DNA of 64,000 nucleotides. It comes from Spirochaetota bacterium. GTDB lineage: Bacteria > Spirochaetota > UBA4802 > UBA5368. Shown piece by piece: positions 1 to 64,000 of the stretch. The stretch is taken from the NCBI GenBank assembly GCA_004297825.1, contig SCSX01000033.1, positions 62,001 through 126,000 of the forward strand, read 5' to 3'. The notes below the pieces were generated by a model that saw only the letters and a list, made by a program, of their open reading frames with translations, did not search any database and was not told the origin of the DNA. The position numbers and the translations under genes are program-made. How positions within the stretch are numbered: position 1 is the first letter of the stretch; each line of letters begins with the position of its first letter.

Positions 1-419
1 CCGCCGTCGCGCCGGAGCGGACAAACGGCCTTCCTGCGTCCTTCCCCCCGTTCTCGTCCCGGTTTCCTCCCGTACAAGCCTGTAATGACCTCGTATCAAC
101 CTCGATGCTGGTATACCTGGCGTTGGGGATATCCCCGTATTACCGGAAATAGCGGGCGCGCGCCGATACGCCCGTCGGATTCAAACGCTCCCCCCGCCCC
201 CATAAACGGATTCGTGCGACGATACCGCGACCTCCCGTGAAAATGGCGCCCCATACCGGGTCCATGTGTATCGGCCCCCCGCCCCGGACGTTGCCCGAAC
301 CAGGTCACCTGATCAGGGTTGATATCGAGCGTATCAACCAATCCTGACCATCCTGTATATCCCTGTTCCCATCACCCGTTCCCATTCCGCGCAGTTAACC
401 CCGAAACTCACTGCGCACT
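1..419. other. Intergenic, no gene recognised
   Basis: No reading frame here looks like a protein: the only short open frame (minus strand, about 81 codons) is Arg/Gly/Pro-rich shadow translation of GC-rich DNA. The stretch holds short inverted repeats, the clearest at 308-338, and ends in the probable promoter of the lipoprotein gene that begins at 491. Confidence 0.5.
308..338. repeat. Paired palindrome and inverted repeat
   Basis: CCTGATCAGG (308-317) is a perfect 10-bp palindrome. It is followed directly by GTTGATA-N7-TATCAAC (318-338), a perfect 7-bp inverted repeat with a 7-bp spacer. The pair lies about 80 bp upstream of a probable promoter, so an operator is possible, but no regulator is identified. 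Confidence 0.4.
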
Positions 420-448
420 TTGACATTTCTCCCGTCCGGTTTTAACTT
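420..448 (+). promoter_or_regulatory. Probable sigma-70 promoter
   Basis: TTGACA (420-425), a 17-bp spacer and TAACTT (443-448) stand 42 bp before the start codon at 491. The -35 box is perfect; the -10 box is weak, with three of six consensus bases. Confidence 0.45.
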
Positions 449-490
449 GAAACGTAGCGGATCGATCGGCACGGAATCGGGAGGTGAGCC

Positions 491-1081
491 ATGAAACCAG
501 GGGAAGCGAAGTCGCGATACCACGGCACGTGGGTGCTGGTCTGCGCCGCACTGGCAGCGTTCACCGCCTGCCTCGACGTGGACAGGATGAATATCAATCT
601 CACGCTCGACGAAAAGGACCTGTACACGGGGCAGGCGAAGATCGAGTTCCTGAACATTCATTCCACGGAGGGAAGTCCGGAAAAACAAAAACGGGAGATG
701 GACGAGCTTTTTCTCGAATACAGGGCGGAGGCGGATAACGTGCTGCGCGTCATGCCGCTCTACGATCCCGTCGTGACGCTCCGGAATAAAAAGGCCCTTT
801 CCACCGATGCGGTCATCGAGGGGAAATTCAAGAACGTGCTCTCGGTACTGGCCTCGCTTCTGAGCGAAGGGGAATTCCGCGTCGAGGGCGACAGGAAGAC
901 GCTGTCGGTATATTGTAAAAACCCGTTCAACGATAGCGACGAAACGGACCTGATCATCCGGTACCCGGGGAAAATTCTTTCACACAACTCGAAGAATTTC
1001 GACGCGAAAACCCACACCATGAAATGGCGACTGGGGAGCACCGGTGACAGGGAGATACGGTTCGCGCTGAAATCGGAATAA
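491..1081 (+). CDS. Small lipoprotein of unknown function
   Basis: A 196-residue exported protein. The N-terminus has a basic start, a hydrophobic stretch (about residues 14-26) and the lipobox FTAC with the acceptor cysteine at residue 27, so it should be a membrane-anchored lipoprotein. The mature part is charged and soluble-looking with no domain I recognise; the DVDRMNINLTLDEKDLYTGQ segment suggests a beta-rich fold. GAGGTG sits 6 nt before the ATG. It stands alone, convergent with the flagellar operon, behind its own probable promoter. The lipoprotein call rests on visible sequence; the function is unknown. Confidence 0.75.
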   Translation: MKPGEAKSRYHGTWVLVCAALAAFTACLDVDRMNINLTLDEKDLYTGQAKIEFLNIHSTEGSPEKQKREMDELFLEYRAEADNVLRVMPLYDPVVTLRNKKALSTDAVIEGKFKNVLSVLASLLSEGEFRVEGDRKTLSVYCKNPFNDSDETDLIIRYPGKILSHNSKNFDAKTHTMKWRLGSTGDREIRFALKSE

Positions 1082-1083
1082 CG

Positions 1084-1104
1084 GCGCGCGGGCTACCTGC
1101 GCGC
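1084..1104. terminator. GC hairpin between convergent genes
   Basis: A 9-bp stem (one G-U pair) with a CTA loop lies just after the lipoprotein stop and is followed by a short TTTT run at 1107-1110. It contains the stop codon of the opposing SGNH gene, so it could end transcription from both sides. The T-run is short, so confidence is moderate. Confidence 0.4.
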
Positions 1105-1842
1105 GCTTTTCGCCGAGAAGTACTCCGCAAGCACCCGGTTCACCTCCGCGGCGATCACCTCGTGCGCGAGCGGCATCAGGTGCGCCCCGTCGCCGGTGTA
1201 CTCGGTCCGCAACGCCGCGGGGTCCGCGGGGTCGCCCAGGAGCGCGTAGGTGTCCACCACCACGTCCACGTTCTCGGGCATCGAGCGCATCCAGTTGTTG
1301 ATCGTATCGGTGCCGGCCTGGTAGTAGGGGCTCCAGGTCTCGTAGCGCTTCCAGGGATAGAGCGTGAGAAGCACCACAAACAGGTTCTTCTCCTTCGCCA
1401 TTGCGCATATCTTTTTGAAATGCGCGATGGTGTCCTCCGGCATGCCGGTGCTGTTGGTTCCCAGGCAGATGATCACGCCGTCATGATTATTCGCGAGCAC
1501 ATAGGGGAAATTGCGCCAGGCGCGCATGGCGTCGTTCGCGATGCTGTTGTAGTAATCGCTTCCCGGCACGCTCTGGCTGGTCGCCGGGTTGTCGTCCGCG
1601 AAGGTGAAGCTCGTGCTCGCGAAGAGCGGGAATTTTTTAGGGTCCGCTTTTAAATAGTTCGAGTAGCTTCCGTAATTCATGAACTGCATGTCGAACATGC
1701 GTGAGTCGCCCAGGAGCGCGAAGCTCCGGGGTACGCCCGAGATTTTCCGGGGGTCCGATTCAACCGGTTTCGCCCCGCCGCCCTGCGTGCACATGAGCGC
1801 GAGGGCCGCAATGAGCGCCCACATTCCAGACCGTATCTTCAT
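1093..1842 (-). CDS. Exported SGNH/GDSL hydrolase in the flagellar operon
   Basis: A 249-residue SGNH-fold esterase or lipase. The family blocks are visible: GDS at 45-47 (nucleophile Ser47), a central GTN in LGTNS (block III) and DGAH at 218-221 (catalytic Asp and His). The N-terminus is a signal peptide (hydrophobic residues 8-18); Cys18 gives only a weak lipobox. The ATG lies 4 nt after the flgJ stop, and the likely ribosome-binding AGG overlaps that stop, so it is the last gene of the flg operon and probably translationally coupled. Known relatives remove acyl groups from lipids, glycans or peptidoglycan. The substrate is unknown; a role in cell-wall passage of the flagellar rod is my inference. 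Confidence 0.8.
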   Translation of the reverse strand: MKIRSGMWALIAALALMCTQGGGAKPVESDPRKISGVPRSFALLGDSRMFDMQFMNYGSYSNYLKADPKKFPLFASTSFTFADDNPATSQSVPGSDYYNSIANDAMRAWRNFPYVLANNHDGVIICLGTNSTGMPEDTIAHFKKICAMAKEKNLFVVLLTLYPWKRYETWSPYYQAGTDTINNWMRSMPENVDVVVDTYALLGDPADPAALRTEYTGDGAHLMPLAHEVIAAEVNRVLAEYFSAKSARR

Positions 1843-1846
1843 CGGG

Positions 1847-2257
1847 TTACCTGTTACTTAACTGGGAATAGAGCATCTTCGCGAGGCCCAGGTTCGAGGT
1901 CTTGGACACCGACATCGAGTACTCGTCGTACAGCATGTCCTCGAACACCTCCTCGGCGTAGCCGCCGTGGAGGATTTCGCCCTTGGGAACGGTCTTCTTC
2001 ATTTCCTTGAGCATGCGCGCCACAAAGATGGACTCCATCTCGATGCATACGTTCATGAGCTTTTTGTCAACCGTTTTCCCATCGCGCGCGTTCATGCGCG
2101 GGGCTTCCTCGACCGCGGGCGCCTCTTCCCCGTCGAGCCCGGAATCGAGCAGTTCGGCGAACGAGCGCCCGGGGTGGGCGGCAAGCCCCTCGAGGGTGCG
2201 CGTCTTCGCATTGCCGCCAAGCTTGATCGTATCCAGGTCGCTGAGCGCGGGAATCAT
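1847..2257 (-). CDS. flgJ: FlgJ-type rod-binding protein, no hydrolase domain
   Basis: A 136-residue protein whose second half (about residues 65-134) matches the FlgJ N-terminal rod-binding domain, with CIEMESIFVARMLKEMKKTV, then GGYAEEVFEDMLYDEYS and a closing LGLAKMLYSQL. Known FlgJ proteins cap the growing rod, and in enterobacteria they carry a C-terminal glucosaminidase that opens the peptidoglycan. That domain is absent here; the ORF stops right after the rod-binding part. It lies 8 nt downstream of flgI and just upstream of the SGNH hydrolase. Confidence 0.88.
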   Translation of the reverse strand: MIPALSDLDTIKLGGNAKTRTLEGLAAHPGRSFAELLDSGLDGEEAPAVEEAPRMNARDGKTVDKKLMNVCIEMESIFVARMLKEMKKTVPKGEILHGGYAEEVFEDMLYDEYSMSVSKTSNLGLAKMLYSQLSNR

Positions 2258-2265
2258 TCCTTACC

Positions 2266-3267
2266 TCACTTTATGACGAGCTCGGCGTGGAGCGCGCCGG
2301 CGTCCTTGAGCGCCTTCAAAATGGCGATGATGTCGCGCGTCGATGCGCCTATCATGTTGAGCGAATCGACCAGGTCCTTCACCGATGAGCTTTCCTTTAT
2401 ATGCGCGACGCTGCCCTTCTTCGCCTTCTTGCCTTCTATCTTGATAATCACGCCCTCCCTGCTCACCAGGGCCTCGGAGAGCTTCACCTCGCCCCCCATT
2501 ACGATCGTGCCGTCGTGCTCGTTTACCACCACGTACGCCTTCGCGCCCGGCGTGATCTCGATCGCCTCGACGCCCGCGATGAATTCCGCGAGCCCCATGT
2601 CCGCGGGGGCGACAACGCGTATCTTCCCGCCCTTCGTGATCTCGGGCTTCGAGTCCGGAAACCGGTCCTCGATCTCCTTGATGACCTGGTTCGCCTCGGA
2701 GTAGTCCCAGTTTTTAAGAATAAGGGAGATGGCGCCGTCAACGACGACCTCCGGCTCGATCTCACGCTCGATTATCGCCCCGGACGGGATGCGCGCGGCG
2801 GTCTTCACAGCCCGCTTTCCCTTGCCCGCATCGTCGAATGTGAGCGGACCCTGAGCAACGGCATAGGTCCTGTCGTCGGCGCCGCGCAGTTGGGACTGGA
2901 GCAGCGTCCCGCCCTCGAGCGACTTGGCGTCCCCCATCGAGGACACGCTCACCGCGATCTTGTCACCCACGCGCGCGAAGCCGGGAAGCTTCGCGGTGAC
3001 GAGTACCGCTGCCGTATTTTTCGTGCTGAAGGCCTCGTCCTCCTGCATGCCCAGGTTTTTCAGGAAATTCCTGAGCGAGGACTCCGTGAGCACCGACTTC
3101 GAATCGCCCGTCCCCTGCAGGCCCACCACGAGCCCGAACCCGTGCAACTGGTTTTCCTTGAGGCCGTCGATATACGCGAGGTCGCCCACCTTGACCTTCA
3201 CCTCGGCCAGGACCGGTACCGCGAGAAGGGCGATCATGAGCGCCGCCAGTGCCGTTATGCGCCGCAT
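2266..3267 (-). CDS. flgI: Flagellar P-ring protein FlgI
   Basis: A 333-residue protein with a Sec signal peptide (cleaved about after residue 21, VLA-EV) and family landmarks throughout: VKVGDLAYIDGLKENQLHGF, GLVVGLQGTGD, and a C-terminal LVDSLNMIGASTRDIIAILKALKDAGALHAEL. Known FlgI assembles in the periplasm as the P ring around the distal rod. Length is close to the usual 340-370. The start lies 1 nt after the flgH stop, which implies coupled translation. Spirochaetes such as Borrelia and Treponema lack this gene, while leptospires keep it, so its presence narrows the lineage. Confidence 0.95.
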   Translation of the reverse strand: MRRITALAALMIALLAVPVLAEVKVKVGDLAYIDGLKENQLHGFGLVVGLQGTGDSKSVLTESSLRNFLKNLGMQEDEAFSTKNTAAVLVTAKLPGFARVGDKIAVSVSSMGDAKSLEGGTLLQSQLRGADDRTYAVAQGPLTFDDAGKGKRAVKTAARIPSGAIIEREIEPEVVVDGAISLILKNWDYSEANQVIKEIEDRFPDSKPEITKGGKIRVVAPADMGLAEFIAGVEAIEITPGAKAYVVVNEHDGTIVMGGEVKLSEALVSREGVIIKIEGKKAKKGSVAHIKESSSVKDLVDSLNMIGASTRDIIAILKALKDAGALHAELVIK

Positions 3268-3268
3268 G

Positions 3269-3925
3269 CTACCTCGTGAGCTCTTTCAGGATTTTATTCA
3301 GGTAATCGATGATGATCCTCTGCTTTTCCTCTTCCGTCATGTCCGCCTTCGCGGTCTCCTTCTCCTTGAGCGCGGCCCTCCGGAACTCGAGCCCCGCGCC
3401 CTCCTTCTGCCCGCGTATCTCCAGCCGGAAATTCGCGATGTCGCTTGAGAGCACCGTGCGCCCCTTGACCGATGTCGCGTCTATAACCCCGCTCACCGTG
3501 AACCGGTTGGCCACGCCGTTGAACGAGTATTCCCTGGTCCCGGTTAGCTCGAAGGTACCGTCCTGGTTCTTCCTGGTGACACGCGAGCCCATCACGAGCG
3601 TCATGCTCCCGCGCTCGGACATTTCGGTCTTGTCCTGTCCGGCGACCTTTTTATCGGCGGACACTTTGGGGAGAAAACCGGTGAGCGTTGAATCGGGACG
3701 GGCGGTCACCGTGAACCCGGAGGTGTCGGATGCGCTTATGCTGAACCTGAGATTGGACACGTCGTTGATGCGCACGGAAAGAATATCGCCCACCTGGAGA
3801 TTTTCGGAGGAGGAATAGACGTTCTTGTCGACCCAGGTGGTCTTCGCGGGAGCCCCTCCCGGGAACGCGGCCCCCAGGACGAGGACCATGAACGCCGCCG
3901 CGGTGTGACGGAGGATGCCCCTCAC
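3269..3925 (-). CDS. flgH: Flagellar L-ring protein FlgH, without lipidation cysteine
   Basis: A 218-residue FlgH homologue with VGDILSVRINDVS near the start of the mature part and the C-terminal beta-rich signature FTVSGVIDATSVKGRTVLSSDIAN. In enteric bacteria FlgH is an outer-membrane lipoprotein forming the L ring. Here the N-terminus is an ordinary signal peptide ending about at residue 28 (GGAPAK), and the whole protein has no cysteine, so it cannot be lipidated. The C-terminus carries an extra charged tail (about residues 185-218). It overlaps flgA by 4 nt. Confidence 0.88.
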   Translation of the reverse strand: MRGILRHTAAAFMVLVLGAAFPGGAPAKTTWVDKNVYSSSENLQVGDILSVRINDVSNLRFSISASDTSGFTVTARPDSTLTGFLPKVSADKKVAGQDKTEMSERGSMTLVMGSRVTRKNQDGTFELTGTREYSFNGVANRFTVSGVIDATSVKGRTVLSSDIANFRLEIRGQKEGAGLEFRRAALKEKETAKADMTEEEKQRIIIDYLNKILKELTR

Positions 3926-4449
3926 AGGGAGAGCTCCACGAGTTTCTTATCCACGATCTTACCTTTGAGGGTCCGGTTGTTTTTCACGCGGACCTGGATC
4001 GTATCGCCAACGCGGCCGTCCTGCAACGCGCTCCCGGGGATCTCCAGGGTTATCGTGCGGTTGTATATCACCACGCTTACGCCGTCCCCTGCCTGCACGA
4101 CCATCTCCGGGATCTCGGCACACCGCTCCTCGGGGCGGGGCAGCCGCGCATAGACGCGCACCGCGTTTCCGTAAATGAACACGGACTCTTCGGTTGCGCG
4201 CGCGACCAGGGCCGAGAGCTCGGTGCGGTCGATATACCCGTCCTCGGAAAGCCTCGCGGGCAGGACGAGCGCGCGCAGGGTGTCCGCGAGCTCCCCGGCG
4301 GTTTCGACGCGCGCGACGTCGGCCAGGGTAAGCGCATCCTTCGCCTCCACGCGCGACAGGAGATAGAGGTTTACATCCGCGCCGGCTGCGGCGCCGCGTG
4401 AAAGCCCGACGCACGCGGCGAGCGTCGCGATGATGAGCCCGGCCCTCAT
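3922..4449 (-). CDS. flgA: Flagellar P-ring assembly chaperone FlgA
   Basis: A 175-residue protein with a signal peptide (residues 1 to about 22) and the C-terminal SAF/ChapFlgA domain, recognised by DGVSVVIYNRTITLEIPGSA and RVGDTIQVRVKNNRTLKGKI. Known FlgA is a periplasmic chaperone needed for FlgI to assemble into the P ring. It sits between flgG and flgH, with a 1-nt overlap with flgG and a 4-nt overlap with flgH. The N-terminal half is poorly conserved, as is usual for the family. Confidence 0.88.
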   Translation of the reverse strand: MRAGLIIATLAACVGLSRGAAAGADVNLYLLSRVEAKDALTLADVARVETAGELADTLRALVLPARLSEDGYIDRTELSALVARATEESVFIYGNAVRVYARLPRPEERCAEIPEMVVQAGDGVSVVIYNRTITLEIPGSALQDGRVGDTIQVRVKNNRTLKGKIVDKKLVELSL

Positions 4450-5243
4450 TACCGCTTCAATCCTATGGCCGTCGCGAGCATGTTGTCGGAGGTCTGGATC
4501 GCCTTGGAGTTGATCTCGTAGGCGCGCTGCGCCACGATCATGTTCACCATTTCTTCCACGACCTTTACGTTGGACATTTCCAGGAATCCCTGGTGGGTCT
4601 TCGCCATGCCGTTCACGCCCGGCTGCCCGGCTATCTCTTCGCCGGAGGCCGGGGTGGTCTTGGCGAGGTTTCCGCCGATATTCTGGAGGCCGGCCGGGTT
4701 CACGAACCTGAATATTTCGAGCTGGCCCACCTCCACCGGATCGTCCTCACCCACGAGCTTCACGCTCACCCGGCCGTCCTGGCTTATCGAGAGCGTGTCC
4801 ATGATGAAGTTTTCCGGGAGCACGACGGGCGGCTCGAGCATGTACCCGTTCGAGGTCACCAACTGGCGGTTGGAGTCTATCTTGAAGGAGCCGTCGCGCG
4901 TGAACGCGGGGGTACCGTCATAGAGCAGTATCTTGAAGAAGCCCTCCCCCTCGAGGGCGAGGTCGGTCTTGTTTTCGGTCGACTGGAGGCTCCCCTGGGA
5001 GAACATCTTCTGGGTCGCCGAGGTCTTCACCCCATGCCCCACCTGGATGCCCGTGGGCACCTCCGAGAATTCGGTCGCCGGGGTCCCGGCCATGAGCACG
5101 GTCTGGTAGATGAGATCCTCGAACTCCGACCTCATGCGCTTGTAGCCGAAGGTGTTGACGTTGGACAGGTTGTTGGAAATCGTATCTATATTGAACTGCT
5201 GGCTCACCATGCCCGACGCCGCCGTCCAGAGTGATCGCATCAT
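4449..5243 (-). CDS. flgG: Flagellar distal rod protein FlgG
   Basis: A 264-residue protein with the full FlgG signature. The N-terminal rod motif is SLWTAASGMVSQQFNIDTIS followed by NNLSNVNTFGYKR; the middle has the FlgE/F/G-like domain; the C-terminus has LEMSNVKVVEEMVNMIVAQR, then AYEINSKAIQTSDNMLATA. It forms the distal rod between the basal body and the hook. It is the first gene of the minus-strand operon and is preceded by GAGGTG 8 nt before the ATG. No flgF partner is visible in the window. Confidence 0.95.
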   Translation of the reverse strand: MMRSLWTAASGMVSQQFNIDTISNNLSNVNTFGYKRMRSEFEDLIYQTVLMAGTPATEFSEVPTGIQVGHGVKTSATQKMFSQGSLQSTENKTDLALEGEGFFKILLYDGTPAFTRDGSFKIDSNRQLVTSNGYMLEPPVVLPENFIMDTLSISQDGRVSVKLVGEDDPVEVGQLEIFRFVNPAGLQNIGGNLAKTTPASGEEIAGQPGVNGMAKTHQGFLEMSNVKVVEEMVNMIVAQRAYEINSKAIQTSDNMLATAIGLKR

Positions 5244-5340
5244 AGTCTGTCACCTCACGCTCGTATATAGTCCGGTTATGTCACCGGCATATCCGTCTCT
5301 CATATTCTCGGTCTGCGGGACGGGGTCCAAAATTAAAATA

Positions 5341-5369
5341 TTGACAGGGGGGTAAAAAAGTACTAGCCT
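5341..5369 (+). promoter_or_regulatory. Possible sigma-70 promoter for the MORN lipoprotein
   Basis: TTGACA (5341-5346), a 17-bp spacer and TAGCCT (5364-5369) lie about 125 bp before the ATG at 5496. The -35 box is perfect and the -10 box weak. It sits in the intergenic space shared with the divergent flgG operon. Confidence 0.4.
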
Positions 5370-5495
5370 TCGCTTGCCCAGGGCGCCCGGCCTCCCTGGG
5401 GTGATGGTATTGGCATATTTGAGTATATTCGTACTGGATGCCCGCCGGGCGGTGTCGACCGGGCGTCCGCACACCATTGAAAAGGGGTACTAGTT

Positions 5496-6785
5496 ATGAC
5501 GTGGAAGAAAGCAGTGGCGCTTTGCGCGGTGTGGGCTTTTCTTGCAGCCTGCAGCTCCGGTCAGAAAGGAGGGGGCAGCGTGAAAGACGGTCCTACCAAG
5601 GAGTTCTGGGACGATAAATCGCTTAAGGGCGCCGGAAACGTGAAGGATGGCCAGAAAACCGGTAAATGGACGCTCTATCACATGGCTTCGGGCGGCAAGC
5701 TCAAGCTGGGCGAGGGTGAATATAAGGACGACAAACAGGAAGGCAAGTGGACCTTTTACCATAAAAACGGCCAGGTGAGCACCCTGGGCGAGTTCGAGGA
5801 AGGCCAGAAAAAGGGTAAGTGGCAGGGATTTTACGACAATGGCGACCCCGAATGGGAAGCCACCTATGTCGTCAAAGAGAAGGAAGAATCCGGCTTCAAG
5901 ATGAAAATAGGCGGGATCGAGGGCCTCAAGACCACCTTTTACAAGGGCAAAAAGGTCTGGAAGGAAGAAGAATACAAGGATGGCCTGAAAGACGGTAAAT
6001 CCCAGGAATACTTCGAAAACGGCAAGCTCAAGGAGATCACCCAGTACAAGGAAGACGAGAAGGACGGCGGCTCCATGGAGTGGTTCGATAACGGGGCGAA
6101 GAAGGCCGAGGGCGCGTACGCCAAGAAAGAACGCATGGGCGCATGGCGCTTCTTCCATGACAACGGGCAGCTCGCCGTGGACGGCGCCTTCACCGCGAAC
6201 AAGCAGGACGGTCTCTGGAGATTCAACTCCCGCGACGGCCAGCTCATGAAGGATGGAAGGTACAAGGAAGGGAAGGAAGACGGTCCCTGGTCCTTCTACG
6301 AGGCGACCGGTCAAAAGCAGATGGACCTTTTCGTGGCCGGGGGCATGGTGGTCGAGGGCGTGAACAAGGTGTATGAAAACGGCGCGCTCACGGGAGAGGG
6401 GGGCCTTTCGGGCCTGCCCAAGGCGATATTCCAGACCATCAAGAACGGGACGCCCGGCGCCGAAATCGAGGCCGGGGACGCGCTCCCGGACGACCCAAGG
6501 GCGGGACTCAGCTACCGCTGGACCGGCAAGTGGAAGATGCTCAAGAAGAACGGAAAGTGGTCGGATTACTATCCCGGCGGCTTCGCGAAAAAGACCGAGG
6601 CCGTCTACATGATGGACAAGCTCAATGGCAAGTACAAGGAGTACTACCAGACCGGCCAGGTCAAGGCCGAGGGCGAGTACTTGAACGCGAAGAAAAACGG
6701 GAAGTGGACGTTCTACAACCAGGACGGCTCGGTCGACAAGGACCAGTCCGGGAGCTACATGATGGACAAGAAGGCGAAGTTCTAG
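5496..6785 (+). CDS. MORN-type repeat lipoprotein
   Basis: A 429-residue lipoprotein: signal peptide with lipobox LAAC (acceptor Cys at residue 19), then a long series of MORN_2-like repeats of about 23 residues, each with a G-x-W-x-(F/W)-Y core such as GKWTLYHMASGGK, GKWTFYHKNGQ, GAWRFFHDNGQ, GPWSFYEATGQ and GKWTFYNQDGS. Such repeats form extended beta sheets and are common in YwqK-like and cell-surface proteins. It likely hangs in the periplasm or on the outer membrane. AAGGGG lies before the ATG and a strong terminator follows, so it is a single-gene unit. The binding partner is unknown. Confidence 0.85.
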   Translation: MTWKKAVALCAVWAFLAACSSGQKGGGSVKDGPTKEFWDDKSLKGAGNVKDGQKTGKWTLYHMASGGKLKLGEGEYKDDKQEGKWTFYHKNGQVSTLGEFEEGQKKGKWQGFYDNGDPEWEATYVVKEKEESGFKMKIGGIEGLKTTFYKGKKVWKEEEYKDGLKDGKSQEYFENGKLKEITQYKEDEKDGGSMEWFDNGAKKAEGAYAKKERMGAWRFFHDNGQLAVDGAFTANKQDGLWRFNSRDGQLMKDGRYKEGKEDGPWSFYEATGQKQMDLFVAGGMVVEGVNKVYENGALTGEGGLSGLPKAIFQTIKNGTPGAEIEAGDALPDDPRAGLSYRWTGKWKMLKKNGKWSDYYPGGFAKKTEAVYMMDKLNGKYKEYYQTGQVKAEGEYLNAKKNGKWTFYNQDGSVDKDQSGSYMMDKKAKF

Positions 6786-6809
6786 CGCCGGTTCGCATTG
6801 AATGCACGA

Positions 6810-6838
6810 GACCCCGCCGCGAGGCGGGGTCTTTTTTA
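6810..6838 (+). terminator. Rho-independent terminator
   Basis: GACCCCGCC-GCGA-GGCGGGGTC forms a perfect 9-bp GC-rich stem with a GNRA loop and is followed by TTTTTTA. It lies 24 nt after the MORN lipoprotein stop. The T-run is only on the plus strand, so it serves that gene and not the opposing chemoreceptor. Confidence 0.93.
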
Positions 6839-6858
6839 TTCAGCCGGACGGGCGCGAT

Positions 6859-8439
6859 TTACGCCTCCACCGCCTGTTCGGATTCCCGGAGAAGTTCTTC
6901 CGCGTGCGCGGCGATCACCGTGGCGGCCCCGGTTATCTCGTTGATCCCGTCCACCATGGCCATGAGCGTTTCATTGATGTGCTCGACGGCCCGGGAGGTC
7001 GATTCGAGGGCGACCTTCTGCTCCTCGGTGCCGGCGCCGGTCTGCCGGGCGAGCTCGCCGTTGCGCGTCATGCGGCGGGAGACGTCGGCGAGAAATTCCT
7101 CCTCGGTCTGCATGTGCTCCTTGAGGAGGGCTATCTTGCGCGAGCTGTCCAGCATGTTGTCGATCATGCTCTTGATGGTGCCGGACGCCACGTTGATGAC
7201 CTGGACGCCGTCCTCCGTGGTCTTCGTGTTCAGGCGCAGCACCGTTTCGATCTCCTTGATGCTGTCCGAGGTCTGCTCCGCGAGCTTCCCGATCTCGTCG
7301 GCGACGACCGCGAAGCCGCGGCCGTGCTCGCCCGCGCGCGCCGCTTCGATCGAGGCGTTGAGCGAAAGCAGGTTGATCCTGTCCGCGATGTCGACTATGA
7401 TTGAAAGCGTCTCGGCGATCCTGGTCCCCTGCGTCCTGATCTCAAGCATCGTGTTTTCGACGACGCCGATCTTGTCCTTCCCCGTCTCGGAGTGCGCGAC
7501 GACCGCATTGATATCGCCCAGCAAGCCTTCCAGCCGCGCCCTCGTTTCGCCCTTGAGCTTCTTGAAGCTCTCGATGGTTGCGCTCATTCCGTCGCTTTCC
7601 ACGAGCTGGCTGCGGGCAGTGCCCGCGATATTTTCCGACGATCCGCGCAGTTCCTCGACGGTGGCGGATATCTCCTCGAAGGTCGAGGCCTGGCTCTGGA
7701 TGCGTTCGCTGAAATCGGCGGTGACCTGCCTCTGGGCGTGCACCCTGTCGAAGAGCCCGTTCATCTTGGCCTGGATTCCCTTCACCAGGTCGCGCTGGTT
7801 CTTCGACTGTTTCTCGATGATCGCCCTCTGCGCCCCGGTGCGGGACTCGTAGTCCTCGATCACGGGAATGCTCTTGTAGGATATATACGTTATGATCGCC
7901 ATCATGACCAGGAAGTACGCCTCGCGCAGGAGCATGACCCCATGGTAGACCTGGCCGTCCTTATACGTCTGGAGGTAAAACTCGACCCCCTTGCCGTGCG
8001 CCACGTAGAGAAACAGCAGCCAGTTCGCGAAGGAAATCACGGACATCGTGATGAATATCTTCCTGTCGTAAAAAAACTGGAGGACCACCAGGCAGAATAC
8101 CACCATCGCCGAAACCTGGTAGCACTCGACGGCATAGGTCCAGTCGATATTGACCGCGTAACTGTATTTCGCCGCGTTGGGCATCAGGGCGAGGATGAAT
8201 CCCGCGGTCCAGCGGAGTGCGCCGGTGGAAAGCCTGCGCTTCTTCCGGAAAAAAATGACGAACCCGATAATGACGATCAGCAGGTTCATGACGAACGCGG
8301 TCAGGATCGTTGCCGGTTTTACGCTCGCCAATAACTGGAAGACCGCGGATATGACCGTACTGAATATAAAAAGATAGACGAAGATGAGGCTACCCCTGAT
8401 TTCAAGGACCTCCCGGGCAGTATAGCTTTTTCTTTCCAT
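6859..8439 (-). CDS. Methyl-accepting chemotaxis protein with polytopic N-terminus
   Basis: A 526-residue chemoreceptor. Residues 15 to about 195 contain roughly six hydrophobic helices and no large periplasmic sensor domain, and no HAMP is evident. A cytoplasmic MCP signalling domain follows, with the hairpin tip [19 protein letters not shown] at about 373-391 (Gly replaces the usual Arg in EIRKLAEQ). It should control CheA through CheW and the flagellar motor; an integral-membrane sensor suggests a membrane-dissolved or electron-transport-related signal (inference). There is no C-terminal pentapeptide for CheR binding. GGGGTG precedes the ATG and a good promoter lies upstream. Confidence 0.9.
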
Positions 8440-8515
8440 TGCACCCCGCTGGTGTCTTTATTTCGCCGCGGCGCGTTTCCCGCGGCGCGATGCGGTTGAG
8501 CGATCCCTTGCCAGT

Positions 8516-8544
8516 GTTTTACCATAATGGGCGAATCCTGTCAA
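8516..8544 (-). promoter_or_regulatory. Sigma-70-type promoter of the chemoreceptor
   Basis: Read on the minus strand: TTGACA (8544-8539), a 17-bp spacer, then TAAAAC (8521-8516), about 77 bp upstream of the chemoreceptor ATG. The -35 box is perfect and four of six -10 bases match. The rest of the 297-bp space up to adk holds a short GC hairpin in the leader (about 8464-8487) and nothing coding. Confidence 0.55.
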
Positions 8545-8736
8545 ATTTATAAACGGCGGAGGACCACCCGCGCGCGGACAAAAATATTGTTTTACAAAAA
8601 ACACGCGCTGCCTCACTGCTGTCCCCTGTTCGCATTCACCGCCCGCCATGCGCCATGTTCCGTCCGGTGCGTCCTCAAGGCGCGGGGGGCCGATACACCT
8701 ACATCCCGACATGGATGACAATCCGGAGGCAGCGCA

Positions 8737-9357
8737 TTGAAGATAGTACTCATGGGACCGCCCGCGTGCGGCAAGGGAACACAGGCGAGGATGCTTACTG
8801 AAAAGTTCGGCCTCGCGCACATTTCATCGGGGGACATCCTCCGCGGCGAGGTCGCGCGCGGCACCGAGTTCGGCCTTCAGATAAAGCAGTTCATGGACCG
8901 GGGCGAGATCGGTCCGGCCGCGCTCATCACCGACGCGGTGATCGCGCATATCGGCGCGCACTGTCCCGACGGATTCGTCCTGGACGGCTTTCCCCGTACC
9001 GTGTACCAGGCCTGGGAGCTCATGAAGGAGCACGAGATCGACGCCGCGTTCCTCATCGACGTGAGCGCGGAGGAGGTCATGCGCCGCATCACCGGGAGGC
9101 GCGTGTGTTCAGGGTGCGGGCGCATTTTCAACATTCACCGCGGCGCGCCCGCGTCCGGGAAATGCGAATCGTGCGGCGGCGCGCTCGCGCGGCGCGACGA
9201 CGACAACGAGGAGACCGCCCGCAACCGCCTCGATGTCTACACGCGCGAGACCCTTCCGGTCGCGGACTTCTACACGTCGGGGGGCACCCTCCGGAAAATT
9301 CCGGGCGAGCGCGGCCCCGAAGAAATTTTTGCGGAAATTCTTGCGCTTATCGGTTGA
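8737..9357 (+). CDS. adk: Adenylate kinase, zinc-lid type
   Basis: A 206-residue enzyme that interconverts ATP + AMP and 2 ADP in the cytosol. The P-loop GPPACGKGTQ is at residues 7-16, the AMP-binding DGFPRT at about 83-88, and the lid carries two CxxC pairs (Cys124, 127, 143, 146) that should bind zinc, as in Gram-positive and many other Adk. The start is TTG: it is the only start that leaves the first beta strand intact, and CGGAGGC sits 8 nt upstream, whereas the ATG at residue 6 would cut into the P-loop strand. It is somewhat shorter than the usual 210-220 residues. Confidence 0.93.
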   Translation: MKIVLMGPPACGKGTQARMLTEKFGLAHISSGDILRGEVARGTEFGLQIKQFMDRGEIGPAALITDAVIAHIGAHCPDGFVLDGFPRTVYQAWELMKEHEIDAAFLIDVSAEEVMRRITGRRVCSGCGRIFNIHRGAPASGKCESCGGALARRDDDNEETARNRLDVYTRETLPVADFYTSGGTLRKIPGERGPEEIFAEILALIG

Positions 9358-9388
9358 CGCCCCCCCGGCCAGGGCGTATCATCCAGGT

Positions 9389-9673
9389 ATGAAGCGCATC
9401 CAACGGTTTATCGCCGTATCGGCAATCGCCGCTTTTATAGTCTTGTTCGGGGCGGTGCCGCCGCATCACCATGAAAACACGCAATCCCAGCGGGATTGCC
9501 CCGTCTGTGCGCTCGCCTCGGCATCCGGGAGCGGCATGGACGCGAAGGCGGACCATGCATGCGCACCCGCGTTCGAACGCTCGGGGAACGTCCGCATCGA
9601 CCACACGCCGATACTTTCCAACTTCTTCCGCTCTCTTACCACGCTGCCCAACGCGCCCCCGATAGAAATCTGA
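9389..9673 (+). CDS. Small exported His/Cys protein (DUF2946-like)
   Basis: A 94-residue protein with an N-terminal membrane or signal segment (about residues 8-24) followed by PPHHHE and CPVC, the pattern seen in DUF2946-type small proteins encoded beside metal transporters. More His and one more Cys follow (DHACAP). These residues could bind zinc or copper in the periplasm. It lies 30 nt after adk and just upstream of the outer-membrane barrel and zinc-type transporter genes, which supports a metal role. Family assignment is by pattern only; function is inference. Confidence 0.6.
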   Translation: MKRIQRFIAVSAIAAFIVLFGAVPPHHHENTQSQRDCPVCALASASGSGMDAKADHACAPAFERSGNVRIDHTPILSNFFRSLTTLPNAPPIEI

Positions 9674-9806
9674 TCATCCACCGGCAAGACCCTGCGCGGA
9701 CGCGGAAGCTTTGGCACGCCCGCGCGGCGTCCCGTTGCGCCCGTTGTTCGACATCGCGCCACGGGGCCTGTTCTGGACAGGAAAATGGAATTCTATCGGA
9801 GGAATC

Positions 9807-11096
9807 ATGATTAATCGCATCCTCGCATTTACGGCCGCGTTGTGCATTCTTCTGGAGGCGGGAATCGCCGGCGCACAGGAACCGATCGTAAAGGAACGCG
9901 CCACGGGCTCTCCCTTCGCCCAGGGGAAATACGTCCCCGATATATCGTTCATCGTCGACTTCTCGACCGTGGCGCGCACCATGAGCGACGAGCGCTACGC
10001 CTCGCTCGAAATACCGGGATTTACCCATGTAGTGCCTGGTGAAGGCCTTTCGCATGAGGCCATGAACGCGACGAACGGCTTTAACCTCAACTACGGCGAG
10101 CTCACCCTCGCGTCCGCCGTGGACCCCTACTTCGATCTCTTCGCCGCGTTCCACCTTACGGAGGAAAGCTTCGAGATGGAGGAGGTGTACTTCACGACGC
10201 GCGCGCTGCCGTTCGGCTTCTCCTTCCGCGGGGGCAAATTCAGGAGCGGCTTCGGCCGCCTGAACGAGCAGCACCCGCACGTGTGGGACTTCGCGGACGC
10301 GCCGCTGGTCACGCGCGCCTTTTTCGGCGACGAGGGCCTGGTCGAGGTCGGGGCCCGGCTCTCGTGGATCGCGCCCCTCCCCTTTTATGTATCGCTGAAC
10401 GCGGAAATCCTCCGCGGCGCGAATGAGGCGAGCTTCGGCACGGAGGGATTCCGGGATTTCCCGGGGACCCATGCGATAGGCGACAGCCCGCCCCCCAATC
10501 TCAAGGTGGGATACGCGCGCTCCTCGTTCGATATCGGGGCGCTGTCGGTGCTGTACGGCGTCTCGTACGCAATGGGGGAATCGCGCATCAACGCGGGCGT
10601 GGACGCGGACCCGGCGGAAAATCCCGACGGCTATGCGCTGCGCGCCGATACCGGAATACTGGGCGCCGATATCACGCTCAAGTTTCTCATCAATTCGTAT
10701 CGGTTCCTCTCGCTGCAGGCGGAGTACCTCAACCGCACCATGAAGGGCGACCGGTTCGACAACGCGGGCGGAAGGGAGCGCATTGAAAAGAAACAGTCGG
10801 GCATGTACGCGCAGTCGGTGTTCCGATTCGCGCAGCGCTGGCGCACCGGGTACCGGTTCGATCTCCTGGATACCAATAAGGAAAAGATCGGCGGCGTTTC
10901 GTCGAAACTGCCGGAAAACCTTATGCGCCATACTGCGATGATCGAATTCGTCCCCACCGAGTTTTCCCGGATCCGGCTCCAGGGCTCCCATGACCGGAGC
11001 GGCTACCTGGACGGGGCCGCGAAGCGGACGACGAACGATGAGGTCTTCCTCGCCTTCACCATGGCGATAGGCGCGCACGGCGCGCATTCATATTAA
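9807..11096 (+). CDS. Outer-membrane beta-barrel, zinc-regulated receptor type
   Basis: A 429-residue protein with a signal peptide (cleaved about residue 23, GAQ-EP) and a mature part of alternating amphipathic strands. GKFRSGFGRLNEQHPHVWDF at about 150-170 resembles proteins annotated as zinc-regulated outer-membrane receptors, which lack a TonB plug. It ends in a Gly/His-rich stretch (GAHGAHSY). GGAGGA precedes the ATG at 9807; an upstream in-frame start would add a non-signal-like Arg-rich leader. Its place ahead of ZnuA- and ZnuB-like genes suggests that it passes zinc or manganese across the outer membrane. Metal identity is not provable from sequence. Confidence 0.72.
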   Translation: MINRILAFTAALCILLEAGIAGAQEPIVKERATGSPFAQGKYVPDISFIVDFSTVARTMSDERYASLEIPGFTHVVPGEGLSHEAMNATNGFNLNYGELTLASAVDPYFDLFAAFHLTEESFEMEEVYFTTRALPFGFSFRGGKFRSGFGRLNEQHPHVWDFADAPLVTRAFFGDEGLVEVGARLSWIAPLPFYVSLNAEILRGANEASFGTEGFRDFPGTHAIGDSPPPNLKVGYARSSFDIGALSVLYGVSYAMGESRINAGVDADPAENPDGYALRADTGILGADITLKFLINSYRFLSLQAEYLNRTMKGDRFDNAGGRERIEKKQSGMYAQSVFRFAQRWRTGYRFDLLDTNKEKIGGVSSKLPENLMRHTAMIEFVPTEFSRIRLQGSHDRSGYLDGAAKRTTNDEVFLAFTMAIGAHGAHSY

Positions 11097-11111
11097 AACC
11101 GGAGGAAAGCC

Positions 11112-12014
11112 ATGAAAAGGCTTATTATACGAATCGCGATTTTCGCAGCCGCTATGTGTATCGGCGCCCCCGCCTTCGCGGGAAAAACGAGCGTCGTCAC
11201 GACGTACCCGTGGATCGCGAGCATCACCGAATACATAGGAAAGGACCGGGTGTCGGTATTCCCGCTCGCGCGCGCCGATTACGACCCGCACACGATAATA
11301 CCCAAGCCCTCCTACATCGCGAAGCTCCGCGGCGCCGATCTCCTCATCATGAACGGCGCGCAGCTCGAGATCGGCTGGCTCCCGCCGCTCATCCGCCAGG
11401 CGAACAACCCCGTGGTCTTCCCAGGCGAGCGCGGATTCCTGGATCTTTCCGCGACCGTCACGCTTCTGGACCCGCGCGACAGCGTCTCCCGCGCCGAGGG
11501 AGACATCCACCCGGAGGGGAACCCGCACTTCGCCCTGGACCCGTACAACATACCCGTGATCGCGAAGGCAATCGCCGCGCGGCTCGCCGAGCTTGACGGG
11601 GACAACGCCGCGTATTACGAGGCGAACCTCGCCGAATTCGCGGCCGCGTGGAGCGCGCGCCTGGCCGGCTGGGACGCGAGGCTCTCGAAGCTCAAGGGCG
11701 TGAAGGTGATCGAGTATCATCGCCTGTTCGACTACCTGCTGAACCGCTACGGCGTCGTCGTCGTCGCGACTATAGAACCGCTCCCGGGTATCCCCCCCGC
11801 GTCGCGGCACATCGCGATGCTCGAAGCGCGCCTGGCCGCGGACGGGGTGTGGGGAATTTTGCAGGACGTCTATCATCCGGACGACGCGTCCGCGCTCCTC
11901 TCGGCGAAATTCGGGTTGCGTCTCATCGTGCTCCCGCACGACGCGGGCGCGGTCGACGGCACCGGCGACATCTTCGCCCTGTTCGAAGAAATCACGAGGA
12001 GGCTCGCGCAATGA
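11112..12014 (+). CDS. ZnuA/TroA-family metal-binding protein
   Basis: A 300-residue cluster A-1 solute-binding protein: signal peptide (to about residue 23, AFA-GK), then the family core VVTTYPW. Likely metal ligands are His60 (DPHT), His139 (NPHF), His203 (EYHRLF) and an Asp near 277-282 (PHDAGAVD). It captures Zn(II) or Mn(II) in the periplasm for the membrane permease. The acidic/His-rich loop typical of many ZnuA proteins is nearly absent. GGAGG precedes the ATG and the stop overlaps the permease start by 4 nt. Confidence 0.88.
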   Translation: MKRLIIRIAIFAAAMCIGAPAFAGKTSVVTTYPWIASITEYIGKDRVSVFPLARADYDPHTIIPKPSYIAKLRGADLLIMNGAQLEIGWLPPLIRQANNPVVFPGERGFLDLSATVTLLDPRDSVSRAEGDIHPEGNPHFALDPYNIPVIAKAIAARLAELDGDNAAYYEANLAEFAAAWSARLAGWDARLSKLKGVKVIEYHRLFDYLLNRYGVVVVATIEPLPGIPPASRHIAMLEARLAADGVWGILQDVYHPDDASALLSAKFGLRLIVLPHDAGAVDGTGDIFALFEEITRRLAQ

Positions 12015-12745
12015 TCGACATACTGCTCACCGCATTCCTTCTTTCCGTGGTGCTCGTGGGAATACATTCCTTTTACGGGCTGGAAATCATAAAGCGGGGA
12101 ATCATCTTCACCGATCTCGCCATAGGCCAGGCGGCGGCGCTGGGCGCCGCGGCCTCCCTGTTTTTCCTGGACGGGGCGTACCTCTATCCCGTGTCGCTGT
12201 TCTTCGCCCTTTCGGCGGGTCTCGCCATCGCCCTGGGATCGCGAAGGTCCCAACACCTGGAGGCGTTCATAGGCCTCATGTATGCGTTCTCGCTCTCGGC
12301 GGTATACATCCTGCTCTCGCGGTCCCCGCACGGCATGGAGGAGTTTCAGCGCCTCATGGCCTCGGATATACTCTTCACCCCCCTGCGCGAGGTGCTCGTC
12401 ACCGCGCTCATCTACTCCGGAATAGGGCTCTTCCTGTTTCTCTTCTACCGTAAGGCCCGGGGGTTCGCCCGGGACGCCATCTTCTTCGTCACGTTCGCGG
12501 TGACGGTGACGAGCTCGGTGCGCCTCGCGGGCGTGCTCATCGTGTTCGCGCTCCTGGTCTCCCCGGCCCTCATCGCCGGCATGACGAAGAAGGGAAACGC
12601 GCTCGTCAGGGCGTGGACAATAGGGACGGCGGTGAACATCGCGGCAATCGCCGCCTCCTACGAATTCGATCTTCCCACGGGGTATACGCTCGTGTGCGCA
12701 CACGCCTTCCTCGCGCTGTGCGTCTCGCTCATCGTGAAGCGATAG
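12011..12745 (+). CDS. ZnuB-family metal ABC permease
   Basis: A 244-residue ABC-3 family permease with about seven hydrophobic segments and the hallmark SSVRLAGVLIVFALLVSPAL in the C-terminal half, with the early segment FTDLAIGQAAALGAA. It starts at ATG 12011, coupled to the binding-protein stop; a longer upstream open frame is shadow sequence. It is shorter than most ZnuB (about 265-275). No ATP-binding gene follows or precedes it in this window, so the ATPase must come from elsewhere or the pair is orphaned. Confidence 0.87.
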   Translation: MIDILLTAFLLSVVLVGIHSFYGLEIIKRGIIFTDLAIGQAAALGAAASLFFLDGAYLYPVSLFFALSAGLAIALGSRRSQHLEAFIGLMYAFSLSAVYILLSRSPHGMEEFQRLMASDILFTPLREVLVTALIYSGIGLFLFLFYRKARGFARDAIFFVTFAVTVTSSVRLAGVLIVFALLVSPALIAGMTKKGNALVRAWTIGTAVNIAAIAASYEFDLPTGYTLVCAHAFLALCVSLIVKR

Positions 12746-13142
12746 GGGGTCCCATTCTTACACGCCTCTGGCGAAAAAAACTTCGCCCCCGCGTGCGTTA
12801 GTACTTGCCAATTCCCCGCATATCCTGATATTCTCCCCAAATACGCCGGGACTGGTTTTCCGGCGTTGTCTGTGGTACTATAAACATGGAGGATGCCGAT
12901 GCGGGAGGCCCAGCGATAAGAACATATCATTCAATAATCGCCGCAGAATCGCCTTCCGAAAAGTCCCGGCGTCCGGGTTCCCGGACGACAGATGACGGCA
13001 GCACGCGCGGCCTTCTTCCGCGCATATCCCCCATAGCCGATACACCATTCAACAGTTCCAGGCACGCACAAGGGCGAAGCGCCCGCGTATCACCCCTGCA
13101 TACGATCGCGCGCGTTTCGCATACCGCAAATATAATGAAAAA
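12746..13142. other. Intergenic with small hairpins
   Basis: A stretch of nearly 400 bp with no convincing gene. GGCGAA-N6-TTCGCC occurs at about 12769-12786 just after the permease gene, without a T-run, and ACGCCGG-N10-CCGGCGT at 12843-12866. A 93-codon plus-strand frame (12886-13167) lacks a ribosome-binding site and a sensible composition and runs through a regulatory-looking hairpin, so it is not called. Confidence 0.5.
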
Positions 13143-13168
13143 ATTAAACCACCCGGCGGTGATTTAAT
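13143..13168 (+). promoter_or_regulatory. Hairpin directly before the ribosome-binding site
   Basis: ATTAAACCACC-CGGC-GGTGATTTAAT has two 11-nt arms that pair at 10 of 11 positions across a 4-nt loop. It ends one base before AAGGAG, the ribosome-binding site of the small gene at 13181. As RNA it could limit translation; as DNA it could be an operator. Confidence 0.6.
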
Positions 13169-13180
13169 GAAGGAGCGACT

Positions 13181-13369
13181 TTGAGACCAAATTTTTACAG
13201 CAGCCAAAAACGGCGCAAAGAACTGGATAAGAAGAAAAAGAAAGAAGAAAAGCGCCAGAAAAAGGCCGAGCGCGGCAGCCAGGCCGAACCCGGCGAAGTG
13301 ATCGAAGGCGAAACCCCCGTCGAAGAGACGGCCGCGGAGACCCCGGAAGAGGCCCCCAAGGCCGAATAA
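13181..13369 (+). CDS. Lys/Glu-rich 62-residue protein
   Basis: A very charged small protein: a basic N-terminal half with runs such as KKKKKEEKRQKK and an acidic, Pro/Thr-rich C-terminal half (EGETPVEETAAETPEEAP). It starts with TTG, 5 nt after a perfect AAGGAG. No hydrophobic core, signal peptide or cysteine is present, so it is probably disordered and may bind nucleic acid (inference). Similar short RNA-binding-like ORFs exist in many bacteria as unnamed proteins. The strong ribosome-binding site and upstream hairpin make it a likely real gene; function unknown. Confidence 0.62.
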   Translation: MRPNFYSSQKRRKELDKKKKKEEKRQKKAERGSQAEPGEVIEGETPVEETAAETPEEAPKAE

Positions 13370-13389
13370 ACGGCGCAGCGCCGTCCGGG

Positions 13390-13457
13390 CCGGTCCCCGA
13401 TCCCCTTTGGCGAAGCGGAGAAGCCCGGTGAGGTGAACCGGCTCTCCCGGGGACCGG
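13390..13457. repeat. Long-range inverted repeat in intergenic DNA
   Basis: CCGGTCCCCG (13390-13399) pairs perfectly with CGGGGACCGG (13448-13457) around a 48-nt interior. It is preceded by ACGGCG-CAG-CGCCGT at about 13374-13388. The pair lies between the small Lys-rich gene and the membrane protein at 13582 and may be a terminator or a structured leader. There is no T-run. Confidence 0.45.
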
Positions 13458-13581
13458 GGGGTTCCCGGCGCGGACAGTTTGACCCGGCAGGGGCGCCCTG
13501 GTTTTTGACTTTAAGAACCATCCTCTTCCGGGCGCTCGTTTCCCGTTTCAATCCGATCCAATCCCGTTTTCAGAGGCCGTC

Positions 13582-15099
13582 ATGCAAAGAGAGAAGCGCC
13601 CCGCCGCCGCGGGCGGGAAGGCACGCACGAAAGGCATACTGTTCAGGACGCTCGCCGCGGCGGCGCTCGTCGTCATTCCCCTCCTCACGCTCGCGACCCT
13701 TATGCATTTCCTTGCCACCTCAAGCGCGTTTTACACGGGAATCATCAAGCGCACGGGATTTCTCACCGCGTTCATCGAGTCGAAAAACTGGGAGACCAAC
13801 AGGAACATCCAGGACGAGATCGAGCGCAAGGTGAAGCTCCGGGACGCCGCGACCGCGTTCGAGCGCGCGAAGGAGGAGTACGCGCAGGCGAAAAGCCGCT
13901 ACGACGACCTCAACCGCACGCGGGAATACGAACAGGCGAAGAAGCGCCGCGGCGAGTTGTCCGATACATCGTTCGACGACGTGAAGGACCTGTACGCGAC
14001 AAAGGAACGCTTCGAGGCGTTTCGCAGGGATGAGCTCGCGAACCTCGACGCGCTCGTCACGCAGATAGAGAAGCACCGCAAGGAACACAAGAAGGAGATC
14101 AAGAAGCTCGAAGGGCCCATGGACGAGGCAGAGGACAGGTTCGACGACGTAAAATCCGCGTACGAGGACAAGCAGGTCCAGGCGCGGCGCATCGCCGAGA
14201 AGCATCGAGGATCCCTTGGCGCGAAGGTTTTTGCGGATTTCGAGCTCCTGGAGCCGCGGCTCACGCGTCTCCTGAACGAGCGGCTCGTGGAAGGCGCCCT
14301 GCGCGGCGAAATAGAAAAATGCATCGCGTTTCTTGCATCGTACGAAACCCAGCGCGCCTACGGCCGCGTGTTCGAATCGGGCGGGGGCGTGTCCATCCGG
14401 CTGCCGGACATCGCGCTAAGCCTCCGGGTGGACGACGATTCCCTGGGGGTGCGCAGGTCGCGCCACCTGCTCTCCGAGGTCTTCGTCGACGAGATAGGCA
14501 GATCCAACCTGGTGCAGAACCCCGCGCTCTACGCGGCCATGTTCAGGCTGTTCGATTCGAGCCTGGGCGAGTCGCTGGGAAAAAGCTTCCTGGGAAAATA
14601 CGGCGCTTCGCTCCAGAACGGCGTGCTCACCATGACCGGCGCGGTCCTCGAGGGTGAAGCCGCCGAAACCGCGCGCCTCGTCATGCTCGTCCTCTCCTGG
14701 GGGCGCTACCTGGTCTACACGCTCGCCGGGACGGTGCTGTTATTCCTGGGGCTGCTTGTCTTTTCCCGGCGGGAACGGTCCGCCAGGCGCGCAGCGCTCG
14801 CGCGCCTGCTCGTGTACCCGTCCGCGGTGATCGTGCTCGCGGGCGCGGCGCTCATCCTGGGGGCCCACGTCTATACCTGGTTCATGCTTCCGCCCGCGGG
14901 GGACATCCTGCTCGAAAGGCTGGCATCGTCGGCGGCGCGGGAGTGTTCACTTTTCGTGGGGCTCCCCGTCATGGCGCTGTTCTCGGCCCTGTTCATCACG
15001 GGCCTGGCGACCAGGGGGAAACGCAAAGGGGTTCGGAAGGCGGCGCTTGGCGAAGTCGCGGAAACCCGGCCCTCCGACGACCCGGAAAGCTCCGGATAG
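13582..15099 (+). CDS. Coiled-coil membrane protein, unknown
   Basis: A 505-residue protein. One transmembrane segment lies near residues 22-45; then a highly charged coiled coil (about residues 70-215, rich in Glu, Lys, Arg); then a globular region (about 215-355); then three hydrophobic segments (about 368-388, 400-425 and 455-475) and a basic tail. The likely topology puts the coiled coil and globular part on the outer face of the inner membrane (inference). I recognise no family. It stands alone upstream of tcdA. Confidence 0.7.
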   Translation: MQREKRPAAAGGKARTKGILFRTLAAAALVVIPLLTLATLMHFLATSSAFYTGIIKRTGFLTAFIESKNWETNRNIQDEIERKVKLRDAATAFERAKEEYAQAKSRYDDLNRTREYEQAKKRRGELSDTSFDDVKDLYATKERFEAFRRDELANLDALVTQIEKHRKEHKKEIKKLEGPMDEAEDRFDDVKSAYEDKQVQARRIAEKHRGSLGAKVFADFELLEPRLTRLLNERLVEGALRGEIEKCIAFLASYETQRAYGRVFESGGGVSIRLPDIALSLRVDDDSLGVRRSRHLLSEVFVDEIGRSNLVQNPALYAAMFRLFDSSLGESLGKSFLGKYGASLQNGVLTMTGAVLEGEAAETARLVMLVLSWGRYLVYTLAGTVLLFLGLLVFSRRERSARRAALARLLVYPSAVIVLAGAALILGAHVYTWFMLPPAGDILLERLASSAARECSLFVGLPVMALFSALFITGLATRGKRKGVRKAALGEVAETRPSDDPESSG

Positions 15100-15201
15100 A
15101 GTGCTCCGCACCGGGCGTGCCCTGGACCATTCGCTCACCGGCATAAAACTGGTTGACACCGGTTTCCATGCTATCCTTTTTGTGATTATTCCGGGGGCGT
15201 C

Positions 15202-16038
15202 ATGCATCAGCTTTATAAATCCATCCTGCACCGTAGCGAGCTCGTCCTGGGGCCGGAGGCGATGGCGCGTGTCACCGGCGCGCGGGTCGCCGTGTTCGGC
15301 GTGGGGGGCGTCGGGAGCTGGTGCGCCGAGGCCCTCGCACGCACGGGGATCCGCGCCATCACCATCGTCGATTCCGATATCATCTGCCCTACGAACATTA
15401 ACCGCCAGTCGCAGGCCACCGCGCTCAACCTGGGAAAATCCAAGGTAGAGGAGATGCGCGACCGTCTCCTCGCGATCAACCCGGACGCGAACATCACCGC
15501 GCGGCATATCGCCTACGGGGAGTCCACGAGCGGGGAATTCGACCTCGCCTCGTTCGATTACGTAATCGACGCGATCGACAGCCTCACGAACAAGATACTG
15601 CTCCTGGAGAACTGCCTCGCCGCGGGCGTAACCGTGTACTCGTCCATGGGCGCGGGGGCGCGCAGCGACGCCTCGAAGATCCGCACGGAGCTTATCACGA
15701 ACACGAAGAACTGCCCGCTCGCCCGCAGGGTGCGTAAAATGCTCCGCGACCGCACACTCACCACCGACATCGTGTGCGTCTACAGCGACGAGCTCCCGGT
15801 CCCGCCCGCTGTGGAGACCATGTGCGGGAGCGGGGAATGCGCCTGCGTCCACGACCGCGCCAGCTTCTGCGAGACCAATGACGCGGGGGCCGTCGACTGG
15901 TGCGGGATGAAAAAGCAGGTGAACGGGGCACTGGTGCACATTACCGCCATCTTCGGGCTCATGCTCGCGGGGCTCGTGATAGCGGACGCGGGAAGAACGG
16001 AACAAAACGCCGTCTGCCCGACCAGGTCTCCGGATTAA
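15202..16038 (+). CDS. tcdA: tRNA threonylcarbamoyladenosine dehydratase (TcdA/CsdL)
   Basis: A 278-residue ThiF/HesA/E1-like enzyme. The nucleotide-binding VFGVGGVGSW is near residues 32-41, the E1-like arginine segment NINRQSQATALNLGKSK near 75-91, and a Cys-rich C-terminal segment (MCGSGECACVHD) follows. TcdA uses ATP to cyclise t6A37 of tRNA into ct6A. Length is close to E. coli TcdA (268). No tRNA or Csd sulfurtransferase gene is next to it. Related ThiF-family adenylyltransferases are the main alternative, but the whole-length pattern fits TcdA best. Confidence 0.85.
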   Translation: MHQLYKSILHRSELVLGPEAMARVTGARVAVFGVGGVGSWCAEALARTGIRAITIVDSDIICPTNINRQSQATALNLGKSKVEEMRDRLLAINPDANITARHIAYGESTSGEFDLASFDYVIDAIDSLTNKILLLENCLAAGVTVYSSMGAGARSDASKIRTELITNTKNCPLARRVRKMLRDRTLTTDIVCVYSDELPVPPAVETMCGSGECACVHDRASFCETNDAGAVDWCGMKKQVNGALVHITAIFGLMLAGLVIADAGRTEQNAVCPTRSPD

Positions 16039-16149
16039 AATATTTTGCATGGATTTATTCCCCCAAGAGACGATATTAATAAAGAAGTGTTAGGTGTCGT
16101 TCCATAATAATACAATATTGCTAATTATGTCCATTTTTAAAGGTGCGTT

Positions 16150-16947
16150 ATGAAAAAGGGCGGTCCGGATAGTTCAACAATTCTCGGTTTGGCGCTCGGC
16201 TTCGGCGGAATTTTTGTCGGGTACCTCCTGGAGGGCGGTTCTCCGGGCGGCCTGGTGGGTTTCAGCGCCCTGATCATTATCGTTACCGGTACATTGGGCG
16301 CGCTCATGACCTCGTTCGGCATCAAGGAGGTTTTGAGCATCATTCCCCTGTTCAAGGACGCGATGATCTCCTCCAAGGGCCCCACGAAGGAAACCGTGGT
16401 CGAGCTTGTTTCCTTCGCGGAAAAGGCGCGCCGCGAGGGCCTGCTCGCGCTTGAAGACGATATCGAGCACCTCCCCGACCCGTTCTTGCAGAAGGGGATC
16501 CGCATGGTGGTGGACGGCGTGGACCCGGACATCGTTCGCAATACCCTGGAAAACGACGTCTACCTCTACGAACAGCGCCGCAAGGAGGAGGCCGCCATCT
16601 TCGACACGGCCGGCGGATTTTCCCCGACGATGGGTATTATCGGAACGGTTATGGGCCTCGTGCTCGTGCTCGCCAACCTTGGCGGGGACGCGCGCGCCCT
16701 GGGCCATTCCATCGCGACCGCGTTCATCGCGACGCTCTACGGTATCGGCCTCGCGAACCTCTTCTGGCTTCCCGTGGGCAACAAGCTCAAGCTGAAAATG
16801 AAAAAGGACATTCTCGAGATGGAATGCATCATGACCGGGCTCCAGTCGCTCCAGTCCGGCGACAACCCGGCGCTCATTAAGGACAGGCTGGTATCGTACC
16901 TCGAGGAAGGGACGAAGTTCGACGAAATCGAGTCTTCGCAGACATAG
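16150..16947 (+). CDS. motA: Flagellar motor stator protein MotA
   Basis: A 265-residue protein with four transmembrane segments: SSTILGLALGFGGIFVGYLL, SALIIIVTGTLGALMTSFG, then after the cytoplasmic loop SPTMGIIGTVMGLVLVLANL and ATAFIATLYGIGLANLFWLP. The Pro of SPTMGIIG and the cytoplasmic charged loop match MotA, which with MotB conducts protons or sodium and turns the rotor. AAAGGTG precedes the ATG. It forms an operon with motB, 45 nt downstream. Confidence 0.95.
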   Translation: MKKGGPDSSTILGLALGFGGIFVGYLLEGGSPGGLVGFSALIIIVTGTLGALMTSFGIKEVLSIIPLFKDAMISSKGPTKETVVELVSFAEKARREGLLALEDDIEHLPDPFLQKGIRMVVDGVDPDIVRNTLENDVYLYEQRRKEEAAIFDTAGGFSPTMGIIGTVMGLVLVLANLGGDARALGHSIATAFIATLYGIGLANLFWLPVGNKLKLKMKKDILEMECIMTGLQSLQSGDNPALIKDRLVSYLEEGTKFDEIESSQT

Positions 16948-16992
16948 GCGGAACCGGCATCAACCGACGACAACCCGGCATGAGATAGGACA

Positions 16993-17733
16993 ATGGCAAA
17001 GAAGAAAAGGGAAGAAGCCCACGAAAATCTGGAACGATGGCTGCTCACCTACGCGGACATGATCACGCTCCTGATGCTGTTCTTCATCGTGCTCTATTCA
17101 ATGAGCAACGTCGACACGGAAAAATACAAAAAGATTTCCCAGGCCCTCCAGACCATCTTCCAGGGCGGCAACATGGGCATTTTTGAAGAAGGCATCGTCC
17201 CGGGACAGGGCGGTATCCTGACCGGGGGCCGCGGGATCCTGGACAGCGCCGGGCAGCTTCCCTCGGAAAAGGGCAAATCCCAGAAGAAGAAGATCCACAT
17301 CAGCAAGATCAAGGGCCTGTTGAAGCAGGACGTGACGACGGGCCGGGTCAGCGTGGTTTCGAACGAGATCGGGATCGTGGTGACGCTCGCCTCCGATGCC
17401 TATTTCGAATCGGGCTCCGCGGAGCTTTTACCGGACGCGAAGGCGACCCTTAAAAAGATCGCGGACCTCCTCCTGAGCTTCGATAACAACGTCCGCATAG
17501 AGGGGCATACAGACGACAACCCCTTCAAGGACCTTAAAACCGATTACCATACCAACTGGGAGCTTTCGGCTGCGCGCTCGCTCAAGGTCCTGGGGTATAT
17601 TGAAGCTTCGGGGGTCAAGAAGAACCGCCTCTCCGCGATCGCCTACGGCAGCAGCAGGCCCAAGGTGCCCAACGAGACCCCCGAGGACCGCGCCACGAAC
17701 CGCAGGGTCGAGATAGTAATCGTCGACAATTAA
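16993..17733 (+). CDS. motB: Flagellar motor stator protein MotB
   Basis: A 246-residue protein: an N-terminal transmembrane helix with the ion-binding Asp in LLTYADMITLLMLFFIVLYS (Asp at about residue 22), a linker, and a C-terminal OmpA-like peptidoglycan-binding domain (IEGHTDDNPF, NWELSAARSLKVLGYI, ATNRRVEIVI). It anchors the stator to peptidoglycan. The linker contains a Gly-rich stretch (about 60-90) longer than the usual plug region. It lies next to motA and upstream of the PilZ-like protein. Confidence 0.95.
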   Translation: MAKKKREEAHENLERWLLTYADMITLLMLFFIVLYSMSNVDTEKYKKISQALQTIFQGGNMGIFEEGIVPGQGGILTGGRGILDSAGQLPSEKGKSQKKKIHISKIKGLLKQDVTTGRVSVVSNEIGIVVTLASDAYFESGSAELLPDAKATLKKIADLLLSFDNNVRIEGHTDDNPFKDLKTDYHTNWELSAARSLKVLGYIEASGVKKNRLSAIAYGSSRPKVPNETPEDRATNRRVEIVIVDN

Positions 17734-17862
17734 GAAGAATATCCCCCTTGCCCGGCGTTGCGCCCGGCAGGAGGTGATATCGGCCCCCGCAAATTATCCT
17801 TGCCCTCCCCGGACCATGCCGGTATACTTCACCAGTCAACGCTCGTAATGCCATCGTTATCA

Positions 17863-17968
17863 GACTTGTTGCGAACTTATTTATTAACGGGGTATAAGGG
17901 GCGGAGCCCCCTAGAAAGCCCCTACAGGGGTTCCCTGCGAGTGCGCGCCGGTAGTTTCGCAACTTGTC
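17863..17968. repeat. MITE-like element with terminal inverted repeats
   Basis: Imperfect terminal repeats, GACTTGTTGCGAACT (17863-17877) and the complement of AGTTTCGCAACTTGTC (17953-17968), share GAC..GTTGCGAA..CT. They enclose AT-rich DNA and two strong hairpins, AGGGGC-GGAG-CCCCCT (17897-17912) and GCCCC-TACA-GGGGT (about 17919-17931). Short non-coding elements of this build are often non-autonomous transposons. Only one copy is in the window, so mobility is unproven. Confidence 0.5.
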
Positions 17969-18019
17969 AATTGCTCTCTGTACAACAAATACATATATTC
18001 TTACTAGCGGGAAAAACCT

Positions 18020-19102
18020 ATGAATGATTTCAATGAATTTGTTCGGGAATTATCCCAGGGCTTCATCTCCTACAAGACGCTCACCCAGCTTATACCGTTG
18101 CCCATCCTCATCCTGCTGATCATCTTCATCATGATCGCCGTCGTGGTGGTCTACCTCCGCGTCAATATCCGCAGGGAGGAGGGACGCATCGAGACGAACG
18201 CGGAGCGCATTCGCATCCGCGGCATGCAGCGCGGGCTCACCAGGTACCAGATGCAGATCCTGGTACGCATCGCCGAGATCCGGAACCTGGCGGAATCGGC
18301 CCAGGTCCTGAACGATCCAGCCTTCTTCGAGCAAGCGGTCGGGGGATTCCTGGAAAAGGCGCGCAGGCTGGAGGACAAAGACGTCCCGCTGGAATCGATC
18401 TGCAAGGACATCGTCATCACCCACGAAAAGCTCTACTACCTCGCCGAGGTGCGCAAGCCGCTGGCCGCGATGTCCGAGATCGAAGCGAACAGGTTGATGT
18501 ACCTCACCACCGACGAGGGTTATTTCGACATCGGAAAAATCACGGACAAGAACGAGGCCGGTCTCGTCATCCAGCTCCTGGGCGGCAACAAAACCGCCGG
18601 GGGGTTCGCGCCCGGGACGCCCGTGCGCTGCTACCTGTGGCGCAGCGGCGACGGGGGATACGCCTTCACGTCGCCGGTCGCGAAGGTCACGGGGACCGTG
18701 GTCGAGATCGCGATGCCCCCGGCATTCGAGCACGTCGAGGCCGACCATTTTCCCTTCATCGACGTGAACGTGCCCTGCACCATCCTGTCACCGGAGGCCG
18801 TGCCCGTGGAGGGGGAAAAGCCGATGCAATTAGACGGGCTCATTTTCAAGCTCGACGAGAACGAGGCCGTGATCCGCACCAACCAGAAGCTCCAGTTCAA
18901 CATACCCTACACGCTCGAGTTCAAGATGGAGGACTTCAAGATCAAGGCCGCGAGCCGTATCATGCGGGACATTTATTTCAAGGACCGCACCGTCTATTAT
19001 TACAACGTGCGGTTTACTGAGATATCGAGCGCGGCCCGGGCCATCATACGCAACTATATAATCGATCGCCGGACGGCGCCGGGCGCGCCCCAGCCGGCCT
19101 GA
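18020..19102 (+). CDS. Membrane-anchored PilZ-like protein after motAB
   Basis: A 360-residue protein: one transmembrane helix at about 26-48 (LPILILLIIFIMIAVVVVYL), a helical region (about 55-160), and two beta-rich halves resembling a YcgR-type PilZN domain (about 165-245) and a PilZ domain (about 245-350; VNVPCTIL, LDGLIFKLDENEAVI, YYNVRFTEIS). PilZ proteins bind c-di-GMP and brake flagella. The usual RxxxR c-di-GMP motif is not visible at the expected site (HVEADHFPFIDVNVP). It follows motB by about 290 bp across the MITE-like element. The PilZ link is by fold pattern and context. Confidence 0.6.
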   Translation: MNDFNEFVRELSQGFISYKTLTQLIPLPILILLIIFIMIAVVVVYLRVNIRREEGRIETNAERIRIRGMQRGLTRYQMQILVRIAEIRNLAESAQVLNDPAFFEQAVGGFLEKARRLEDKDVPLESICKDIVITHEKLYYLAEVRKPLAAMSEIEANRLMYLTTDEGYFDIGKITDKNEAGLVIQLLGGNKTAGGFAPGTPVRCYLWRSGDGGYAFTSPVAKVTGTVVEIAMPPAFEHVEADHFPFIDVNVPCTILSPEAVPVEGEKPMQLDGLIFKLDENEAVIRTNQKLQFNIPYTLEFKMEDFKIKAASRIMRDIYFKDRTVYYYNVRFTEISSAARAIIRNYIIDRRTAPGAPQPA

Positions 19103-19184
19103 CAGCCCGTCCACCGGCGAAGACCGCCCGGGCGACACGGGCCGCCCACGGCGGCACGTGACCCAGGGCGTCTTGCGGGGCCGG

Positions 19185-19553
19185 CTACTTCTTTTCCAGC
19201 ACGAAGCTTTTATCGAAAGACCCCCAGGTGTTCGATTTCACCCCGTTTTTCTCGGCTCCCTTGTATTCCTTCAGGCCGGGCTTCATGAGGACGCGCACCA
19301 TGCCGCCTTCCGCCTTGAGCACCCCCGCGTGAATCGCCGCGGCGCAGACCGCCGAATCCTCGGTATACGTATCGATGCCCCACACCGAGCCCGTGGTGCA
19401 GTTCGCGGGGCATTTCGCGATGAACGAGGAGCCCACGGCGATCTTGAGATCCTTCGCGCTCTGTCCGCATTTCATTTCGACGGTCGTTTCCCCCTTGCAG
19501 GCGAACGCGGCCGCGAGGGCCACGACCATTACTGCGATCACTGCGTGTTTCAT
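19185..19553 (-). CDS. LCCL-domain lipoprotein
   Basis: A 122-residue lipoprotein: signal peptide with lipobox AFAC (Cys at residue 19), then an almost pure LCCL domain with CPANC, VWGIDTYTEDSAVCAAAIHAG, GVKSNTWGSFDKSF and Cys in the expected places for two disulfides. LCCL domains are best known from animal secreted proteins (cochlin, Limulus factor C) and occur sparsely in bacteria. The domain is probably displayed outside the cytoplasm. It is convergent with the PilZ-like gene and has no operon partner. The ligand is unknown. Confidence 0.82.
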   Translation of the reverse strand: MKHAVIAVMVVALAAAFACKGETTVEMKCGQSAKDLKIAVGSSFIAKCPANCTTGSVWGIDTYTEDSAVCAAAIHAGVLKAEGGMVRVLMKPGLKEYKGAEKNGVKSNTWGSFDKSFVLEKK

Positions 19554-19653
19554 ACTACCTCCCGTGATACATAGATTTAAAATCCCGGTCTGAATACGAC
19601 GCCCTCCCGCCTGGAAGGAACGAGTACGCGTTGAACTGAAATCCGCCCCGCTC

Positions 19654-19683
19654 TCCGCGGTACGCGGAATTCATTTTTTTTAG
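19654..19683 (+). terminator. Terminator-like hairpin
   Basis: TCCGCG-GTA-CGCGGA forms a 6-bp stem and is followed by ATTCATTTTTTTTAG. It fits a weak rho-independent terminator on the plus strand, but no plus-strand gene lies close upstream except the PilZ-like gene 550 bp away. Confidence 0.35.
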
Positions 19684-19894
19684 CGCTTCGGCGATTTCCG
19701 TCCTTTACGATCCGGTCGGATACAACTGCCGACTCTTATGTCAGATTGCTGCGATCCCGTCACCAGGGTTCCCACGGAGTCTTTCGCGAAAGGCAGGAAT
19801 TCTATTTATGTGGTGTTTCCGCACGAATACGGAACCCCAAACGCTTTTCTAATGTACATCCGAATACACGGGTAGACAAGCTTTTTTGCGAAAC

Positions 19895-19920
19895 CCGGTA
19901 CGCGTGTGACACGGTACCGG
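19895..19920 (+). other. Strong leader hairpin
   Basis: CCGGTAC-G-CGTG-TGA-CACG-GTACCGG folds into an 11-bp stem with one bulged G and a 3-nt loop, about 195 bp before the HAD start. It could be a structured 5' leader or an old terminator; no T-run follows. Confidence 0.45.
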
Positions 19921-20114
19921 CCTGGAATGAGGAGAAAATATCGGCCCCGGCTAATGCCCTCCCGGCGCGCGGCGCACCGAAATTCCTCCGGCCGGAACGT
20001 CGCCTTCTTCGGGCTAAAAATGCTTGTGCTGGGGAGGCGGGACCATTACGGTGTGCACGCCAAAAGCGGACCCTGTCGGCACGACCGGGTGACCGCATGG
20101 GAAAGGATAAAACC

Positions 20115-20765
20115 ATGACCGAGAGCTCAACGATCGACCGTATCGTCTTTTGCGACTTCGACGGGACAATCACCGCCGAAGAAACCTTCGTCTCTATGTT
20201 CTACACGTTCAATCCCGAGCTGTTCAAGAAGATCGGCAACGATGCCGCCCAGGGAAGGATCACCCTGCGCGAGGCGGTATGCATGATCCTGGAATCCCTG
20301 GAATCGAGCACGCTGCCGAAAATCCGGGAGTTCGTGCGCGCGAAACCGCTGCGCCCGGGGTTCCCGGAATTCCTGGGCTTCCTGGAGGAGCGCGACATCC
20401 CCTTCGTCATAATCTCCGGGGGATTGCGCGCCATGATCGAGGCGCGCCTCGATGGCTTCCTTTCAAGGGTGCACGCGGTATACGCGATCGACCTGGACGA
20501 TTCGGGCGAGTACTTGAAGCCGCATTCCGATTACCAGGGCGGGACCGAGATGGTTGCGAAATCCATGATCATGGAAGGCTACAACGCCCGGCGGCCCGTG
20601 GCGATCGGGGACGGCATCACGGATTACGCGATGGCGCTGCGCGCCCCCGTCGTATTCGCGCGGGACCACCTGGCGCAGCACATGGAAAAGCACGGAAGGC
20701 CCTATATCCCGTGGAACGATTTCTTCGACATCATGGCGCGGCTGCGCGAGATGTGGGGGGAATGA
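20115..20765 (+). CDS. HAD-family phosphatase, MtnX-like
   Basis: A 216-residue HAD hydrolase. Motif I is FCDFDGTIT near residues 12-20 (Asp nucleophile, second Asp two residues on), motif II Ser in VIISGGL, and motif III/IV IGDGITDYAMAL near the C-terminus. The family resembles MtnX (2-hydroxy-3-keto-5-methylthiopentenyl-1-phosphate phosphatase of methionine salvage) or phosphoserine phosphatase-like HAD-IB proteins. No other methionine-salvage gene is next to it, so the substrate is open. AAAGGA precedes the ATG chosen here; an upstream ATG six codons earlier is possible. Confidence 0.75.
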   Translation: MTESSTIDRIVFCDFDGTITAEETFVSMFYTFNPELFKKIGNDAAQGRITLREAVCMILESLESSTLPKIREFVRAKPLRPGFPEFLGFLEERDIPFVIISGGLRAMIEARLDGFLSRVHAVYAIDLDDSGEYLKPHSDYQGGTEMVAKSMIMEGYNARRPVAIGDGITDYAMALRAPVVFARDHLAQHMEKHGRPYIPWNDFFDIMARLREMWGE

Positions 20766-20812
20766 GGCGCCCGCCGGGGCGGCCGCGCACGGCCCCCCGG
20801 ATGCGCGGCCCG

Positions 20813-21211
20813 TTACGGTTTGTATATCAGCGAGGCGATGATCCCCCCGATGACGAACTGTACCATGCCGTACAGGAACCAGTAAAGCGCGAGTGAGAAC
20901 GGTATGGGGTACATCGCGTACTGCCCGAACATTCCCACGACATACATGAACAGCCCGGCGACTATCCCGAACCGGACCCCCTCCATGATCCCCTTGCCCT
21001 CATAGCCCTTCACGAAAATATAGGTGAAGGTGAGCGCGAGCACGACTCCCCCCAGGTAAAAGATCCACATGTACGACATCATATCGGGACGCCAGAGCCC
21101 TGACAGCCCCTTGTAGATGTCGGACATTATAAGCCCGTGGAAGATAAAATCGAGCACCTGGAACGCCACGAAGACCGCGGCGCTCGCGAAGAGATACTTT
21201 TTTACGTTCAT
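20813..21211 (-). CDS. Four-helix small membrane protein, unknown
   Basis: A 132-residue protein with about four hydrophobic segments (residues 5-25, 44-66, 78-97 and 104-127). A DIYKGLSGLWRPDMMSYMW loop lies between the first two. I recognise no family beyond the general pattern of small integral membrane proteins. The ATG at 21211 has a GGGGGG run 5 nt upstream, while an in-frame GTG five codons earlier lacks a site. It is convergent with the HAD gene and downstream of the URO-D-like gene. Confidence 0.68.
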   Translation of the reverse strand: MNVKKYLFASAAVFVAFQVLDFIFHGLIMSDIYKGLSGLWRPDMMSYMWIFYLGGVVLALTFTYIFVKGYEGKGIMEGVRFGIVAGLFMYVVGMFGQYAMYPIPFSLALYWFLYGMVQFVIGGIIASLIYKP

Positions 21212-21307
21212 TGTGCCCCCCTGCACGTGAGTAGTAAAATATACTTACCGGCCGCGGCGCATTCAATGGGGTCCGATATTTCTTACGGGCGGCCGGCGCA
21301 CATTCCC

Positions 21308-22399
21308 CTAAGGCCTGCTCCATTTCCCGACGAGCGCGAGCAGATCGTCCGCCTCCTGCTGGGAATCGCACCTGGTCGTCATGAAAACCCCCTTCGCCGA
21401 TACGCGCCCGAGTATCTTTTCTATCTCGCGCGGGTTTACGTCCAGGAGCACCAGGCATTTCCCGCGCCGCTGGATCTTCTCGTACAGGGGAAACCACTTG
21501 TCGTGCGCGACCGACGATTCCGGAACGCCCGTGTCCCCGGGCACCCACTGAATGCCGTGGATCTTCCCGATATCCAGGATCGAGTCGATGTATTTCACCG
21601 CGTCGGGACCGTCCAGGTGGTATATGGCCCTGTCGAGCGCCCGGGCCTCCCTCTCGATCGAGGGCATCACGTAACGATCGAAGAGCGCCGGTGACAGGTT
21701 CGCGCTGAAATCGCATTGCAGGGGATACCACCTGCCCTCCAGGTAGAGCGGGATCCATGCCGTCATCCCGGCCCCGCCGCGCGCGATAATTTTATAGAGC
21801 TCGTCGAAGCCCTGCATCCAGGCCGTGTCGATCTCCTCCCCGAGCCTCACCACCTCCTCCGGGCAATCGATAAGGTCGTAGATGAGCTCCTGGGTCCCAC
21901 GCAGGGACACCGCGATGTCGAAGCAGCCTCCCAGGTCCGTCATGCCCACGACGTGACGACCCGGCGCGTGCTCCGCGTACCGCGCGGTCATATCCATCAG
22001 GGCCTTCCACAGGGGGTGCTCACGATCGAGCGCGAGCGGCGCGCGCGAGGCCCAGTCCGCAAGGACAGGCACCTTCCCGAACCAGACGGTGTCGGGCTGG
22101 AGGGTATAATCGGCGCCCAGGAGTGCCGCGACGACGCCCGGCCCCAGGTAGGGCGAGGTGACAGGAAGCGCGTCGCCTCCCAGGTATCCGTAGCAGAAGG
22201 CGAACTCGTAGGTGCGCAGCGCGAGCTCAGGGTCCGTCCATTGCTGGACCAGGTCCCGCGGCTCCTTAAGCTCGATCGAGGTCGGGAGCGGTTCCGCGCG
22301 CGGCGCGGTCACCGATATGCAGCAGCGGTCGAGCATATCGCATTCCCAGAAGGCCTGGAAGCGTCCCTTCGTCTTTTCCCAGTCGCCGTTATAGATCAT
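21308..22399 (-). CDS. URO-D superfamily protein
   Basis: A 363-residue protein of the uroporphyrinogen decarboxylase/methyltransferase superfamily, seen in DLGGCFDIAVSLRG, FDRYVMPSIEREARALDRAI, YHLDGPDAVKYIDSILDI and the closing DVNPREIEKILGRVSAKGVF. True HemE signatures are missing, so it is more like the MtaA/CmuA-type or uncharacterised members that move methyl groups with corrinoid proteins. No corrinoid protein gene is adjacent. It is divergent from the TetR-family gene, whose product may regulate it. Substrate unknown. Confidence 0.72.
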   Translation of the reverse strand: MIYNGDWEKTKGRFQAFWECDMLDRCCISVTAPRAEPLPTSIELKEPRDLVQQWTDPELALRTYEFAFCYGYLGGDALPVTSPYLGPGVVAALLGADYTLQPDTVWFGKVPVLADWASRAPLALDREHPLWKALMDMTARYAEHAPGRHVVGMTDLGGCFDIAVSLRGTQELIYDLIDCPEEVVRLGEEIDTAWMQGFDELYKIIARGGAGMTAWIPLYLEGRWYPLQCDFSANLSPALFDRYVMPSIEREARALDRAIYHLDGPDAVKYIDSILDIGKIHGIQWVPGDTGVPESSVAHDKWFPLYEKIQRRGKCLVLLDVNPREIEKILGRVSAKGVFMTTRCDSQQEADDLLALVGKWSRP

Positions 22400-22564
22400 G
22401 TATCACCTCGCGTGCAGCGGTCGTCCCGGCCGCGGACTTTTCAAGCACCGGGCGCCACCATATCCGACACGGTGCGGAATCGCAAGGAGTATTCGGGAAA
22501 TCTGCCGGCGGAATCGGCCCCGCGCCATGGAAAACTGCTTGACCGGGAGAATAAATTAGAATAT

Positions 22565-22581
22565 TTGACTATTGAGGTCAA
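22565..22581. promoter_or_regulatory. Candidate TetR operator
   Basis: TTGAC-N7-GTCAA is a perfect inverted repeat that overlaps the GAGG ribosome-binding site and lies 8 bp before the TetR-family ATG, in the divergent space shared with the URO-D-like gene. Position and symmetry fit an autoregulatory operator. Confidence 0.5.
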
Positions 22582-22588
22582 TTATTCA

Positions 22589-23170
22589 ATGTCACGCGAC
22601 GACAGGGAAAAGGAGATTCTGCGGGCCGCGCTGGGTCTTTTTGCGCGGTTTGGCTACCGGAAAACGGCTGTGGAGGACGTCGCGCGCGAGACGGGTATGA
22701 CCAAGGGCAACGTGTATTTCTACGTACGCGACAAGCGCGACCTCTATGAAAAGGCGGTCGGTAACGCCCTCATCGAATGGCGGGATTCCGTGGCGGCCGC
22801 GGTGGAGTGCGAGACCGGCGCCGTGAAGCGGTTCCGCGTCATGGCGCGGCGCTCGTTCGAATACCTGTCGGGCCGCCCCGACCTCAGGAAGATACTCGAA
22901 GAGGACCGCGGCATTTTCACCCTCTCCGCCGGCGAGGACCGGTTCCGTGAGATTAACGAGGGGGCGATGGGGATACTGCGTTCCATCCTGGAACAGGGTA
23001 TCCGCGAGAAGACATTTCGCCGCATAGACGTCCCGCACACTACCGAGCTCATTTTCTCAATTTACATAATGTTTCTCATCAAGGCGTACGTGAAGTCGGA
23101 GGGGAGCAGCGTCCTGAAAATGTTCGAAGAAGGGCTCGACATTATACTGCGCGGACTGTTGAGAAAATAG
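22589..23170 (+). CDS. TetR-family transcriptional regulator
   Basis: A 193-residue regulator with a typical N-terminal TetR helix-turn-helix (ILRAALGLFARFGYRKTAVE, then DVARETGMTKGNVYFYVRDK) and a helical ligand-binding C-terminal half. It should bind a palindromic operator and release it on binding a small ligand. The start is ATG 22589 with GAGG about 11 nt upstream; an upstream open extension is shadow sequence. It is divergent from the URO-D-like gene and lies ahead of a small membrane protein across a 48-bp palindrome. The ligand is unknown. Confidence 0.88.
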   Translation: MSRDDREKEILRAALGLFARFGYRKTAVEDVARETGMTKGNVYFYVRDKRDLYEKAVGNALIEWRDSVAAAVECETGAVKRFRVMARRSFEYLSGRPDLRKILEEDRGIFTLSAGEDRFREINEGAMGILRSILEQGIREKTFRRIDVPHTTELIFSIYIMFLIKAYVKSEGSSVLKMFEEGLDIILRGLLRK

Positions 23171-23225
23171 ATTCCAGGAGCAATGCCCTGGACGCGGGCG
23201 TCTTTCAATGGAGATGAGGAGATAA

Positions 23226-23273
23226 CGGTCCCGATGAAGGCGCGGATTCGAATCCGCGCCTTCATCGGGACCG
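23226..23273. repeat. 48-bp perfect palindrome
   Basis: Bases 23226-23249 are exactly the reverse complement of 23250-23273 with no spacer; the centre is ATTCGAAT. As RNA it would form a very long stem that could end tetR transcription, although no T-run follows. A perfect palindrome of this length with no loop is rare in a bacterial chromosome because replication tends to delete it. Confidence 0.9.
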
Positions 23274-23302
23274 CGCGGCATAAAATAACAAGGAGGCACA
23301 GC

Positions 23303-23956
23303 ATGACCGAAGCGACACTCAAGGCATTGAACGGACTTCGCGACCTGTCCATGATCAAGTGGTACGTGATTCCGCTGCTCGCGATCGTATTTTACATCTA
23401 CACCCGCGAAATCAAGGAGGCGCGCAAATCCGGAAACTGGAACGCGGTTCTCGCCGGCCTGACCATTTTCGGCGTAGACTTTTTCAACGAAACCTGGAAC
23501 GGGTGGGTGATGGTGCTGTCCGGCCGCTCGGCGTTCTGGACCGCGCCCGGGGACACGGCGCTCCGGACGATGGTGGGCTGGAATATCGAAATCATGTTCA
23601 TGTTCCTGATCGTCGGTATCATTTTCTACCATTCGCTCTCGGAATCCACCGAAGAGAGGATACTGGGCCTCCCTGAAAAATGGTTCTGGGCGATCGGCTA
23701 CTCCGCGTTCTGCGTGTTCGTGGAGTGCCTGCTGAATATCGGCGGCCACCTGGTGTGGGAATATCCCTTCTGGTACCTCTCCTTCCAGGGGATATGGCTG
23801 ATATTCCTGATCGGCTATTTTCACTTCTTCTGCGCGGCGATACTCGTGATCAGCCTGAAGCAGATGAAGTCGAAACTCGTCACGCTGGGGATCATCTACG
23901 CGGTGCCGGTGATTATGAACATCATCGCGTTCTGCTTCATGGGATGGAAGTATTAA
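23303..23956 (+). CDS. Polytopic membrane protein, unknown
   Basis: A 217-residue protein with about six hydrophobic helices (residues 18-34, 47-63, 90-112, 128-146, 158-182 and 192-213) and a conserved-looking FFNETWNGWVMVLSGR loop after helix 2. Aromatic residues are abundant. I recognise no family. It starts at ATG 23303 with AAGGAGG upstream; an earlier in-frame start would lie within the palindrome. Being downstream of tetR it may be a regulated target, which is inference. Confidence 0.72.
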   Translation: MTEATLKALNGLRDLSMIKWYVIPLLAIVFYIYTREIKEARKSGNWNAVLAGLTIFGVDFFNETWNGWVMVLSGRSAFWTAPGDTALRTMVGWNIEIMFMFLIVGIIFYHSLSESTEERILGLPEKWFWAIGYSAFCVFVECLLNIGGHLVWEYPFWYLSFQGIWLIFLIGYFHFFCAAILVISLKQMKSKLVTLGIIYAVPVIMNIIAFCFMGWKY

Positions 23957-24075
23957 TTTCTGCCGATGGCTTGTTGCACGTGCGCCTTTCATGGGGGATG
24001 CGGGGGAAGATTTTGTTCATTTTTTTCACCGCTCCCGCGTAGTAATTCATAACAAGACCATGAAAGGAGGAGCGT

Positions 24076-24462
24076 ATGACAGACATCCAGGAAATCGAGG
24101 AAGGGGTGCTTATTGAGGCCGATTTTTACCCTTACCGCATCGGCAACCTGCTCAATGATATCGAGGTTCGCAACGGCAGCCTCGATATGCGGGAATTATT
24201 CAGGATGGCGGGCAATGTAATCGGGTCGCTGTGGACGCTAGGATTCATCAAGGTGATTAAAACCGGCTACAGAATGGCGGATGAAGACACCTTTGAACCG
24301 ATGTCCCACACGGTATTGAGCGATGCGGAGACCCGGGAATTCCTGAAGAATCCGGACAAGTGGGACGAGATGGATATTTTATCGGACACCCTTGCCTATG
24401 AACTGGAAATAACAGAGGATGGAAGGAACTACCTCGAGAGCGCCATTCGAACTATCCGCTGA
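24076..24462 (+). CDS. Conserved-looking cytosolic protein, unknown
   Basis: A 128-residue soluble, acidic protein (many Asp and Glu; IEEGVLIEADFYPYRIGNLL near the start). The middle (DMRELFRMAGNVIGSLWTLG, then FIKVIKTGYR) could be a winged-helix-like fold, but no family is recognised. AAAGGAGG lies 7 nt before the ATG, which strongly supports expression. It is convergent with the ELWxxDGT-repeat gene, with a strong hairpin between the two. Confidence 0.7.
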   Translation: MTDIQEIEEGVLIEADFYPYRIGNLLNDIEVRNGSLDMRELFRMAGNVIGSLWTLGFIKVIKTGYRMADEDTFEPMSHTVLSDAETREFLKNPDKWDEMDILSDTLAYELEITEDGRNYLESAIRTIR

Positions 24463-24477
24463 ACGGGACACAAGCCT

Positions 24478-24511
24478 GCCGGGGGCCGGGGCTTGTCGCC
24501 AGGCCCCCGGC
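24478..24511. terminator. GC-rich hairpin between convergent genes
   Basis: GCCGGGGGCC (24478-24487) pairs perfectly with GGCCCCCGGC (24502-24511) around a 14-nt loop, and an overlapping ACAAGCC/GGCTTGT pair offers an alternative fold. Without a T-run it is less certain, but its place between two converging genes fits a bidirectional stop. Confidence 0.5.
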
Positions 24512-24606
24512 ATCATCGGTCTGCTTGAATGCGGCCGCCACAATCCTGGACGTCAATCCCCAGGATGAAGAACCGGCCCAACTGCGGAAGGCTCGCGCAA
24601 TGGCAA

Positions 24607-26265
24607 TCAAAGCTCGGGAAACGCGTGACTGAACGGGTGTATGTTCTTGACCATTGTGGTGCCCGCTTCGGTGCCGTCGCTCGCCCAGAGCTCGTAACCA
24701 TGTGAGCCGTCCCACGCGATGAAGAAGAGCCTGCCGTTCATGGCGAACAGCTGGGAGACCATACTGCTGCCGCCAGAATTTATGTCCTTGACCATCCTGG
24801 TGCCTGCTTCCGTGCCGTCGCTCATCCAGAGCTCGCAGCCATGGGTGAGGTCGTCCACGCCGAAAAACAGCTTGCCGTTCATGACGGTGAAATAGGCCGG
24901 GGAATTGCCCGGCCAACTGTCGCCCGAACCGGGGGCTATGTCCTTGACCATTGTGGTGCCGGCCTCCGTGCCGTCGCTCACCCAGAGCTCGTGTCCATAT
25001 GTGCCACCGTCGTATGCGCAAAAAAATATCTTCCCGTTCATCGGGATGATATTTTTGACCCCGCTGCTGACCGAACCGGGGACGATATCTTCGACCATCT
25101 TGGTGCCGGCTGCGGTCCCGTCGCTTACCCACAGCTCTTGACCATAATCGTCCTTGGCGCTGAAAAAAATCTTACCGTTCATCACCTTGAGCCACAACGG
25201 ATTTCCGTTAGGATTTCCGTAGCCCACATATATGTCGTGGAAAAGCACGGTGCCTTCTTCGGTGCCGTCGCTCACCCAGAGCTCATAACCGTGGCCGGGG
25301 CTCATGGATCCGTCATACGCGGAAAAGTAGAGCTTGCCGCCCATGGCGGTAAAATAATCCGGATATGAGCTCATGCTCCCCTCCGGCTCTATGTTCTTGA
25401 GCATCCTGGTGCCTGCTGACGTGCCGTCGCTCACCCAGAGCTCCCTGCCGTTGGTGCCGTCGTCCGCGGCGAAAAACAGCCGGCCGTTCATGGCGGTCAT
25501 CTCACCGGGGTCGTTGCCTTCGTTTGTGTAGTCCCCGACCCACACGTCGCCGAGCGGCACCGTGCCGGAGTCCGTCCCGTCGCTTTTGTAGAGCACGTTG
25601 TTGTGCGTGCCGTCCGTTGCGAAAAAGTACAGGCTGTCGCCCATGACGATCAGGCGCCGGGGATTGCCGTCCCCCGTCGCGTTCAGGTCCTTGACCATCG
25701 TGGTGCCCGCCTCCGTGCCGTCGCTCACCCAGAGCTCATAACCGTTCGTGCCGTCGTTGGCCCGGAAATAAGCCTTTCCCTTCATGGCGACGGGGCTGAC
25801 GATCTCGCCCCGATCGTTGGATATAGCTTTAAGAAGAGTGGTGCCCGCCTCCGTACCGTCGCTCACCCAGAGTTTCACGCCGTCGCCGTCGTCCGCGAAC
25901 ATGAGCGCCTTGAATGATATCGTCACCGTGTACGCCTGTGTCGATCCGCCGGCCGTGGTCACGGTATAGGTCACGGGATTGGTGAAGTCCTGCGCCGCCC
26001 CAGACGCCGGGCTTACGCTCGCCCCGTCATGGGCGACGGCGGGCGCAAGCGCCGTTACGTCCGTCCCGCGCATCAGGGTTATCGCTATTTTATGATTCGT
26101 TTCATCTATAGTCCCCGTTGCGGGCGGGTCCGTTACATTGAACGCGGTAATCGCCGCTTCCGTGTTCGAACCAGGTCCGTTGTCTCCTCCGCCGCCTCCG
26201 CAGGCGGTGAAGACCAGTGCCGATACGATCACCATTTTTGCCGCACGCATAAATCTGTTCTTCAT
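24607..26265 (-). CDS. ELWxxDGT-repeat surface lipoprotein
   Basis: A 552-residue lipoprotein: signal peptide with lipobox FTAC followed by a Gly run (CGGGGG), a DUF5018-like beta-sandwich (about residues 36-115, ITAFNVTDPPATG to TQAYTVTISF), then nine ELWxxDGT repeats at about 48-residue spacing (ELWVSDGTEAGT, ELWMSDGTEAGT, ELWASDGTEAGT and variants; one degenerate LYKSDGTDSGT). Such repeats are thought to build an extracellular beta-propeller or solenoid. AGGAGG precedes the ATG at 26265. The start region and the upstream 71-bp repeat resemble those of the lipoprotein gene ending at 27369. Confidence 0.85.
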   Translation of the reverse strand: MKNRFMRAAKMVIVSALVFTACGGGGGDNGPGSNTEAAITAFNVTDPPATGTIDETNHKIAITLMRGTDVTALAPAVAHDGASVSPASGAAQDFTNPVTYTVTTAGGSTQAYTVTISFKALMFADDGDGVKLWVSDGTEAGTTLLKAISNDRGEIVSPVAMKGKAYFRANDGTNGYELWVSDGTEAGTTMVKDLNATGDGNPRRLIVMGDSLYFFATDGTHNNVLYKSDGTDSGTVPLGDVWVGDYTNEGNDPGEMTAMNGRLFFAADDGTNGRELWVSDGTSAGTRMLKNIEPEGSMSSYPDYFTAMGGKLYFSAYDGSMSPGHGYELWVSDGTEEGTVLFHDIYVGYGNPNGNPLWLKVMNGKIFFSAKDDYGQELWVSDGTAAGTKMVEDIVPGSVSSGVKNIIPMNGKIFFCAYDGGTYGHELWVSDGTEAGTTMVKDIAPGSGDSWPGNSPAYFTVMNGKLFFGVDDLTHGCELWMSDGTEAGTRMVKDINSGGSSMVSQLFAMNGRLFFIAWDGSHGYELWASDGTEAGTTMVKNIHPFSHAFPEL

Positions 26266-26428
26266 AACGACCTCCTGGATAAAGGCGATAAGATGCGCAC
26301 CCGGCATGCCAGTCATTTCTTCCGAAAATAATTTCCGGGACGGACGGGTCGGTAAACCCGGCAGGCGCGGATATGCACGTGATCATACCAATGAACCCGG
26401 CCCAGGCAGGCTTATAATGATGTATCAT

Positions 26429-26499
26429 GTTCATTCCTGTCTCGCACTCTGCTGTCCGAACAGAATAATTCCATGTCCGGTCAGGCGGGGATGTGGGCA
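26429..26499. repeat. 71-bp repeat, copy 1
   Basis: This 71-bp stretch matches 29052-29122 at 70 of 71 positions, and weaker similarity extends to both sides. It lies 164 bp upstream of the ELWxxDGT lipoprotein start (minus strand), as copy 2 lies 168 bp upstream of the second DUF1566 lipoprotein. It contains CTG-TCCGAA-CAG, a near-palindrome. Confidence 0.9.
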
Positions 26500-26536
26500 A
26501 ATACGCCGGATTGTGCAGTAAAGGCGCGGGAGCTTT

Positions 26537-27253
26537 TCAGTTGCCGGTAACCGGACCGCGGACAGGCCAGACTAATGAATAGCATTCTTGTGCTTTGTTC
26601 ATTGGTGTTATTCTGCCGCTTATTGTAATATTAGCAAAGCCTACATTCCACGCTGCAGCTTTTGTTCCGGAATAAAAATTAATGGTAGCCTCCGGACTGC
26701 ACCAGTAGTACTTACTGCATGATACATTATCAAAACCCTGTGCATTCAACGAACCGCATTGTTCGCTGTAGTTGATCAGTGTTTCGAGTTCGTTCACAGT
26801 AGGCATACGCCAGTCGGTATACCGGGGTGTTTTCGTTACTCCGCAAGGATATGTGCCGCTGTTCAGGCCTGCGATAAAAGTCTTCGATTTTTCCCAAGTA
26901 ACAGCGCCGTCTCCGGCATAACTTGGACCGCAAACATTATAATACGGATCAGGATCAGTAATACTATCGAATGACTTGTGTGTATCTATGGTTCCCATTG
27001 CATTTGCGTTCTTAACCCACATGAGTCCTGTCATATTATCTGTTACAGTGCCGTCGCCGTTGTCGCAGAAACGTATTGACGGCAAATCCGTGCCTTTCTT
27101 GTACGACCCGTCGTCGCCTGCGCTGTATTCAGTTGCCTGTCCTGTTACCGGCAGATTGCTGCCTGAGCCTGTTGCGAGCACTATCACAGTGATTGCAAGC
27201 ACTGCGGCCAGGGCTGCTGATATGCTAATAATTTTTATTTTTGATTTCTTCAT
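26537..27253 (-). CDS. DUF1566/Lcl-domain exported protein
   Basis: A 238-residue protein with an N-terminal signal or membrane segment (IISISAALAAVLAITVIVLA) followed by a Lcl C-terminal (DUF1566) domain: RFCDNGDGTVTDNMTGLMWV, WEKSKTFIAGLNSG, YTDWRMPTVNELETLINYSE and a closing WPVRGPV. Such domains occur in lectin- or collagen-like surface proteins. Cys residues are paired, fitting an extracytoplasmic site. GGAG precedes the ATG at 27253. It has lower GC than its neighbours and sits between two lipoprotein genes transcribed the same way. Confidence 0.8.
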   Translation of the reverse strand: MKKSKIKIISISAALAAVLAITVIVLATGSGSNLPVTGQATEYSAGDDGSYKKGTDLPSIRFCDNGDGTVTDNMTGLMWVKNANAMGTIDTHKSFDSITDPDPYYNVCGPSYAGDGAVTWEKSKTFIAGLNSGTYPCGVTKTPRYTDWRMPTVNELETLINYSEQCGSLNAQGFDNVSCSKYYWCSPEATINFYSGTKAAAWNVGFANITISGRITPMNKAQECYSLVWPVRGPVTGN

Positions 27254-27368
27254 GATTACTCCATGTTGTATATATTCTGTTTTAACCGTGCCGCTTTTCA
27301 CCCATTCATGTGACTGTTCATTTAAAGAGAACTTGCCTTATTGTTGATAAAACCAATATATAGCGCAT

Positions 27369-28883
27369 TTACGGAGCTGAGCGCACTGGCCATACATAAT
27401 TAAGGGTACTGTTCGGATCTACCTTCTTTCCTATATATATACTGCTTTGATAAAAATTAGTTATCATTGTATGACCTGTATTAGTTGGATCTGTTGTACT
27501 GGTGAAGTACCAGTCATCACGCAGAGTCGCCGCATTTGTATAGACAGCTGTTATCGATGAAAAATCCTGGATGTATAACAACAGGGTGCGCATCTCTCTT
27601 ACATTCGGCATACGCCAGTCTGTGTATGCCGTTGTTGCTCCACAATTATAAGTACCGTCATTTATTTTACCGATAAACTCCAGAGCTTTTGCCCATGTGA
27701 CCTTGCCGTCCCCCCAGCCGGTATCGGGTTGATGGTCAAAGTCCGGATAAAGCGTTTTTATAGCATTGGCATTCTTAATCCACATCAGCCCTGTCATCTT
27801 GTCCATCACAGTGCCGTCGCCATTATCTGTAAACCTTGGCGAAGGCCAGCTTATTCCTGCGTCTGTGCTTGTCTGCCCGGTCTTGAAAACCGGTATGGCC
27901 CTGTACACTTCTATTGTGTAGGTCTCTGTTATGATGTCACCCGGAACTGTAATAGTTATAACAGCATTGTTTTTGCCTACTTTAAGATTATTCATTTCGT
28001 ACTCGTCGCCGGATGGAACAACTGTTCCGTTGATAGTCATAACCGCATTTGCGTCAGCAACAGTTGCTTTGATGCCTGCTGACTGGAGGTCATCGTATGC
28101 AGGATTAGTATTGTCGCTGAACGGCACAGGCGCGTCGAGGTAGTCTGTGACGCTTGCATCGAAGACCGGCTGGAGCCTTCCCTTCGAAACGACTATTGAA
28201 GCGAGTTTTACGTTGGATAATTTCTTCACTGTCAGAATAAAGGTCTTCGTGTCGTGGGCGCTCCCTCTGGTAATTGTGGCAGTCAATATTACTTCCGCGT
28301 CGCTGCTTTCGAACGACGGACGGGTAACAGTACCATTATTCGCGACCACGGCCGTATTGTTCGACAGCCAGCCGATTGTCGTGCCGCTTGCTCCCGTTCC
28401 CGGCACAGTGATGTTCCGGATTACGCTCGAAGCGGAATCATTGCCCGCGTATGTAATTGAAAGATTAGCCTTGTCTTCCGCGACGCATTCAGCCTCCGTT
28501 GCGGGCGCTTTTATTACTGTCAGGGTAAAGACCTTGGTGTCGCGGGCGTTCCCTTTCGCAATTGTGGCGGTCACAATAACCTCCTCGTCGCCGTTTGTGT
28601 ACGACGGACGGGTAACAGTACCATTATTCGCAATCACCGCCGTAGTGTCCGACAGCCAGCTGATAGTCGTGCCGCTTGCACCTGTGAGAGCAAATGCAAT
28701 GTGCTGTGTAACGCTCGCAGCGGAATCACCGCCCGCGTATGTAATTGCCAGGTCAGCTTTATCTTCCGCGACACATTCAGCGTCCGAACCCCCGCTGCTG
28801 CCGTCTCCGCTCCCGCCGCACGCGGTGAACGCCAGTGCCGCCGCGATCATCGTGATTGCCAGACGCCTGAACCGGTTTCTCAT
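27369..28883 (-). CDS. Ig-like, cadherin-like and DUF1566 lipoprotein
   Basis: A 504-residue lipoprotein: lipobox FTAC with Cys at residue 22 and a Gly/Ser tether; two tandem repeats (about 36-128 and 132-224) of an atrophied bacterial Ig-like domain, each starting with ECVAEDKA and containing TISWLSDTTAVIANNGTVTR or a close variant; a cadherin-like beta-sandwich (about 228-325); and a DUF1566/Lcl domain (about 340-504, FTDNGDGTVMDKMTGLMWIK, WRMPNVREMRTLL, WPVRSAP). The repeats are a tandem duplication, visible at both protein and DNA level. It is a probable surface adhesin-like protein. The second copy of the 71-bp repeat lies upstream. Confidence 0.85.
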   Translation of the reverse strand: MRNRFRRLAITMIAAALAFTACGGSGDGSSGGSDAECVAEDKADLAITYAGGDSAASVTQHIAFALTGASGTTISWLSDTTAVIANNGTVTRPSYTNGDEEVIVTATIAKGNARDTKVFTLTVIKAPATEAECVAEDKANLSITYAGNDSASSVIRNITVPGTGASGTTIGWLSNNTAVVANNGTVTRPSFESSDAEVILTATITRGSAHDTKTFILTVKKLSNVKLASIVVSKGRLQPVFDASVTDYLDAPVPFSDNTNPAYDDLQSAGIKATVADANAVMTINGTVVPSGDEYEMNNLKVGKNNAVITITVPGDIITETYTIEVYRAIPVFKTGQTSTDAGISWPSPRFTDNGDGTVMDKMTGLMWIKNANAIKTLYPDFDHQPDTGWGDGKVTWAKALEFIGKINDGTYNCGATTAYTDWRMPNVREMRTLLLYIQDFSSITAVYTNAATLRDDWYFTSTTDPTNTGHTMITNFYQSSIYIGKKVDPNSTLNYVWPVRSAP

Positions 28884-29172
28884 TGTGATCTCCTTTGTAC
28901 TATTTCCAGCCGCACGCGAAGCAACGCACCCTGCCGCGGCCCCGCCCTTGACGCGGGACGTAATGGCTTCCCGCGTCCATCTCCCGCGTATTTCATGGCC
29001 GCCTGCCCGCGGCTAAAACCCGGCCCGAATGGGCTGAGAATAATGAATCCGGTTCATTCCTGTCTCGCACTCTGCTGTCCGAACAGAATAATTCCATATC
29101 CGGTCAGGCGGGGATGTGGGCATTTGCGTTTGATTGTACAGTGAAAATGGGGAAAAAGGCAGGGGGGCCGAT
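28884..29172. other. Upstream region of the DUF1566 lipoprotein
   Basis: This 289-bp non-coding stretch lies between the lipoprotein start and the end of the sensor kinase gene, both on the minus strand. It contains copy 2 of the 71-bp repeat (29052-29122) and an AACCCGGCCC motif just before it, which copy 1 also has. No gene is seen. Confidence 0.5.
29052..29122. repeat. 71-bp repeat, copy 2
   Basis: Matches 26429-26499 at 70 of 71 positions in the same orientation. Both copies precede minus-strand lipoprotein genes at nearly the same distance, which points to a shared regulatory or leader cassette rather than random repeat DNA. The copies are about 2.6 kb apart and could also support recombination. 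Confidence 0.9.
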
Positions 29173-32112
29173 TTACTTACGGGCCGGGCGCGATCGCCTC
29201 CATTCGGACGGCGTCATCCCGGCCAGCTTCAGGAAGGTCTTATTGAAGGTGCGCAGGTTTTCAAACCCGACGTTGAAGGCGATGCGGGTGATCGTGTCGT
29301 GCGTCTCCTCGAGCATTTGTTTCGCCTTCTCGACGCGCAGGCCGTTGATATACTCGTCGATTCGCTTCCCCGTGATCTGGTTGAAAGCGCGCGACAGGTG
29401 ATCCGCCGATATACCCACGGCGGCGGCCATGCCCTCTCGCGACAGGTCCGCGGTGAAGTTCGATCGGATGAATTCCTCGACTTGCGCGACCTTGTCCTCG
29501 GTCGAGGAGCTTATCGGGCTCGCCCCCCCGGTTTTTTCCTCCAGGCGTTTATAAAGGTCCGCGGTCGTTCTTATGAGCCGGTCCCGGAGCGACTTGAGCT
29601 CCAGCTGTGCCTTGATCCGCGCCAGGAACTCGCTCGAGTTGAAAGGCTTGACGATGTAATCGGTGGCGCCCTTCTCAAAGCCCTCGATCTTCATCGCGAT
29701 ATCGGCCCGCGCGGTTAAAAGGATGACGGGAATTCCCTCGTAGCCTTTCTCCTCACGGATGCGTTTCGTGAATTCGTAACCGTCCATTTCCGGCATCATG
29801 ATATCGGACACGATGATATCGGGGGGATCATCCAGGGATTTCAACAGGGCCAGTGCCGTTTTCCCGTTTTCCGCGGTGAGGAACCTGTACTTGTGCGAAA
29901 CGATATCCGACAGGAAGGTCAGCATCTCTTCATTGTCATCAACAAGGAGCACGCAGGGTATGGTTTCATCCGCCAGTGAAACCCGCTGATTGTGTGAGGG
30001 ATCGGTTCCGGAACCCGGATCGCTCCTGAAATGAATTATATCCTTACAGGAACCGGATTCGGTTCCGGAATTTCGCTCTTCTTCATCGCCCGGTGCGTCC
30101 GCCATGTCCGTGCCGTCCGCGGCGGCTTCCGATCCGATGGGAATCGTGAGGTAAAAGGTGGAGCCCTTACCGGGCTCGCTTTCCACGCTGACATCCCCGC
30201 CATGGAGGCGAGCGATCTCCCGGGTCAGTGAAAGCCCGATACCCGTGCCCTCGTATCTCCTGCTGGAAGAAGAATCGACCTGGGAAAAACGCTCGAATAT
30301 AAGCGCGTGCTGGTCGGCGGGAATGCCGATGCCCGTGTCGTTGAACTCGACAGTGAAGGAATCATCATGCGCAGCGAGCTTCACCGTGATCCTTCCGCCC
30401 TGGGGCGTGAATTTCATCGCATTGCCCAGGAGATTGTACACGGCCTTCTCGAAAAGCCCGCGGTCCACGAAGGCGGTAAGACCGTTCGTAGTATCTATAA
30501 AGGAAATCGTCTGCCCCCTGGCTGTCGCCCCTGAATGCAGGTTCGCCACGGACAACTCCAACTGCCTCGCGATATCGGTTCTCACCGGATGCAGCGCCAT
30601 CCTTCCGGATTCCATCTTCGAGAAATCAAGCAGGTTGTTTATCAGGCTCAGCAGGCGCCCGGCGTTATTGTATAATTTATGCAGAAACGATTCATCGACT
30701 TTTCCCGGGGTATGGTTCCGTAATACCGACTCTACCGGCGATATGATGAGCGTCAGCGGCGTGCGCAGCTCGTGGGATATGTTGGCGAAAAAGTCCGTCT
30801 TGAGCCGGTCGAGCTCCTGGAGCTTCGAGTAGGCCTGCTGGAGCTCGCCCGTTCTCCGCTCGACCTTCTTCTCCAGATTGGCGTTCAGGTCGGCAAGCTC
30901 GTTTTTCATCGTATTGATCCTGTCGGCAAGGCCAAACGAGAACAGCGCCAGCATTCCGACAGAACCCAATTTGAAACTGAAATCGTTAATAAAAAATGAA
31001 GGCAGAAGGCCAATAATGAACGTAACCGGGAACAATCCGCCAAGCACGGGAAGGAAAACCGCAATCAGGTAAAATATGGCGGACCGCGATCCCCTCTTTA
31101 CATACAGGATAGGGACCGCGATGTTGTAGAGGCATACGATCAGGATAAACACGTTCAAGATCACTGTGTGATATTCAGGCTGCGAAACAGGCTCAAGAAT
31201 GACAGATTCCACGATCATAATGGAACCGAATGCGACGAGCGCGTTTATCTGCGTGTCGATAAAAGGCGTTTTTTCTTTCGTCTGAAGATAAGCTTTTAAA
31301 AAAAGCAGACCCGGTATCAATCCGATATAAAAAAACAATGAATGCGACCTTCTCAGAATAACGGATAGATTATCCCACACATAGTTAAAACCAGTTCCGT
31401 CAAGGGTCATGTGGATAGAACTCAGGCCGACTATTAAAAGCAGGTAATAGAAGTACGATTTTTCGCGGACCGAAACGAATATAAACAGATTATAAAGGAA
31501 CATGATGGCGAGAATTCCATAAAACATTCCCTGAAGCACGTCCACGGTCATCAGCTTCGTCATCAGATTTTTCGGAGACCACATTCGAGGAACAAGCGAA
31601 GTCCACGCCGAGTGGTATTGCCGCAAAAAATATACAGTTTCGCCGGGCGGGGTCCGGACCGGGAAGATGAACGTAACGCTGTTTACCTCCCGCTCGCGCG
31701 CGGGTGTATCGACGTAGGCGATAGATTTGAAACGACCGTTTTCACCGGGGTAGTAGAATATCAATTCATCCGCAAAGACGAAATCATTTTCAAGATACCA
31801 TTCCAGTTCTCCACCCGAGTCGTTGCGTACCCGGATTTTAAGCCATATGGACCGGTCTCCGGAGTTGACAATCTTGATGCTTTCGCTCTTTGTGAATTTT
31901 GGTGAAACCCGGTCACTCGATATTTCGTCAATGGCGAGGCGGTGAGTGGTATCGACATAGTACTCCACCTCCTTCCCGATATGCCTGCCGTCGAGATTTT
32001 CCGGTAATACTACCGTTGAATTCAAGGCATAGCTGCGTGGAGGGGAAACGGAAAGAATGGTCAAGATAATGATGATTAACGCCGGTATGGTGTTGTTAGG
32101 AAGCCTGGACAT
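29173..32112 (-). CDS. Hybrid sensor kinase with AraC output (7TMR-DISM)
   Basis: A roughly 979-residue one-protein two-component system. In order: signal peptide and periplasmic 7TMR-DISM extracellular domain (to about residue 170), seven-helix 7TMR-DISM region (about 170-365), HisKA with H-box FFANISHELRTPLTLI, HATPase with NAMKFTPQGG and GTGIGL, a receiver domain with VLLVDDNEEM and VSDIMMPEMDGYE, and a C-terminal AraC HTH (ADHLSRAFNQITG, then ITRIAFNVGFENLRTFNKTF). It senses an outside ligand and controls genes directly. The start is ambiguous: ATG 32112 gives a clean signal peptide but has a weak ribosome-binding site; ATG 32196 is possible. Targets may include the SDR cluster or the lipoprotein genes (inference). 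Confidence 0.9.
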   Translation of the reverse strand: MSRLPNNTIPALIIIILTILSVSPPRSYALNSTVVLPENLDGRHIGKEVEYYVDTTHRLAIDEISSDRVSPKFTKSESIKIVNSGDRSIWLKIRVRNDSGGELEWYLENDFVFADELIFYYPGENGRFKSIAYVDTPAREREVNSVTFIFPVRTPPGETVYFLRQYHSAWTSLVPRMWSPKNLMTKLMTVDVLQGMFYGILAIMFLYNLFIFVSVREKSYFYYLLLIVGLSSIHMTLDGTGFNYVWDNLSVILRRSHSLFFYIGLIPGLLFLKAYLQTKEKTPFIDTQINALVAFGSIMIVESVILEPVSQPEYHTVILNVFILIVCLYNIAVPILYVKRGSRSAIFYLIAVFLPVLGGLFPVTFIIGLLPSFFINDFSFKLGSVGMLALFSFGLADRINTMKNELADLNANLEKKVERRTGELQQAYSKLQELDRLKTDFFANISHELRTPLTLIISPVESVLRNHTPGKVDESFLHKLYNNAGRLLSLINNLLDFSKMESGRMALHPVRTDIARQLELSVANLHSGATARGQTISFIDTTNGLTAFVDRGLFEKAVYNLLGNAMKFTPQGGRITVKLAAHDDSFTVEFNDTGIGIPADQHALIFERFSQVDSSSSRRYEGTGIGLSLTREIARLHGGDVSVESEPGKGSTFYLTIPIGSEAAADGTDMADAPGDEEERNSGTESGSCKDIIHFRSDPGSGTDPSHNQRVSLADETIPCVLLVDDNEEMLTFLSDIVSHKYRFLTAENGKTALALLKSLDDPPDIIVSDIMMPEMDGYEFTKRIREEKGYEGIPVILLTARADIAMKIEGFEKGATDYIVKPFNSSEFLARIKAQLELKSLRDRLIRTTADLYKRLEEKTGGASPISSSTEDKVAQVEEFIRSNFTADLSREGMAAAVGISADHLSRAFNQITGKRIDEYINGLRVEKAKQMLEETHDTITRIAFNVGFENLRTFNKTFLKLAGMTPSEWRRSRPARK

Positions 32113-32380
32113 TTTTTGGTTCGGTGCAAGGAAATATCCATCTCCTTTGCACACCGGTCTAGTGGCAGCCCCCAAAGCAAAAAAGTCAAGGAACATTCAC
32201 GCGTCACCCGAAATCCCGCATTTGCGCGAAGACAATGAATCCTTCTCCCGTGGTCCATATTCTTCGTGATTTCAGTTGACAATACCGTCTTCGGCGGTAT
32301 GCATAGAGGTGTTCGATATTCTGGATGGACTAAGTCCCGGTTGAAACACATAGATAATCAAAGATGATTCGGAGGTCTCA

Positions 32381-33214
32381 ATGTTTGAGGACATGAAAGG
32401 AAAAACGGCCCTCATCACCGGGGCCGGCAAGCGCAGCGGCATGGGGTTTGCGATCGCGGAAAAGATGGTATCGTATGGAACCAACGTCATCATCGCCGAC
32501 CTCGGCATACAGGACGAAGCGAGCGCGGTAAAGACGGCGCCCGCGGAGGAAATGGAGGAGATCGCCCGCCAGCTCTCGAAAAAGTATTCCATTAAAGCCA
32601 AAGCGGTGCATCTCGACGTGACCGATCCCGGCTCGGTTGAATCGATGGTTGAGGAGGTAAAACGCGAATTCGGCAGCGTGGACATCCTCTGCAACAACGC
32701 CGGCGCGGCCTTCGGTGTTCCCAGTCCCATTCATAATTACGACGAGACCAAGTGGCTTAAAACGATCGACGTGAACCTGAACGGAACCTACAGGGTTTCC
32801 AGGGCAGTGCTTCCCCTGATGCTGGGCAGGCCGGGAAGCATCGTGAACACGGCGTCGCGGGCCGGCAAGTTTCCACCGATCCTGAACGGCGCCTATGCGT
32901 GCGCCAAAGCCGGCGTGATCATGCTTACGAAGGTCATGGCTAAGGAGCTCGCGGGGGCCGGGATCAGGGTGAACGCAATCTGTCCGGGACAGATCCACAC
33001 GGACCTGCTTGACTGGCAGCTCGACCTCGAAGCGAAATTCTTACAGACGACTATCGACGCCCGCATGGAGGAGATGGCGAAGGAGATACCCTTACATCGA
33101 ATAGGCACGGTCGGAGAGGTAGCGGACCTGGTTCTGTTCCTTGCCTCGGACGCGTCGAGGTTCATGACGGGCCAGGCGGTCAATATAACCGGCGGACAAT
33201 TAATGGAGTTATGA
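32381..33214 (+). CDS. Short-chain dehydrogenase/reductase
   Basis: A 277-residue classical SDR: cofactor motif TGAGKRSGMG near residues 14-23, NNAG near 105, catalytic Ser in NTAS and YxxxK (YACAK). The closing FMTGQAVNITGG is also typical. It oxidises or reduces an alcohol/ketone with NAD(P). It starts a three-gene cluster with a VOC protein and another SDR. The substrate is not deducible. Confidence 0.88.
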   Translation: MFEDMKGKTALITGAGKRSGMGFAIAEKMVSYGTNVIIADLGIQDEASAVKTAPAEEMEEIARQLSKKYSIKAKAVHLDVTDPGSVESMVEEVKREFGSVDILCNNAGAAFGVPSPIHNYDETKWLKTIDVNLNGTYRVSRAVLPLMLGRPGSIVNTASRAGKFPPILNGAYACAKAGVIMLTKVMAKELAGAGIRVNAICPGQIHTDLLDWQLDLEAKFLQTTIDARMEEMAKEIPLHRIGTVGEVADLVLFLASDASRFMTGQAVNITGGQLMEL

Positions 33215-33215
33215 T

Positions 33216-33689
33216 ATGAACCAGTTCGATATACATTCAATCCAGGGATTTAACCAGGTAGGCATCGCCGTGCGCGACGCGGAAGCCGCGATGAAATTCA
33301 TGGAGTCGGCCTTCGGCATCAAGCTTTTTCTCATCACGATGCCGGAAGCGAAGGCGTTTCTCAGGGGCCGCGAGGTACGCTTCGTGACCAGGATCGCGAT
33401 AGGACATGTGGGCACGGTGGACCTCGAGTTCATGGAGATACTTGAGGGTGAGCACATCGTGCAGGAGTTCCTCGACACGCGCGGTCCCGGCATTCATCAC
33501 CTCGGGATATACGTGGACGACCTGAACGCGGCCGTGGACGAGTGGGAACGAGGCGGCGCCAAGGTAGTGCAGCGCACGGCGCATCCCGACGGAATCGGCA
33601 CGGCGTATCTCGATACCGAGAAGGAGCTTGGCGCCATGTATGTTGAAATCATCCAGCTCCCGAAACCTCCCAAGGAACAGCCGTCATGA
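33216..33689 (+). CDS. VOC/glyoxalase-family protein
   Basis: A 157-residue protein with the betaalphabetabetabeta VOC fold: VGIAVRDAEAAMKFMESAFG in the first module and GPGIHHLGIYVDDLNAAVDE in the second, with His and Glu candidates for metal binding. The pattern is like methylmalonyl-CoA epimerase or a glyoxalase-type enzyme. The stop of the first SDR is 1 nt upstream, and its own stop overlaps the second SDR by 4 nt, so the three are cotranscribed. Confidence 0.82.
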   Translation: MNQFDIHSIQGFNQVGIAVRDAEAAMKFMESAFGIKLFLITMPEAKAFLRGREVRFVTRIAIGHVGTVDLEFMEILEGEHIVQEFLDTRGPGIHHLGIYVDDLNAAVDEWERGGAKVVQRTAHPDGIGTAYLDTEKELGAMYVEIIQLPKPPKEQPS

Positions 33690-34486
33690 AGGAAAAAAAA
33701 GTCATCCTGATTACCGGGGCCACCAGGGGCATCGGCTATTCGCTCGCCGTCGAGCTTGCGACGCGCGGCCATCGCGTTTTCGGCGCGGGCAGGTCGTGGC
33801 AGGTCGACGTTCCCTTCTCGAAAATCACCCTGGACGTGACCAATGACGATTCGGTACAGCGCGGTGTGCGGGCGGTGCTCGAGGAGTGCGGGAGGATCGA
33901 CGTGCTCGTCAGCAATGCGGGAATCAGCAATTGCGGCACGGTGGAGGATACTGAGCTATCTATTGCCGGGGACGTCTTCGCCGCGAATTATTTCGGGATG
34001 GTTCGGGTCATCCGGGCCGTGCTCCCGTCCATGCGTGGACGGAAAAAGGGAACGATCGCATGCGTGAGCTCCGCCTCGGGGAAGATCGGAATTCCGTTCC
34101 AGGCGCATTACGCCGCGAGCAAATACGCCGTGGAGGGATTTGCCGAATCGCTTTCCCAGGAGCTTAAATCCCTGGGAATACGCGTTTTGATCCTGGAGCC
34201 CGGGGACGTGGGAACTTCGATCTGGAAGCAGACGAAACAGGCGGACGCATGCGTGCCCGACTACAAGCCCGCCCTGGATCGTTTTCTCGCGGTAAAGGAT
34301 CGTGAGATGGGACCCGGCGCCGATACGCCGGAGCGCGTGGCCGTCCGCATCGCGAACATCATCGAATCGGGGACGACAAGGCTCCGTCACCCGGTAGCGC
34401 GGGGCGCCGCGTTTATCCTGGCCGCGCGAAAACTGCTGCCCGACCGGATATTCCTGCGATTGGTGGCTAATAACTACAAGCTTTGA
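33686..34486 (+). CDS. Short-chain dehydrogenase/reductase
   Basis: A 266-residue SDR with TGATRGIGYS near residues 10-19, SNAG, catalytic Ser in SSASG and YxxxK (YAASK). The C-terminal part (LEPGDVGTSIWKQ) and length fit the classical type. It overlaps the VOC gene by 4 nt and ends the cluster. The SDR-VOC-SDR order suggests a small degradative or fatty-acyl pathway, substrate unknown. Confidence 0.87.
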   Translation: MKEKKVILITGATRGIGYSLAVELATRGHRVFGAGRSWQVDVPFSKITLDVTNDDSVQRGVRAVLEECGRIDVLVSNAGISNCGTVEDTELSIAGDVFAANYFGMVRVIRAVLPSMRGRKKGTIACVSSASGKIGIPFQAHYAASKYAVEGFAESLSQELKSLGIRVLILEPGDVGTSIWKQTKQADACVPDYKPALDRFLAVKDREMGPGADTPERVAVRIANIIESGTTRLRHPVARGAAFILAARKLLPDRIFLRLVANNYKL

Positions 34487-34599
34487 TGGCGGCGTTACTA
34501 TATTTAAAAGACTGATAGTCTCAGCGGACTTGGAAGTCCAAGCAGATTTCGAGCATTAGCATCTCGTTCCCACATGCCAATGCACAAATCAAGGAATAG

Positions 34600-36387
34600 T
34601 TATAATTTATTAGATGAAAAAAGCGTAAGTAATAAATCAAGCTTCGCTTTAATTTCTACTGATAAAGTAGATGGCTCGATTAATTCAATTAATGAATGCA
34701 ATTCTCCTTTTCTTAGCATCATGGGTTCTTTTGTGGAATCAGATAATCTACGAAAATATTCCTCTGCAAAATCACTTAATTTAATTCTGTCTGTCTTTGT
34801 TTCCCAAATCAATCTAGACACATCTTTATCTGCTTTTTGATATGCACTAAAATCCTCGACACTCCCTTCGAACAAACGCTCTTTGATGAGAATGTTCATA
34901 ACCTCTTCAATAACTTCATGATCTTGATTGTTGAAAAGATTTGGTTCCGCATGCCTACTTAACGCGTAATGCTTCAATAAATCCGGTGTAATGAAATAAT
35001 TCTCAGCTTCATAACGTCGCCAGAAGACTATTTGAAAATCAACCTGTTTGTAATCTTGTTTGTTCCGACCATCATTGTCAAGTATTGCTAAGCCATGTAA
35101 ATTTGGAATTAATTTTTTCAATGCATTAAAATGATCCTTGGGAGAAATCCCAAATCCTCCTTCAACACGCTCTAATTCGCTTTCCAAGGTTGATTCCGGA
35201 TGTGTATCCCTTACATAATAAACATTAATTTTATCATCCCACACCGCAGCAACTGGATGGGACATTCGCTCAGCAAGCGCTCGTAACATATCCACATCAG
35301 TTGTACCTTCAACGTAAAGCACATAACCTCGATCGCGAGCTTTTACATAATGCTCCGCTCCATAATTTTTTAGTGTTTCTCTAATAGAACTCTTCGATGC
35401 CAGTCCATCAATCGAACCGTTTAGGATTAGGGTCAAATTATTATCCAAGGCCTCATCAAGAACAACTTCAGAATGAGTAGCCATGATTGCCTGTGATTTA
35501 TTTAATCGTGCAATTTCGCGTAATAATATGTAAATTTGACGTTGTCGTAAGATTTCGAGATGTGCATCCGGCTCATCGATGAGCAAGACACTTTTCTTAT
35601 GGGAAAACAGATAAGAAAATAGAAGCAGTAATTGTTGAAATCCTCGGCCAGCCATTGCGATATCCAAAGGTTCACTTACTTCAGGTTCTTTATAGGTTAA
35701 AGTAACATCCCCTCTAACTTCATCTTCCATCGGGGTTGCCACTTGAATGGAAAATAAGCGCTGCATCGTATCCACAATCCACTTCCAGTCTTCTATCGAG
35801 TTGCGATAAACCGAAAGACATAAATTTCTTAATACTTCTGCCGTGTCACCTTGTCCTAATAGAACGTTTATTCTCCCAGGTTTCAATACAGGCTCTTCTG
35901 TGACCAACCCTGACATTGGGTACAATAATTCAACATTAATAGAAGCTGCATATTTTAAAAAATCATTGTTATTTATAACTGAATCATCTGGAGTACAGTA
36001 TATTAATTCATCTCCTTGGAACCGAAATTTCATCCGTAATGGAACAATATCTCCTAACCACAGAAGGCCAAGGGTTACTGTCATATAAATATTTTCCTTT
36101 CCCGTGCTGACCCGTGTATTGTGCCAAAAGTACTTGGTTCTTTTTACCGGGACAGATACAATGCTAAGGCGATTCAACGCCGCCGCAGCTCTTTCACGCG
36201 CAGATGAATCTCCTTTAAGAGAATACCAGGTTTTAATTGCTTGGGACCATAACGCAATGGCTTGGATGACGCTAGTTTTCCCGCAGTTATTTGGCCCAAT
36301 CAAAACAGATGGATGATCTAGGTCTATTCTTTGTTTTTCGCCGAATAGTTTAAAATTTTCTATTTCTACATAGAAAAAATGCCGCAT
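34600..36387 (-). CDS. OLD-family ATPase with TOPRIM-type nuclease half
   Basis: A 595-residue protein in markedly AT-rich DNA. Walker A GPNNCGKTS is near residues 31-39, Walker B SVLLIDEPDAHLE and the downstream ATHSEVV complete an ABC/SMC-like ATPase. The C-terminal half contains VLYVEGTTDVDML, then AILDNDGR and WRRYEAENYF, which fit a TOPRIM-like nuclease of the OLD (overcoming lysogenisation defect) family. Known OLD proteins act in phage defence, alone or with a helicase (Gabija). No helicase gene adjoins, so class 1-like solitary use is likely. Its base composition and codon use differ from both sides, pointing to horizontal acquisition. Confidence 0.82.
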   Translation of the reverse strand: MRHFFYVEIENFKLFGEKQRIDLDHPSVLIGPNNCGKTSVIQAIALWSQAIKTWYSLKGDSSARERAAAALNRLSIVSVPVKRTKYFWHNTRVSTGKENIYMTVTLGLLWLGDIVPLRMKFRFQGDELIYCTPDDSVINNNDFLKYAASINVELLYPMSGLVTEEPVLKPGRINVLLGQGDTAEVLRNLCLSVYRNSIEDWKWIVDTMQRLFSIQVATPMEDEVRGDVTLTYKEPEVSEPLDIAMAGRGFQQLLLLFSYLFSHKKSVLLIDEPDAHLEILRQRQIYILLREIARLNKSQAIMATHSEVVLDEALDNNLTLILNGSIDGLASKSSIRETLKNYGAEHYVKARDRGYVLYVEGTTDVDMLRALAERMSHPVAAVWDDKINVYYVRDTHPESTLESELERVEGGFGISPKDHFNALKKLIPNLHGLAILDNDGRNKQDYKQVDFQIVFWRRYEAENYFITPDLLKHYALSRHAEPNLFNNQDHEVIEEVMNILIKERLFEGSVEDFSAYQKADKDVSRLIWETKTDRIKLSDFAEEYFRRLSDSTKEPMMLRKGELHSLIELIEPSTLSVEIKAKLDLLLTLFSSNKL

Positions 36388-36727
36388 TGTATTTTCCTAA
36401 TAACATTAATCCACTAATTAAGCCATCGCTTCCCAGTCAAAAAGCACCGGGTAAAGGCATCATAATCTACCGCGGCAATCAATTGTAAAGCCCGTTCACT
36501 GGGCAAACGAGCTACTTATCACTTCATGTATCGTATATAACGTTTATAAAAAGTCAATTCATAATAGTCGAAGTCTTTTAATAGAGATAAAGAAATAATG
36601 GATTTGGGACAGGAAAAAGATTGGAGCAAAGGTGCGATCATTCAATATTTAAGCTCAAGCAATTCCTTCCATCCCCTACTCTTACAGATGCGCCTGAAGG
36701 CCCGGCATACACAGAGGTTGAATGCCG
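36388..36727. other. AT-rich flank of the OLD-family gene
   Basis: No gene is evident. The stretch changes from AT-rich to the local GC-rich composition around 36650-36720, which marks one edge of the inserted segment. It carries GCCC-GTTCACT-GGGC (about 36489-36503) and the probable promoter below. Confidence 0.5.
36530..36557 (-). promoter_or_regulatory. Possible promoter of the OLD-family gene
   Basis: Read on the minus strand: TTGACT (36557-36552), a 16-bp spacer, TACGAT (36535-36530), about 140 bp before the ATG. It is a reasonable but not perfect sigma-70 match in AT-rich DNA, where chance matches are common. Confidence 0.35.
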
Positions 36728-37537
36728 TTATTCGAAATACCTAACCGCGTTCCTGAAAATCGCGAGTCCTTCCCCTTCCTCCGGGATTTCCCGGCCTTCA
36801 CGGCGCGCCTTTTCACGAAGCAGGGTCCAGTCTTCACGGTGGTAGAAGAGAATGTGCCGTTCGGGGTGCGGCATCATGCCCATTCGTCTGCCCGTGGAAT
36901 CGCAGATGGCGGCGACGTCACCCATCGAACCGTTCGGGTTAAAGGGGAACTCGCCCGCCGCGGGGGCGCCGTTTGACCTGGAATAGCGCATCGCCACGAG
37001 CTTCTCTCGCTCGAGACGCTCGTACACGGCGGGGGGTGCGTAGAAGTTCCCCTCGCCGTGCGCGACCGGTACATGGAGGGCGCCCATTCCCTTTGTGAAG
37101 ACACAGGGGGAGGCAGCCTCTATCGCGAGGTCCACCCATCGGCATTCGTAGCGCGCGCTCGCGTTGTGCTCGAGCGCGACCTCCGCCAATTCCATCGTTC
37201 CCGAGAACGCGGGCACCAGGCCCAGCGCGACCATGACCTGAAAGCCGTTGCAGATTCCCAGCATCAACGTGTCACGCGCCGCGAAGGCGGCGACCTCTTC
37301 CCGGAGGTTGCTTCGAATGCGGTTCGCGAGCGCCTTCCCGCTCCCGGTATCGTCCCCATAGGCGAAGCCCCCGGGAAAGACGATCACCTGGAACCCGGCG
37401 AGCATCGCGGGCGTTTCGATGATATCGTTTATGTGCACGATGCGCGCGTTCGCGCCCGCGCACGCGAAGGAGTATCGGACCTCCTCGTCGCAGTTGATCC
37501 CGTAGCCGGTGAGCACGAGAATCGTCGGTTTGGCCAT
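36728..37537 (-). CDS. purQ: FGAM synthase glutaminase subunit PurQ
   Basis: A 269-residue class I glutamine amidotransferase. The start region is KPTILVLTGYGINCDEEVRY; FPGGFAYGDD and the nucleophile motif LGICNGFQ contain the catalytic Cys, and the late MMPHPERHI holds the His/Glu pair. It supplies ammonia for conversion of FGAR to FGAM in purine synthesis. GAGGGTG precedes the ATG, and it lies 11 nt downstream of purL, so the two are one operon. Confidence 0.93.
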   Translation of the reverse strand: MAKPTILVLTGYGINCDEEVRYSFACAGANARIVHINDIIETPAMLAGFQVIVFPGGFAYGDDTGSGKALANRIRSNLREEVAAFAARDTLMLGICNGFQVMVALGLVPAFSGTMELAEVALEHNASARYECRWVDLAIEAASPCVFTKGMGALHVPVAHGEGNFYAPPAVYERLEREKLVAMRYSRSNGAPAAGEFPFNPNGSMGDVAAICDSTGRRMGMMPHPERHILFYHREDWTLLREKARREGREIPEEGEGLAIFRNAVRYFE

Positions 37538-37548
37538 GCTGTTCACCC

Positions 37549-40530
37549 TCAAAAATTCCCGAAGCGTCCCCTGTATGAGGAGAGGCATTCTTCGATCGCG
37601 ACGCGCGCGAGCGCGCGTCCCGCCTGCCCGATCTCGATCACGGGCGCTTCCGTCACCTCGCCGATACGCGCGCACGGAAATCCCGTCATTGCCGTTTCGA
37701 ATTCCGCGGCGCGGGCCGGGTCAACGGAAACCAGCATGCGCCCCTGCGATTCGGCGTAGAGAAGCGTATCGGCGCGCGGGCTTCCCTCCGCGGGCAGCCT
37801 TGTAAGCTCCACGCGTGCGCCCAGCATCCCCGCCATGGCGGACCTGGCGAGCGCGACCCCGAAGCCGCCCCGCTCGAGCGAAATGCCCGATGCGATGAGA
37901 CCCGCGCGCAGCACCGCCGTGTACGCGCGGTAGAGCGCCGCGAACGAGGCCGCGTCCACGCCGGGCACCGTTCCCCGGAAGAGCGTCCCTCCCGCGCGCC
38001 GCCCCGCGAGCATGGCGTATTCGCTTCCCGCGGTCTCATCGCGCGTAACGCCCAGGACATAGAGCGCGTCGCCGGCGATCTTGAAATCCATCGTCTGGCA
38101 CGCGCGCACGTCGGGAACGACGCCGAACGACGAAATGAGCAGCGTGGGCGGGACCGATATCTTCACCGGCGCGAACTTCTCATCGTAGCCCTTGAAATCG
38201 TTGTACATGCTGTCTTTCCCGGAGATAAACGGCGCGCCGTACGCGATCGCGTAATCGTAGCACGCGCGCGCGGCATCCTTGAGCTGGGAAAGCCGCGCGG
38301 GGTTGTCGGAATCGCACCAGCAGAAGTTATCGAGGAGCGCCATGCGCTCGAGGGTCCCTCCCGCCGCGACGGCGTTGCGGATAGCCGTGTCGATGGAACA
38401 GGCCGCCATGAGATACGGATCGAGCTCGCTGTAGGACGGGTAGAGCCCCTGTGAGAGCACCACCCCCTTCATGGAATCCAGCACCGGGCGCACGACCGTC
38501 GCGCTCCCGTTCACCCTTCCCTTCCCCTGCAGCGGTTTTATCACGGAGCCCGCCTGCACCTCGTGGTCATACTGCGTCGATATGAACTCGAAGCCCGCGG
38601 TGTTGAGGGTGCCCGTCATCTCGACGAAAAGCCGCGCGTAGTCCGGGGGCTCGGGGAGGGGCGCGGTGCCCTGCGGGCGGGCGGGGGCCGATGTACTCAG
38701 GTTCTTTTTGGGGAGCCCGTTGTGCAGGAAATCCATGTCGAGGTCGAACACGGTTTTCCCGTTATGCGATACTATCCCGCGCGGACCGGCCGTGAACTCG
38801 CCGATAACCGTCGCCTCGACGCCGCGCTTCTCCATGAGCGCGATGAACTCGCCGCACGTCCCGGCGGGCACCGACAGCGTCATGCGCTCCTGCGATTCGC
38901 TCACCCAGATCTGCCACGGGGAGAGCCCGGGGTACTTGAGCGGAACCTTTTCGAGGTCCACGCGGAAACCGCCCGATTCCTTCGCCATTTCCGCGACCGA
39001 GCAGGAGAGCCCGCCCGCGCCGTTGTCGGTTATGGATGTGTAGAGGCCGCGGTCGCGCGCCTCCTTGACGATGGCGTCCGAAAGTTTTTTCTGGGTGATG
39101 GGGTCCCCTATCTGGACCGCGGTCGCGGGGCTCCCGGAGGAGAGCGCCTCGGACGAGAAGGTGGCGCCGTGTATGCCGTCGCGCCCCACGCGTCCCCCCA
39201 CCATGACGATGCGGTCGCCCGGCATAGCCTTCTTCACGGTGGAGGCGCGCCCGTTCACCGTTTTTGGTATGAGGCCGATCGTCCCCACGAAAACCAGCGG
39301 CTTCCCCTTGTAGCGGTCGTCGAAGTACACGAAGCCCTGCGGCGTGGGGATGCCGGAGCAGTTCCCGCCCACGTTCACCCCGTTGATCACCCCCTCCATG
39401 ATGCGGCGCGGCGGAAGGAGTCTCGATTCGGGATTTTTTTCGCGGAAGAGCGGGCTCTCGTCGAAGGGATCGGCGAAACAGAAGCCGTAGCGGTTGGCCA
39501 CGGGCTTGGAGGCCATGCCGAACCCGATCGCGTCGCGGTTCACGCCCACGATCCCGGTGATCGCGCCCCCGAACGGATCGAGTGCGCTCGGGCTGTTGTG
39601 CGTCTCGACCTTGTCGGCGATCACGTAGTTCTCGTCGAAGTCGATCCCGCCGGCGTTGTCCTCGAAGACGGATACGCAGAAGTCGTCGGCGCCCTTTTCG
39701 CGGCGGATCCGTATCGTCGCCTCGCGGATGTAGCGGCGGAAGATCCCCTCGTCAAGCTCGTCCAGCTTCGCCGCGAAGATGGTGTGCTTGCAGTGCTCGG
39801 ACCAGGTCTGGGCGATGGACTCGAGCTCCACGTCGGTGGGATCGCGCTTTTCGATTTTCGTGAAATAGTTCCGTATCGCGTTGAGCGACAGCATGTCGAG
39901 CGCGAGGGGGCCCCTGCGTCCGCCGTCCGTATCGGGTATTCCCTCCTTCCCGAGTTTCAGGAGCTCCTCGTCGGGGAGGTCCAGGCTCACGGTGTCCGCC
40001 TGCGCGCGTTCACGGATGTGCACCACCGGGAGTTCCCTCCCCATACCCCCGGCGCCGATATACTCCTCGCGGGTGAGCACCTTCATCCGCTGTATGAGCG
40101 GGTTCGAAAGCTCCAGGCCGGCCCTCTGCGCGTCCGCGGGACCCAAAGCGCCGTCCAGGAAAAACGTCGTGGAGGTAAAGACCGCGGTCTCCGGGTCCAG
40201 GTGCGTCCTGAACATGTCCTCGATGATCTCGCGGACGGTGTGCGACACGTTGTCAGTCACGCCCGGGAGAAAGCCGATCTCGACGGCGAAGGTGAACCGC
40301 GCGGGGACGTACGGCTCGTTCACGCGATAGTCCTGGGTAACGGGGCTCGCGAGCGCCCCCGCGACAAGTTCGATGCGCGAATCGTCGAGCGGCGCGTTCA
40401 CCAGGTAGTTTTCGGTGATGCTCACGCCGTCCACCGGGAAGCCAAGGCGTTTCAGCTTGCCCAGGAGCGTCCGGCTGCGGGTGTCCTCTATTTTATAGAA
40501 AACCTCTATGCGGAAACTGGCGGTATCCAT
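37549..40530 (-). CDS. purL: FGAM synthase PurL with PurS-like N-terminus
   Basis: A 993-residue enzyme. An N-terminal PurS-like domain (about residues 1-85, FRIEVFYKIEDTRSRTLLGK) is followed by two AIRS-type halves, with TWSEHCKHTIF, KVETHNSPSALDPFGGA, VGGRVGRDGIHGAT and ISGKDSMYND. It catalyses the ATP-dependent amination of FGAR using ammonia from PurQ. It is larger than small PurL (about 740) and smaller than the single-chain PurL with a fused glutaminase (about 1,300), so the form with PurS fused and PurQ separate fits. GAGG precedes the ATG at 40530. Confidence 0.92.
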   Translation of the reverse strand: MDTASFRIEVFYKIEDTRSRTLLGKLKRLGFPVDGVSITENYLVNAPLDDSRIELVAGALASPVTQDYRVNEPYVPARFTFAVEIGFLPGVTDNVSHTVREIIEDMFRTHLDPETAVFTSTTFFLDGALGPADAQRAGLELSNPLIQRMKVLTREEYIGAGGMGRELPVVHIRERAQADTVSLDLPDEELLKLGKEGIPDTDGGRRGPLALDMLSLNAIRNYFTKIEKRDPTDVELESIAQTWSEHCKHTIFAAKLDELDEGIFRRYIREATIRIRREKGADDFCVSVFEDNAGGIDFDENYVIADKVETHNSPSALDPFGGAITGIVGVNRDAIGFGMASKPVANRYGFCFADPFDESPLFREKNPESRLLPPRRIMEGVINGVNVGGNCSGIPTPQGFVYFDDRYKGKPLVFVGTIGLIPKTVNGRASTVKKAMPGDRIVMVGGRVGRDGIHGATFSSEALSSGSPATAVQIGDPITQKKLSDAIVKEARDRGLYTSITDNGAGGLSCSVAEMAKESGGFRVDLEKVPLKYPGLSPWQIWVSESQERMTLSVPAGTCGEFIALMEKRGVEATVIGEFTAGPRGIVSHNGKTVFDLDMDFLHNGLPKKNLSTSAPARPQGTAPLPEPPDYARLFVEMTGTLNTAGFEFISTQYDHEVQAGSVIKPLQGKGRVNGSATVVRPVLDSMKGVVLSQGLYPSYSELDPYLMAACSIDTAIRNAVAAGGTLERMALLDNFCWCDSDNPARLSQLKDAARACYDYAIAYGAPFISGKDSMYNDFKGYDEKFAPVKISVPPTLLISSFGVVPDVRACQTMDFKIAGDALYVLGVTRDETAGSEYAMLAGRRAGGTLFRGTVPGVDAASFAALYRAYTAVLRAGLIASGISLERGGFGVALARSAMAGMLGARVELTRLPAEGSPRADTLLYAESQGRMLVSVDPARAAEFETAMTGFPCARIGEVTEAPVIEIGQAGRALARVAIEECLSSYRGRFGNF

Positions 40531-40817
40531 TGCAGTCCTCGTTAGCCGGATTGTCTGCAAATGCGCGGTAAAATGTCCAGAATTTTTCCGGATGCACGCC
40601 TCATGATTTCGCAATCATTCACGCATGCATGCGTATCGGCCCCCAAACCCCTTTAAACCCGATTATGTCTCCCCCATCGCCTTTTTCCATCTCCCAATCC
40701 GATAAATTTTGCAGAAAATCGTTAACTAAAAATTTACCCGAAAGAGACATAATTTTGTGGAAATTTGACGGGAGGCTGGGTATATTATCCGAAAATCGTT
40801 ACCAGGAAGGGTAAATC
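40531..40817. other. Intergenic region upstream of purL and the small Cys gene
   Basis: No gene is seen. The half next to the small protein is AT-rich and contains TTGACG followed by TATATTAT with poor spacing, so a promoter is likely but not resolved. The other half is GC-rich leader of purL. Confidence 0.4.
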
Positions 40818-41027
40818 ATGACTCTGGATGACTGTAAAAACTGTGACAAGCACGACTATTCCGGGAACGGGTTCGTTATATGCAAATACTGGAACATGAA
40901 CGAGCAAAGGATCACCAGTTCCGGGAAAAACGACGTCGTGTACATTGTCTCCTGCCCCAGGGAAAACGACCTGGCGATCGACTATAAGAACGACTATCCC
41001 GCGCGCTGGAACAAGAGTTTGTATTAA
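40818..41027 (+). CDS. Small Cys-rich protein, probable zinc binder
   Basis: A 69-residue protein with CKNC at residues 6-9, Cys at 22 and Cys at 46, enough for a tetrahedral zinc site. The surface is polar and no membrane segment is present. AGGAAGGG precedes the ATG. It is convergent with the AAA_14/DUF4143 gene (stops 6 nt apart) and lies at the edge of the accessory segment. Family unknown. Confidence 0.65.
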   Translation: MTLDDCKNCDKHDYSGNGFVICKYWNMNEQRITSSGKNDVVYIVSCPRENDLAIDYKNDYPARWNKSLY

Positions 41028-41033
41028 TCATAA

Positions 41034-42164
41034 TCAGGCGATAAATGACCGGTAATTACCCCGTGTAACGCACTCGTACACGGCATCGGGATACATTTCA
41101 TTCCAGCCCTTAGGGGGTTTTGTCCTGTCGGCGCTCCATTTGATCTCGTACCCGAAAAGCCTTCCCTCCCGTTCCTCGACAAAATCAATCTCCTCTTTCG
41201 CGTAGGTACGCCAGAAATAATTGTTGGAAATGATGCCCCTGTACTCCTGCTTTTTTATTCTTTCGGAGATGATATAGTTTTCCCAGAGGGAACCGATATC
41301 ATCGCGCAGCGCGATCGGATTATAGTTGTTTATCAGCGCGTTCCTCACACCGTTGTCCCAGAAAAAATACCGGCCGTTTTTCACAATCTCCTTCCGGCTG
41401 TTTCTGCTGAATCCTGAAAGCCTGAAAATAACGAAGGCCTTCTCGAGAAGATCGAGATAGCGCTCGGCGGTATTCTTACTCATTCCCAGAGTGGTCCCGA
41501 TCTCCGTAAACGAAACATCCCTGCCGATCTGGAAAGCGAGAAGGCGAAGCATGCGCGCGATTTTATCGGAGTGGCGGACCCCATCGAGTTCCAGGATGTC
41601 CTTGTAAAGATATGAACTTACCAGCTCTTTCAGGTAGCGCTCCCTCATTCTATTGTCTTCGCCCACAACGGCTTCCGGATATCCTCCATAGATGAGCCTT
41701 TTTTCCAGGTTGGCCTCTGTCTGCGGAGGATTCTCCGTGACCATAATCTCCATCTGGGACAGCGGAAACAATCGCACGGTGTGTTTCCTGCCGGTAAGCG
41801 GTTCCCCCGTCGATCGCGCCAGCTCGAAGCTGGATGATCCCGTCGCCATCACCTTGATGCCGGGCATATGGTCGACGATCAATTTGAGGGCCATGCCGAT
41901 ATCCCTGATTTTCTGGGCCTCATCGATCACCAGAAGCCCCACGGTCCCGATTGCATCCTTGAGCTTCTCTATTGAATGGACGGCGAACGATTCCCTGACG
42001 AAAATATCGTCCCCCGTCAGCAGCAGGTAGGGCTCCGAAACGCTCTCAAGATATTTCCCGATCAGGGTCGTTTTTCCCGCCCGCCTGGGCCCATAAATGA
42101 TCAACACCTTGTTGGGCAGCAGATACTCATGAATACTGCGCAGAAGTTCGCGGTCAATATACAT
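41034..42164 (-). CDS. AAA_14/DUF4143 ATPase
   Basis: A 376-residue protein: Walker A GPRRAGKTT at about residues 24-32, Walker B LLVIDEAQKI, sensor-like VMATGSSSFEL, then a winged-helix-like region (FTEIGTTLGMSKNTAERYLD) and the DUF4143 C-terminus with EIDFVEEREGRLFGYEIKWS, which has a nuclease-like Glu/Asp/Lys pattern. Such proteins are widespread in accessory DNA and are usually of unknown role. A good promoter lies upstream, and the toxin-antitoxin pair follows on the same strand further on. Confidence 0.88.
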   Translation of the reverse strand: MYIDRELLRSIHEYLLPNKVLIIYGPRRAGKTTLIGKYLESVSEPYLLLTGDDIFVRESFAVHSIEKLKDAIGTVGLLVIDEAQKIRDIGMALKLIVDHMPGIKVMATGSSSFELARSTGEPLTGRKHTVRLFPLSQMEIMVTENPPQTEANLEKRLIYGGYPEAVVGEDNRMRERYLKELVSSYLYKDILELDGVRHSDKIARMLRLLAFQIGRDVSFTEIGTTLGMSKNTAERYLDLLEKAFVIFRLSGFSRNSRKEIVKNGRYFFWDNGVRNALINNYNPIALRDDIGSLWENYIISERIKKQEYRGIISNNYFWRTYAKEEIDFVEEREGRLFGYEIKWSADRTKPPKGWNEMYPDAVYECVTRGNYRSFIA

Positions 42165-42203
42165 TGGATCTCCAGATAATTAATACCGTCAGTATATTGA
42201 CTA

Positions 42204-42232
42204 AATATAATGGAATTTGGTCAGTTTGTCAA
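42204..42232 (-). promoter_or_regulatory. Good sigma-70 promoter of the AAA_14 gene
   Basis: Minus strand: TTGACA (42232-42227), 17-bp spacer, TATATT (42209-42204), about 40 bp before the ATG at 42164. Eleven of twelve consensus bases match. A short near-palindrome (AATAC/GTATATT) lies between the -10 and the start. Confidence 0.65.
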
Positions 42233-42272
42233 CTGAAATATGTACTATAGCGGTTTAATACGCATATATACA

Positions 42273-42569
42273 TCACCGTTCAAAACGTTTACGAACCCAT
42301 GAAGGGTCTCTTCTGCAATCGAGAACCGCATAGACAATAATCGTTTCATCATCAATTGAATACTAAATTGCAAAAGGAAACCGTTTGGCAAGCATACGAT
42401 AATATCTATTATAGACAACAGAATGGATGCCACAATAGATAACCAGAGAATCTATGTCGGAGAAGAGTGAATCTACAAAATATGACCCGAGACCCGCCTG
42501 TTGATTTTCATAGAAGCTGAATCCATCAACAATATCCCGCGACGCCGATGGAAGGATGGCGATCTTCAT
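42273..42569 (-). pseudogene. RelE/ParE-family toxin with internal amber codon
   Basis: The reading frame from 42569 gives a ParE/RelE-type toxin (MKIAILPSASRDIVDGFSFY, then NRYYRMLAKRFPFAI) that meets TAG at 42363-42365. The frame continues in the same phase past the stop with YSIDDETIIVYAVLDCRRDP and SWVRKRFER to a TGA at 42273-42275, exactly the expected C-terminal half. The amber therefore replaces a residue that is usually Tyr in this family, and one base change (TAT or TAC to TAG) explains it. The toxin should be inactive unless the codon is read through. Confidence 0.85.
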
Positions 42570-42784
42570 TCAACGGCTTTACGAATTCTCTTTTTGGCCA
42601 AGGACCAGTCTTCAGGCTGTTCTTGTCCCTTCCTGAACGCGTTTTCCCGTTCTCTGAGAACATCCTCATGCCACTCCGGGGAAGGCATGTTGTCAGGGTT
42701 TTTACTCAGATCATCCCACAGCAGTTCCATTGCTTCAAGCTTATCCGCAACGGTCATTTCTTTAACCGGAATGGTGACTTTCAT
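42566..42784 (-). CDS. Antitoxin (addiction-module component)
   Basis: A 72-residue protein of the small helical antitoxin type that neutralises ParE/RelE toxins: KVTIPVKEMTVADKLEAMEL and WDDLSKNPDNMPSPEWHEDV fit the Unstab_antitox pattern. It overlaps the toxin by 4 nt, so the pair is an operon. The start is set at ATG 42784, where the family consensus begins; an ATG four codons upstream is possible. It remains intact although its toxin is broken. Confidence 0.82.
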   Translation of the reverse strand: MKVTIPVKEMTVADKLEAMELLWDDLSKNPDNMPSPEWHEDVLRERENAFRKGQEQPEDWSLAKKRIRKAVE

Positions 42785-43166
42785 CTTATATTCCATGCAT
42801 CACGATATATTTGAAATGTACTGATATAATTAAATACGTCAACCGTTTCCCGGATGTCGCCGCGACCTCAGGGATAGAAGACCATTCGTAATCAGAATGG
42901 GTCACCATCAGGGGAATTGTAGATACCCCCTGCCTCTATCTCTTCCATCGCCTTTTTTCATCTCCACACCTCCCCATGAGAGGCGCCCTCACAAGAGGCA
43001 TCCTTCCGCGAAACTGCCAAACCATACCCGCCCCTCTTGAGAATTACCCGGATTTTTTGTATGTTTTACGGACGGCCGGGCCCGGGGGCCGATAAAATTT
43101 CAATTTACAAGCGCGCGCGCCGCTGGTAGCATGCTCATCGCACCCCGGGAACGACCCCAGGCACGA
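42785..43166. other. Intergenic, AT-rich to GC-rich transition
   Basis: No gene is recognised. The side near the antitoxin is AT-rich (its likely promoter), and the rest is GC-rich ahead of the signalling operon. A pyrimidine-rich 21-bp stretch at 42945-42965 resembles one at 40674-40694 at 20 of 21 positions, probably low-complexity similarity. Confidence 0.4.
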
Positions 43167-44276
43167 ATGGATAAGAGCGCCATAACCATACTCGTCGTGG
43201 ACGATGAAGAAAAGATCCTCTCCCGCCTGGAGCGCATCCTCGCGAAGGAGGGATACCGCACCGACACCTCCCCCAACGGCGCGGATGCGGCGGCGAAGAT
43301 CAGCGGGACGGAATACGACATCGTGCTCACCGACATCAACATGCCCGACAAGAGCGGTTTCGAGATCATGGAACATATCCGCGTGACGGGCTCCGCCGCG
43401 CTGCCGCTGGTGCTCACCGGGTACGCGTCCGTGGAAAGCGCGATCAGGGCGATCAAACTGGGGGCCTACGATTTTATCCAGAAGCCAATCGACGCCGAGA
43501 CGCTCAAGCTCGTGGTGCACCGCGCCGCAGAGCGCGTGCTGCTCGCACGCCAGAACGAGCAAAACCTTAAAGAGCTGAAGACCTTGAACGAGCTCAAGGA
43601 CGAGTTCCTCTCCGTGGTGTCGCATGACCTGCGCTCGCCCCTATCGGCTATCGGCGGGTACGCCAACTACCTGATGAAGAAAGACATCCAGCCGGCGCAC
43701 CGGCGCTACCTCGAGATCATCGCCGAGATCGCCTCGAACCTGTACTCGCTGGTGAACGAACTGCTGGACGTCACCCGGATCGAGACGGGGGTGATCCGGC
43801 TCGATAAGGAGGAAACCGACCTGGGCGAGCTCATCGACAAGAGCATCATGAACTTCATAATACTCGCGTCCGACAAAAACACGAGCATACGATTCCACAA
43901 CGCGCTCGCGAATCCCCTGGCGAAAATAGACCGCATGAAAATACTACAGACCGTCAACAACCTGATCAACAACGCGGTGAAATTCACCGAGAACGGAACC
44001 ATCACGATCCGCGCCGGTGAACAGGACGGGGAGGACGGCATCATCGTGTCCATCCAGGACACGGGCGTGGGCATGCATCCCGACCACCTCGCGCGCCTGT
44101 TCGACAAGTACGCCCTTTTCCATAAAGAGGGCACGCGCGGCGAGGGCGGGACCGGCCTGGGGCTCGTCATCTGCAAGCGCTTTATTGAGCTCCACGGCGG
44201 GAGCATTCGCGTGACGAGCGACGCGGGACTCGGGAGCACCTTCGAGTTCACCCTGCCCAGGGAGGGCGTATCATGA
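43167..44276 (+). CDS. Response-regulator and histidine-kinase fusion
   Basis: A roughly 369-residue protein with an unusual order: an N-terminal receiver (ITILVVDDEEKIL, VLTDINMPDKSGFEIM, PLVLTGYAS, FIQKPID), then HisKA (SVVSHDLRSPLSAIGGYANY) and HATPase (NNLINNAVKFTENG, GTGLGLVICK). Receiver-first kinases read a phosphoryl or partner signal and pass it on. It has no sensor domain of its own. It overlaps the HAMP-TPR gene by 4 nt and is in the uvrC operon. Start at ATG 43167, where the receiver begins; ATG 43131 would add 12 residues. Confidence 0.86.
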   Translation: MDKSAITILVVDDEEKILSRLERILAKEGYRTDTSPNGADAAAKISGTEYDIVLTDINMPDKSGFEIMEHIRVTGSAALPLVLTGYASVESAIRAIKLGAYDFIQKPIDAETLKLVVHRAAERVLLARQNEQNLKELKTLNELKDEFLSVVSHDLRSPLSAIGGYANYLMKKDIQPAHRRYLEIIAEIASNLYSLVNELLDVTRIETGVIRLDKEETDLGELIDKSIMNFIILASDKNTSIRFHNALANPLAKIDRMKILQTVNNLINNAVKFTENGTITIRAGEQDGEDGIIVSIQDTGVGMHPDHLARLFDKYALFHKEGTRGEGGTGLGLVICKRFIELHGGSIRVTSDAGLGSTFEFTLPREGVS

Positions 44277-45604
44277 CCGGGATCGGGGGCTTTTCGCTCA
44301 GGGTGACGATCGTTCTTGCGGCGTTGTTCCTGGCCGCGGTGCTTGCGCTCGCCCTGGGATTCAACTTCATCGCGGTCGAGAGCGCGCGCACGCTGCGCGA
44401 AACGCTCAGGTCCGGCTCCGACGCCCTCCAGAGGGAAAGGACCGTCCTCCTCGTCGAGCGCCTCAAGGCCGATCCGGTTGGAGGGGCGCGCGACCTCGCC
44501 GCGAAGCTCCGCGTCCACGCCCGCGCCGACACGGGCATCCTGCACGCGCTTATCTACGCGCGCACCCCCGACGATAATTTCTTCGAGCTCCTGGAGAGCG
44601 TCTCCCTGAATCCCGGCTTCCGCGTCCAGCTCCCTGAATCCCGCATCGTGCAGGAAGAGAAGGAGATGAACTTCCTGCGCCGCGCCCTGGTGAGCGCCGT
44701 CACAGATCCCGAAACCCGCCGCGCCGACGGACTCTACTGGCAGACCGTGTATACGCCCATCCCGGTCCTGGGAAAAATCCACGTCCTGCAGCTCTTCGTC
44801 TCGGTGACCGGGCAGTACGGGAACTTCGCGGAATACACGGAACACTCCGATACCGCGCGCGCGCTCGTCGCGGGGCTCGCCGCGCTTATCGCTCTTCTGC
44901 TCGCGGGCGCGGGATGGCTGCTCGCGCACAACTATTCCATTCTCGTGCGCGGACTCTCTTCCCATATGGACCGCGCGGCGAAGGGAGACCTGTCGATAAG
45001 CCTCCGGCCCACGTCGGACACCGAGCTCGCCTCGCTCGCGCTTTCGTTCAACACCCTCATCGGGGAAATGCGGGGACTCAAGGAGACACGCGACAGGGAA
45101 CAGGCCACGGAGGAGACGGGGTCCGATACCGCGGGTTCCACGAACGGGACCGGTGAATCGTCGCAGGATGCCCCTGCCCGCACGGCCGGCGACGCGAACC
45201 GCGCGGGGATTTCCGCAGCGCCCGCGGGAGAGACCGATACCGCGGAAAAGCCCGGTGAACCGGAACCGAATACGCGCGAACAGGTTGCCTCTCCCGCTCC
45301 CGAGGAACCGCACCCCGATCCCTACGACGAGATATTCAAACACGGGGTCGCGCTCTTAAAAGAACAACGCACCGCGGACGCGATCGATATCTTTCGGGCC
45401 CTGATCGTCATGACCCCGTCGGGATTCGGGAGCCTTTTCAACCTGGGCGTCGCCTACGCACGGGCCCGCGAGTACGCGCTTTCCGCCTCGATGTTCCGCC
45501 GCTCCCTCGAAGTCCAGCCGGACCACGAAACCGCCCGGCAGTACCTCGCGAAGGTGGAGCGTTTCGGGGCGGGGGAGGACCGTCACGATGGACATACCGG
45601 CTAA
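44273..45604 (+). CDS. HAMP and TPR membrane protein
   Basis: A 443-residue protein. Membrane helices lie near residues 10-33 and 200-226 and flank an extracytoplasmic domain (about 35-195); then a HAMP domain (about 227-275), a low-complexity Ala/Glu/Thr/Pro linker (about 278-350), and a C-terminal TPR-like domain (about 355-430: NLGVAYARAREYALSASMFR, LEVQPDHETA). It is probably a sensor that feeds protein-protein contacts. It lies between the receiver-kinase gene and uvrC, overlapping uvrC by 17 nt. Confidence 0.75.
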   Translation: MTGIGGFSLRVTIVLAALFLAAVLALALGFNFIAVESARTLRETLRSGSDALQRERTVLLVERLKADPVGGARDLAAKLRVHARADTGILHALIYARTPDDNFFELLESVSLNPGFRVQLPESRIVQEEKEMNFLRRALVSAVTDPETRRADGLYWQTVYTPIPVLGKIHVLQLFVSVTGQYGNFAEYTEHSDTARALVAGLAALIALLLAGAGWLLAHNYSILVRGLSSHMDRAAKGDLSISLRPTSDTELASLALSFNTLIGEMRGLKETRDREQATEETGSDTAGSTNGTGESSQDAPARTAGDANRAGISAAPAGETDTAEKPGEPEPNTREQVASPAPEEPHPDPYDEIFKHGVALLKEQRTADAIDIFRALIVMTPSGFGSLFNLGVAYARAREYALSASMFRRSLEVQPDHETARQYLAKVERFGAGEDRHDGHTG

Positions 45605-47393
45605 GCTCGCGTCCCTCCCCGATCTCCCCGGCGTGTACATCATGAAGGACGCATCGGGGCTCATCATCTACGTGGGAAAAGCATCGTCCCTGAAAAAGCG
45701 CGTCTCGTCCTATTTCCAGAAAGGCGACCACGACGTGAAAACGCGCGTGCTGGTGAAAAACATCGACGACCTCGAGTATATCGTCACCGACTCCGAGATC
45801 GAGGCGCTCCTGCTCGAGAGCGCGCTCATCAAGAAGCACAAGCCCAAGTACAACATCCGGCTCAAGGACGACAAGCGCTACCCCTACATCGCGGTCACAC
45901 TCTCCGAGGAGTACCCCCGGGTCGTGTTCACCAGGAGGATTGCGCGCAACGGGAACAGGTATTTCGGACCCTACACCGACGCACGGGCCGCGCGGGGCCT
46001 CATCGGAATGCTGAACACGACCTTCAAGCTCAAGACGTGTGCGAAGCCCATTCCGCTGCCCCCGGGAGAGCGCCCCTGCCTCAACTTCCAGATGAAGCGC
46101 TGCTCCGGGCTGTGCGTGGGAAGGATCGACCGCGATGACTACCTGAAAATAATCGACGGGGCGATCGGTTTCCTGGAGGGGAACGTCGATCCCACGATCG
46201 GAAAGCTCAGCGTCCTCATGCAGGAGTACGCGCACACCATGCAGTACGAAAAGGCCGCGGGCCTGCGCGATATCATCGCCGACATCCGCGCCCTCACCGC
46301 CGAGCAGAAGGTGAGCGCGCCCGTGGGCACCGACCAGGACCTCGTGGCCGTAACGGTGCATCGCGGCGAGGGCGTGCTCGTCCTCATGGAGTTCCGCGCC
46401 GGGGCCCTGCTCGGGCGCAAGGTCTTCATCTTCGAGAACGCCGAGTACTCCACGCCCGCCGCGATGATACAGGCCTTCCTGCTCGATTATTACCGCGGCG
46501 GGGACGTGCCCCCGCGCATCGTGGTGCCGGAGGAGATCGAGGACCGCCCGTCGGTGGAGGCGCACCTGTCGTCGCTCGCGGCGCGCAAGGTGGTCGTATC
46601 GACCCCCAAAACGCAGGACGATCGGGGCGTCATTTCGCTCATTCGGAAAAACATCGATGTCCTCATCGCGGACCGCGATTCCGCGCGCGAGTCCGGCGAC
46701 CGCGCGAAGGGACTGGATGAGCTGCGCGACCTCTTTGCGCTGGACGACGCCCCCTCCGTCATCGAGTGCTTCGACATCTCGAACACGCAGGGCACGAACC
46801 CGACGGCGTCCATGGTCCGCTTCCGGGACGGCGCCCCCGAGAAATCGGGTTACCGGCGCTTCCGCATCCGCGGGTTCGATGCCCCTGACGATCCCGGCAT
46901 GATTCACGAGGTGGTGTCGCGCAGGATCCAGCACCTGCTCAACGAGGGACTCGAGCTTCCCGAGCTCATGGTCATCGACGGGGGCCCCACCCAGCTTCGA
47001 CGCGCCGTGGAGGCCCGGGACGCGCTGGGCGCGGATATACGGATAATCTCGCTCGCGAAGCGTTTTGAGGAAATATACTCCGACAGCGGGGCGGCGCCGC
47101 TGCGCCTCCCCCCTTCTTCAACGGCGCTCAGGATACTCCAGCAGATACGCGACGAGGCGCACCGTTTCGCCGTGACCTATCACCGGAAGCTCCGGGACGC
47201 TTCCCTTACCCGCTCGTTCCTGGACGAGGTCCCCGGCGTGGGCGACGCGAAAAAAAGACTGCTCCTGAAAAATGTCGAGGTGCCCGAGCGGATTAAGGAA
47301 ATGTCGGTGGAAGAGCTCGCCGCGATCCCGGGCCTGGGCAAAAAGGCCGCCGCGGATATTTACAGGCATTTCCATCGGGAGGTGCCGGAGTAA
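45588..47393 (+). CDS. uvrC: Excinuclease ABC subunit C (UvrC)
   Basis: A 601-residue UvrC: GIY-YIG nuclease domain (GVYIMKD, IIYVGKASSLKKRV), UVR-like region, UvrC RNase H-like nuclease (ECFDISNTQGTNPTASMV, VIDGGPTQL) and C-terminal helix-hairpin-helix (EVPGVGDAKKRLLLKN, IPGLGKKAAADIYRHFH). It makes the two incisions of nucleotide excision repair with UvrAB. The ribosome-binding GGGGGAGG lies inside the end of the upstream HAMP-TPR gene, so expression is tied to the signalling genes. Length is normal (about 600). Confidence 0.95.
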   Translation: MDIPAKLASLPDLPGVYIMKDASGLIIYVGKASSLKKRVSSYFQKGDHDVKTRVLVKNIDDLEYIVTDSEIEALLLESALIKKHKPKYNIRLKDDKRYPYIAVTLSEEYPRVVFTRRIARNGNRYFGPYTDARAARGLIGMLNTTFKLKTCAKPIPLPPGERPCLNFQMKRCSGLCVGRIDRDDYLKIIDGAIGFLEGNVDPTIGKLSVLMQEYAHTMQYEKAAGLRDIIADIRALTAEQKVSAPVGTDQDLVAVTVHRGEGVLVLMEFRAGALLGRKVFIFENAEYSTPAAMIQAFLLDYYRGGDVPPRIVVPEEIEDRPSVEAHLSSLAARKVVVSTPKTQDDRGVISLIRKNIDVLIADRDSARESGDRAKGLDELRDLFALDDAPSVIECFDISNTQGTNPTASMVRFRDGAPEKSGYRRFRIRGFDAPDDPGMIHEVVSRRIQHLLNEGLELPELMVIDGGPTQLRRAVEARDALGADIRIISLAKRFEEIYSDSGAAPLRLPPSSTALRILQQIRDEAHRFAVTYHRKLRDASLTRSFLDEVPGVGDAKKRLLLKNVEVPERIKEMSVEELAAIPGLGKKAAADIYRHFHREVPE

Positions 47394-47416
47394 TAATGCG
47401 AATCTGCATATACGTG

Positions 47417-49561
47417 TTACACAATCTTAAACAGGATCACCGCGATATCGGCCTCGGGGGAATTGAGGCCCAGGTGCGCGACGAAGCGCTCCTTGATCGC
47501 CTCCACGATCTCATCGGGACGGTCCGCGCGATGATCCCTGATTATGCCGCGCAATTGTAAAAGTCCGAACGGCTCGCCCTTCTGGTTCTTGGAGCTGATA
47601 AGCGCCTTCGAATACACCGCGCCTATGTCTCCCCGTAAAAGATTCGTGCGGCCCATCCCGTAGCTCGCCGTCGGGTCGTAGCCCAGGGGTATACCCTCGG
47701 TGTCGAGCGCGTCGAAATCGTTTTTCTCGATGCGGAAAAGGTCCAGCGGCGGAAAGCCCGCGTTCGAATAAATGAGCCGCATGGAGCGGAGGTCGTAGTA
47801 CATGTAATACGCGGTGAGAAGCCCCCCGCTGCCTTCCGAATAGCGGAAAATCACGTTATTGAGCTTCTGCATCACGGAATATGCGGATGGCGCTTCCTCG
47901 ATACAGGACTGGAAGGCGGAGCGAAGCAGGACGGCGTAGAGCGCGCTGTTGATTCCCACGCCGGAAATATCGGTCGCGATGAGACCCACCCCCTGGTTCC
48001 CGGGCCGGATGAAATCGAAATAATCGACCGCCGATCCATAGCGCGGGATCACGAACGCGCCAAACTTGATCCCCAGCAGGTTCGGGAGCGCCGTGGGCAG
48101 CGACTTGGAGAGAATCTCGGACGAGAGGTCCAGAGTGCGCGCGATGAGTTGCTGGCGCTTCGATTCTTCGTAGGTGAGGGCATTCGAGATGTGAATATTG
48201 CTGCTCCCCAGGAAGGTGTTGAGTTTTTCGATCTCGTCAGGTTTGAACGATACCAGGGAGTCCTTGTCCCCCAGGCAGATGAACCCGAGCACCCGCTTCT
48301 CGTGATACACCGGGAGCACGAGCTTGATCCCGTTCTTGGTGAAAAAATCCAGGAACTCCTCGCGGATATCGGCGAAATTCTTATCGTCGGTATATATCCG
48401 GTCCAGGTGCAGGATCTCCTGGTTCCTCACGAACCACCGGATGACGTTCGAGCCGCGCTCCAGGGGGGTGACCGGGTTCTTGTCGCCCTTCTGGTAGAAA
48501 AGCTCGTAGCGCCTCGTGCCCGGGTCATAGCTTATAAAGGCCGCCGATTTTAAAAACATGGACTCCTGCAGCACGTCCACGGACCGCTGGATAATGCTCC
48601 GATAATCCCTGAGGCTCTCCACCTCCCGCGTAAACCTGTCTATGATCTCTTCGAAAAGGTACTGTTTGCGCTTGAACGCCTTGTCGATGACCGGCTGGAC
48701 GTAAATGTAGAACAGGAGGAATATCAGCACCACCGCCCCCGCCACGAGATAGGCGGGGAGCACGCTCATGCCCATGAAATTTCCCTGGTGGCCCGTGACA
48801 ACCAGGTATATGGGACCGAAAATGGCCGCGGAGATAGCGGTGTACGTCGTAGTTTTATGGATGGCCGTGGTTATGTCCATGAGGCTGTAGGAGATGATGG
48901 AGTAGTAGAGCGAACCGATTCCGATGAATGACGCCAGCGAGGGCCCGAGCACGTACATGTCCGCGTAATTGAAGAACCGCGGGAGGATGATCGAGAACAC
49001 GGCGGCGATCGCCATGGCGACCCCGGTTCCCAGGAACACGAAGCGCATCTGCAGGCGGTAGATCTCGACCTTGGTCCTGATATACTTGATCGTGAAATTG
49101 ACGATCCCGAACAAGATATAGGCGAACGCGATCGCAGCGTAGATGCCGTAGAAGAACTGGAAATCGCGCACCAGCACACCGTCCTTGAAATACGCCCGCG
49201 TGATCGTGAGATCGGTCAGCAGGGCGATCCCCCCTGAGGCGTATGCGGGAAGGATCATGAGCGCAGTATATTTGAAGGGGAACTTTTTCTCGCGCTTGGG
49301 AAACACGAACGCGAGTACGAATATTCCGCTGAATGTGATGGAGGTGCCGATCTGCGTGATCCGGTTGATCTGGGTGAGATACGGGGAGTCGGGAAACGCG
49401 TAAGTGATGAACATCGTCGAAAGGATCAGGAATCCGCCCAGCACGACATTGCTGTAATAGCGGCTTACCTGGTCGTTCCAGTCCTTGTAAAGGACGAAGA
49501 TTCCGGAGGAAAGGAGAAGAATTGAAGCGATGAGCGATCCCACCAGACTGAGTGTGTACAT
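47417..49561 (-). CDS. 7TM-GAF-SpoIIE phosphatase
   Basis: A 714-residue membrane signalling protein: an N-terminal multi-helix region like the histidine-kinase N-terminal 7TM domain (about 1-305), a GAF-like sensor (about 330-480, LVLPVYHEKRVLGFICLGDK) and a PP2C-type SpoIIE phosphatase (about 500-714; IATDISGVGINSALYAVLLR, GGLLTAYYMYYDLRSMRLIY, SNAGFPPLDLF). Such enzymes dephosphorylate STAS-type antagonists; a STAS protein is encoded at 53.5 kb. GGGGGT precedes the ATG. It is convergent with uvrC. Confidence 0.85.
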   Translation of the reverse strand: MYTLSLVGSLIASILLLSSGIFVLYKDWNDQVSRYYSNVVLGGFLILSTMFITYAFPDSPYLTQINRITQIGTSITFSGIFVLAFVFPKREKKFPFKYTALMILPAYASGGIALLTDLTITRAYFKDGVLVRDFQFFYGIYAAIAFAYILFGIVNFTIKYIRTKVEIYRLQMRFVFLGTGVAMAIAAVFSIILPRFFNYADMYVLGPSLASFIGIGSLYYSIISYSLMDITTAIHKTTTYTAISAAIFGPIYLVVTGHQGNFMGMSVLPAYLVAGAVVLIFLLFYIYVQPVIDKAFKRKQYLFEEIIDRFTREVESLRDYRSIIQRSVDVLQESMFLKSAAFISYDPGTRRYELFYQKGDKNPVTPLERGSNVIRWFVRNQEILHLDRIYTDDKNFADIREEFLDFFTKNGIKLVLPVYHEKRVLGFICLGDKDSLVSFKPDEIEKLNTFLGSSNIHISNALTYEESKRQQLIARTLDLSSEILSKSLPTALPNLLGIKFGAFVIPRYGSAVDYFDFIRPGNQGVGLIATDISGVGINSALYAVLLRSAFQSCIEEAPSAYSVMQKLNNVIFRYSEGSGGLLTAYYMYYDLRSMRLIYSNAGFPPLDLFRIEKNDFDALDTEGIPLGYDPTASYGMGRTNLLRGDIGAVYSKALISSKNQKGEPFGLLQLRGIIRDHRADRPDEIVEAIKERFVAHLGLNSPEADIAVILFKIV

Positions 49562-49703
49562 CTGTTACCCCCGGGCGGCGCAATGGCAACTCGCGCGCAC
49601 AAAATCCTTGACCTTTTAGCGAACGACCGTATCATTATGGGCGATCAAGGCATTATTTTTCAATCAAAATACTCAGCGCGAATCCCCGCCGGGAGGAAGA
49701 TCG

Positions 49704-50270
49704 ATGACGATAAAAAGAACCCGCTACGTGCTCAACAAAAGGCTCCAGTACGCCCTTGCGATGAAGATCGCGCTGGTCCCGCTCGTCACCCTGCTCATCG
49801 TCACCGTGATCCTGTTCGCCTATGCCCGCCGAAGCGCAAACTACATAAACGAGATCGTTGGCACGCAGGACGCGATTATCGAGATGTTCCTCACGACCCC
49901 GGCGCTCCAGAAAACCGACAACCCGGTGATCAAGACCGGCCAGCAGACCTTCAAGGGGAACATACAAAAGCTCGTCGAGATACGCAGGAACAGCGAGCTG
50001 GTCCTGAAAATCATCGTCCTCGCGGCGCTCCTTCAAACCATCATCGTAGTATTCGTGATCATCCGGCTGAGTCATCGCATCACCGGCCCCATCTACGTGA
50101 TGACGGGGTATCTCCGGGAGCTCCGCGGCGGCGGGGTGCCCCGCCTGCGCCCCCTGCGCAAGCGCGACGAATTCAAGGAGTTTTACGAAGAATTGCGGGA
50201 CCTGATCACCCGGGTGATTACGGCTAGACCGGCCGAGAAGAAGGGCGGGGCCCGTCCAAAAAAGCGATAG
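49704..50270 (+). CDS. Small HAMP-like membrane protein
   Basis: A 188-residue protein with two hydrophobic helices (about 18-44 and 101-124), a short extracytoplasmic loop between them, and a HAMP-like C-terminus (RLSHRITGPIYVMTGYLREL). It has no output domain, so it may modulate a partner. GGGAGG precedes the ATG. It is divergent from the SpoIIE-type gene. Confidence 0.75.
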   Translation: MTIKRTRYVLNKRLQYALAMKIALVPLVTLLIVTVILFAYARRSANYINEIVGTQDAIIEMFLTTPALQKTDNPVIKTGQQTFKGNIQKLVEIRRNSELVLKIIVLAALLQTIIVVFVIIRLSHRITGPIYVMTGYLRELRGGGVPRLRPLRKRDEFKEFYEELRDLITRVITARPAEKKGGARPKKR

Positions 50271-50294
50271 AAACCGGCGGTGCCTGCTCGTTTC

Positions 50295-50361
50295 GGCTTC
50301 GCTCAACGAGCGGGGCTTCGCTCAACGAGCGGGGCTCCGTTCCCTGAGCGGAGTCGAAGGG
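50295..50361. repeat. REP-like intergenic repeat
   Basis: Two tandem copies of GGCTTCGCTCAACGAGCG (50295-50312, 50314-50331; period 19) are followed by CTCCG-N9-CGGAG within GCTCCGTTCCCTGAGCGGAG. The core resembles the widespread CCCTTCGACTCCGCTCAGGG intergenic motif, which is often spread by RAYT-type systems. No transposase is visible. Confidence 0.75.
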
Positions 50362-50362
50362 A

Positions 50363-51097
50363 TTACTGCGACTGGATATTGATCCTGAACCTGACCATGG
50401 TGCCCTTGGGCTTTTCAACCTCGGGCGCAGGGGCATCCATCTTGGATTCCTCCATAGCCTTGTCCTTTCTCTTCTCGTCGGCGGCTTCCTTTCCCGCCCC
50501 CATCTTCGCGCTCCTGCTCATTGACACCGAAGGCCCGCCGTAATAGCGCGTGCGATGAATTTCACGGGCGACTTCCTCGAATCCGTTCGCGGGCATTTCC
50601 CCCTCGATCGCGGAATCCGAAACGGTTATTATGCGCGCATTGTTCCTTTTCAGCATGGAAAGCGTCCGCATGGAATCATAGGCCCCCGAAAGTTCGCGGA
50701 CCTCGAACCGCGGGAAATCCTGCCGTGCTCCCTCGCGGGGCTGCCTGATCGCGAGGTCCCTGGGGGCTTGTTCCTGTTTCATGCTGATATGGTCCACGCT
50801 CAGGGCGAGTATGATCACCGCGGCCACTGCGGAGGTGGGGATGAAGCGCTTGAGGGCGTACATTCTCTGCCTTCGCCGGACGCGCCTCATGGACGCGCGC
50901 AGGAGATCGCGCTCCCCCACCGGGTGCAGGCGGTACAGGGACGAGACCATCGCGATCATGCGCCCTATCCCCTCGAACTCCCCACGGCACTCCGCGCACA
51001 CGCGCAGGTGCGCGCGAACCCGCTCCTCTTCCCCGTGGGTGAGAAGATGGTCGTGCATCTCCGAAAGAACGTCAAAGGGTATATGTTCTTTGTTCAT
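50363..51097 (-). CDS. Zinc-finger anti-sigma factor
   Basis: A 244-residue protein: an N-terminal zf-HC2 zinc-binding motif (HDHLLTH, then VRAHLRVCAECRGEF), which clamps an ECF sigma factor, one transmembrane helix at about 88-106, and a long extracytoplasmic tail rich in charged residues. It overlaps the sigma-factor gene by 4 nt, the standard arrangement for an anti-sigma partner. Signal perception probably occurs outside the membrane, with proteolytic release of the sigma factor. Confidence 0.87.
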   Translation of the reverse strand: MNKEHIPFDVLSEMHDHLLTHGEEERVRAHLRVCAECRGEFEGIGRMIAMVSSLYRLHPVGERDLLRASMRRVRRRQRMYALKRFIPTSAVAAVIILALSVDHISMKQEQAPRDLAIRQPREGARQDFPRFEVRELSGAYDSMRTLSMLKRNNARIITVSDSAIEGEMPANGFEEVAREIHRTRYYGGPSVSMSRSAKMGAGKEAADEKRKDKAMEESKMDAPAPEVEKPKGTMVRFRINIQSQ

Positions 51098-51666
51098 AAC
51101 ACCCCCCGCGCGCCAAGGCGCTTTTTAAGCAGTTCCCTGCCCCGGTGAATCCTTACCTTTACGTTCGACAGGTTTATGCCCAGGACCTTTTCGATTTCAT
51201 TATACGCCATCCCCTCTATATCCCGGAGGATGAGAATCTCGCGGTAGTCGTCGGGAAGGGCGTACAGCTCCTCCTTTACAATGCGCAGGGAATCGTTGGT
51301 GATGACCTCCGCCTCGGGATTCTGCCGCTCGTCGGCGATCTGGATCTCGAACTCGTCCTCGCCCTCTCCCCGCGCGAGCGAGAGCGCCGCATACCGTACC
51401 GCCTTTTTCCGGTAATTCCGGCAATAGTTCACCATGATGCTGTAAAACCATGTCGAAAACTTCGACTCCCGCCGGAACGTCGATAGGGATTCAAGAACCA
51501 TCATGAAAATCTCCTGCGTGATATCGCTGGCCTCATCGCGGTTGTGCACCCTGGAATATGCATATCGGTACACCATCGACTGATACTTCTCGATGATCCC
51601 GGCAAAGGCCTCGGTATCGCCCGCGAGGACCCTGTCGAGCACCTGGATATCATGGGAATCTGACAT
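51094..51666 (-). CDS. ECF-type RNA polymerase sigma factor
   Basis: A 190-residue sigma-70-family factor with region 2 (YQSMVYRYAYSRVHNRDEAS, then DITQEIFMMV) and region 4 (LPDDYREILILRDIEGMAYN, then EIEKVLGINLSNVKVRIHRG). It should direct transcription of a stress or envelope regulon and be held inactive by the anti-sigma factor encoded next to it. No clear ribosome-binding site was found before the ATG at 51666. Confidence 0.9.
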   Translation of the reverse strand: MSDSHDIQVLDRVLAGDTEAFAGIIEKYQSMVYRYAYSRVHNRDEASDITQEIFMMVLESLSTFRRESKFSTWFYSIMVNYCRNYRKKAVRYAALSLARGEGEDEFEIQIADERQNPEAEVITNDSLRIVKEELYALPDDYREILILRDIEGMAYNEIEKVLGINLSNVKVRIHRGRELLKKRLGARGVL

Positions 51667-51695
51667 AGGGATGAGTGGAGGGTTACAAAAAAAGG

Positions 51696-52913
51696 CTAGG
51701 AGCCCTTTACCCTCACGAACCTTCTTTTTCCGACTTTAACGATATATTCACCCGGCATGGCAAGCCCGTGCTCCTCGGAGGCCACCTTGTCCCCGTCCAC
51801 GTACACGCCCCCGCCCTTGATGAGCCTGCGCGCCTCTCCGCTCGACTGGGCGAGCTTCGCGAGGACCAGCGCCTTCACGATCCAGATTTTTCCTTCCTTG
51901 ATCTCGTCCGCGGGCACTACGAAATCCTCTATCTCATCGGGAAGGTCCTTTTTGACGAATATCTTGTTGAATTCGGCCTCCGCGCGATCGGCCGAGTCCC
52001 GGTCGTAGTATTCGGCGCATATCTCCTTCGCGAGCCTGACCTTGGCGTCCCGGGGATGCATCGAGGCGTCCTTCACGGCCTTTTCCAGCGCCTCCACCTC
52101 GGCCATGGGCACGTCGGTCACCAGCCGGAAGTAGGGGAACATGATGTCGTCCGATATCGACATGGCCTTGCCGAATATCTCCCGGGGCGATTCGTTGATG
52201 CCGATATAATTGCCCAGGGATTTGCTCATCTTCTGCACGCCGTCGGTGCCCACGAGAAGGGGAACCGTCATGATCACCTGGGGCTCCTGCCCGTATTCCC
52301 TCTGCAGATCGCGCCCCACGAGCAGGTTGAACTTCTGGTCCGTCCCCCCAAGCTCGATATCCGCCTTGAGCGCGACCGAATCGTATCCCTGAACCAGCGG
52401 GTACATGAATTCGAGGATGGTGATGGGCACCCCGGCCTTGTGGCGGTTCGCGAAATCGTCGCGTTCGAGCATCCGGGCGACGTTATATTTGGCGGTAAGT
52501 CCCAGCACGTCGGTGAAGGTCATGGGGGAGCACCACTCGGAATTGAAAACGACTTTCGTCTTCTCCCTGTCCAGTATCTTGTACACCTGGCGCTTGTAGG
52601 TCTCGGCGTTTTCCAGGACCTGTTCGCGGGTGAGGGGCTTGCGCGTCACCGAGCGGCCCGAGGGGTCGCCTATCATGCCGGTGAAGTCGCCTATGAGGAA
52701 GATCACCGTGTGGCCCATCTGCTGGAAGTGCCGCATCTTGCGCAATAGGACCGCGTGTCCCAGGTGGATGTCGGGCGCCGTGGGATCGAAGCCGGCCTTG
52801 ACGATGAGCGGCTTCTGCTCCCTCTCCGAGCGCTCAAGCTTTTTTTGGAACTCGTCCAGCGGGATGATTTCCTCCGCGCCGCGGACAAGGAGCTCGATAT
52901 CGTTCTTGATCAT
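51696..52913 (-). CDS. tyrS: Tyrosyl-tRNA synthetase
   Basis: A 405-residue class I synthetase of the TyrS type: HIGH-like HLGH (in [16 protein letters not shown]), KMSKS (in [11 protein letters not shown]) and a C-terminal S4-like domain ([15 protein letters not shown]). It charges tRNA-Tyr. The start is set at ATG 52913, where the family-conserved N-terminus begins; an ATG 15 codons upstream would add an Arg/Ser-rich extension. Confidence 0.94.
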
Positions 52914-53019
52914 GACGCACACCCGGGAATTGGAATCTCGGCGAAGGCCCGCCGGCAAACGATTTATGAAAACACCCGCATTCGCGGCGCTGTCAACGGA
53001 TATTTAGGGGGTCAATAAA

Positions 53020-53523
53020 TTATTTGGGGGGCGCATCGGCGCCGTCAAGGCTCACGAGCGCTATCGCATGCGCGGTGATTCCCTCGCCCCTTCCCGTGAA
53101 CCCGAGACCCTCGGTGGTCTTGCCCTTGATCCCGATCGCCGATACCGCCAGTCCTCCCAGCGATCTCGAGAGCGCGTCCTTCATGCGCTCCCGGTGGGGG
53201 GCGATTTTAGGCGACTCGCATACGACGACGGAATCGATATTGAGGATGCGCACCCCGGCGGCGGTAAGCGCATCGGACACCCGCTCGAGGAGAACGGTGC
53301 TGCGGATGTTTTTGAATTCGGCGGACGAGTCGGGAAACAGATGCCCGATATCGCCCAGTCCCGCGGCGCCCAGGAGGGCGTCTATGATCGCATGTATGAG
53401 TACGTCGGCGTCGGAATGCCCGGCGAGGCCCCGGGGGAAGTCGATGAGTGTCCCGCCCAGGTAGAGCGGGCGGTTATCGGCGAACGCGTGCGCATCATAG
53501 CCGATCCCCACCCGGATGTTCAT
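53020..53523 (-). CDS. ispF: MECDP synthase IspF
   Basis: A 167-residue enzyme of the MEP isoprenoid pathway that converts CDP-ME-phosphate to MEcPP. Family residues are seen in RVGIGYDAHAF, GHSDADVLIHAIIDALLGAA, GDIGHLFPD and IGIKGKTTEGLGFTGRGEGI. Normal length. It is 10 nt downstream of the STAS gene, and tyrS follows. Confidence 0.95.
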   Translation of the reverse strand: MNIRVGIGYDAHAFADNRPLYLGGTLIDFPRGLAGHSDADVLIHAIIDALLGAAGLGDIGHLFPDSSAEFKNIRSTVLLERVSDALTAAGVRILNIDSVVVCESPKIAPHRERMKDALSRSLGGLAVSAIGIKGKTTEGLGFTGRGEGITAHAIALVSLDGADAPPK

Positions 53524-53532
53524 GACGGCGGA

Positions 53533-53832
53533 TTAGAACTCGAACATGTCGGAGAGGGAGGAGAGCTTGAGTACGTTCATGACCTTGGAGCTCATCTTGC
53601 GGATTTTGAGCGTCTTGCCTTTTTTCTTCTGCAGCTTCAATAAGCTTACCAGCACGCCTATGCCCGAGGAGTCGATATATTCGACGTTCGAAAGATCGAG
53701 CTCGATATCCTTGTCGACCGTTTGCCCGATATTGAGAAGCTTCTCCTTGAATTCCTTGATCGTCATCATCTCGATATCGCCGTTTACTACGACGTTGACC
53801 TGTCCGTCCTGGTCTTTAATCTCAATATTCAT
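53533..53832 (-). CDS. STAS-domain anti-anti-sigma factor
   Basis: A 99-residue single STAS domain: ELDLSNVEYIDSSGIGVLVS contains the conserved phosphorylatable Ser of SpoIIAA-like antagonists. It should be phosphorylated by a kinase (anti-sigma) and dephosphorylated by a SpoIIE-type phosphatase; one is encoded at 47.4-49.6 kb. No RsbW-like kinase gene is in the window. Confidence 0.88.
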   Translation of the reverse strand: MNIEIKDQDGQVNVVVNGDIEMMTIKEFKEKLLNIGQTVDKDIELDLSNVEYIDSSGIGVLVSLLKLQKKKGKTLKIRKMSSKVMNVLKLSSLSDMFEF

Positions 53833-53980
53833 ATCCTGTCCCCGATCGATCCCCGTGAGCTGTTTGATGCCACGCTCTATAATCCTTGATCATTGTGATA
53901 CCATAATAACGCTACAATCAAGTATTTTTTTCAAGGCCCGGATGCAGGGGCCGGTTCGGATTTGTACCGGGACGGAACCC

Positions 53981-56062
53981 TCAGGGCCGCGCCCGCGCGT
54001 CAAAATCCACGATGAGCATGCGCGGGTTGGACCGGCCCCCGTATTCATTGAGTTCCAGGCGATACACCAGGTCTATCGGGCCCCCGGCCGCCTCCTTCAT
54101 CCGTTCCGCCATCCCCCACCCGACCGCTTCGATTCCCGGATTGTGCGGGAACAGGAATTTCCCGTGCGTCCCCTTCCCGCCAAAGGAGCGGAAATCGACC
54201 TCGACATTCCTGGTGAGGAAAAGCGGCTCCTCGCTCATGTGGCCGTAAGGCTCGAAAAGCGCGAGATCGCGCACGAGCTTCGCGGTGACCGCGTCCAGGG
54301 ACAGCTCCGCGTCGATATGCAGCCCCCGAAGCGCCTCGGATTCCCTGAAGCCCCCGAGGCTCCGTGCGATCCGGTCGCGAATCTCGGGCAGCGAATCGGG
54401 CCTCGCCGAAAACCCGAACGCCTGCGCGTGCCCCCCCAGGCGCTCGAAGAGCGCGCCGTGGGGCTCCACCCGCTCGAAAAAGTTGAAGCTGCCGTTCACG
54501 CGCCCCGATCCCTTCACGAGCCCGTTCCTGACCCTGCCGGATATCGTGATCACCGCCTTGCCGAACGCGTCCGCGAGGCGGCTCGCCACGAGACCGCACA
54601 TTCCGTCGGGGATCTCCCCTTCGTCGACGAAGATGAGGGATTCCCCCGCCAGGAATTTCCCCTGCTCCACCCGCGCGCGGAAGTCGTCGCACAGTCCCGT
54701 GAGAAGCACGCGCCGCTCCTCGTTCAGCTTCATGATGTCGGCAATCACCGCGGCGAGCCTGGCCTCGTCCGTCTCGAGGAAAAAATCGGCGGTGAGCCTT
54801 CCCTGCCCGAATCTCCCGGGCGTATTGAGCAGCGGGGCTATGTTCCACGCCACGTGTTTCGCCCTGAGGGGCTGCGGCGCCTTCTTTCCCGTGTCCCGGG
54901 AACCGGGCGGCCATGACATGTTCTTGAGCACCTGGAGTCCCCGGTGCGTCGTGGTGGAAAAGGCCTCCAGTCCCGCGCTCACCAGGGTGCGGTTTTCCCC
55001 GCGCAGCGGGACGATGTCCGCTATGGTCCCCAGCGCCACGAGGTCGGTCACCGACTCAAGGAACGCGGCAAGCTTCGAGGACGAGGCGTACTCGTGGGCG
55101 TTATAGAGCGCCAGGGCGTGCGCGAGCGGGGAATCGCAGATATCCATGGACCCCCGGCCCGCACCGGGCGCTGCGTCGCGAGACCCGCGCTCGGTTTCGA
55201 TGAGATCGCGCACCACCGTCCCGGGGAAGAGCCCCCGGATGCGCTCCACCTCCTCCGGCGAACCGAACACGAACGCCTCGTCGAACGGCGGCAAACCCGC
55301 GGCGGCCATTTCACCGGGGGTCGCATGGAAGCGCGTCTCCTCCGCGATACGGTTCCTTACCATGGTCGAATATACGCCCGGGCCTTCCGCGGCGCACACA
55401 AGGTAGGTCCGATTATGCCTCTGTAGGTAGCTCGCGAGCACCGCGTGGCAGAGCCTGAACGCAACCCCGACCCCGGCGAGCTCCTTGAAGGGGTAAGGAC
55501 ACCCCTTCTGCTTCGGGTTCACGATTATGGCGTCCGGGAGCTCCCCGCCCTGCTCGTGGTGATCGCACACGATGACGTCCATGCCACTGGATTTCGCATA
55601 ACGTATCTCTTCGATGTCGCGTATCCCCGAATCCAGGGTCACGAGAAGCGTGACGCCCTCCGCGGCGAGCCCGTCGGCCACCTCCCTCGTGAGACCGTAG
55701 TCGTCGTCCCCGGCGGGATAGCGCCGCGGCGGCGGCATCACGCGATGCCCGATCTTTTCCAGCAGGCGTATCAGTATCGCGAGCGAGGTGAGGCCGTCTA
55801 TGTCCGAGTCGGCAAAAATGCCGATCGTCTCCGCCGATTCGACGGCACGCCGGATGCGCGCGACAGCCTCGTACATTCCCTTCATTCTAAACGGGCTTTC
55901 AAGGGAGCTTATGCGGGGATTCAGGTATTCGTGCGCCTCGTGGATGCTCGTGACGCCGCGCGCCGCGAGCAGTCCCGCCATGGTCTCGTCGATCGAGAAA
56001 AACTCCGAAAACGAGCGGACAAGCTCCGGGTCCGGGTCCGTGTAGCGCCAGTGGTCTTTCAT
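53981..56062 (-). CDS. recJ: Single-strand exonuclease RecJ
   Basis: A 693-residue DHH-family 5'-3' exonuclease. Metal-binding motifs are DSDIDG (in GIFADSDIDGLTSLA), DSGI, and DHHEQGG, and a DHHA1 region follows (GGHAQAFGFSARPDSL). It acts in recombination and mismatch repair. It is somewhat longer than the usual 560-580 residues, with an extra mid-protein stretch. It lies in the minus-strand housekeeping run, 14 nt after the RNase H-like gene. Confidence 0.93.
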   Translation of the reverse strand: MKDHWRYTDPDPELVRSFSEFFSIDETMAGLLAARGVTSIHEAHEYLNPRISSLESPFRMKGMYEAVARIRRAVESAETIGIFADSDIDGLTSLAILIRLLEKIGHRVMPPPRRYPAGDDDYGLTREVADGLAAEGVTLLVTLDSGIRDIEEIRYAKSSGMDVIVCDHHEQGGELPDAIIVNPKQKGCPYPFKELAGVGVAFRLCHAVLASYLQRHNRTYLVCAAEGPGVYSTMVRNRIAEETRFHATPGEMAAAGLPPFDEAFVFGSPEEVERIRGLFPGTVVRDLIETERGSRDAAPGAGRGSMDICDSPLAHALALYNAHEYASSSKLAAFLESVTDLVALGTIADIVPLRGENRTLVSAGLEAFSTTTHRGLQVLKNMSWPPGSRDTGKKAPQPLRAKHVAWNIAPLLNTPGRFGQGRLTADFFLETDEARLAAVIADIMKLNEERRVLLTGLCDDFRARVEQGKFLAGESLIFVDEGEIPDGMCGLVASRLADAFGKAVITISGRVRNGLVKGSGRVNGSFNFFERVEPHGALFERLGGHAQAFGFSARPDSLPEIRDRIARSLGGFRESEALRGLHIDAELSLDAVTAKLVRDLALFEPYGHMSEEPLFLTRNVEVDFRSFGGKGTHGKFLFPHNPGIEAVGWGMAERMKEAAGGPIDLVYRLELNEYGGRSNPRMLIVDFDARARP

Positions 56063-56075
56063 CGCGAAGGGGGGA

Positions 56076-56780
56076 TCAGCGCCGCTCGGCGCCGCCGGAC
56101 GAGGCGGCCTTTTTCGCCAGGAAATCGGCCTTGTCGTTATAGTTGCGGGTAACGTGTTCGATCTTGCAGTTCCCGATCAGTTTTTTGAGCCGTACCGCCT
56201 CCTCGTAAAGGGGCCGGATATTCTCGTTGTTTACCTTGTACTCGCCCTTGATCTGTTTCACGACCAGCTCGGAATCGGTGCGGATTCTCAGGGCGCGCGC
56301 CTTGTAGTACAGGCCGATCTTCATCGCCCGGATTATGGCGGAGTACTCGGCGAAATTGTTGGTGTTTTCGCCGATATAGGCGGAAACCTTGCCCACCTGG
56401 CGGTCGTCGCCGTCGCAGATGACGATCCCGATCCCCGAGGGGCCCGGGTTCCCGCGGGACGCGCCGTCCGCGTTTATGACGAGCTGCGACTCGAACGGCA
56501 CCGCCGAGAGCTCGGCGCCCTCGAAGATATCCCTGAGCAGCGCGTTCTCTTCCTCTTCCGCGCCGGGTAGCTCAGCCGGTGCATCCGCGTCGATATGCGG
56601 GCGTTTCTTGAATATCACCTTTTTGCGCACGCGCGCCTTGTCGTGCATGTCCAGGAGCGCGCGCGCGTCTTCGATGATCCTCACCACATCGTCGTTATCA
56701 ACGTTCGCGATTTCGGCGATCTTCTGGGTCGTCTTGCCCTCCGCGAGGAGCTGCAGGACCTTGTCTATACTTAACAGCAT
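56076..56780 (-). CDS. HTH and RNase HI-like protein
   Basis: A 234-residue protein: an N-terminal helix-turn-helix-like domain (KVLQLLAEGKTTQKIAEIAN), a linker, and a C-terminal RNase HI-like domain with all four acidic residues visible (NADGASRGNPG, NNFAEYSAII, IRTDSELVVKQIKG, NDKADFLAKKA). It could remove RNA from RNA-DNA hybrids. Start at ATG 56780 with GTAGG about 11 nt before; a TTG start 12 codons upstream would overlap the preceding gene. Confidence 0.85.
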   Translation of the reverse strand: MLLSIDKVLQLLAEGKTTQKIAEIANVDNDDVVRIIEDARALLDMHDKARVRKKVIFKKRPHIDADAPAELPGAEEEENALLRDIFEGAELSAVPFESQLVINADGASRGNPGPSGIGIVICDGDDRQVGKVSAYIGENTNNFAEYSAIIRAMKIGLYYKARALRIRTDSELVVKQIKGEYKVNNENIRPLYEEAVRLKKLIGNCKIEHVTRNYNDKADFLAKKAASSGGAERR

Positions 56781-56791
56781 ATCCGTGTTTC

Positions 56792-57490
56792 CTACCTGTA
56801 GATGAATCTTCCGCAATTCGTGCAGTTCACGATGCGGTCTTCCCTGGAGGCGTCCTGCGCCACGTGCGCGGGTATCTGCATGCGGCAGCCCCCGCAGGTC
56901 TCCCCCTCCACCCGCGCGACGGCGATGCCGTTAGGTGAAAGGGTAAGCTTCTGGAACTTCGCGCGGAACGCCGCGCCCAGCGTGGGCAGAAGCGCGTCGA
57001 ATTTCCCCTGGTTCTCCGCGATCGTCTTCTCGAACCGCGCGGCGCGCTCCCCGAGCATGGCGATGTCCTTGCCCGACTGGGCGGAAAGTTCCTCGAGATC
57101 CCGGGCCGCGGTCACGCGCGCGGCGTTCCTCCCGTCCAGCGTATCCATGAGCCGGATCAAATCCTCTTCCAGCGCGCCCCGCTCCGCGTTGATCGCGGCG
57201 ACCTCGTGCCCCAGCGCCTCCAGCTCTCTCTCCGTCTTGAGCATGTCCCTTCGCTGGGCGAGTTTTTTCGCCTTGCCGTCCCGGTCCGCGAGATCGAGCT
57301 CCTTGCGGCCAATCTCGGTTTTCAACGCCTTGATCTCTTCATCGAGCGCGGCCAGCCCCGCCGTTCCGTCGTCCATGCGCGCGCGCCAGTGACGGATCGA
57401 CTTCGCGCACTTTTCCATTTCCTCGCGCCCCCGGAGCACCGAGTCCCAGTATCGCTGGAGTTCTGTCATTATCGAGATATCGCTGTTCAT
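56792..57490 (-). CDS. Zinc-ribbon coiled-coil protein (CdsZ-like)
   Basis: A 232-residue protein with a long coiled coil (about residues 20-170) and a C-terminal C4 zinc ribbon (CGGCRM near 199-203, CTNCGRF near 223-228). The family is a small conserved zinc-ribbon group whose known Chlamydia member tethers secreted proteins. It is in the housekeeping run between queA and the RNase H-like gene. Function here is unproven. Confidence 0.82.
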   Translation of the reverse strand: MNSDISIMTELQRYWDSVLRGREEMEKCAKSIRHWRARMDDGTAGLAALDEEIKALKTEIGRKELDLADRDGKAKKLAQRRDMLKTERELEALGHEVAAINAERGALEEDLIRLMDTLDGRNAARVTAARDLEELSAQSGKDIAMLGERAARFEKTIAENQGKFDALLPTLGAAFRAKFQKLTLSPNGIAVARVEGETCGGCRMQIPAHVAQDASREDRIVNCTNCGRFIYR

Positions 57491-57607
57491 AAGAGGGACC
57501 CGAACGCGCGGTCATGCGTTCGTGCAACCTATATGGCCTCAAAGCGCGCGTTTTTGTCAAGCAGTCTTGAAGGATGGCCGAAAAAATGTGTCGCGGGAAG
57601 GGGTTTA

Positions 57608-58633
57608 TCAAAGAATGAGCATCGCGTCACCGTAGGAAAAAAACCGGTAGCGCATCCGGACGGCCTCCCCGTATGCCGCCCGCACCGTGTCGTATCCCGC
57701 GAACGATGACACGAGCATGAGGAGCGTGGAGCCCGGCGTGTGAAAGTTCGTGATAAGCCCGTCCGCGGAGAGCGCGCGCCGGGGCGGGTAGATGAAAATA
57801 TCTGTCTCCCCCTCCCCCGCCTCGTTCATGCCGTCCCGCAGGCTCGCCTCGAGCACCCGGAGTGAGGTGGTCCCCACCGCGATCACCCGCCTCTTATCCC
57901 TTCGCGCGGCGTTGATCCTGCCGGCCGATTCCGCGGATAGCGCATACCGCTCGCGGTGCATTTTATGCTGTGACAGGTCCTCCGTGCGCACGGGCTGGAA
58001 TGTCCCCCATGAAACGTGCAGCGTGAGGAACACCGTTTCCACGCCGGATGCGCGTAGCGATTCCAGCATCCCGGTCGTAAAATGCAGGCCAGCCGTTGGG
58101 GCGGCCACGGCGCCCGTCGCGCGCGCATACACCGTCTGGTAGCGATCGCGGTCTTCGCTCCGCCACGGGCGCCTTATATACGGCGGAAGGGGTATGGCGC
58201 CGATGCGCTCGAGCAGCGCGTCGTCGAACTCCCGGCTTGTCTCAACCTCGATGTACTCGCCGGCCCTCCCGCGCACGGTAACCGTGACGCCCGGGTCTCC
58301 CTCGCACACCAGCGTCTCCCCCGGCTTCAGGCGCTTCGTCCTGTTCGCGAGCGCGTGCCAGCGAAGCGAATCCAGGCGCGACGCGAGAATGATTTCCACC
58401 CGGGCGCCGGTGGCGCGCCTGAAAAAAAGCCGCGCGGGTATCACGCGCGCGTCGTTGAACACGAGCACGTCCCCGGGGCGCAGATACGACCCCAGTTCGT
58501 GGAAACCCGCGTGCTCGAACGCCGGTGGCTCCCGTCGGAGGACGAAAAGGCGCGACTGCTCGCGGGCTTCGGCGGGATGCTGCGCGACAAGCTCGTCGGG
58601 AAGGTCGAATTGAAAATCGCTCAGGGTATACAT
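57608..58633 (-). CDS. queA: tRNA queuosine enzyme QueA
   Basis: A 341-residue S-adenosylmethionine:tRNA ribosyltransferase-isomerase, which makes epoxyqueuosine in tRNA. Family motifs are visible: FNDARVIPARL, PLPPYIRR, PTAGLHFT, HVSWGTFQPV, HKMHRERY and TNFHTPGSTLLMLVSSFAG. Start ATG 58633 is chosen because QueA usually begins at this point; an ATG five codons upstream is the longer option. Confidence 0.95.
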   Translation of the reverse strand: MYTLSDFQFDLPDELVAQHPAEAREQSRLFVLRREPPAFEHAGFHELGSYLRPGDVLVFNDARVIPARLFFRRATGARVEIILASRLDSLRWHALANRTKRLKPGETLVCEGDPGVTVTVRGRAGEYIEVETSREFDDALLERIGAIPLPPYIRRPWRSEDRDRYQTVYARATGAVAAPTAGLHFTTGMLESLRASGVETVFLTLHVSWGTFQPVRTEDLSQHKMHRERYALSAESAGRINAARRDKRRVIAVGTTSLRVLEASLRDGMNEAGEGETDIFIYPPRRALSADGLITNFHTPGSTLLMLVSSFAGYDTVRAAYGEAVRMRYRFFSYGDAMLIL

Positions 58634-58687
58634 GGATTTTTCCGGCATGTGCTGCTCGAATGGACAGGTGATGCGGGACAGATAAGA

Positions 58688-59935
58688 CTATGCGTCGGGT
58701 TCGGTCAAGGAAATATTCGCGCCGGCCCCGGTTTCGCGCCTGGGGCGCGTTCCCTGCGCCGCGCTGCCGCCGATATTTATTATCTGGATACCGCGGTAGT
58801 AGTACTTTAATATTTCCCTGTACCCGGCCCCTTTTTCCGCCATTCCCAGGGCGCCCCACTGGCACATGCCCACGCCGTGTCCCCAGCCGTGCCCGTGCAG
58901 CGCAAGGCCGTCCCGCGTCTTCACCGCGTCGAACCAGGTGCTCTTGATCTTTTTACCCGGGAAGAGCAGCCTGAACTCGTTGCCCGTGACGACCAGGCGC
59001 CCGTTCTTGTGGCTCACCGTCACCGATACGACCCGACCCGCGGACTTCCGGAAGCTCAATCCCGTTATCGTCCCGATACCCTTGTACTTTTTTTCCAGGT
59101 AATGGCGCATCTCGTACAGCGTGAGGGACTCGTCCCACGAGAAGTGCGGCGAATTTTTACAGAACTCGCATTTCACGCCGGCGATATACGCCTTGTCCCC
59201 GCCTTCCCACACGAGCTTGTCGTCCGCCGTGGCGCCGCCGCAGGTCGAGTGAAAAAAAGCGAGTATGGGCTTGTTGTCGAACGCCGCGATTTCCCCGGAT
59301 GTCGCCGTGACCGCATGGGTCGTGCGCTCGTTCTCGGCCGAATATCCGCCGTAAACCTGGAAGTGTACAGTCGCGTCCATGTCGAAAATGGCGTCCTTCT
59401 TTTCAAGCATGTGGAAATACGCATAGGTCCGCGCGGCTACCGCCTGCGCCTTTATGGCCTCGTCGCTCCAGGCGGGGGACACCTCTTTGGGAACGACGCC
59501 GCTCAGGTATTCGTCCATGGTCACGACGTTGACCGCGTAGATGCGTCCCAGCACGTTGTGAAGCTCGATCATGCCGCGGTAACAGGTTCCATTCAGGCAC
59601 ACCGGCGAGCCCCAGGATTCCACGACGACGGGGGTGATCACCTTTTCCGGGTAGAAATACACCTGCGTTCCCTGCCCGTCATAACTGACCTTGCGGGTCT
59701 TCAGGTCGCTGATGCGCATCCTGGCCTGCGCCGATACAAGCACCCTCTCGGTGGAATTCGCGACGAGCACGCGCACGTAATTCTTGTCGGCGCCCACGGC
59801 CATACTCTGCTTCAGCAGAAATGCGCGCGAAGGCGTGCACGCCGACAGCATGAACAGCGCCGCCGCGCACAGCGCCCCGGCCTTGCCGAAACGGGAGATG
59901 GTTCTTCGCGCGGAGGGTGGCATCGGCGACATCAT
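58688..59935 (-). CDS. SpoIID/LytB-domain lipoprotein
   Basis: A 415-residue lipoprotein: lipobox LSAC after the signal peptide and a SpoIID/amidase-enhancer domain with MDEYLSGVVPKEVSPAWSDE, KAQAVAARTYA, TCGGATADDKLVWEG and the closing HGHGWGHGVGMCQWGALGMA. Such proteins cut or help cut glycan chains of peptidoglycan; non-sporulating bacteria use them in division and wall remodelling. The start overlaps the xerD stop (ATGATG over TGA), implying coupling. Confidence 0.9.
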   Translation of the reverse strand: MMSPMPPSARRTISRFGKAGALCAAALFMLSACTPSRAFLLKQSMAVGADKNYVRVLVANSTERVLVSAQARMRISDLKTRKVSYDGQGTQVYFYPEKVITPVVVESWGSPVCLNGTCYRGMIELHNVLGRIYAVNVVTMDEYLSGVVPKEVSPAWSDEAIKAQAVAARTYAYFHMLEKKDAIFDMDATVHFQVYGGYSAENERTTHAVTATSGEIAAFDNKPILAFFHSTCGGATADDKLVWEGGDKAYIAGVKCEFCKNSPHFSWDESLTLYEMRHYLEKKYKGIGTITGLSFRKSAGRVVSVTVSHKNGRLVVTGNEFRLLFPGKKIKSTWFDAVKTRDGLALHGHGWGHGVGMCQWGALGMAEKGAGYREILKYYYRGIQIINIGGSAAQGTRPRRETGAGANISLTEPDA

Positions 59936-60825
59936 CCCTTGGGGTGGTACTTCTTGTGTATTTTCTGCAGCTCTTTGCGCGCGAGGTGCGTGTACACCTG
60001 CGTGGTGGAAATATCGGTATGCCCCAGCAGCTCCTGGACCGAGCGCAGGTCGGCGCCGTTTTCGACCAGATGCGTCGCGAACGAATGGCGCAGGGTGTGC
60101 GGGGTGATGTTCTTCCTTATCTCGAGCTTTTCGACGTAGCCCTTCAGCAGCCTCCATACCGATTTTCGGTTCAGCATGGAGCCCTTCTTGCTGATGAACA
60201 CGTAATCGCTCAGACGCTCCCCGAGTATATCGGACCGCGAATCCTTTATATATTTTTTCAGGAGCCGCATCGCCTCGTCGCCAAAGGGCACCATGCGCTC
60301 CTTGTCGCCCTTACCTTTCACGCGTATGAACCTGTTTTCGAAATCCATGTCCGACAGCGCCAGCTCCACCGCCTCGGAGATGCGCAGCCCGCACGAATAC
60401 AGGAGCTCGAAGATGGCCTTGTCCCTGAGCCCGTAGGGGTCCCCCTCGGAGATCGAGACGAACAGCGTTTCGATTTCCTTTTCGGTCAGGAAATCGGGAA
60501 GCGACTTTTCCACCTGCGGTGTGCCGATCTTGCTCGCGGGATTCTCCATGCTCCCCATCGTATCGGACACGAAATTGTAAAACTGGCGTATTGCGGCCAG
60601 GGAGCGCGCGAGCGTGCGCGAAGAATTGTGCTTCTTTGTTTTCTCGAATTTCAGGAATTTCTGGACGTCCTCGTGGGTCGCGGCAAGTATGTCCTTATTG
60701 GTCTTCGAAAGAAATTCGCTGAATTTTTTCAAGTCATACGTGTAGGAATAGATCGAGTTCGCCGAAAGGCCTTTTTCGGTCTGCAGGAAGCGTTTGAATT
60801 TTTTGAGTGCCTGGATATCCTTCAA
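59932..60825 (-). CDS. xerD: Tyrosine recombinase XerC/XerD
   Basis: A 297-residue site-specific recombinase with the SAM-like N-terminal domain and all catalytic residues: Arg in LLYSCGLRISEAVELALSD, His/Arg in TPHTLRHSFATHLVENG, and LGHTDISTTQVYTHL with the Tyr nucleophile. It resolves chromosome dimers at dif. Length is exactly that of XerC/D. It heads the minus-strand run and is coupled to the SpoIID-like gene. Whether it is XerC or XerD cannot be told. Confidence 0.93.
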   Translation of the reverse strand: MKDIQALKKFKRFLQTEKGLSANSIYSYTYDLKKFSEFLSKTNKDILAATHEDVQKFLKFEKTKKHNSSRTLARSLAAIRQFYNFVSDTMGSMENPASKIGTPQVEKSLPDFLTEKEIETLFVSISEGDPYGLRDKAIFELLYSCGLRISEAVELALSDMDFENRFIRVKGKGDKERMVPFGDEAMRLLKKYIKDSRSDILGERLSDYVFISKKGSMLNRKSVWRLLKGYVEKLEIRKNITPHTLRHSFATHLVENGADLRSVQELLGHTDISTTQVYTHLARKELQKIHKKYHPKG

Positions 60826-61087
60826 GATAGCCCCTCCACTGGGATAAATAAGCCATCGCTATTGACGCGCGCCGCTGGGAATTCCCCGGTATTCAACGTC
60901 CGGGGGGTCGCGCTCATGGTTCGGCGAACGATTCGAAAACCCGTGACGACCCGGCCTGAACCAGTTTAAATATCGGCCGTTTCCGAATTATGTCTTAATA
61001 GCGTAATGGAAATATTTTTCATACGGTGCAAGAGTGGAAAAAGGGGGGTTGATACAAATTAATATATTAAATCATAAAATTTGTTGA
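60826..61087. other. Intergenic between the xerD operon and the MacB operon
   Basis: No gene is seen. The right half is AT-rich with ATTAATATATTAAAT near 61055-61070, just beyond the permease stop. The left half is GC-rich leader of xerD. A promoter for xerD is likely but not resolved. Confidence 0.4.
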
Positions 61088-62269
61088 CTATTCGTAGCGC
61101 AACGCATCTATGGGCTTGAGCTTCGAGGCCTTGCTGGCCGGGTAGTACCCGAAAAAGATGCCCACCGCGCAGGAGAAAAGGAACGCCACCAGCACCGAGA
61201 ACGTGGAGAACAGGAACTCCCAGCCCACGCCAAGGGCGATCGCGTAGTATACGCCCAACCCGATGAGAATGCCCACGATTCCCCCGCCCGAGCTCAGGGT
61301 CACCGCCTCGATCAGGAATTGAACCAGGATGTCGCGCTTCTTGGCCCCGATCGCCATCCGTATCCCTATCTCCCTGGTGCGCTCGCTCACCGACACCAGC
61401 ATGATATTCATGATGCCGATGCCGCCCACCACGAGGGAAATCGAGGCTATCCCCGCGAGGAGCATGGCAAGCGTCTGGGAGATGTACTCCGCCATCTGGA
61501 GCTGCTCCTTGCTCGTCGTGATGGTGAAGTCGTCGGGCACCCCCGCCGCGAGTCCCCTGTCCGTGCGGATAAAGCTGCGCACCTCGTTTTCCGTTTTTTC
61601 CACCATGCGCTCATTGAAGCTGGCGATGAATATCTCGTTGAAATCGTTCCTTCCCACGATTTTTACGGACGCGGTAGTATACGGCATTACCAGTACGTTA
61701 TCCTGGTCCCTTCCGGAGAATGCCTGGCCTTGTTCCGCCAGGCAGCCGATCACCTGAAACGGAATATTATTGACCTGGATGACCTTGCCTATCGGGTTGA
61801 CAGCCCCGAAAAGCTCCACACGGACCGTGTTGCCTATGACCACCACCTTTTCACGAGAGAGTATCTCGATGTCGGTAAAATATCTGCCGAGCAGGAGCGG
61901 CCATTCCTTAATCCTGAAAAAGTCGTTATTCACGCCCCGGATGCGGCTTTGCAGAAGCACGCCCTGGTACTTGGTGTTCACGATCGCGCGCCCGACCATG
62001 GGAGAGATGTATTTGATGGAAGAAACGGCGCGCTTGATATCATCTATATCCTTTACGGTGAAACTCTTCTTCTTGCTTTCGAGCCCCATCGCGTTGGAGC
62101 CGTACGTGAATATCTTTTCCCGGACGGCCACGCGGGCGCTGTTCCCGATGCCCACCATCATTATCACCGAAGCGACGCCGATAATGACGCCAAGGCTCGT
62201 GAGCGCCGAACGCATCTTGTTCCGGCTCAGGGAGCGGACGGCCGTATGCATAAGGTTCTGGAAATTCAT
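61088..62269 (-). CDS. MacB-type ABC permease
   Basis: A 393-residue MacB/FtsX-fold permease: one N-terminal helix (ALTSLGVIIGVASVIMMVGI), a large periplasmic MacB_PCD domain, and three C-terminal helices with GIMNIMLVSVSERTREIGIR, MAIGAKKRDILVQFLIEAVT and SGGGIVGILIGLGVYY. It passes substrate mechanically through a MacA-type adaptor. It overlaps the ATPase gene by 4 nt. Confidence 0.9.
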   Translation of the reverse strand: MNFQNLMHTAVRSLSRNKMRSALTSLGVIIGVASVIMMVGIGNSARVAVREKIFTYGSNAMGLESKKKSFTVKDIDDIKRAVSSIKYISPMVGRAIVNTKYQGVLLQSRIRGVNNDFFRIKEWPLLLGRYFTDIEILSREKVVVIGNTVRVELFGAVNPIGKVIQVNNIPFQVIGCLAEQGQAFSGRDQDNVLVMPYTTASVKIVGRNDFNEIFIASFNERMVEKTENEVRSFIRTDRGLAAGVPDDFTITTSKEQLQMAEYISQTLAMLLAGIASISLVVGGIGIMNIMLVSVSERTREIGIRMAIGAKKRDILVQFLIEAVTLSSGGGIVGILIGLGVYYAIALGVGWEFLFSTFSVLVAFLFSCAVGIFFGYYPASKASKLKPIDALRYE

Positions 62270-63003
62270 GAACGCCTCTTTCCCGTTTTGGCGGCGACCC
62301 TGGTCTTCGGTATCGGCGCATCGTCGATTATGTGGCCGTCCCTGAATACGATCTTGCGATCGGTAAAGGCCGCGACATCCGGCTCGTGGGTCACCAGGAT
62401 AATCGTGATTCCCGTTTCACGGTTAAGCCGCGTGAATATGCCCATCACCTCGTCCGAATTCCTCGTATCCAGGTTGCCGGTGGGCTCGTCGGCGAGTATG
62501 ATGGCGGGGTCGTTAATCAACGAGCGCGCGATCGCGACGCGCTGCTGCTCGCCGCCGGACAGCCGATTGGGATGATGGTGTTCCCTGCCCTGGAGACCCA
62601 CCAGGCCGAGCAATTCATTCGCCTTGCGCTTCATCTCGCGGGGCTGCATGTCGTGGCGGTACATCATGGGAAGCTCCACGTTTTCCAGCGCCGATGTTCG
62701 GGAGAGCAGGTTGAATCCCTGGAAGACGAACCCTATCTTGAGATTGCGGATCTCCGCCTTCTGATCGTCGTCAAGCGCCATGCCATTGACGCCGTCAAGG
62801 ATGTACGTGCCGGAGGTGTGCGTGTCGAGGAAGCCGATTATATTCATGAGCGTCGATTTTCCGGAACCGGAGGCGCCCATGATCGCGACGAATTCACCGC
62901 GCTCGACCGTAAGCGAAATTCCCCGCAGTGCCTTGACGCTCACCTCCTCGCTCAGCTGGTAGGTCTTTACCAGGTCGCGGATTTCTATGACCTTGTCGCG
63001 CAT
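62266..63003 (-). CDS. MacB/LolD-type ABC ATPase
   Basis: A 245-residue ABC ATPase: Walker A MGASGSGKSTLMNII, Q-loop VFQGFNLL, signature NRLSGGEQQRVAIARSL, Walker B IILADEPTGNLDT and H-loop VTHEP. The SKTYQL..VKALRGI-type start fits MacB/LolD-type partners. It drives the adjacent permease. Confidence 0.95.
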   Translation of the reverse strand: MRDKVIEIRDLVKTYQLSEEVSVKALRGISLTVERGEFVAIMGASGSGKSTLMNIIGFLDTHTSGTYILDGVNGMALDDDQKAEIRNLKIGFVFQGFNLLSRTSALENVELPMMYRHDMQPREMKRKANELLGLVGLQGREHHHPNRLSGGEQQRVAIARSLINDPAIILADEPTGNLDTRNSDEVMGIFTRLNRETGITIILVTHEPDVAAFTDRKIVFRDGHIIDDAPIPKTRVAAKTGKRRS

Positions 63004-63011
63004 GCCGTCCC

Positions 63012-64000
63012 TTATATCTTGTCCTTGACCTTGAGCTTTTTGTCCATCCTGATCAGGACCTCGTCGCCTTCCTTAAGCTGGCCGGATTCGATCTCTGTAA
63101 AGCTGTCTCCCACAAGCCCCGGCTTGACCTCGACGCGCTTTATCGGTGAAGCTTCCATGGCCGCGCCCTGCTTTTTCCAGAGATACTTTTTACCGGGTTC
63201 GCCTTCCGAGCCGGCAGGATTCACTACGAAGGCCTGGTTGGCGACCCTGTACACGTTTTTTTTCTGCGCGACGATGACCACCGCCGTCGCCGTCATTCCC
63301 GGTTTGAGTTTGAGATCGTTATTATCGCAGTTCACCACTGCCTGGTAGACAACCAAGCCTCCCACCGTTATGGGACTGAATCGAACCTGGTCGATTTTTC
63401 CCTCGAAGGTGTCGTTGGGATATGCGCTTACGGTAAACGTAACCTTCTGGCCTTTCTGTATCTTCCCGATGTCGGATTCATCCACATTGATAGTGAGACT
63501 CATCTTCCGCAAGTCCGCGGCGACCACGAAGAGTTTCTTACTCACCGTCACCACGTCCATCGGCCGTATATCGACCGAGATCACGGTTCCCTCCGTGGGA
63601 GAGAGGATGGTAGTGTTCCCCTTGTTGCTCATCACGATATCATATTCAATCTGAAACTGCTGGAGGGCGGCCTGGATCTTCTTGAAATTGAGCTCGGCCT
63701 GCTCCAGGTCCTTCTGCGAGATGAGGTTTTCGCCAAAAAGCCTTTTCCTGGTGGCCAGGTCCATCTGCGCGCCCTCAAGGTCAAGGCGCGCCCTCTCCAA
63801 TTGCGCCGCGACCCTCATCCCCTGCTGGTCGAGCTCCGATGAGTCGATGGTCGCGAGCAGCTGGTATTTCCCCACTCTCTGGTTATAATCGGTGAGCACC
63901 TGGCTCACCACCCCATTGATTTTAGAAAGCACCATTATGGAATTCACCACGTCAAGGGTCCCCGTAACCGAGATGGACTTGAGCACCTCGCCCTTCGAGA
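63012..64000 (-). CDS. MacA-type membrane fusion protein, 5' end outside
   Basis: At least 324 residues of an HlyD/RND-type periplasmic adaptor, with the lipoyl-like halves (SKINGVVSQVLTDYNQRVGK, TILSPTEGTVISVDIRP) around a coiled coil (about 50-95 in the visible part) and beta-barrel domains. The reading frame stays open to the window edge, so the true start with signal peptide or membrane anchor lies beyond 64000. It lies 8 nt upstream of the ATPase gene and completes a MacAB-like tripartite system. Confidence 0.9.
   Translation of the reverse strand, partial: SKGEVLKSISVTGTLDVVNSIMVLSKINGVVSQVLTDYNQRVGKYQLLATIDSSELDQQGMRVAAQLERARLDLEGAQMDLATRKRLFGENLISQKDLEQAELNFKKIQAALQQFQIEYDIVMSNKGNTTILSPTEGTVISVDIRPMDVVTVSKKLFVVAADLRKMSLTINVDESDIGKIQKGQKVTFTVSAYPNDTFEGKIDQVRFSPITVGGLVVYQAVVNCDNNDLKLKPGMTATAVVIVAQKKNVYRVANQAFVVNPAGSEGEPGKKYLWKKQGAAMEASPIKRVEVKPGLVGDSFTEIESGQLKEGDEVLIRMDKKLKVKDKI

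Follow-up and report, generated by a model that had tools for sequence, protein, structure and literature searches.

A dyad motif repeated upstream of unrelated lipoprotein genes in a spirochaete is probably the operator of an adjoining hybrid two-component regulator

The window analyzed here is a stretch of 64,000 nucleotides from an uncultured member of the Spirochaetota (contig SCSX01000033.1). The locus under study lies on its minus strand and carries a hybrid two-component regulator (HTCS) gene, genes for lipoprotein and Lcl_C (DUF1566) proteins, and two copies of a 71-bp block, as follows.

29173..32196, minus strand: hybrid two-component regulator (HTCS) with 7TMR-DISM sensor, HisKA, HATPase, receiver and AraC HTH; Pfam scores clear the cut-offs by a wide margin
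29052..29122, minus strand: copy A of the 71-bp block, predicted operator core (model R2) at ~29059-29099; the ATG at 28883 is 168 bp downstream of its end
27369..28883, minus strand: lipoprotein with two aBig_2, a cadherin-like and an Lcl_C (DUF1566) domain, the first predicted target gene; signal peptide ends AALAFTAC
26537..27301, minus strand: second Lcl_C (DUF1566) protein; its N terminus has a hydrophobic segment, and its gene sits between both putative operators
26429..26499, minus strand: copy B of the 71-bp block, predicted operator core at ~26437-26477; the ATG at 26265 is ~164 bp downstream of its end
24607..26265, minus strand: ELWxxDGT-repeat lipoprotein with a DUF5018-like N-terminal part, the second predicted target gene; signal peptide ends SALVFTAC

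The HTCS is a protein of 1007 residues in which Pfam found sensor, HisKA, HATPase, receiver and AraC HTH together, and its stop codon lies about 51 bp upstream of copy A. Copy B starts 38 bp past the stop of the second Lcl_C gene, and AGGAGG precedes the ATG of the ELWxxDGT lipoprotein gene. Within the Lcl_C lipoprotein gene, an internal tandem duplication of 288 bp (window 28221-28786, about 81% identical) encodes both aBig_2 domains.

An earlier note on this DNA had described near-identical blocks upstream of two different lipoprotein genes, in the same orientation and at the spacings listed above, with the encoded proteins alike only in their signal peptides. Sequence comparison confirmed each of these points: copies A and B, 2.6 kb apart and both on the minus strand, are identical at 70 of 71 positions with one difference, both spacings are correct, every copy faces its gene alike, and the part common to the ELWxxDGT and aBig_2/Lcl_C proteins is a 21-residue stretch of the signal peptide. 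Beyond the 71 bp, the identity of A and B drops sharply, to about two thirds across the next ~30-40 bp and to background level after that; by sequence, they look like a recent short local copy or conversion. When the whole window was searched with a 36-bp core pattern, copies A and B were the only matches, and 0 were expected in shuffles.

The core of the block is a dyad motif of ~38 bp and fixed length, ATGGACATTTTCTG-N6-CAGCGGATTnCGAGACA, which is ungapped, nearly constant in length, and has its dyad centre inside N6. Pairing was found in 74% of symmetric cells, compared with at most 51% when the motif was slid, and the self-complementarity score was 0.325 (dyad centre 20.5), compared with -0.06 for a 21-bp direct repeat (shift-21 self-similarity). 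Conserved letters (ATGG and GAGACA) reach past the dyad at constant spacing. This constancy of length and the dyad symmetry suit a site for protein binding. The distance from the motif to the start codon is mostly 55-230 bp, the C23 copy described below being the farthest at about 370 bp. A sigma-70 promoter scan at the motif copies gave matches no more numerous than in shuffles and no clear promoter.

A search of the genome (a 4.89-Mb draft assembly in 96 contigs, 95% complete) brought the number of motif copies to four, A, B, C4 and C23. The lipoprotein genes that they precede all differ, the encoded proteins being of the ELWxxDGT, aBig_2/Lcl_C, CBM96 and DUF5018 kinds. The C4 copy precedes the CBM96 lipoprotein gene, with tatA-like and murA-like genes (identified by eye) in divergent orientation, and the C23 copy precedes the small DUF5018 lipoprotein gene. 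Three further copies are present in a genome of the same genus (G001), before one transglutaminase-domain lipoprotein and two CsgG-like secreted proteins. A sequence-only model built from the copies in these two genomes detected further sites in G011, G023, G040 and G042, all of the same spirochaete order, and a second model recovered these and added weaker sites within that order. By inspection, the sites in these four genomes have in common ATGGACATTTTCTG-N6-CAG-N8-GAGACA with almost constant spacing. Elsewhere in the phylum, nothing convincing was found outside the order among 296 genomes scanned, the single G208 match (E 0.0014) being near chance, and in a strict pattern scan of GTDB contigs only the same-genus genome matched. 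Two matches were set aside as chance, one (L012) falling within an HflX-like GTPase gene and the other (L014) within a coding region.

The genes downstream of the motif across genomes are mostly differing lipoproteins or secreted proteins. Some copies precede non-secreted genes without an AraC gene near, namely a STAS-like gene in G040 and G042 and a gene for a four-helix protein in G011. The small STAS-like gene (L083, G042 C20; L084, G040 C25) lies beside a response-regulator/kinase cluster. Two contigs of G011 (L080, C25; L081, C22) carry lipoprotein genes (of FG-GAP, DUF5018-like and other kinds) in long consecutive runs; several of these genes have a motif copy ahead of them, four-helix-bundle (S23-like) genes lie in between, and a hybrid regulator is present on C22. 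Between one motif copy on that contig and the next gene (L072, G011 C22:1-7000, about 2150-2480), a cobalamin-riboswitch-like leader was recognized by eye. Taken together, the four copies and the motifs in related genomes exclude the possibility that A and B are the only two copies, left by one local duplication, and the comparison gives good support to a common expression control before different surface proteins, as the earlier note had proposed.

The motif repeatedly lies behind genes of AraC-type regulators. The distance from the stop of the regulator gene to the motif is ~51 bp in the window, 82 bp in G001 C353, 150-190 bp in G001 C191, 91 bp in G023 C11, 90 bp in G040 C33 and 28 bp in G007 C232, a range of 28-190 bp; in G042 C255, an AraC fragment ends 96 bp before the motif. 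These regulators are usually hybrid two-component proteins with 7TMR-DISM sensor, histidine kinase, receiver and AraC HTH: Pfam found the full domain set also in relatives from G001, G023 and G040, and the kinase, receiver and HTH parts in the G011 C22 and G001 C191 regulators. The three nearest AraC-domain relatives of the window HTCS (58, 57 and 54% identity) are each encoded directly before a motif copy. The motif also stands just before an AraC regulator gene in G011 C93, and several motifs lie along the lipoprotein gene cluster downstream of the hybrid regulator in G011 C22. A regulator gene adjoining predicted target genes with a common putative operator recurs in several genomes. Across 46 genomes, 7 of 25 distinct motif matches have an AraC domain within 600 bp, where 0.03 would be expected (P about 3e-15), and so do 3 of the 11 matches outside model building (0.013 expected, P about 3e-7); both figures are rough, because they assume random positions and independent genomes. 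No recognizable motif copy lies near many of the related AraC regulators in the order, whose operators may have diverged.

A relaxed pattern applied to the whole of the source genome hit five places, the four known copies and one on contig C47. The latter lies about 50 bp behind an AraC gene, and a second AraC gene follows there, with a similar dyad and three GH3 genes. As judged from these features, the C47 locus is an independent, diverged instance of the regulator-plus-lipoprotein arrangement, at a paralogous locus. In that region (L116, G000 C47:84000-97000, 4217-12999), the two AraC genes are in tandem, with a dyad of the CTGA-N4-TCA(G) type after each, and the three consecutive genes after the pair encode GH3 N-terminal domains with lipoprotein-like starts.

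We consider it probable that the block is the HTCS operator of a surface-lipoprotein regulon, bound by the adjacent HTCS. The block would carry this operator together with an adjoining promoter region. The HTCS (29173-32196) would sense a signal at the cell surface and phosphorylate itself on the receiver domain, and the AraC domain would bind the ~38-bp dyad at A and B and at the distant sites on C4 and C23, so that unrelated surface lipoprotein genes would be jointly controlled, probably by activation. The operator copies would have spread by duplication of operator-bearing DNA ahead of new lipoprotein genes. We infer the binding of the HTCS to the motif, the activation and the signal, and likewise the order of the duplications. 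Several observations speak against this reading: the dyad form in place of the direct repeat predicted for Bacteroides HTCSs, the copies that stand away from AraC genes and ahead of non-secreted genes, the many related AraC regulators with no motif nearby, and the absence of a clear sigma-70 promoter at the copies.

The foremost alternative, to which we give a minor share of the probability, is that the motif is the operator of another dimeric transcription factor that binds inverted repeats and has both the HTCS locus and the lipoprotein genes in its regulon. The clear dyad symmetry, the absence of a 21-bp direct repeat and the position of some copies far from any AraC gene all fit such a factor. 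However, the motif recurs right behind AraC-type regulators, including at weak matches that the model had not seen, and this genome has a diverged copy that follows another AraC gene; at the loci listed, recurrence beside the motif was noticed for no further family of regulators.

Control by the HTCS is also preferred to a structured 5' leader RNA, a riboswitch or hairpin in place of a DNA operator, which appears improbable. The dyad could form a short hairpin, and its covariation was above that of shuffles, but Rfam covariance models matched nothing in the whole window or in the element, single-strand folding of the four copies gave energies no better than those of shuffled sequence, and RNAalifold on the four copies found two-sided changes absent. 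In addition, ATGG and GAGACA are conserved outside the dyad at constant spacing, as in protein-binding DNA. A leader peptide was also considered: one frame (..SVRxAECET..) reads through A, B, C4 and C23. This candidate was rejected by inspection, because a stop breaks the frame in G001 C191 and the relatives change residues freely.

The earlier note had further suggested a portable expression cassette that could underlie antigenic or phase variation. A switchable cassette, with surface proteins exchanged or silenced through recombination among the copies, would fit the near-identical blocks ahead of different surface proteins, the clear duplication of operator-bearing DNA and the presence of an IS91-type transposase gene close to copy C23. 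Against it, the only invertible repeat found at the locus was one weak 32-nt pair (75%) spanning 5 kb, and no homologous silent antigen copies were seen among the repeats around the locus; among the ORFs listed, no site-specific invertase came to notice. Moreover, the proteins are unrelated beyond the signal peptide, all copies are oriented alike to their genes, and conservation of the motif in different genera reaches well past what recent recombination would account for. We therefore find antigenic or phase variation unsupported and regard such switching as very unlikely; ordinary co-regulation explains the repeated motif, since it is linked to an AraC-type regulator. As for portability, the cassette is borne out in an evolutionary sense, a 531-bp block common to C4 and C23 now standing before a different lipoprotein gene, and not as a switching device. 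Least likely of all, and scarcely credible, is a simple local duplication or repeat element devoid of regulatory function. This would fit the 2.6-kb separation, 70/71 identity and abrupt edges of A and B, but not a motif that several genera have kept, that falls between genes in the strong cases, and that stands upstream of surface-protein genes and beside AraC regulators.

The block shared by C4 and C23 is 87% identical overall, including a 51-base gap, and near-identical in the aligned parts. It spans from the 5' part of the tatA-like gene through the putative operator to just before the start of the CBM96 lipoprotein. In the C23 version, which is near a contig end of the draft assembly, tatA is represented by a fragment, and the lipoprotein that comes next is a different one. 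The IS91-type transposase gene is about 500 bp away from the putative C23 operator, a position that hints at, without proving, a role as the vehicle of this duplication. The transposase (Y2) of this region (L076, G000 C23:18000-26832, 6247-8833), which sits beside the 531-bp segment and the DUF5018 lipoprotein, has an odd C-terminal tail. Two of the copies in G001 have a further stretch in common, a second block of 26 bp some 55 bp farther downstream. The C4/C23 block, the A/B pair and this second block together indicate that the putative operator segment was copied more than once before new genes. C4 and C23 represent a well-preserved case of promoter copying, in which a new lipoprotein gene was placed under an existing putative control site.

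More tentatively, these regulators may constitute a spirochaete-specific branch of AraC-type HTCSs that binds an inverted-repeat operator and recruits unrelated lipoproteins by copying the operator-bearing promoter, thereby rewiring the repertoire; we hold this broader proposal to be possible, though somewhat doubtful. The findings tie a hybrid sensor-regulator to a putative operator and to otherwise unexplained ELWxxDGT, DUF1566/Lcl_C, CBM96 and DUF5018 lipoproteins in an uncultured spirochaete lineage, and the motif is searchable, so that further regulon members can be predicted.

Phase-variable surface-protein promoters and expression-site cassettes are exemplified by the invertible promoters of Bacteroides and by vls/vmp of Borrelia. 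The present locus resembles them in having similar upstream DNA before different surface proteins; unlike in those systems, neither invertible repeats nor silent cassettes nor homologous antigens were found around it, and the motif is stable across genera. The likeness to Bacteroides HTCS systems (PMC3878776; PMC11253607) extends to the sensor kinase, receiver and AraC DNA-binding domain in one polypeptide, to a regulator gene adjoining targets for secreted or surface proteins, and to regulons with an operator common to several promoters and additional targets at distant loci. In contrast to the Bacteroides proteins, the spirochaete protein has a 7TMR-DISM sensor, and its predicted targets are assorted lipoproteins, with no SusC/SusD pairs recognized among the genes examined. 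The motifs of 16 Bacteroides HTCSs were predicted to be direct repeats with ~21-bp spacing (PMC3878776), whereas the predicted spirochaete operator is a dyad, and its form therefore departs from precedent. Because the ~21-bp direct repeat is lacking, we do not file the regulon as Bacteroides-type; the regulator protein itself has the HTCS architecture.

Follow-up and report, generated by a model that had tools for sequence, protein, structure and literature searches.

The window, by which we mean the whole 64,000-nucleotide stretch analyzed here, lies on contig SCSX01000033.1 (C33) of a Spirochaetota bacterium whose genome comprises 4.89 Mb in 96 contigs. On its reverse strand, positions 34600..36387 hold an intact open reading frame (ORF) that begins with ATG and encodes 595 amino acids, with an OLD-superfamily ABC ATPase at approximately residues 1 to 335 followed by a TOPRIM-plus-helical nuclease at approximately residues 342 to 595. 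An AGGA resembling a ribosome-binding site, read from the printed sequence, stands 7 nucleotides 5' of the start codon (36395..36398, reverse strand). The ORF shares the strand of purQ, reads away from it, and begins 340 bp past it; the SDR gene on its other side is convergent. Seven neighbors were scanned (29 to 42 kb of the window), and they encode an SDR, a glyoxalase-like protein, a further SDR, PurQ, PurL, an AAA_14/DUF4143 protein, and a hybrid histidine kinase. As the earlier note had remarked, none of the seven is a helicase (Gabija would have the UvrD-like GajB), and none is a reverse transcriptase. A search of Rfam with window positions 32000 to 42500 (E up to 1) returned no RNA family.

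The composition of this ORF is foreign to its surroundings, just as the earlier note had described. Its GC content is 0.378, compared with 0.607 for the SDR gene, 0.626 for purQ, and 0.647 for purL, and its GC at third codon positions is 0.31, compared with 0.66 to 0.86 in six other window genes. When GC was scanned at the ORF's own length, the minimum for the window (0.376) started at position 34591, and the next lowest value was 0.454. The 340-bp gap between purQ and the ORF (36388..36727) is likewise AT-rich (GC 0.397, climbing near 36700) and is probably the promoter region together with one edge of the foreign segment; the 113-bp gap to the convergent SDR gene (34487..34599; GC 0.442) forms the segment's other edge. 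Promoter-like hexamers were no more frequent in the 340-bp gap than expected by chance, and counts of promoter and terminator patterns around the gene did not rise above those in shuffled sequences. Other AT-rich patches of the window, with GC of 0.44 to 0.49, lie at 26.5 to 28 kb, near 31 kb, and at 40.5 to 43 kb.

Pfam recognizes the ATPase half of the protein through AAA_21 (E 8e-22, 79.1 bits) and AAA_15 (E 1.2e-19, 71.7 bits), and neither a Pfam model nor a PADLOC model matched the C-terminal half. The same holds for Pfam across the 81 members of our alignment, in which only the ATPase was detected, save for a weak OLD-like_TOPRIM match in two; when the 81 C-terminal halves were searched separately, OLD-like_TOPRIM matched three, again weakly. 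Because Pfam is silent in this region, the assignment of a TOPRIM fold, which the earlier note had proposed, draws on motifs, fold, and relatives, and all three uphold it. An AlphaFold model of the full-length protein (pLDDT 90.7) has as its first-ranked Foldseek match the class 1 OLD protein of Thermus scotoductus (6p74; E 3.7e-13), and Septu PtuA, GajA, and retron Eco8 are also among the 50 Foldseek matches listed. VIA rows for this model cover the ATPase half alone, and the C-terminal 254 residues were also modeled separately (pLDDT 91.9). By VIA, the top row for this half is AriB of the PARIS system (8ux9_A; Z 10.8, 5.2 Å, 214 residues aligned, 11% identity), and a second AriB structure reaches Z 10.1 (8v46_D). 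Lower values were obtained for the Burkholderia (Bp) and Xcc OLD proteins (Z 6.8 to 7.9, with Bp OLD at Z 7.9, 4.1 Å, and 165 aligned residues), Eco8 (6.7 to 6.8), and GajA (5.1 to 6.0), against background rows that fall below 5 except for one archaeal protein at Z 7.0. Foldseek with the same half places Xcc OLD (E 1.1e-3) slightly ahead of AriB (E 2.2e-3).

Sequence profiles add to this picture. Among the 81 C-terminal halves, PADLOC found AriAB in 21 (best E 4e-7), AriB in 11 (best E 6e-5), and GajA in one. Profile alignments by hhalign with P2 Old (E 1.7e-4) and YbjD (E 2.8e-6) run from the C-terminal half of the ATPase through the first TOPRIM motif. A search of PDB sequences with the C-terminal profile returned two chance matches and no relative. 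DUF4435 (PF14491), the Pfam model of the PARIS nuclease, is absent from the window protein, matches three of the 81 C-terminal halves weakly (best E 0.025), and is found nowhere in the entire genome of this bacterium, although the same search was positive in 4 of 14 control genomes. The OLD-type reading of the earlier note, which had suggested comparison with GajA and class 1 OLD, therefore stands as far as the general ATPase-TOPRIM plan is concerned, but the nuclease half lies nearer to PARIS AriB than to GajA/class 2 OLD.

The active-site motifs are all present, as the earlier note had asserted, and conservation was counted in an alignment of 88 rows made up of the window protein, the best 80 of 387 relatives, and seven relatives from its own phylum. 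Walker A reads GPNNCGKT (residues 31 to 38; 36274..36297, reverse strand, as for all motifs given here), with K37 in 88 of 88 rows, and Walker B with the D-loop reads LLIDEPDAHLE (residues 268 to 278; 35554..35586), with D271 and E272 in every row. The first TOPRIM motif is E360-G-T-T-D364 (35296..35310; E360 in 88 and D364 in 87 rows), the second is D437-N-D439, the DxD motif (35071..35079; D437 in 88 rows and D439 in 39), and the third is W-R-R-Y-E460-A-E462-N-Y (34996..35022; E460 and Y464 in 88 rows and E462 in 87). D439, the second aspartate of DxD, is thus the one exception to near invariance. The window protein's own clade retains it in 39 of its 41 rows and the other clade in 0 of 47, a distribution that needs two steps on the 88-row tree and places the window protein in the half of its protein family with a complete DxD. 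In Bp OLD, metal A is bound by E400, D455, and D457 and metal B by E404, T506, and E508, with K562 in addition, according to PMC6755086. By motif order, E360, D437, D439, D364, E460, and E462 would correspond to E400, D455, D457, E404, T506, and E508, respectively.

Relatives of the window protein were found by genome searches and by scans that used the alignment as the query. Scans with the single protein yielded no relative in the collections of genome contigs and viral contigs, and tblastn of plasmids yielded none. With the alignment as the query, 387 relatives appeared in genome contigs, of which the best 80 were retained, and 24 loci were retained from viral contigs, of which just two were full length (31 to 32% identity). 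Carriers are thinly scattered: 9 of 392 genomes in its own phylum, its own genome included (E up to 1e-10), and, in sets of genomes centered on three other carriers, 13 of 399, 16 of 392, and 11 of 387 (E up to 1e-60). Relatives that are 50 to 62% identical to the window protein are spread over many phyla. The tree of the 88 rows omits broken copies (in G057, and the second copy in G079) and a more distant second copy in G370; it places the window protein in a 29-row clade (support 97) whose members are 52 to 62% identical and come from Planctomycetota, Verrucomicrobiota, Chlorobiota, Pseudomonadota, Acidobacteriota, Gemmatimonadota, and others. Identity of this degree over several phyla within one clade is only intelligible through cross-phylum transfer. 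Moreover, at 68 of 76 loci (four of the 80 were dropped because their flanks were short) the GC content of the gene lies below that of its flanks, compared with 72 of 246 for control genes.

Turnover is visible as well. Two genomes of the same phylum carry broken copies (L031, 250-2002; L032, 1806-2698), which represent turnover by decay. In Poribacteria, five loci (L113, L122, L125, L129, and L135) show the gene in a constant position with the same neighbors, and there the copy has apparently settled. Another genome that carries a member of the protein family also has an AT-rich ORF of 529 amino acids with GC 0.26 in surroundings of approximately 0.58 (L026, 1056-2645).

Neighborhoods of the relatives fall into restriction-linked and solitary kinds. 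The order hsdM-hsdS-[gene]-hsdR occurs in L056, L062, and L069 and in part in L083 and L085; the neighbors are of the Eco57I restriction-modification type, with a methyltransferase, in L057, L099, L100, and L111, and Eco57I-type also in L092, with MmeI in L066 and ResIII in L076. Restriction neighbors were checked with Pfam for L056, L057, L066, L076, and L092. The operons of L027 and L028, read from gene order and sequence, are what we take to be the DUF499/DUF3780 type. Altogether, 14 of the 80 genome-contig loci (the best 80 of 387) are restriction linked, which with L027 and L028 makes 16 of the 88 tree rows. Some of the linkage seeds were taken from the neighborhoods themselves (L066, L092, and L057), and Pfam later confirmed these as MmeI, Eco57I, and Eco57I/N6_N4_Mtase, respectively. 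The count excludes weak or self-seeded matches (AlbA-like, SMC-like, and helicase-like), the defense-looking operons of L029 and L030, and L105, L124, L128, L131, and L134, which had only such matches or a match lying over 5 kb away. The 16 linked rows require at least 15 changes of state on the tree, and recruitment into restriction operons has therefore been repeated many times. Nevertheless, with the seeds used, 64 of the 80 genome-contig loci lack a restriction gene, and the link is accordingly frequent rather than general. Housekeeping genes are the neighbors elsewhere, for instance trpE and trpG on either side (L075), metH (L060), hisC (L059), recJ with lolC/E (L091), pyrG (L074), modE (L071), and amgK (L067). 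The description of a solitary OLD-type gene in the earlier note accordingly holds for the window copy, which stands alone, but not for several close relatives, which adjoin hsdS/hsdR, Eco57I, or MmeI genes.

These neighborhoods bear on whether the window gene is an orphaned accessory of restriction-modification, that is, an anti-restriction guard that is inert without its partner or depends on a distant type I system of the host. Such a system is present on the same contig approximately 90 kb from the window gene (C33:1-6724; L164), with an HsdR of 955 amino acids, an HsdM of 523 amino acids, and an HsdS-like frame, and together with the 16 linked rows it lends the idea some appeal. However, the HsdS-like frame of that locus is cut by the contig end, the majority of copies are solitary and keep all their motifs, and the constant Poribacterial position in five loci suggests that the gene functions alone; we judge an orphaned accessory distinctly unlikely. 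Within the same locus (L164, 1-6724), a SEC-C-type ORF sits between HsdM and the HsdS-like frame, both the ORF and the frame having been named by reading the sequence.

A DNA-degrading role of the strict class 1 type also has to be weighed. A solitary gene of this kind, like Thermus OLD or P2 Old, would degrade or nick DNA through its TOPRIM domain and would not attack tRNA. The standalone setting of the window gene agrees with it, as do the rank of Thermus OLD as the best full-length Foldseek match, the profile alignments with P2 Old and YbjD through TOPRIM motif 1, and the retention of DxD in the window's clade. Weighing the other way are the closer resemblance of the nuclease half to AriB, both by structure and by the PADLOC models that match relatives, the frequency with which relatives do not stand alone, and the other clade of the protein family, which lacks the second aspartate of DxD. 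On balance, we regard a strict class 1 DNA nuclease as rather unlikely.

Comparison with other genomes of the same GTDB family (G001 to G007) places the window gene in a changeable setting. Neither a position conserved in all relatives nor ordinary composition, which the earlier note had named as evidence against an island, was seen: the gene is AT-rich, and at E up to 1e-10 all seven of these genomes lack a relative. G003 and G007 gave Walker-type matches at 5e-4, too weak to count as relatives. In G002, G004, G005, G006, and G007, a lipoprotein gene lies within approximately 2 kb of purQ and is followed by flagellar genes; G003 has a similar order with spurious ORFs in between, and G001 has an AAA_14/DUF4143 gene directly after purQ (L044, 2785-4377). 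In the window, the lipoprotein/flagellar block lies near 4.4 to 6.8 kb, approximately 30 kb from purQ. Relative to most genomes of the GTDB family, some 30 kb of extra DNA thus separates purQ from this block (window 6.8 to 36.7 kb). No empty site is visible at the window copy, since the DNA past purQ has been rearranged and the other genomes lack the 30-kb neighborhood; the same rearrangement puts the window gene at a variable edge. An AAA_14/DUF4143 ATPase gene also lies on the other side of purLQ in the window (41034-42164), as one does right after purQ in G001, and purLQ appears to have a variable spot at each end.

An OLD-type ATPase need not serve in defense, and the archaeal protein Cran1, claimed to be a regulator or cell cycle factor, offers a precedent (PMC12796447). 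For the window gene, we regard a role of this kind as very unlikely, considering its foreign composition, its restriction-linked relatives, and its patchiness (9 of 392 genomes of the phylum, its own included, and none of the seven in its GTDB family).

How such a gene may move is hinted at by direct repeats that flank some of its relatives. A repeat was scored when the upstream flank matched the downstream flank at E up to 1e-5 within approximately 600 to 700 bp. Such repeats flank 10 of the 84 loci that could be tested in a first sample and 2 of the 220 genes used as controls (Fisher p 7e-5). Because the criterion was set after repeats had been noticed in this sample, and because the control set is small, the excess is a lead rather than a rule. 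In a second sample, flanks were long enough at 36 of the 37 loci listed, and one of these 36 had a repeat (p 0.37 by itself, 3e-4 when pooled with the first sample); from the 48 loci L170 to L217, 11 had been left out, namely four repeats of known loci and seven partial or incomplete matches. The repeat-flanked loci are mostly metagenome bins. Their repeat sequence differs from locus to locus, which indicates that it derives from the target, and inspection by eye revealed no terminal motif shared by these copies. For the window copy itself, the longest exact match between 700-bp flanks is 10 bp, and a comparison of 1.5-kb flanks gave no repeat at E up to 1e-3.

The clearest case is L120 (9039-11226), where a direct repeat matching at 48 of 48 bp corresponds to the start of rlmH, and the layout is an rlmH remnant, then 2.09 kb with the family gene, then a complete rlmH. 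The insert has a GC content of 0.489, compared with 0.619 around it. A same-genus locus, L219, retains the empty site, the one demonstrated for the protein family: rsfS and rlmH are adjacent there with one copy of the repeat, identity across the junction is 91.8%, and the piece inserted in L120 finds no match. At L210, the family gene is enclosed by a tRNA-Ser (GGA) gene (1077-1164) and, at approximately 3650, a repeat of that gene's 3' end, an arrangement like that of classical att-site integration. Taking the clean case of L120 and L219 together with nine more copies of the 84 and one of the 36, one could picture the family as a minimal mobile unit of approximately 2.1 kb, consisting of a promoter region and one nuclease gene with no recombinase, that would insert at gene ends with target duplications of 20 to 90 bp after a staggered break made by its own TOPRIM nuclease, a homing-like spread of a defense gene. 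We consider this picture very unlikely. None of the papers listed by the literature searches made deals with OLD genes that spread singly or duplicate their target.

We propose, as a moderately probable account, that the window gene is a horizontally acquired, self-contained, one-chain abortive-infection gene in which an OLD ABC ATPase would act as the sensor and an AriB-like TOPRIM domain as the effector. The ATPase part would oligomerize and hold the nuclease silent. A phage trigger, possibly an anti-restriction protein by analogy with PARIS, whose triggers are of the Ocr type, would free the nuclease, which would then cut host RNA (tRNA, as AriB does) or DNA. Catalysis would use two metal ions, one bound by E360, D437, and D439 and the other by D364, E460, and E462, and growth would stop ahead of phage release. 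We infer both the activity of the protein, which the earlier note had expected from its intact motifs, and its anti-phage function; the trigger, substrate, and oligomer named here are predictions of the same kind. The PARIS-like side of this account draws on the first rank of AriB by VIA, the AriAB and AriB matches of PADLOC in relatives, the conserved catalytic residues, the relatives in restriction operons, and the type I restriction locus that the host has on this contig. Against it stand the C-terminal half of the window protein itself, which has no PADLOC or Pfam match, and the full-length Foldseek search, which favors class 1 OLD.

Comparison with known systems sets the window gene among OLD proteins, whose classes are defined in PMC10568477 and PMC12796447 and whose tree, as published in the latter, contains 11 uncharacterized clades. 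The protein has the hallmarks of the superfamily, an ABC ATPase with Walker A and B and a C-terminal TOPRIM with E and DxD. It shares with class 1 OLD (P2 Old, Thermus scotoductus OLD, and YbjD) a solitary ATPase-TOPRIM gene of similar length with no adjoining defense genes, its neighbors being housekeeping or metabolic genes and, past purL, the AAA_14/DUF4143 gene. In contrast to that class, many of its close relatives lie within restriction operons, and OLD-like_TOPRIM sees the C-terminal half weakly and in few members (3 of 81). For E. coli YbjD, PMC13261556 describes the Toprim domain as dispensable for the phenotype. With GajA of Gabija (class 2 OLD), the window protein shares the two-domain plan, and GajA is among the top fold matches, but no GajB adjoins the window gene in the seven neighbors scanned, and the nuclease half reaches only Z 6.0. 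The reverse transcriptase and noncoding RNA of class 3 (retron) OLD are absent from those neighbors and from the Rfam results for positions 32000 to 42500, respectively.

TOPRIM-linked OLD-ABC ATPases are described in PMC12839542 as recurrent auxiliary effectors of BREX and related systems; relatives L027 and L028 share the gene order of these BREX/DUF499-centered effectors, but the window gene stands alone. PARIS (AriA-AriB, class 4 OLD) is closest in the nuclease half. As described in PMC9122126, ariAB is found in 5.2% of surveyed genomes and is called at 32 bits for AAA_15 or 27 bits for AAA_21 together with 27 bits for DUF4435; single-gene fusions exist (PMC9122126; PMC12409363), and AriB is a tRNase (PMC12409363). 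The window protein shares with PARIS the AAA_21/AAA_15 ABC ATPase, well above those scores at 79.1 and 71.7 bits, a TOPRIM with a helical domain and an AriB-like fold, AriAB/AriB matches in its relatives, and association with restriction systems. It differs in being one chain, in its remote relation to AriB (11% identity at 5.2 Å, even with Z 10.8), and in having no DUF4435, for which reason it is not filed as PARIS.

The gene and its relatives thus add a cross-phylum family in which the ATPase and an AriB-like nuclease form one polypeptide from one gene, and which escapes the DUF4435-based rule for PARIS. Since its members stand alone in some genomes and within restriction operons of at least five kinds in others, the family offers a direct way to test guarding against solo action of OLD/PARIS effectors, and its repeat-flanked copies pose the question of how single defense genes move without a recombinase. 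The window gene would act like a one-chain PARIS/OLD effector and falls cleanly into no formal class; we place it in the OLD superfamily as a standalone gene whose nuclease half is PARIS-like.
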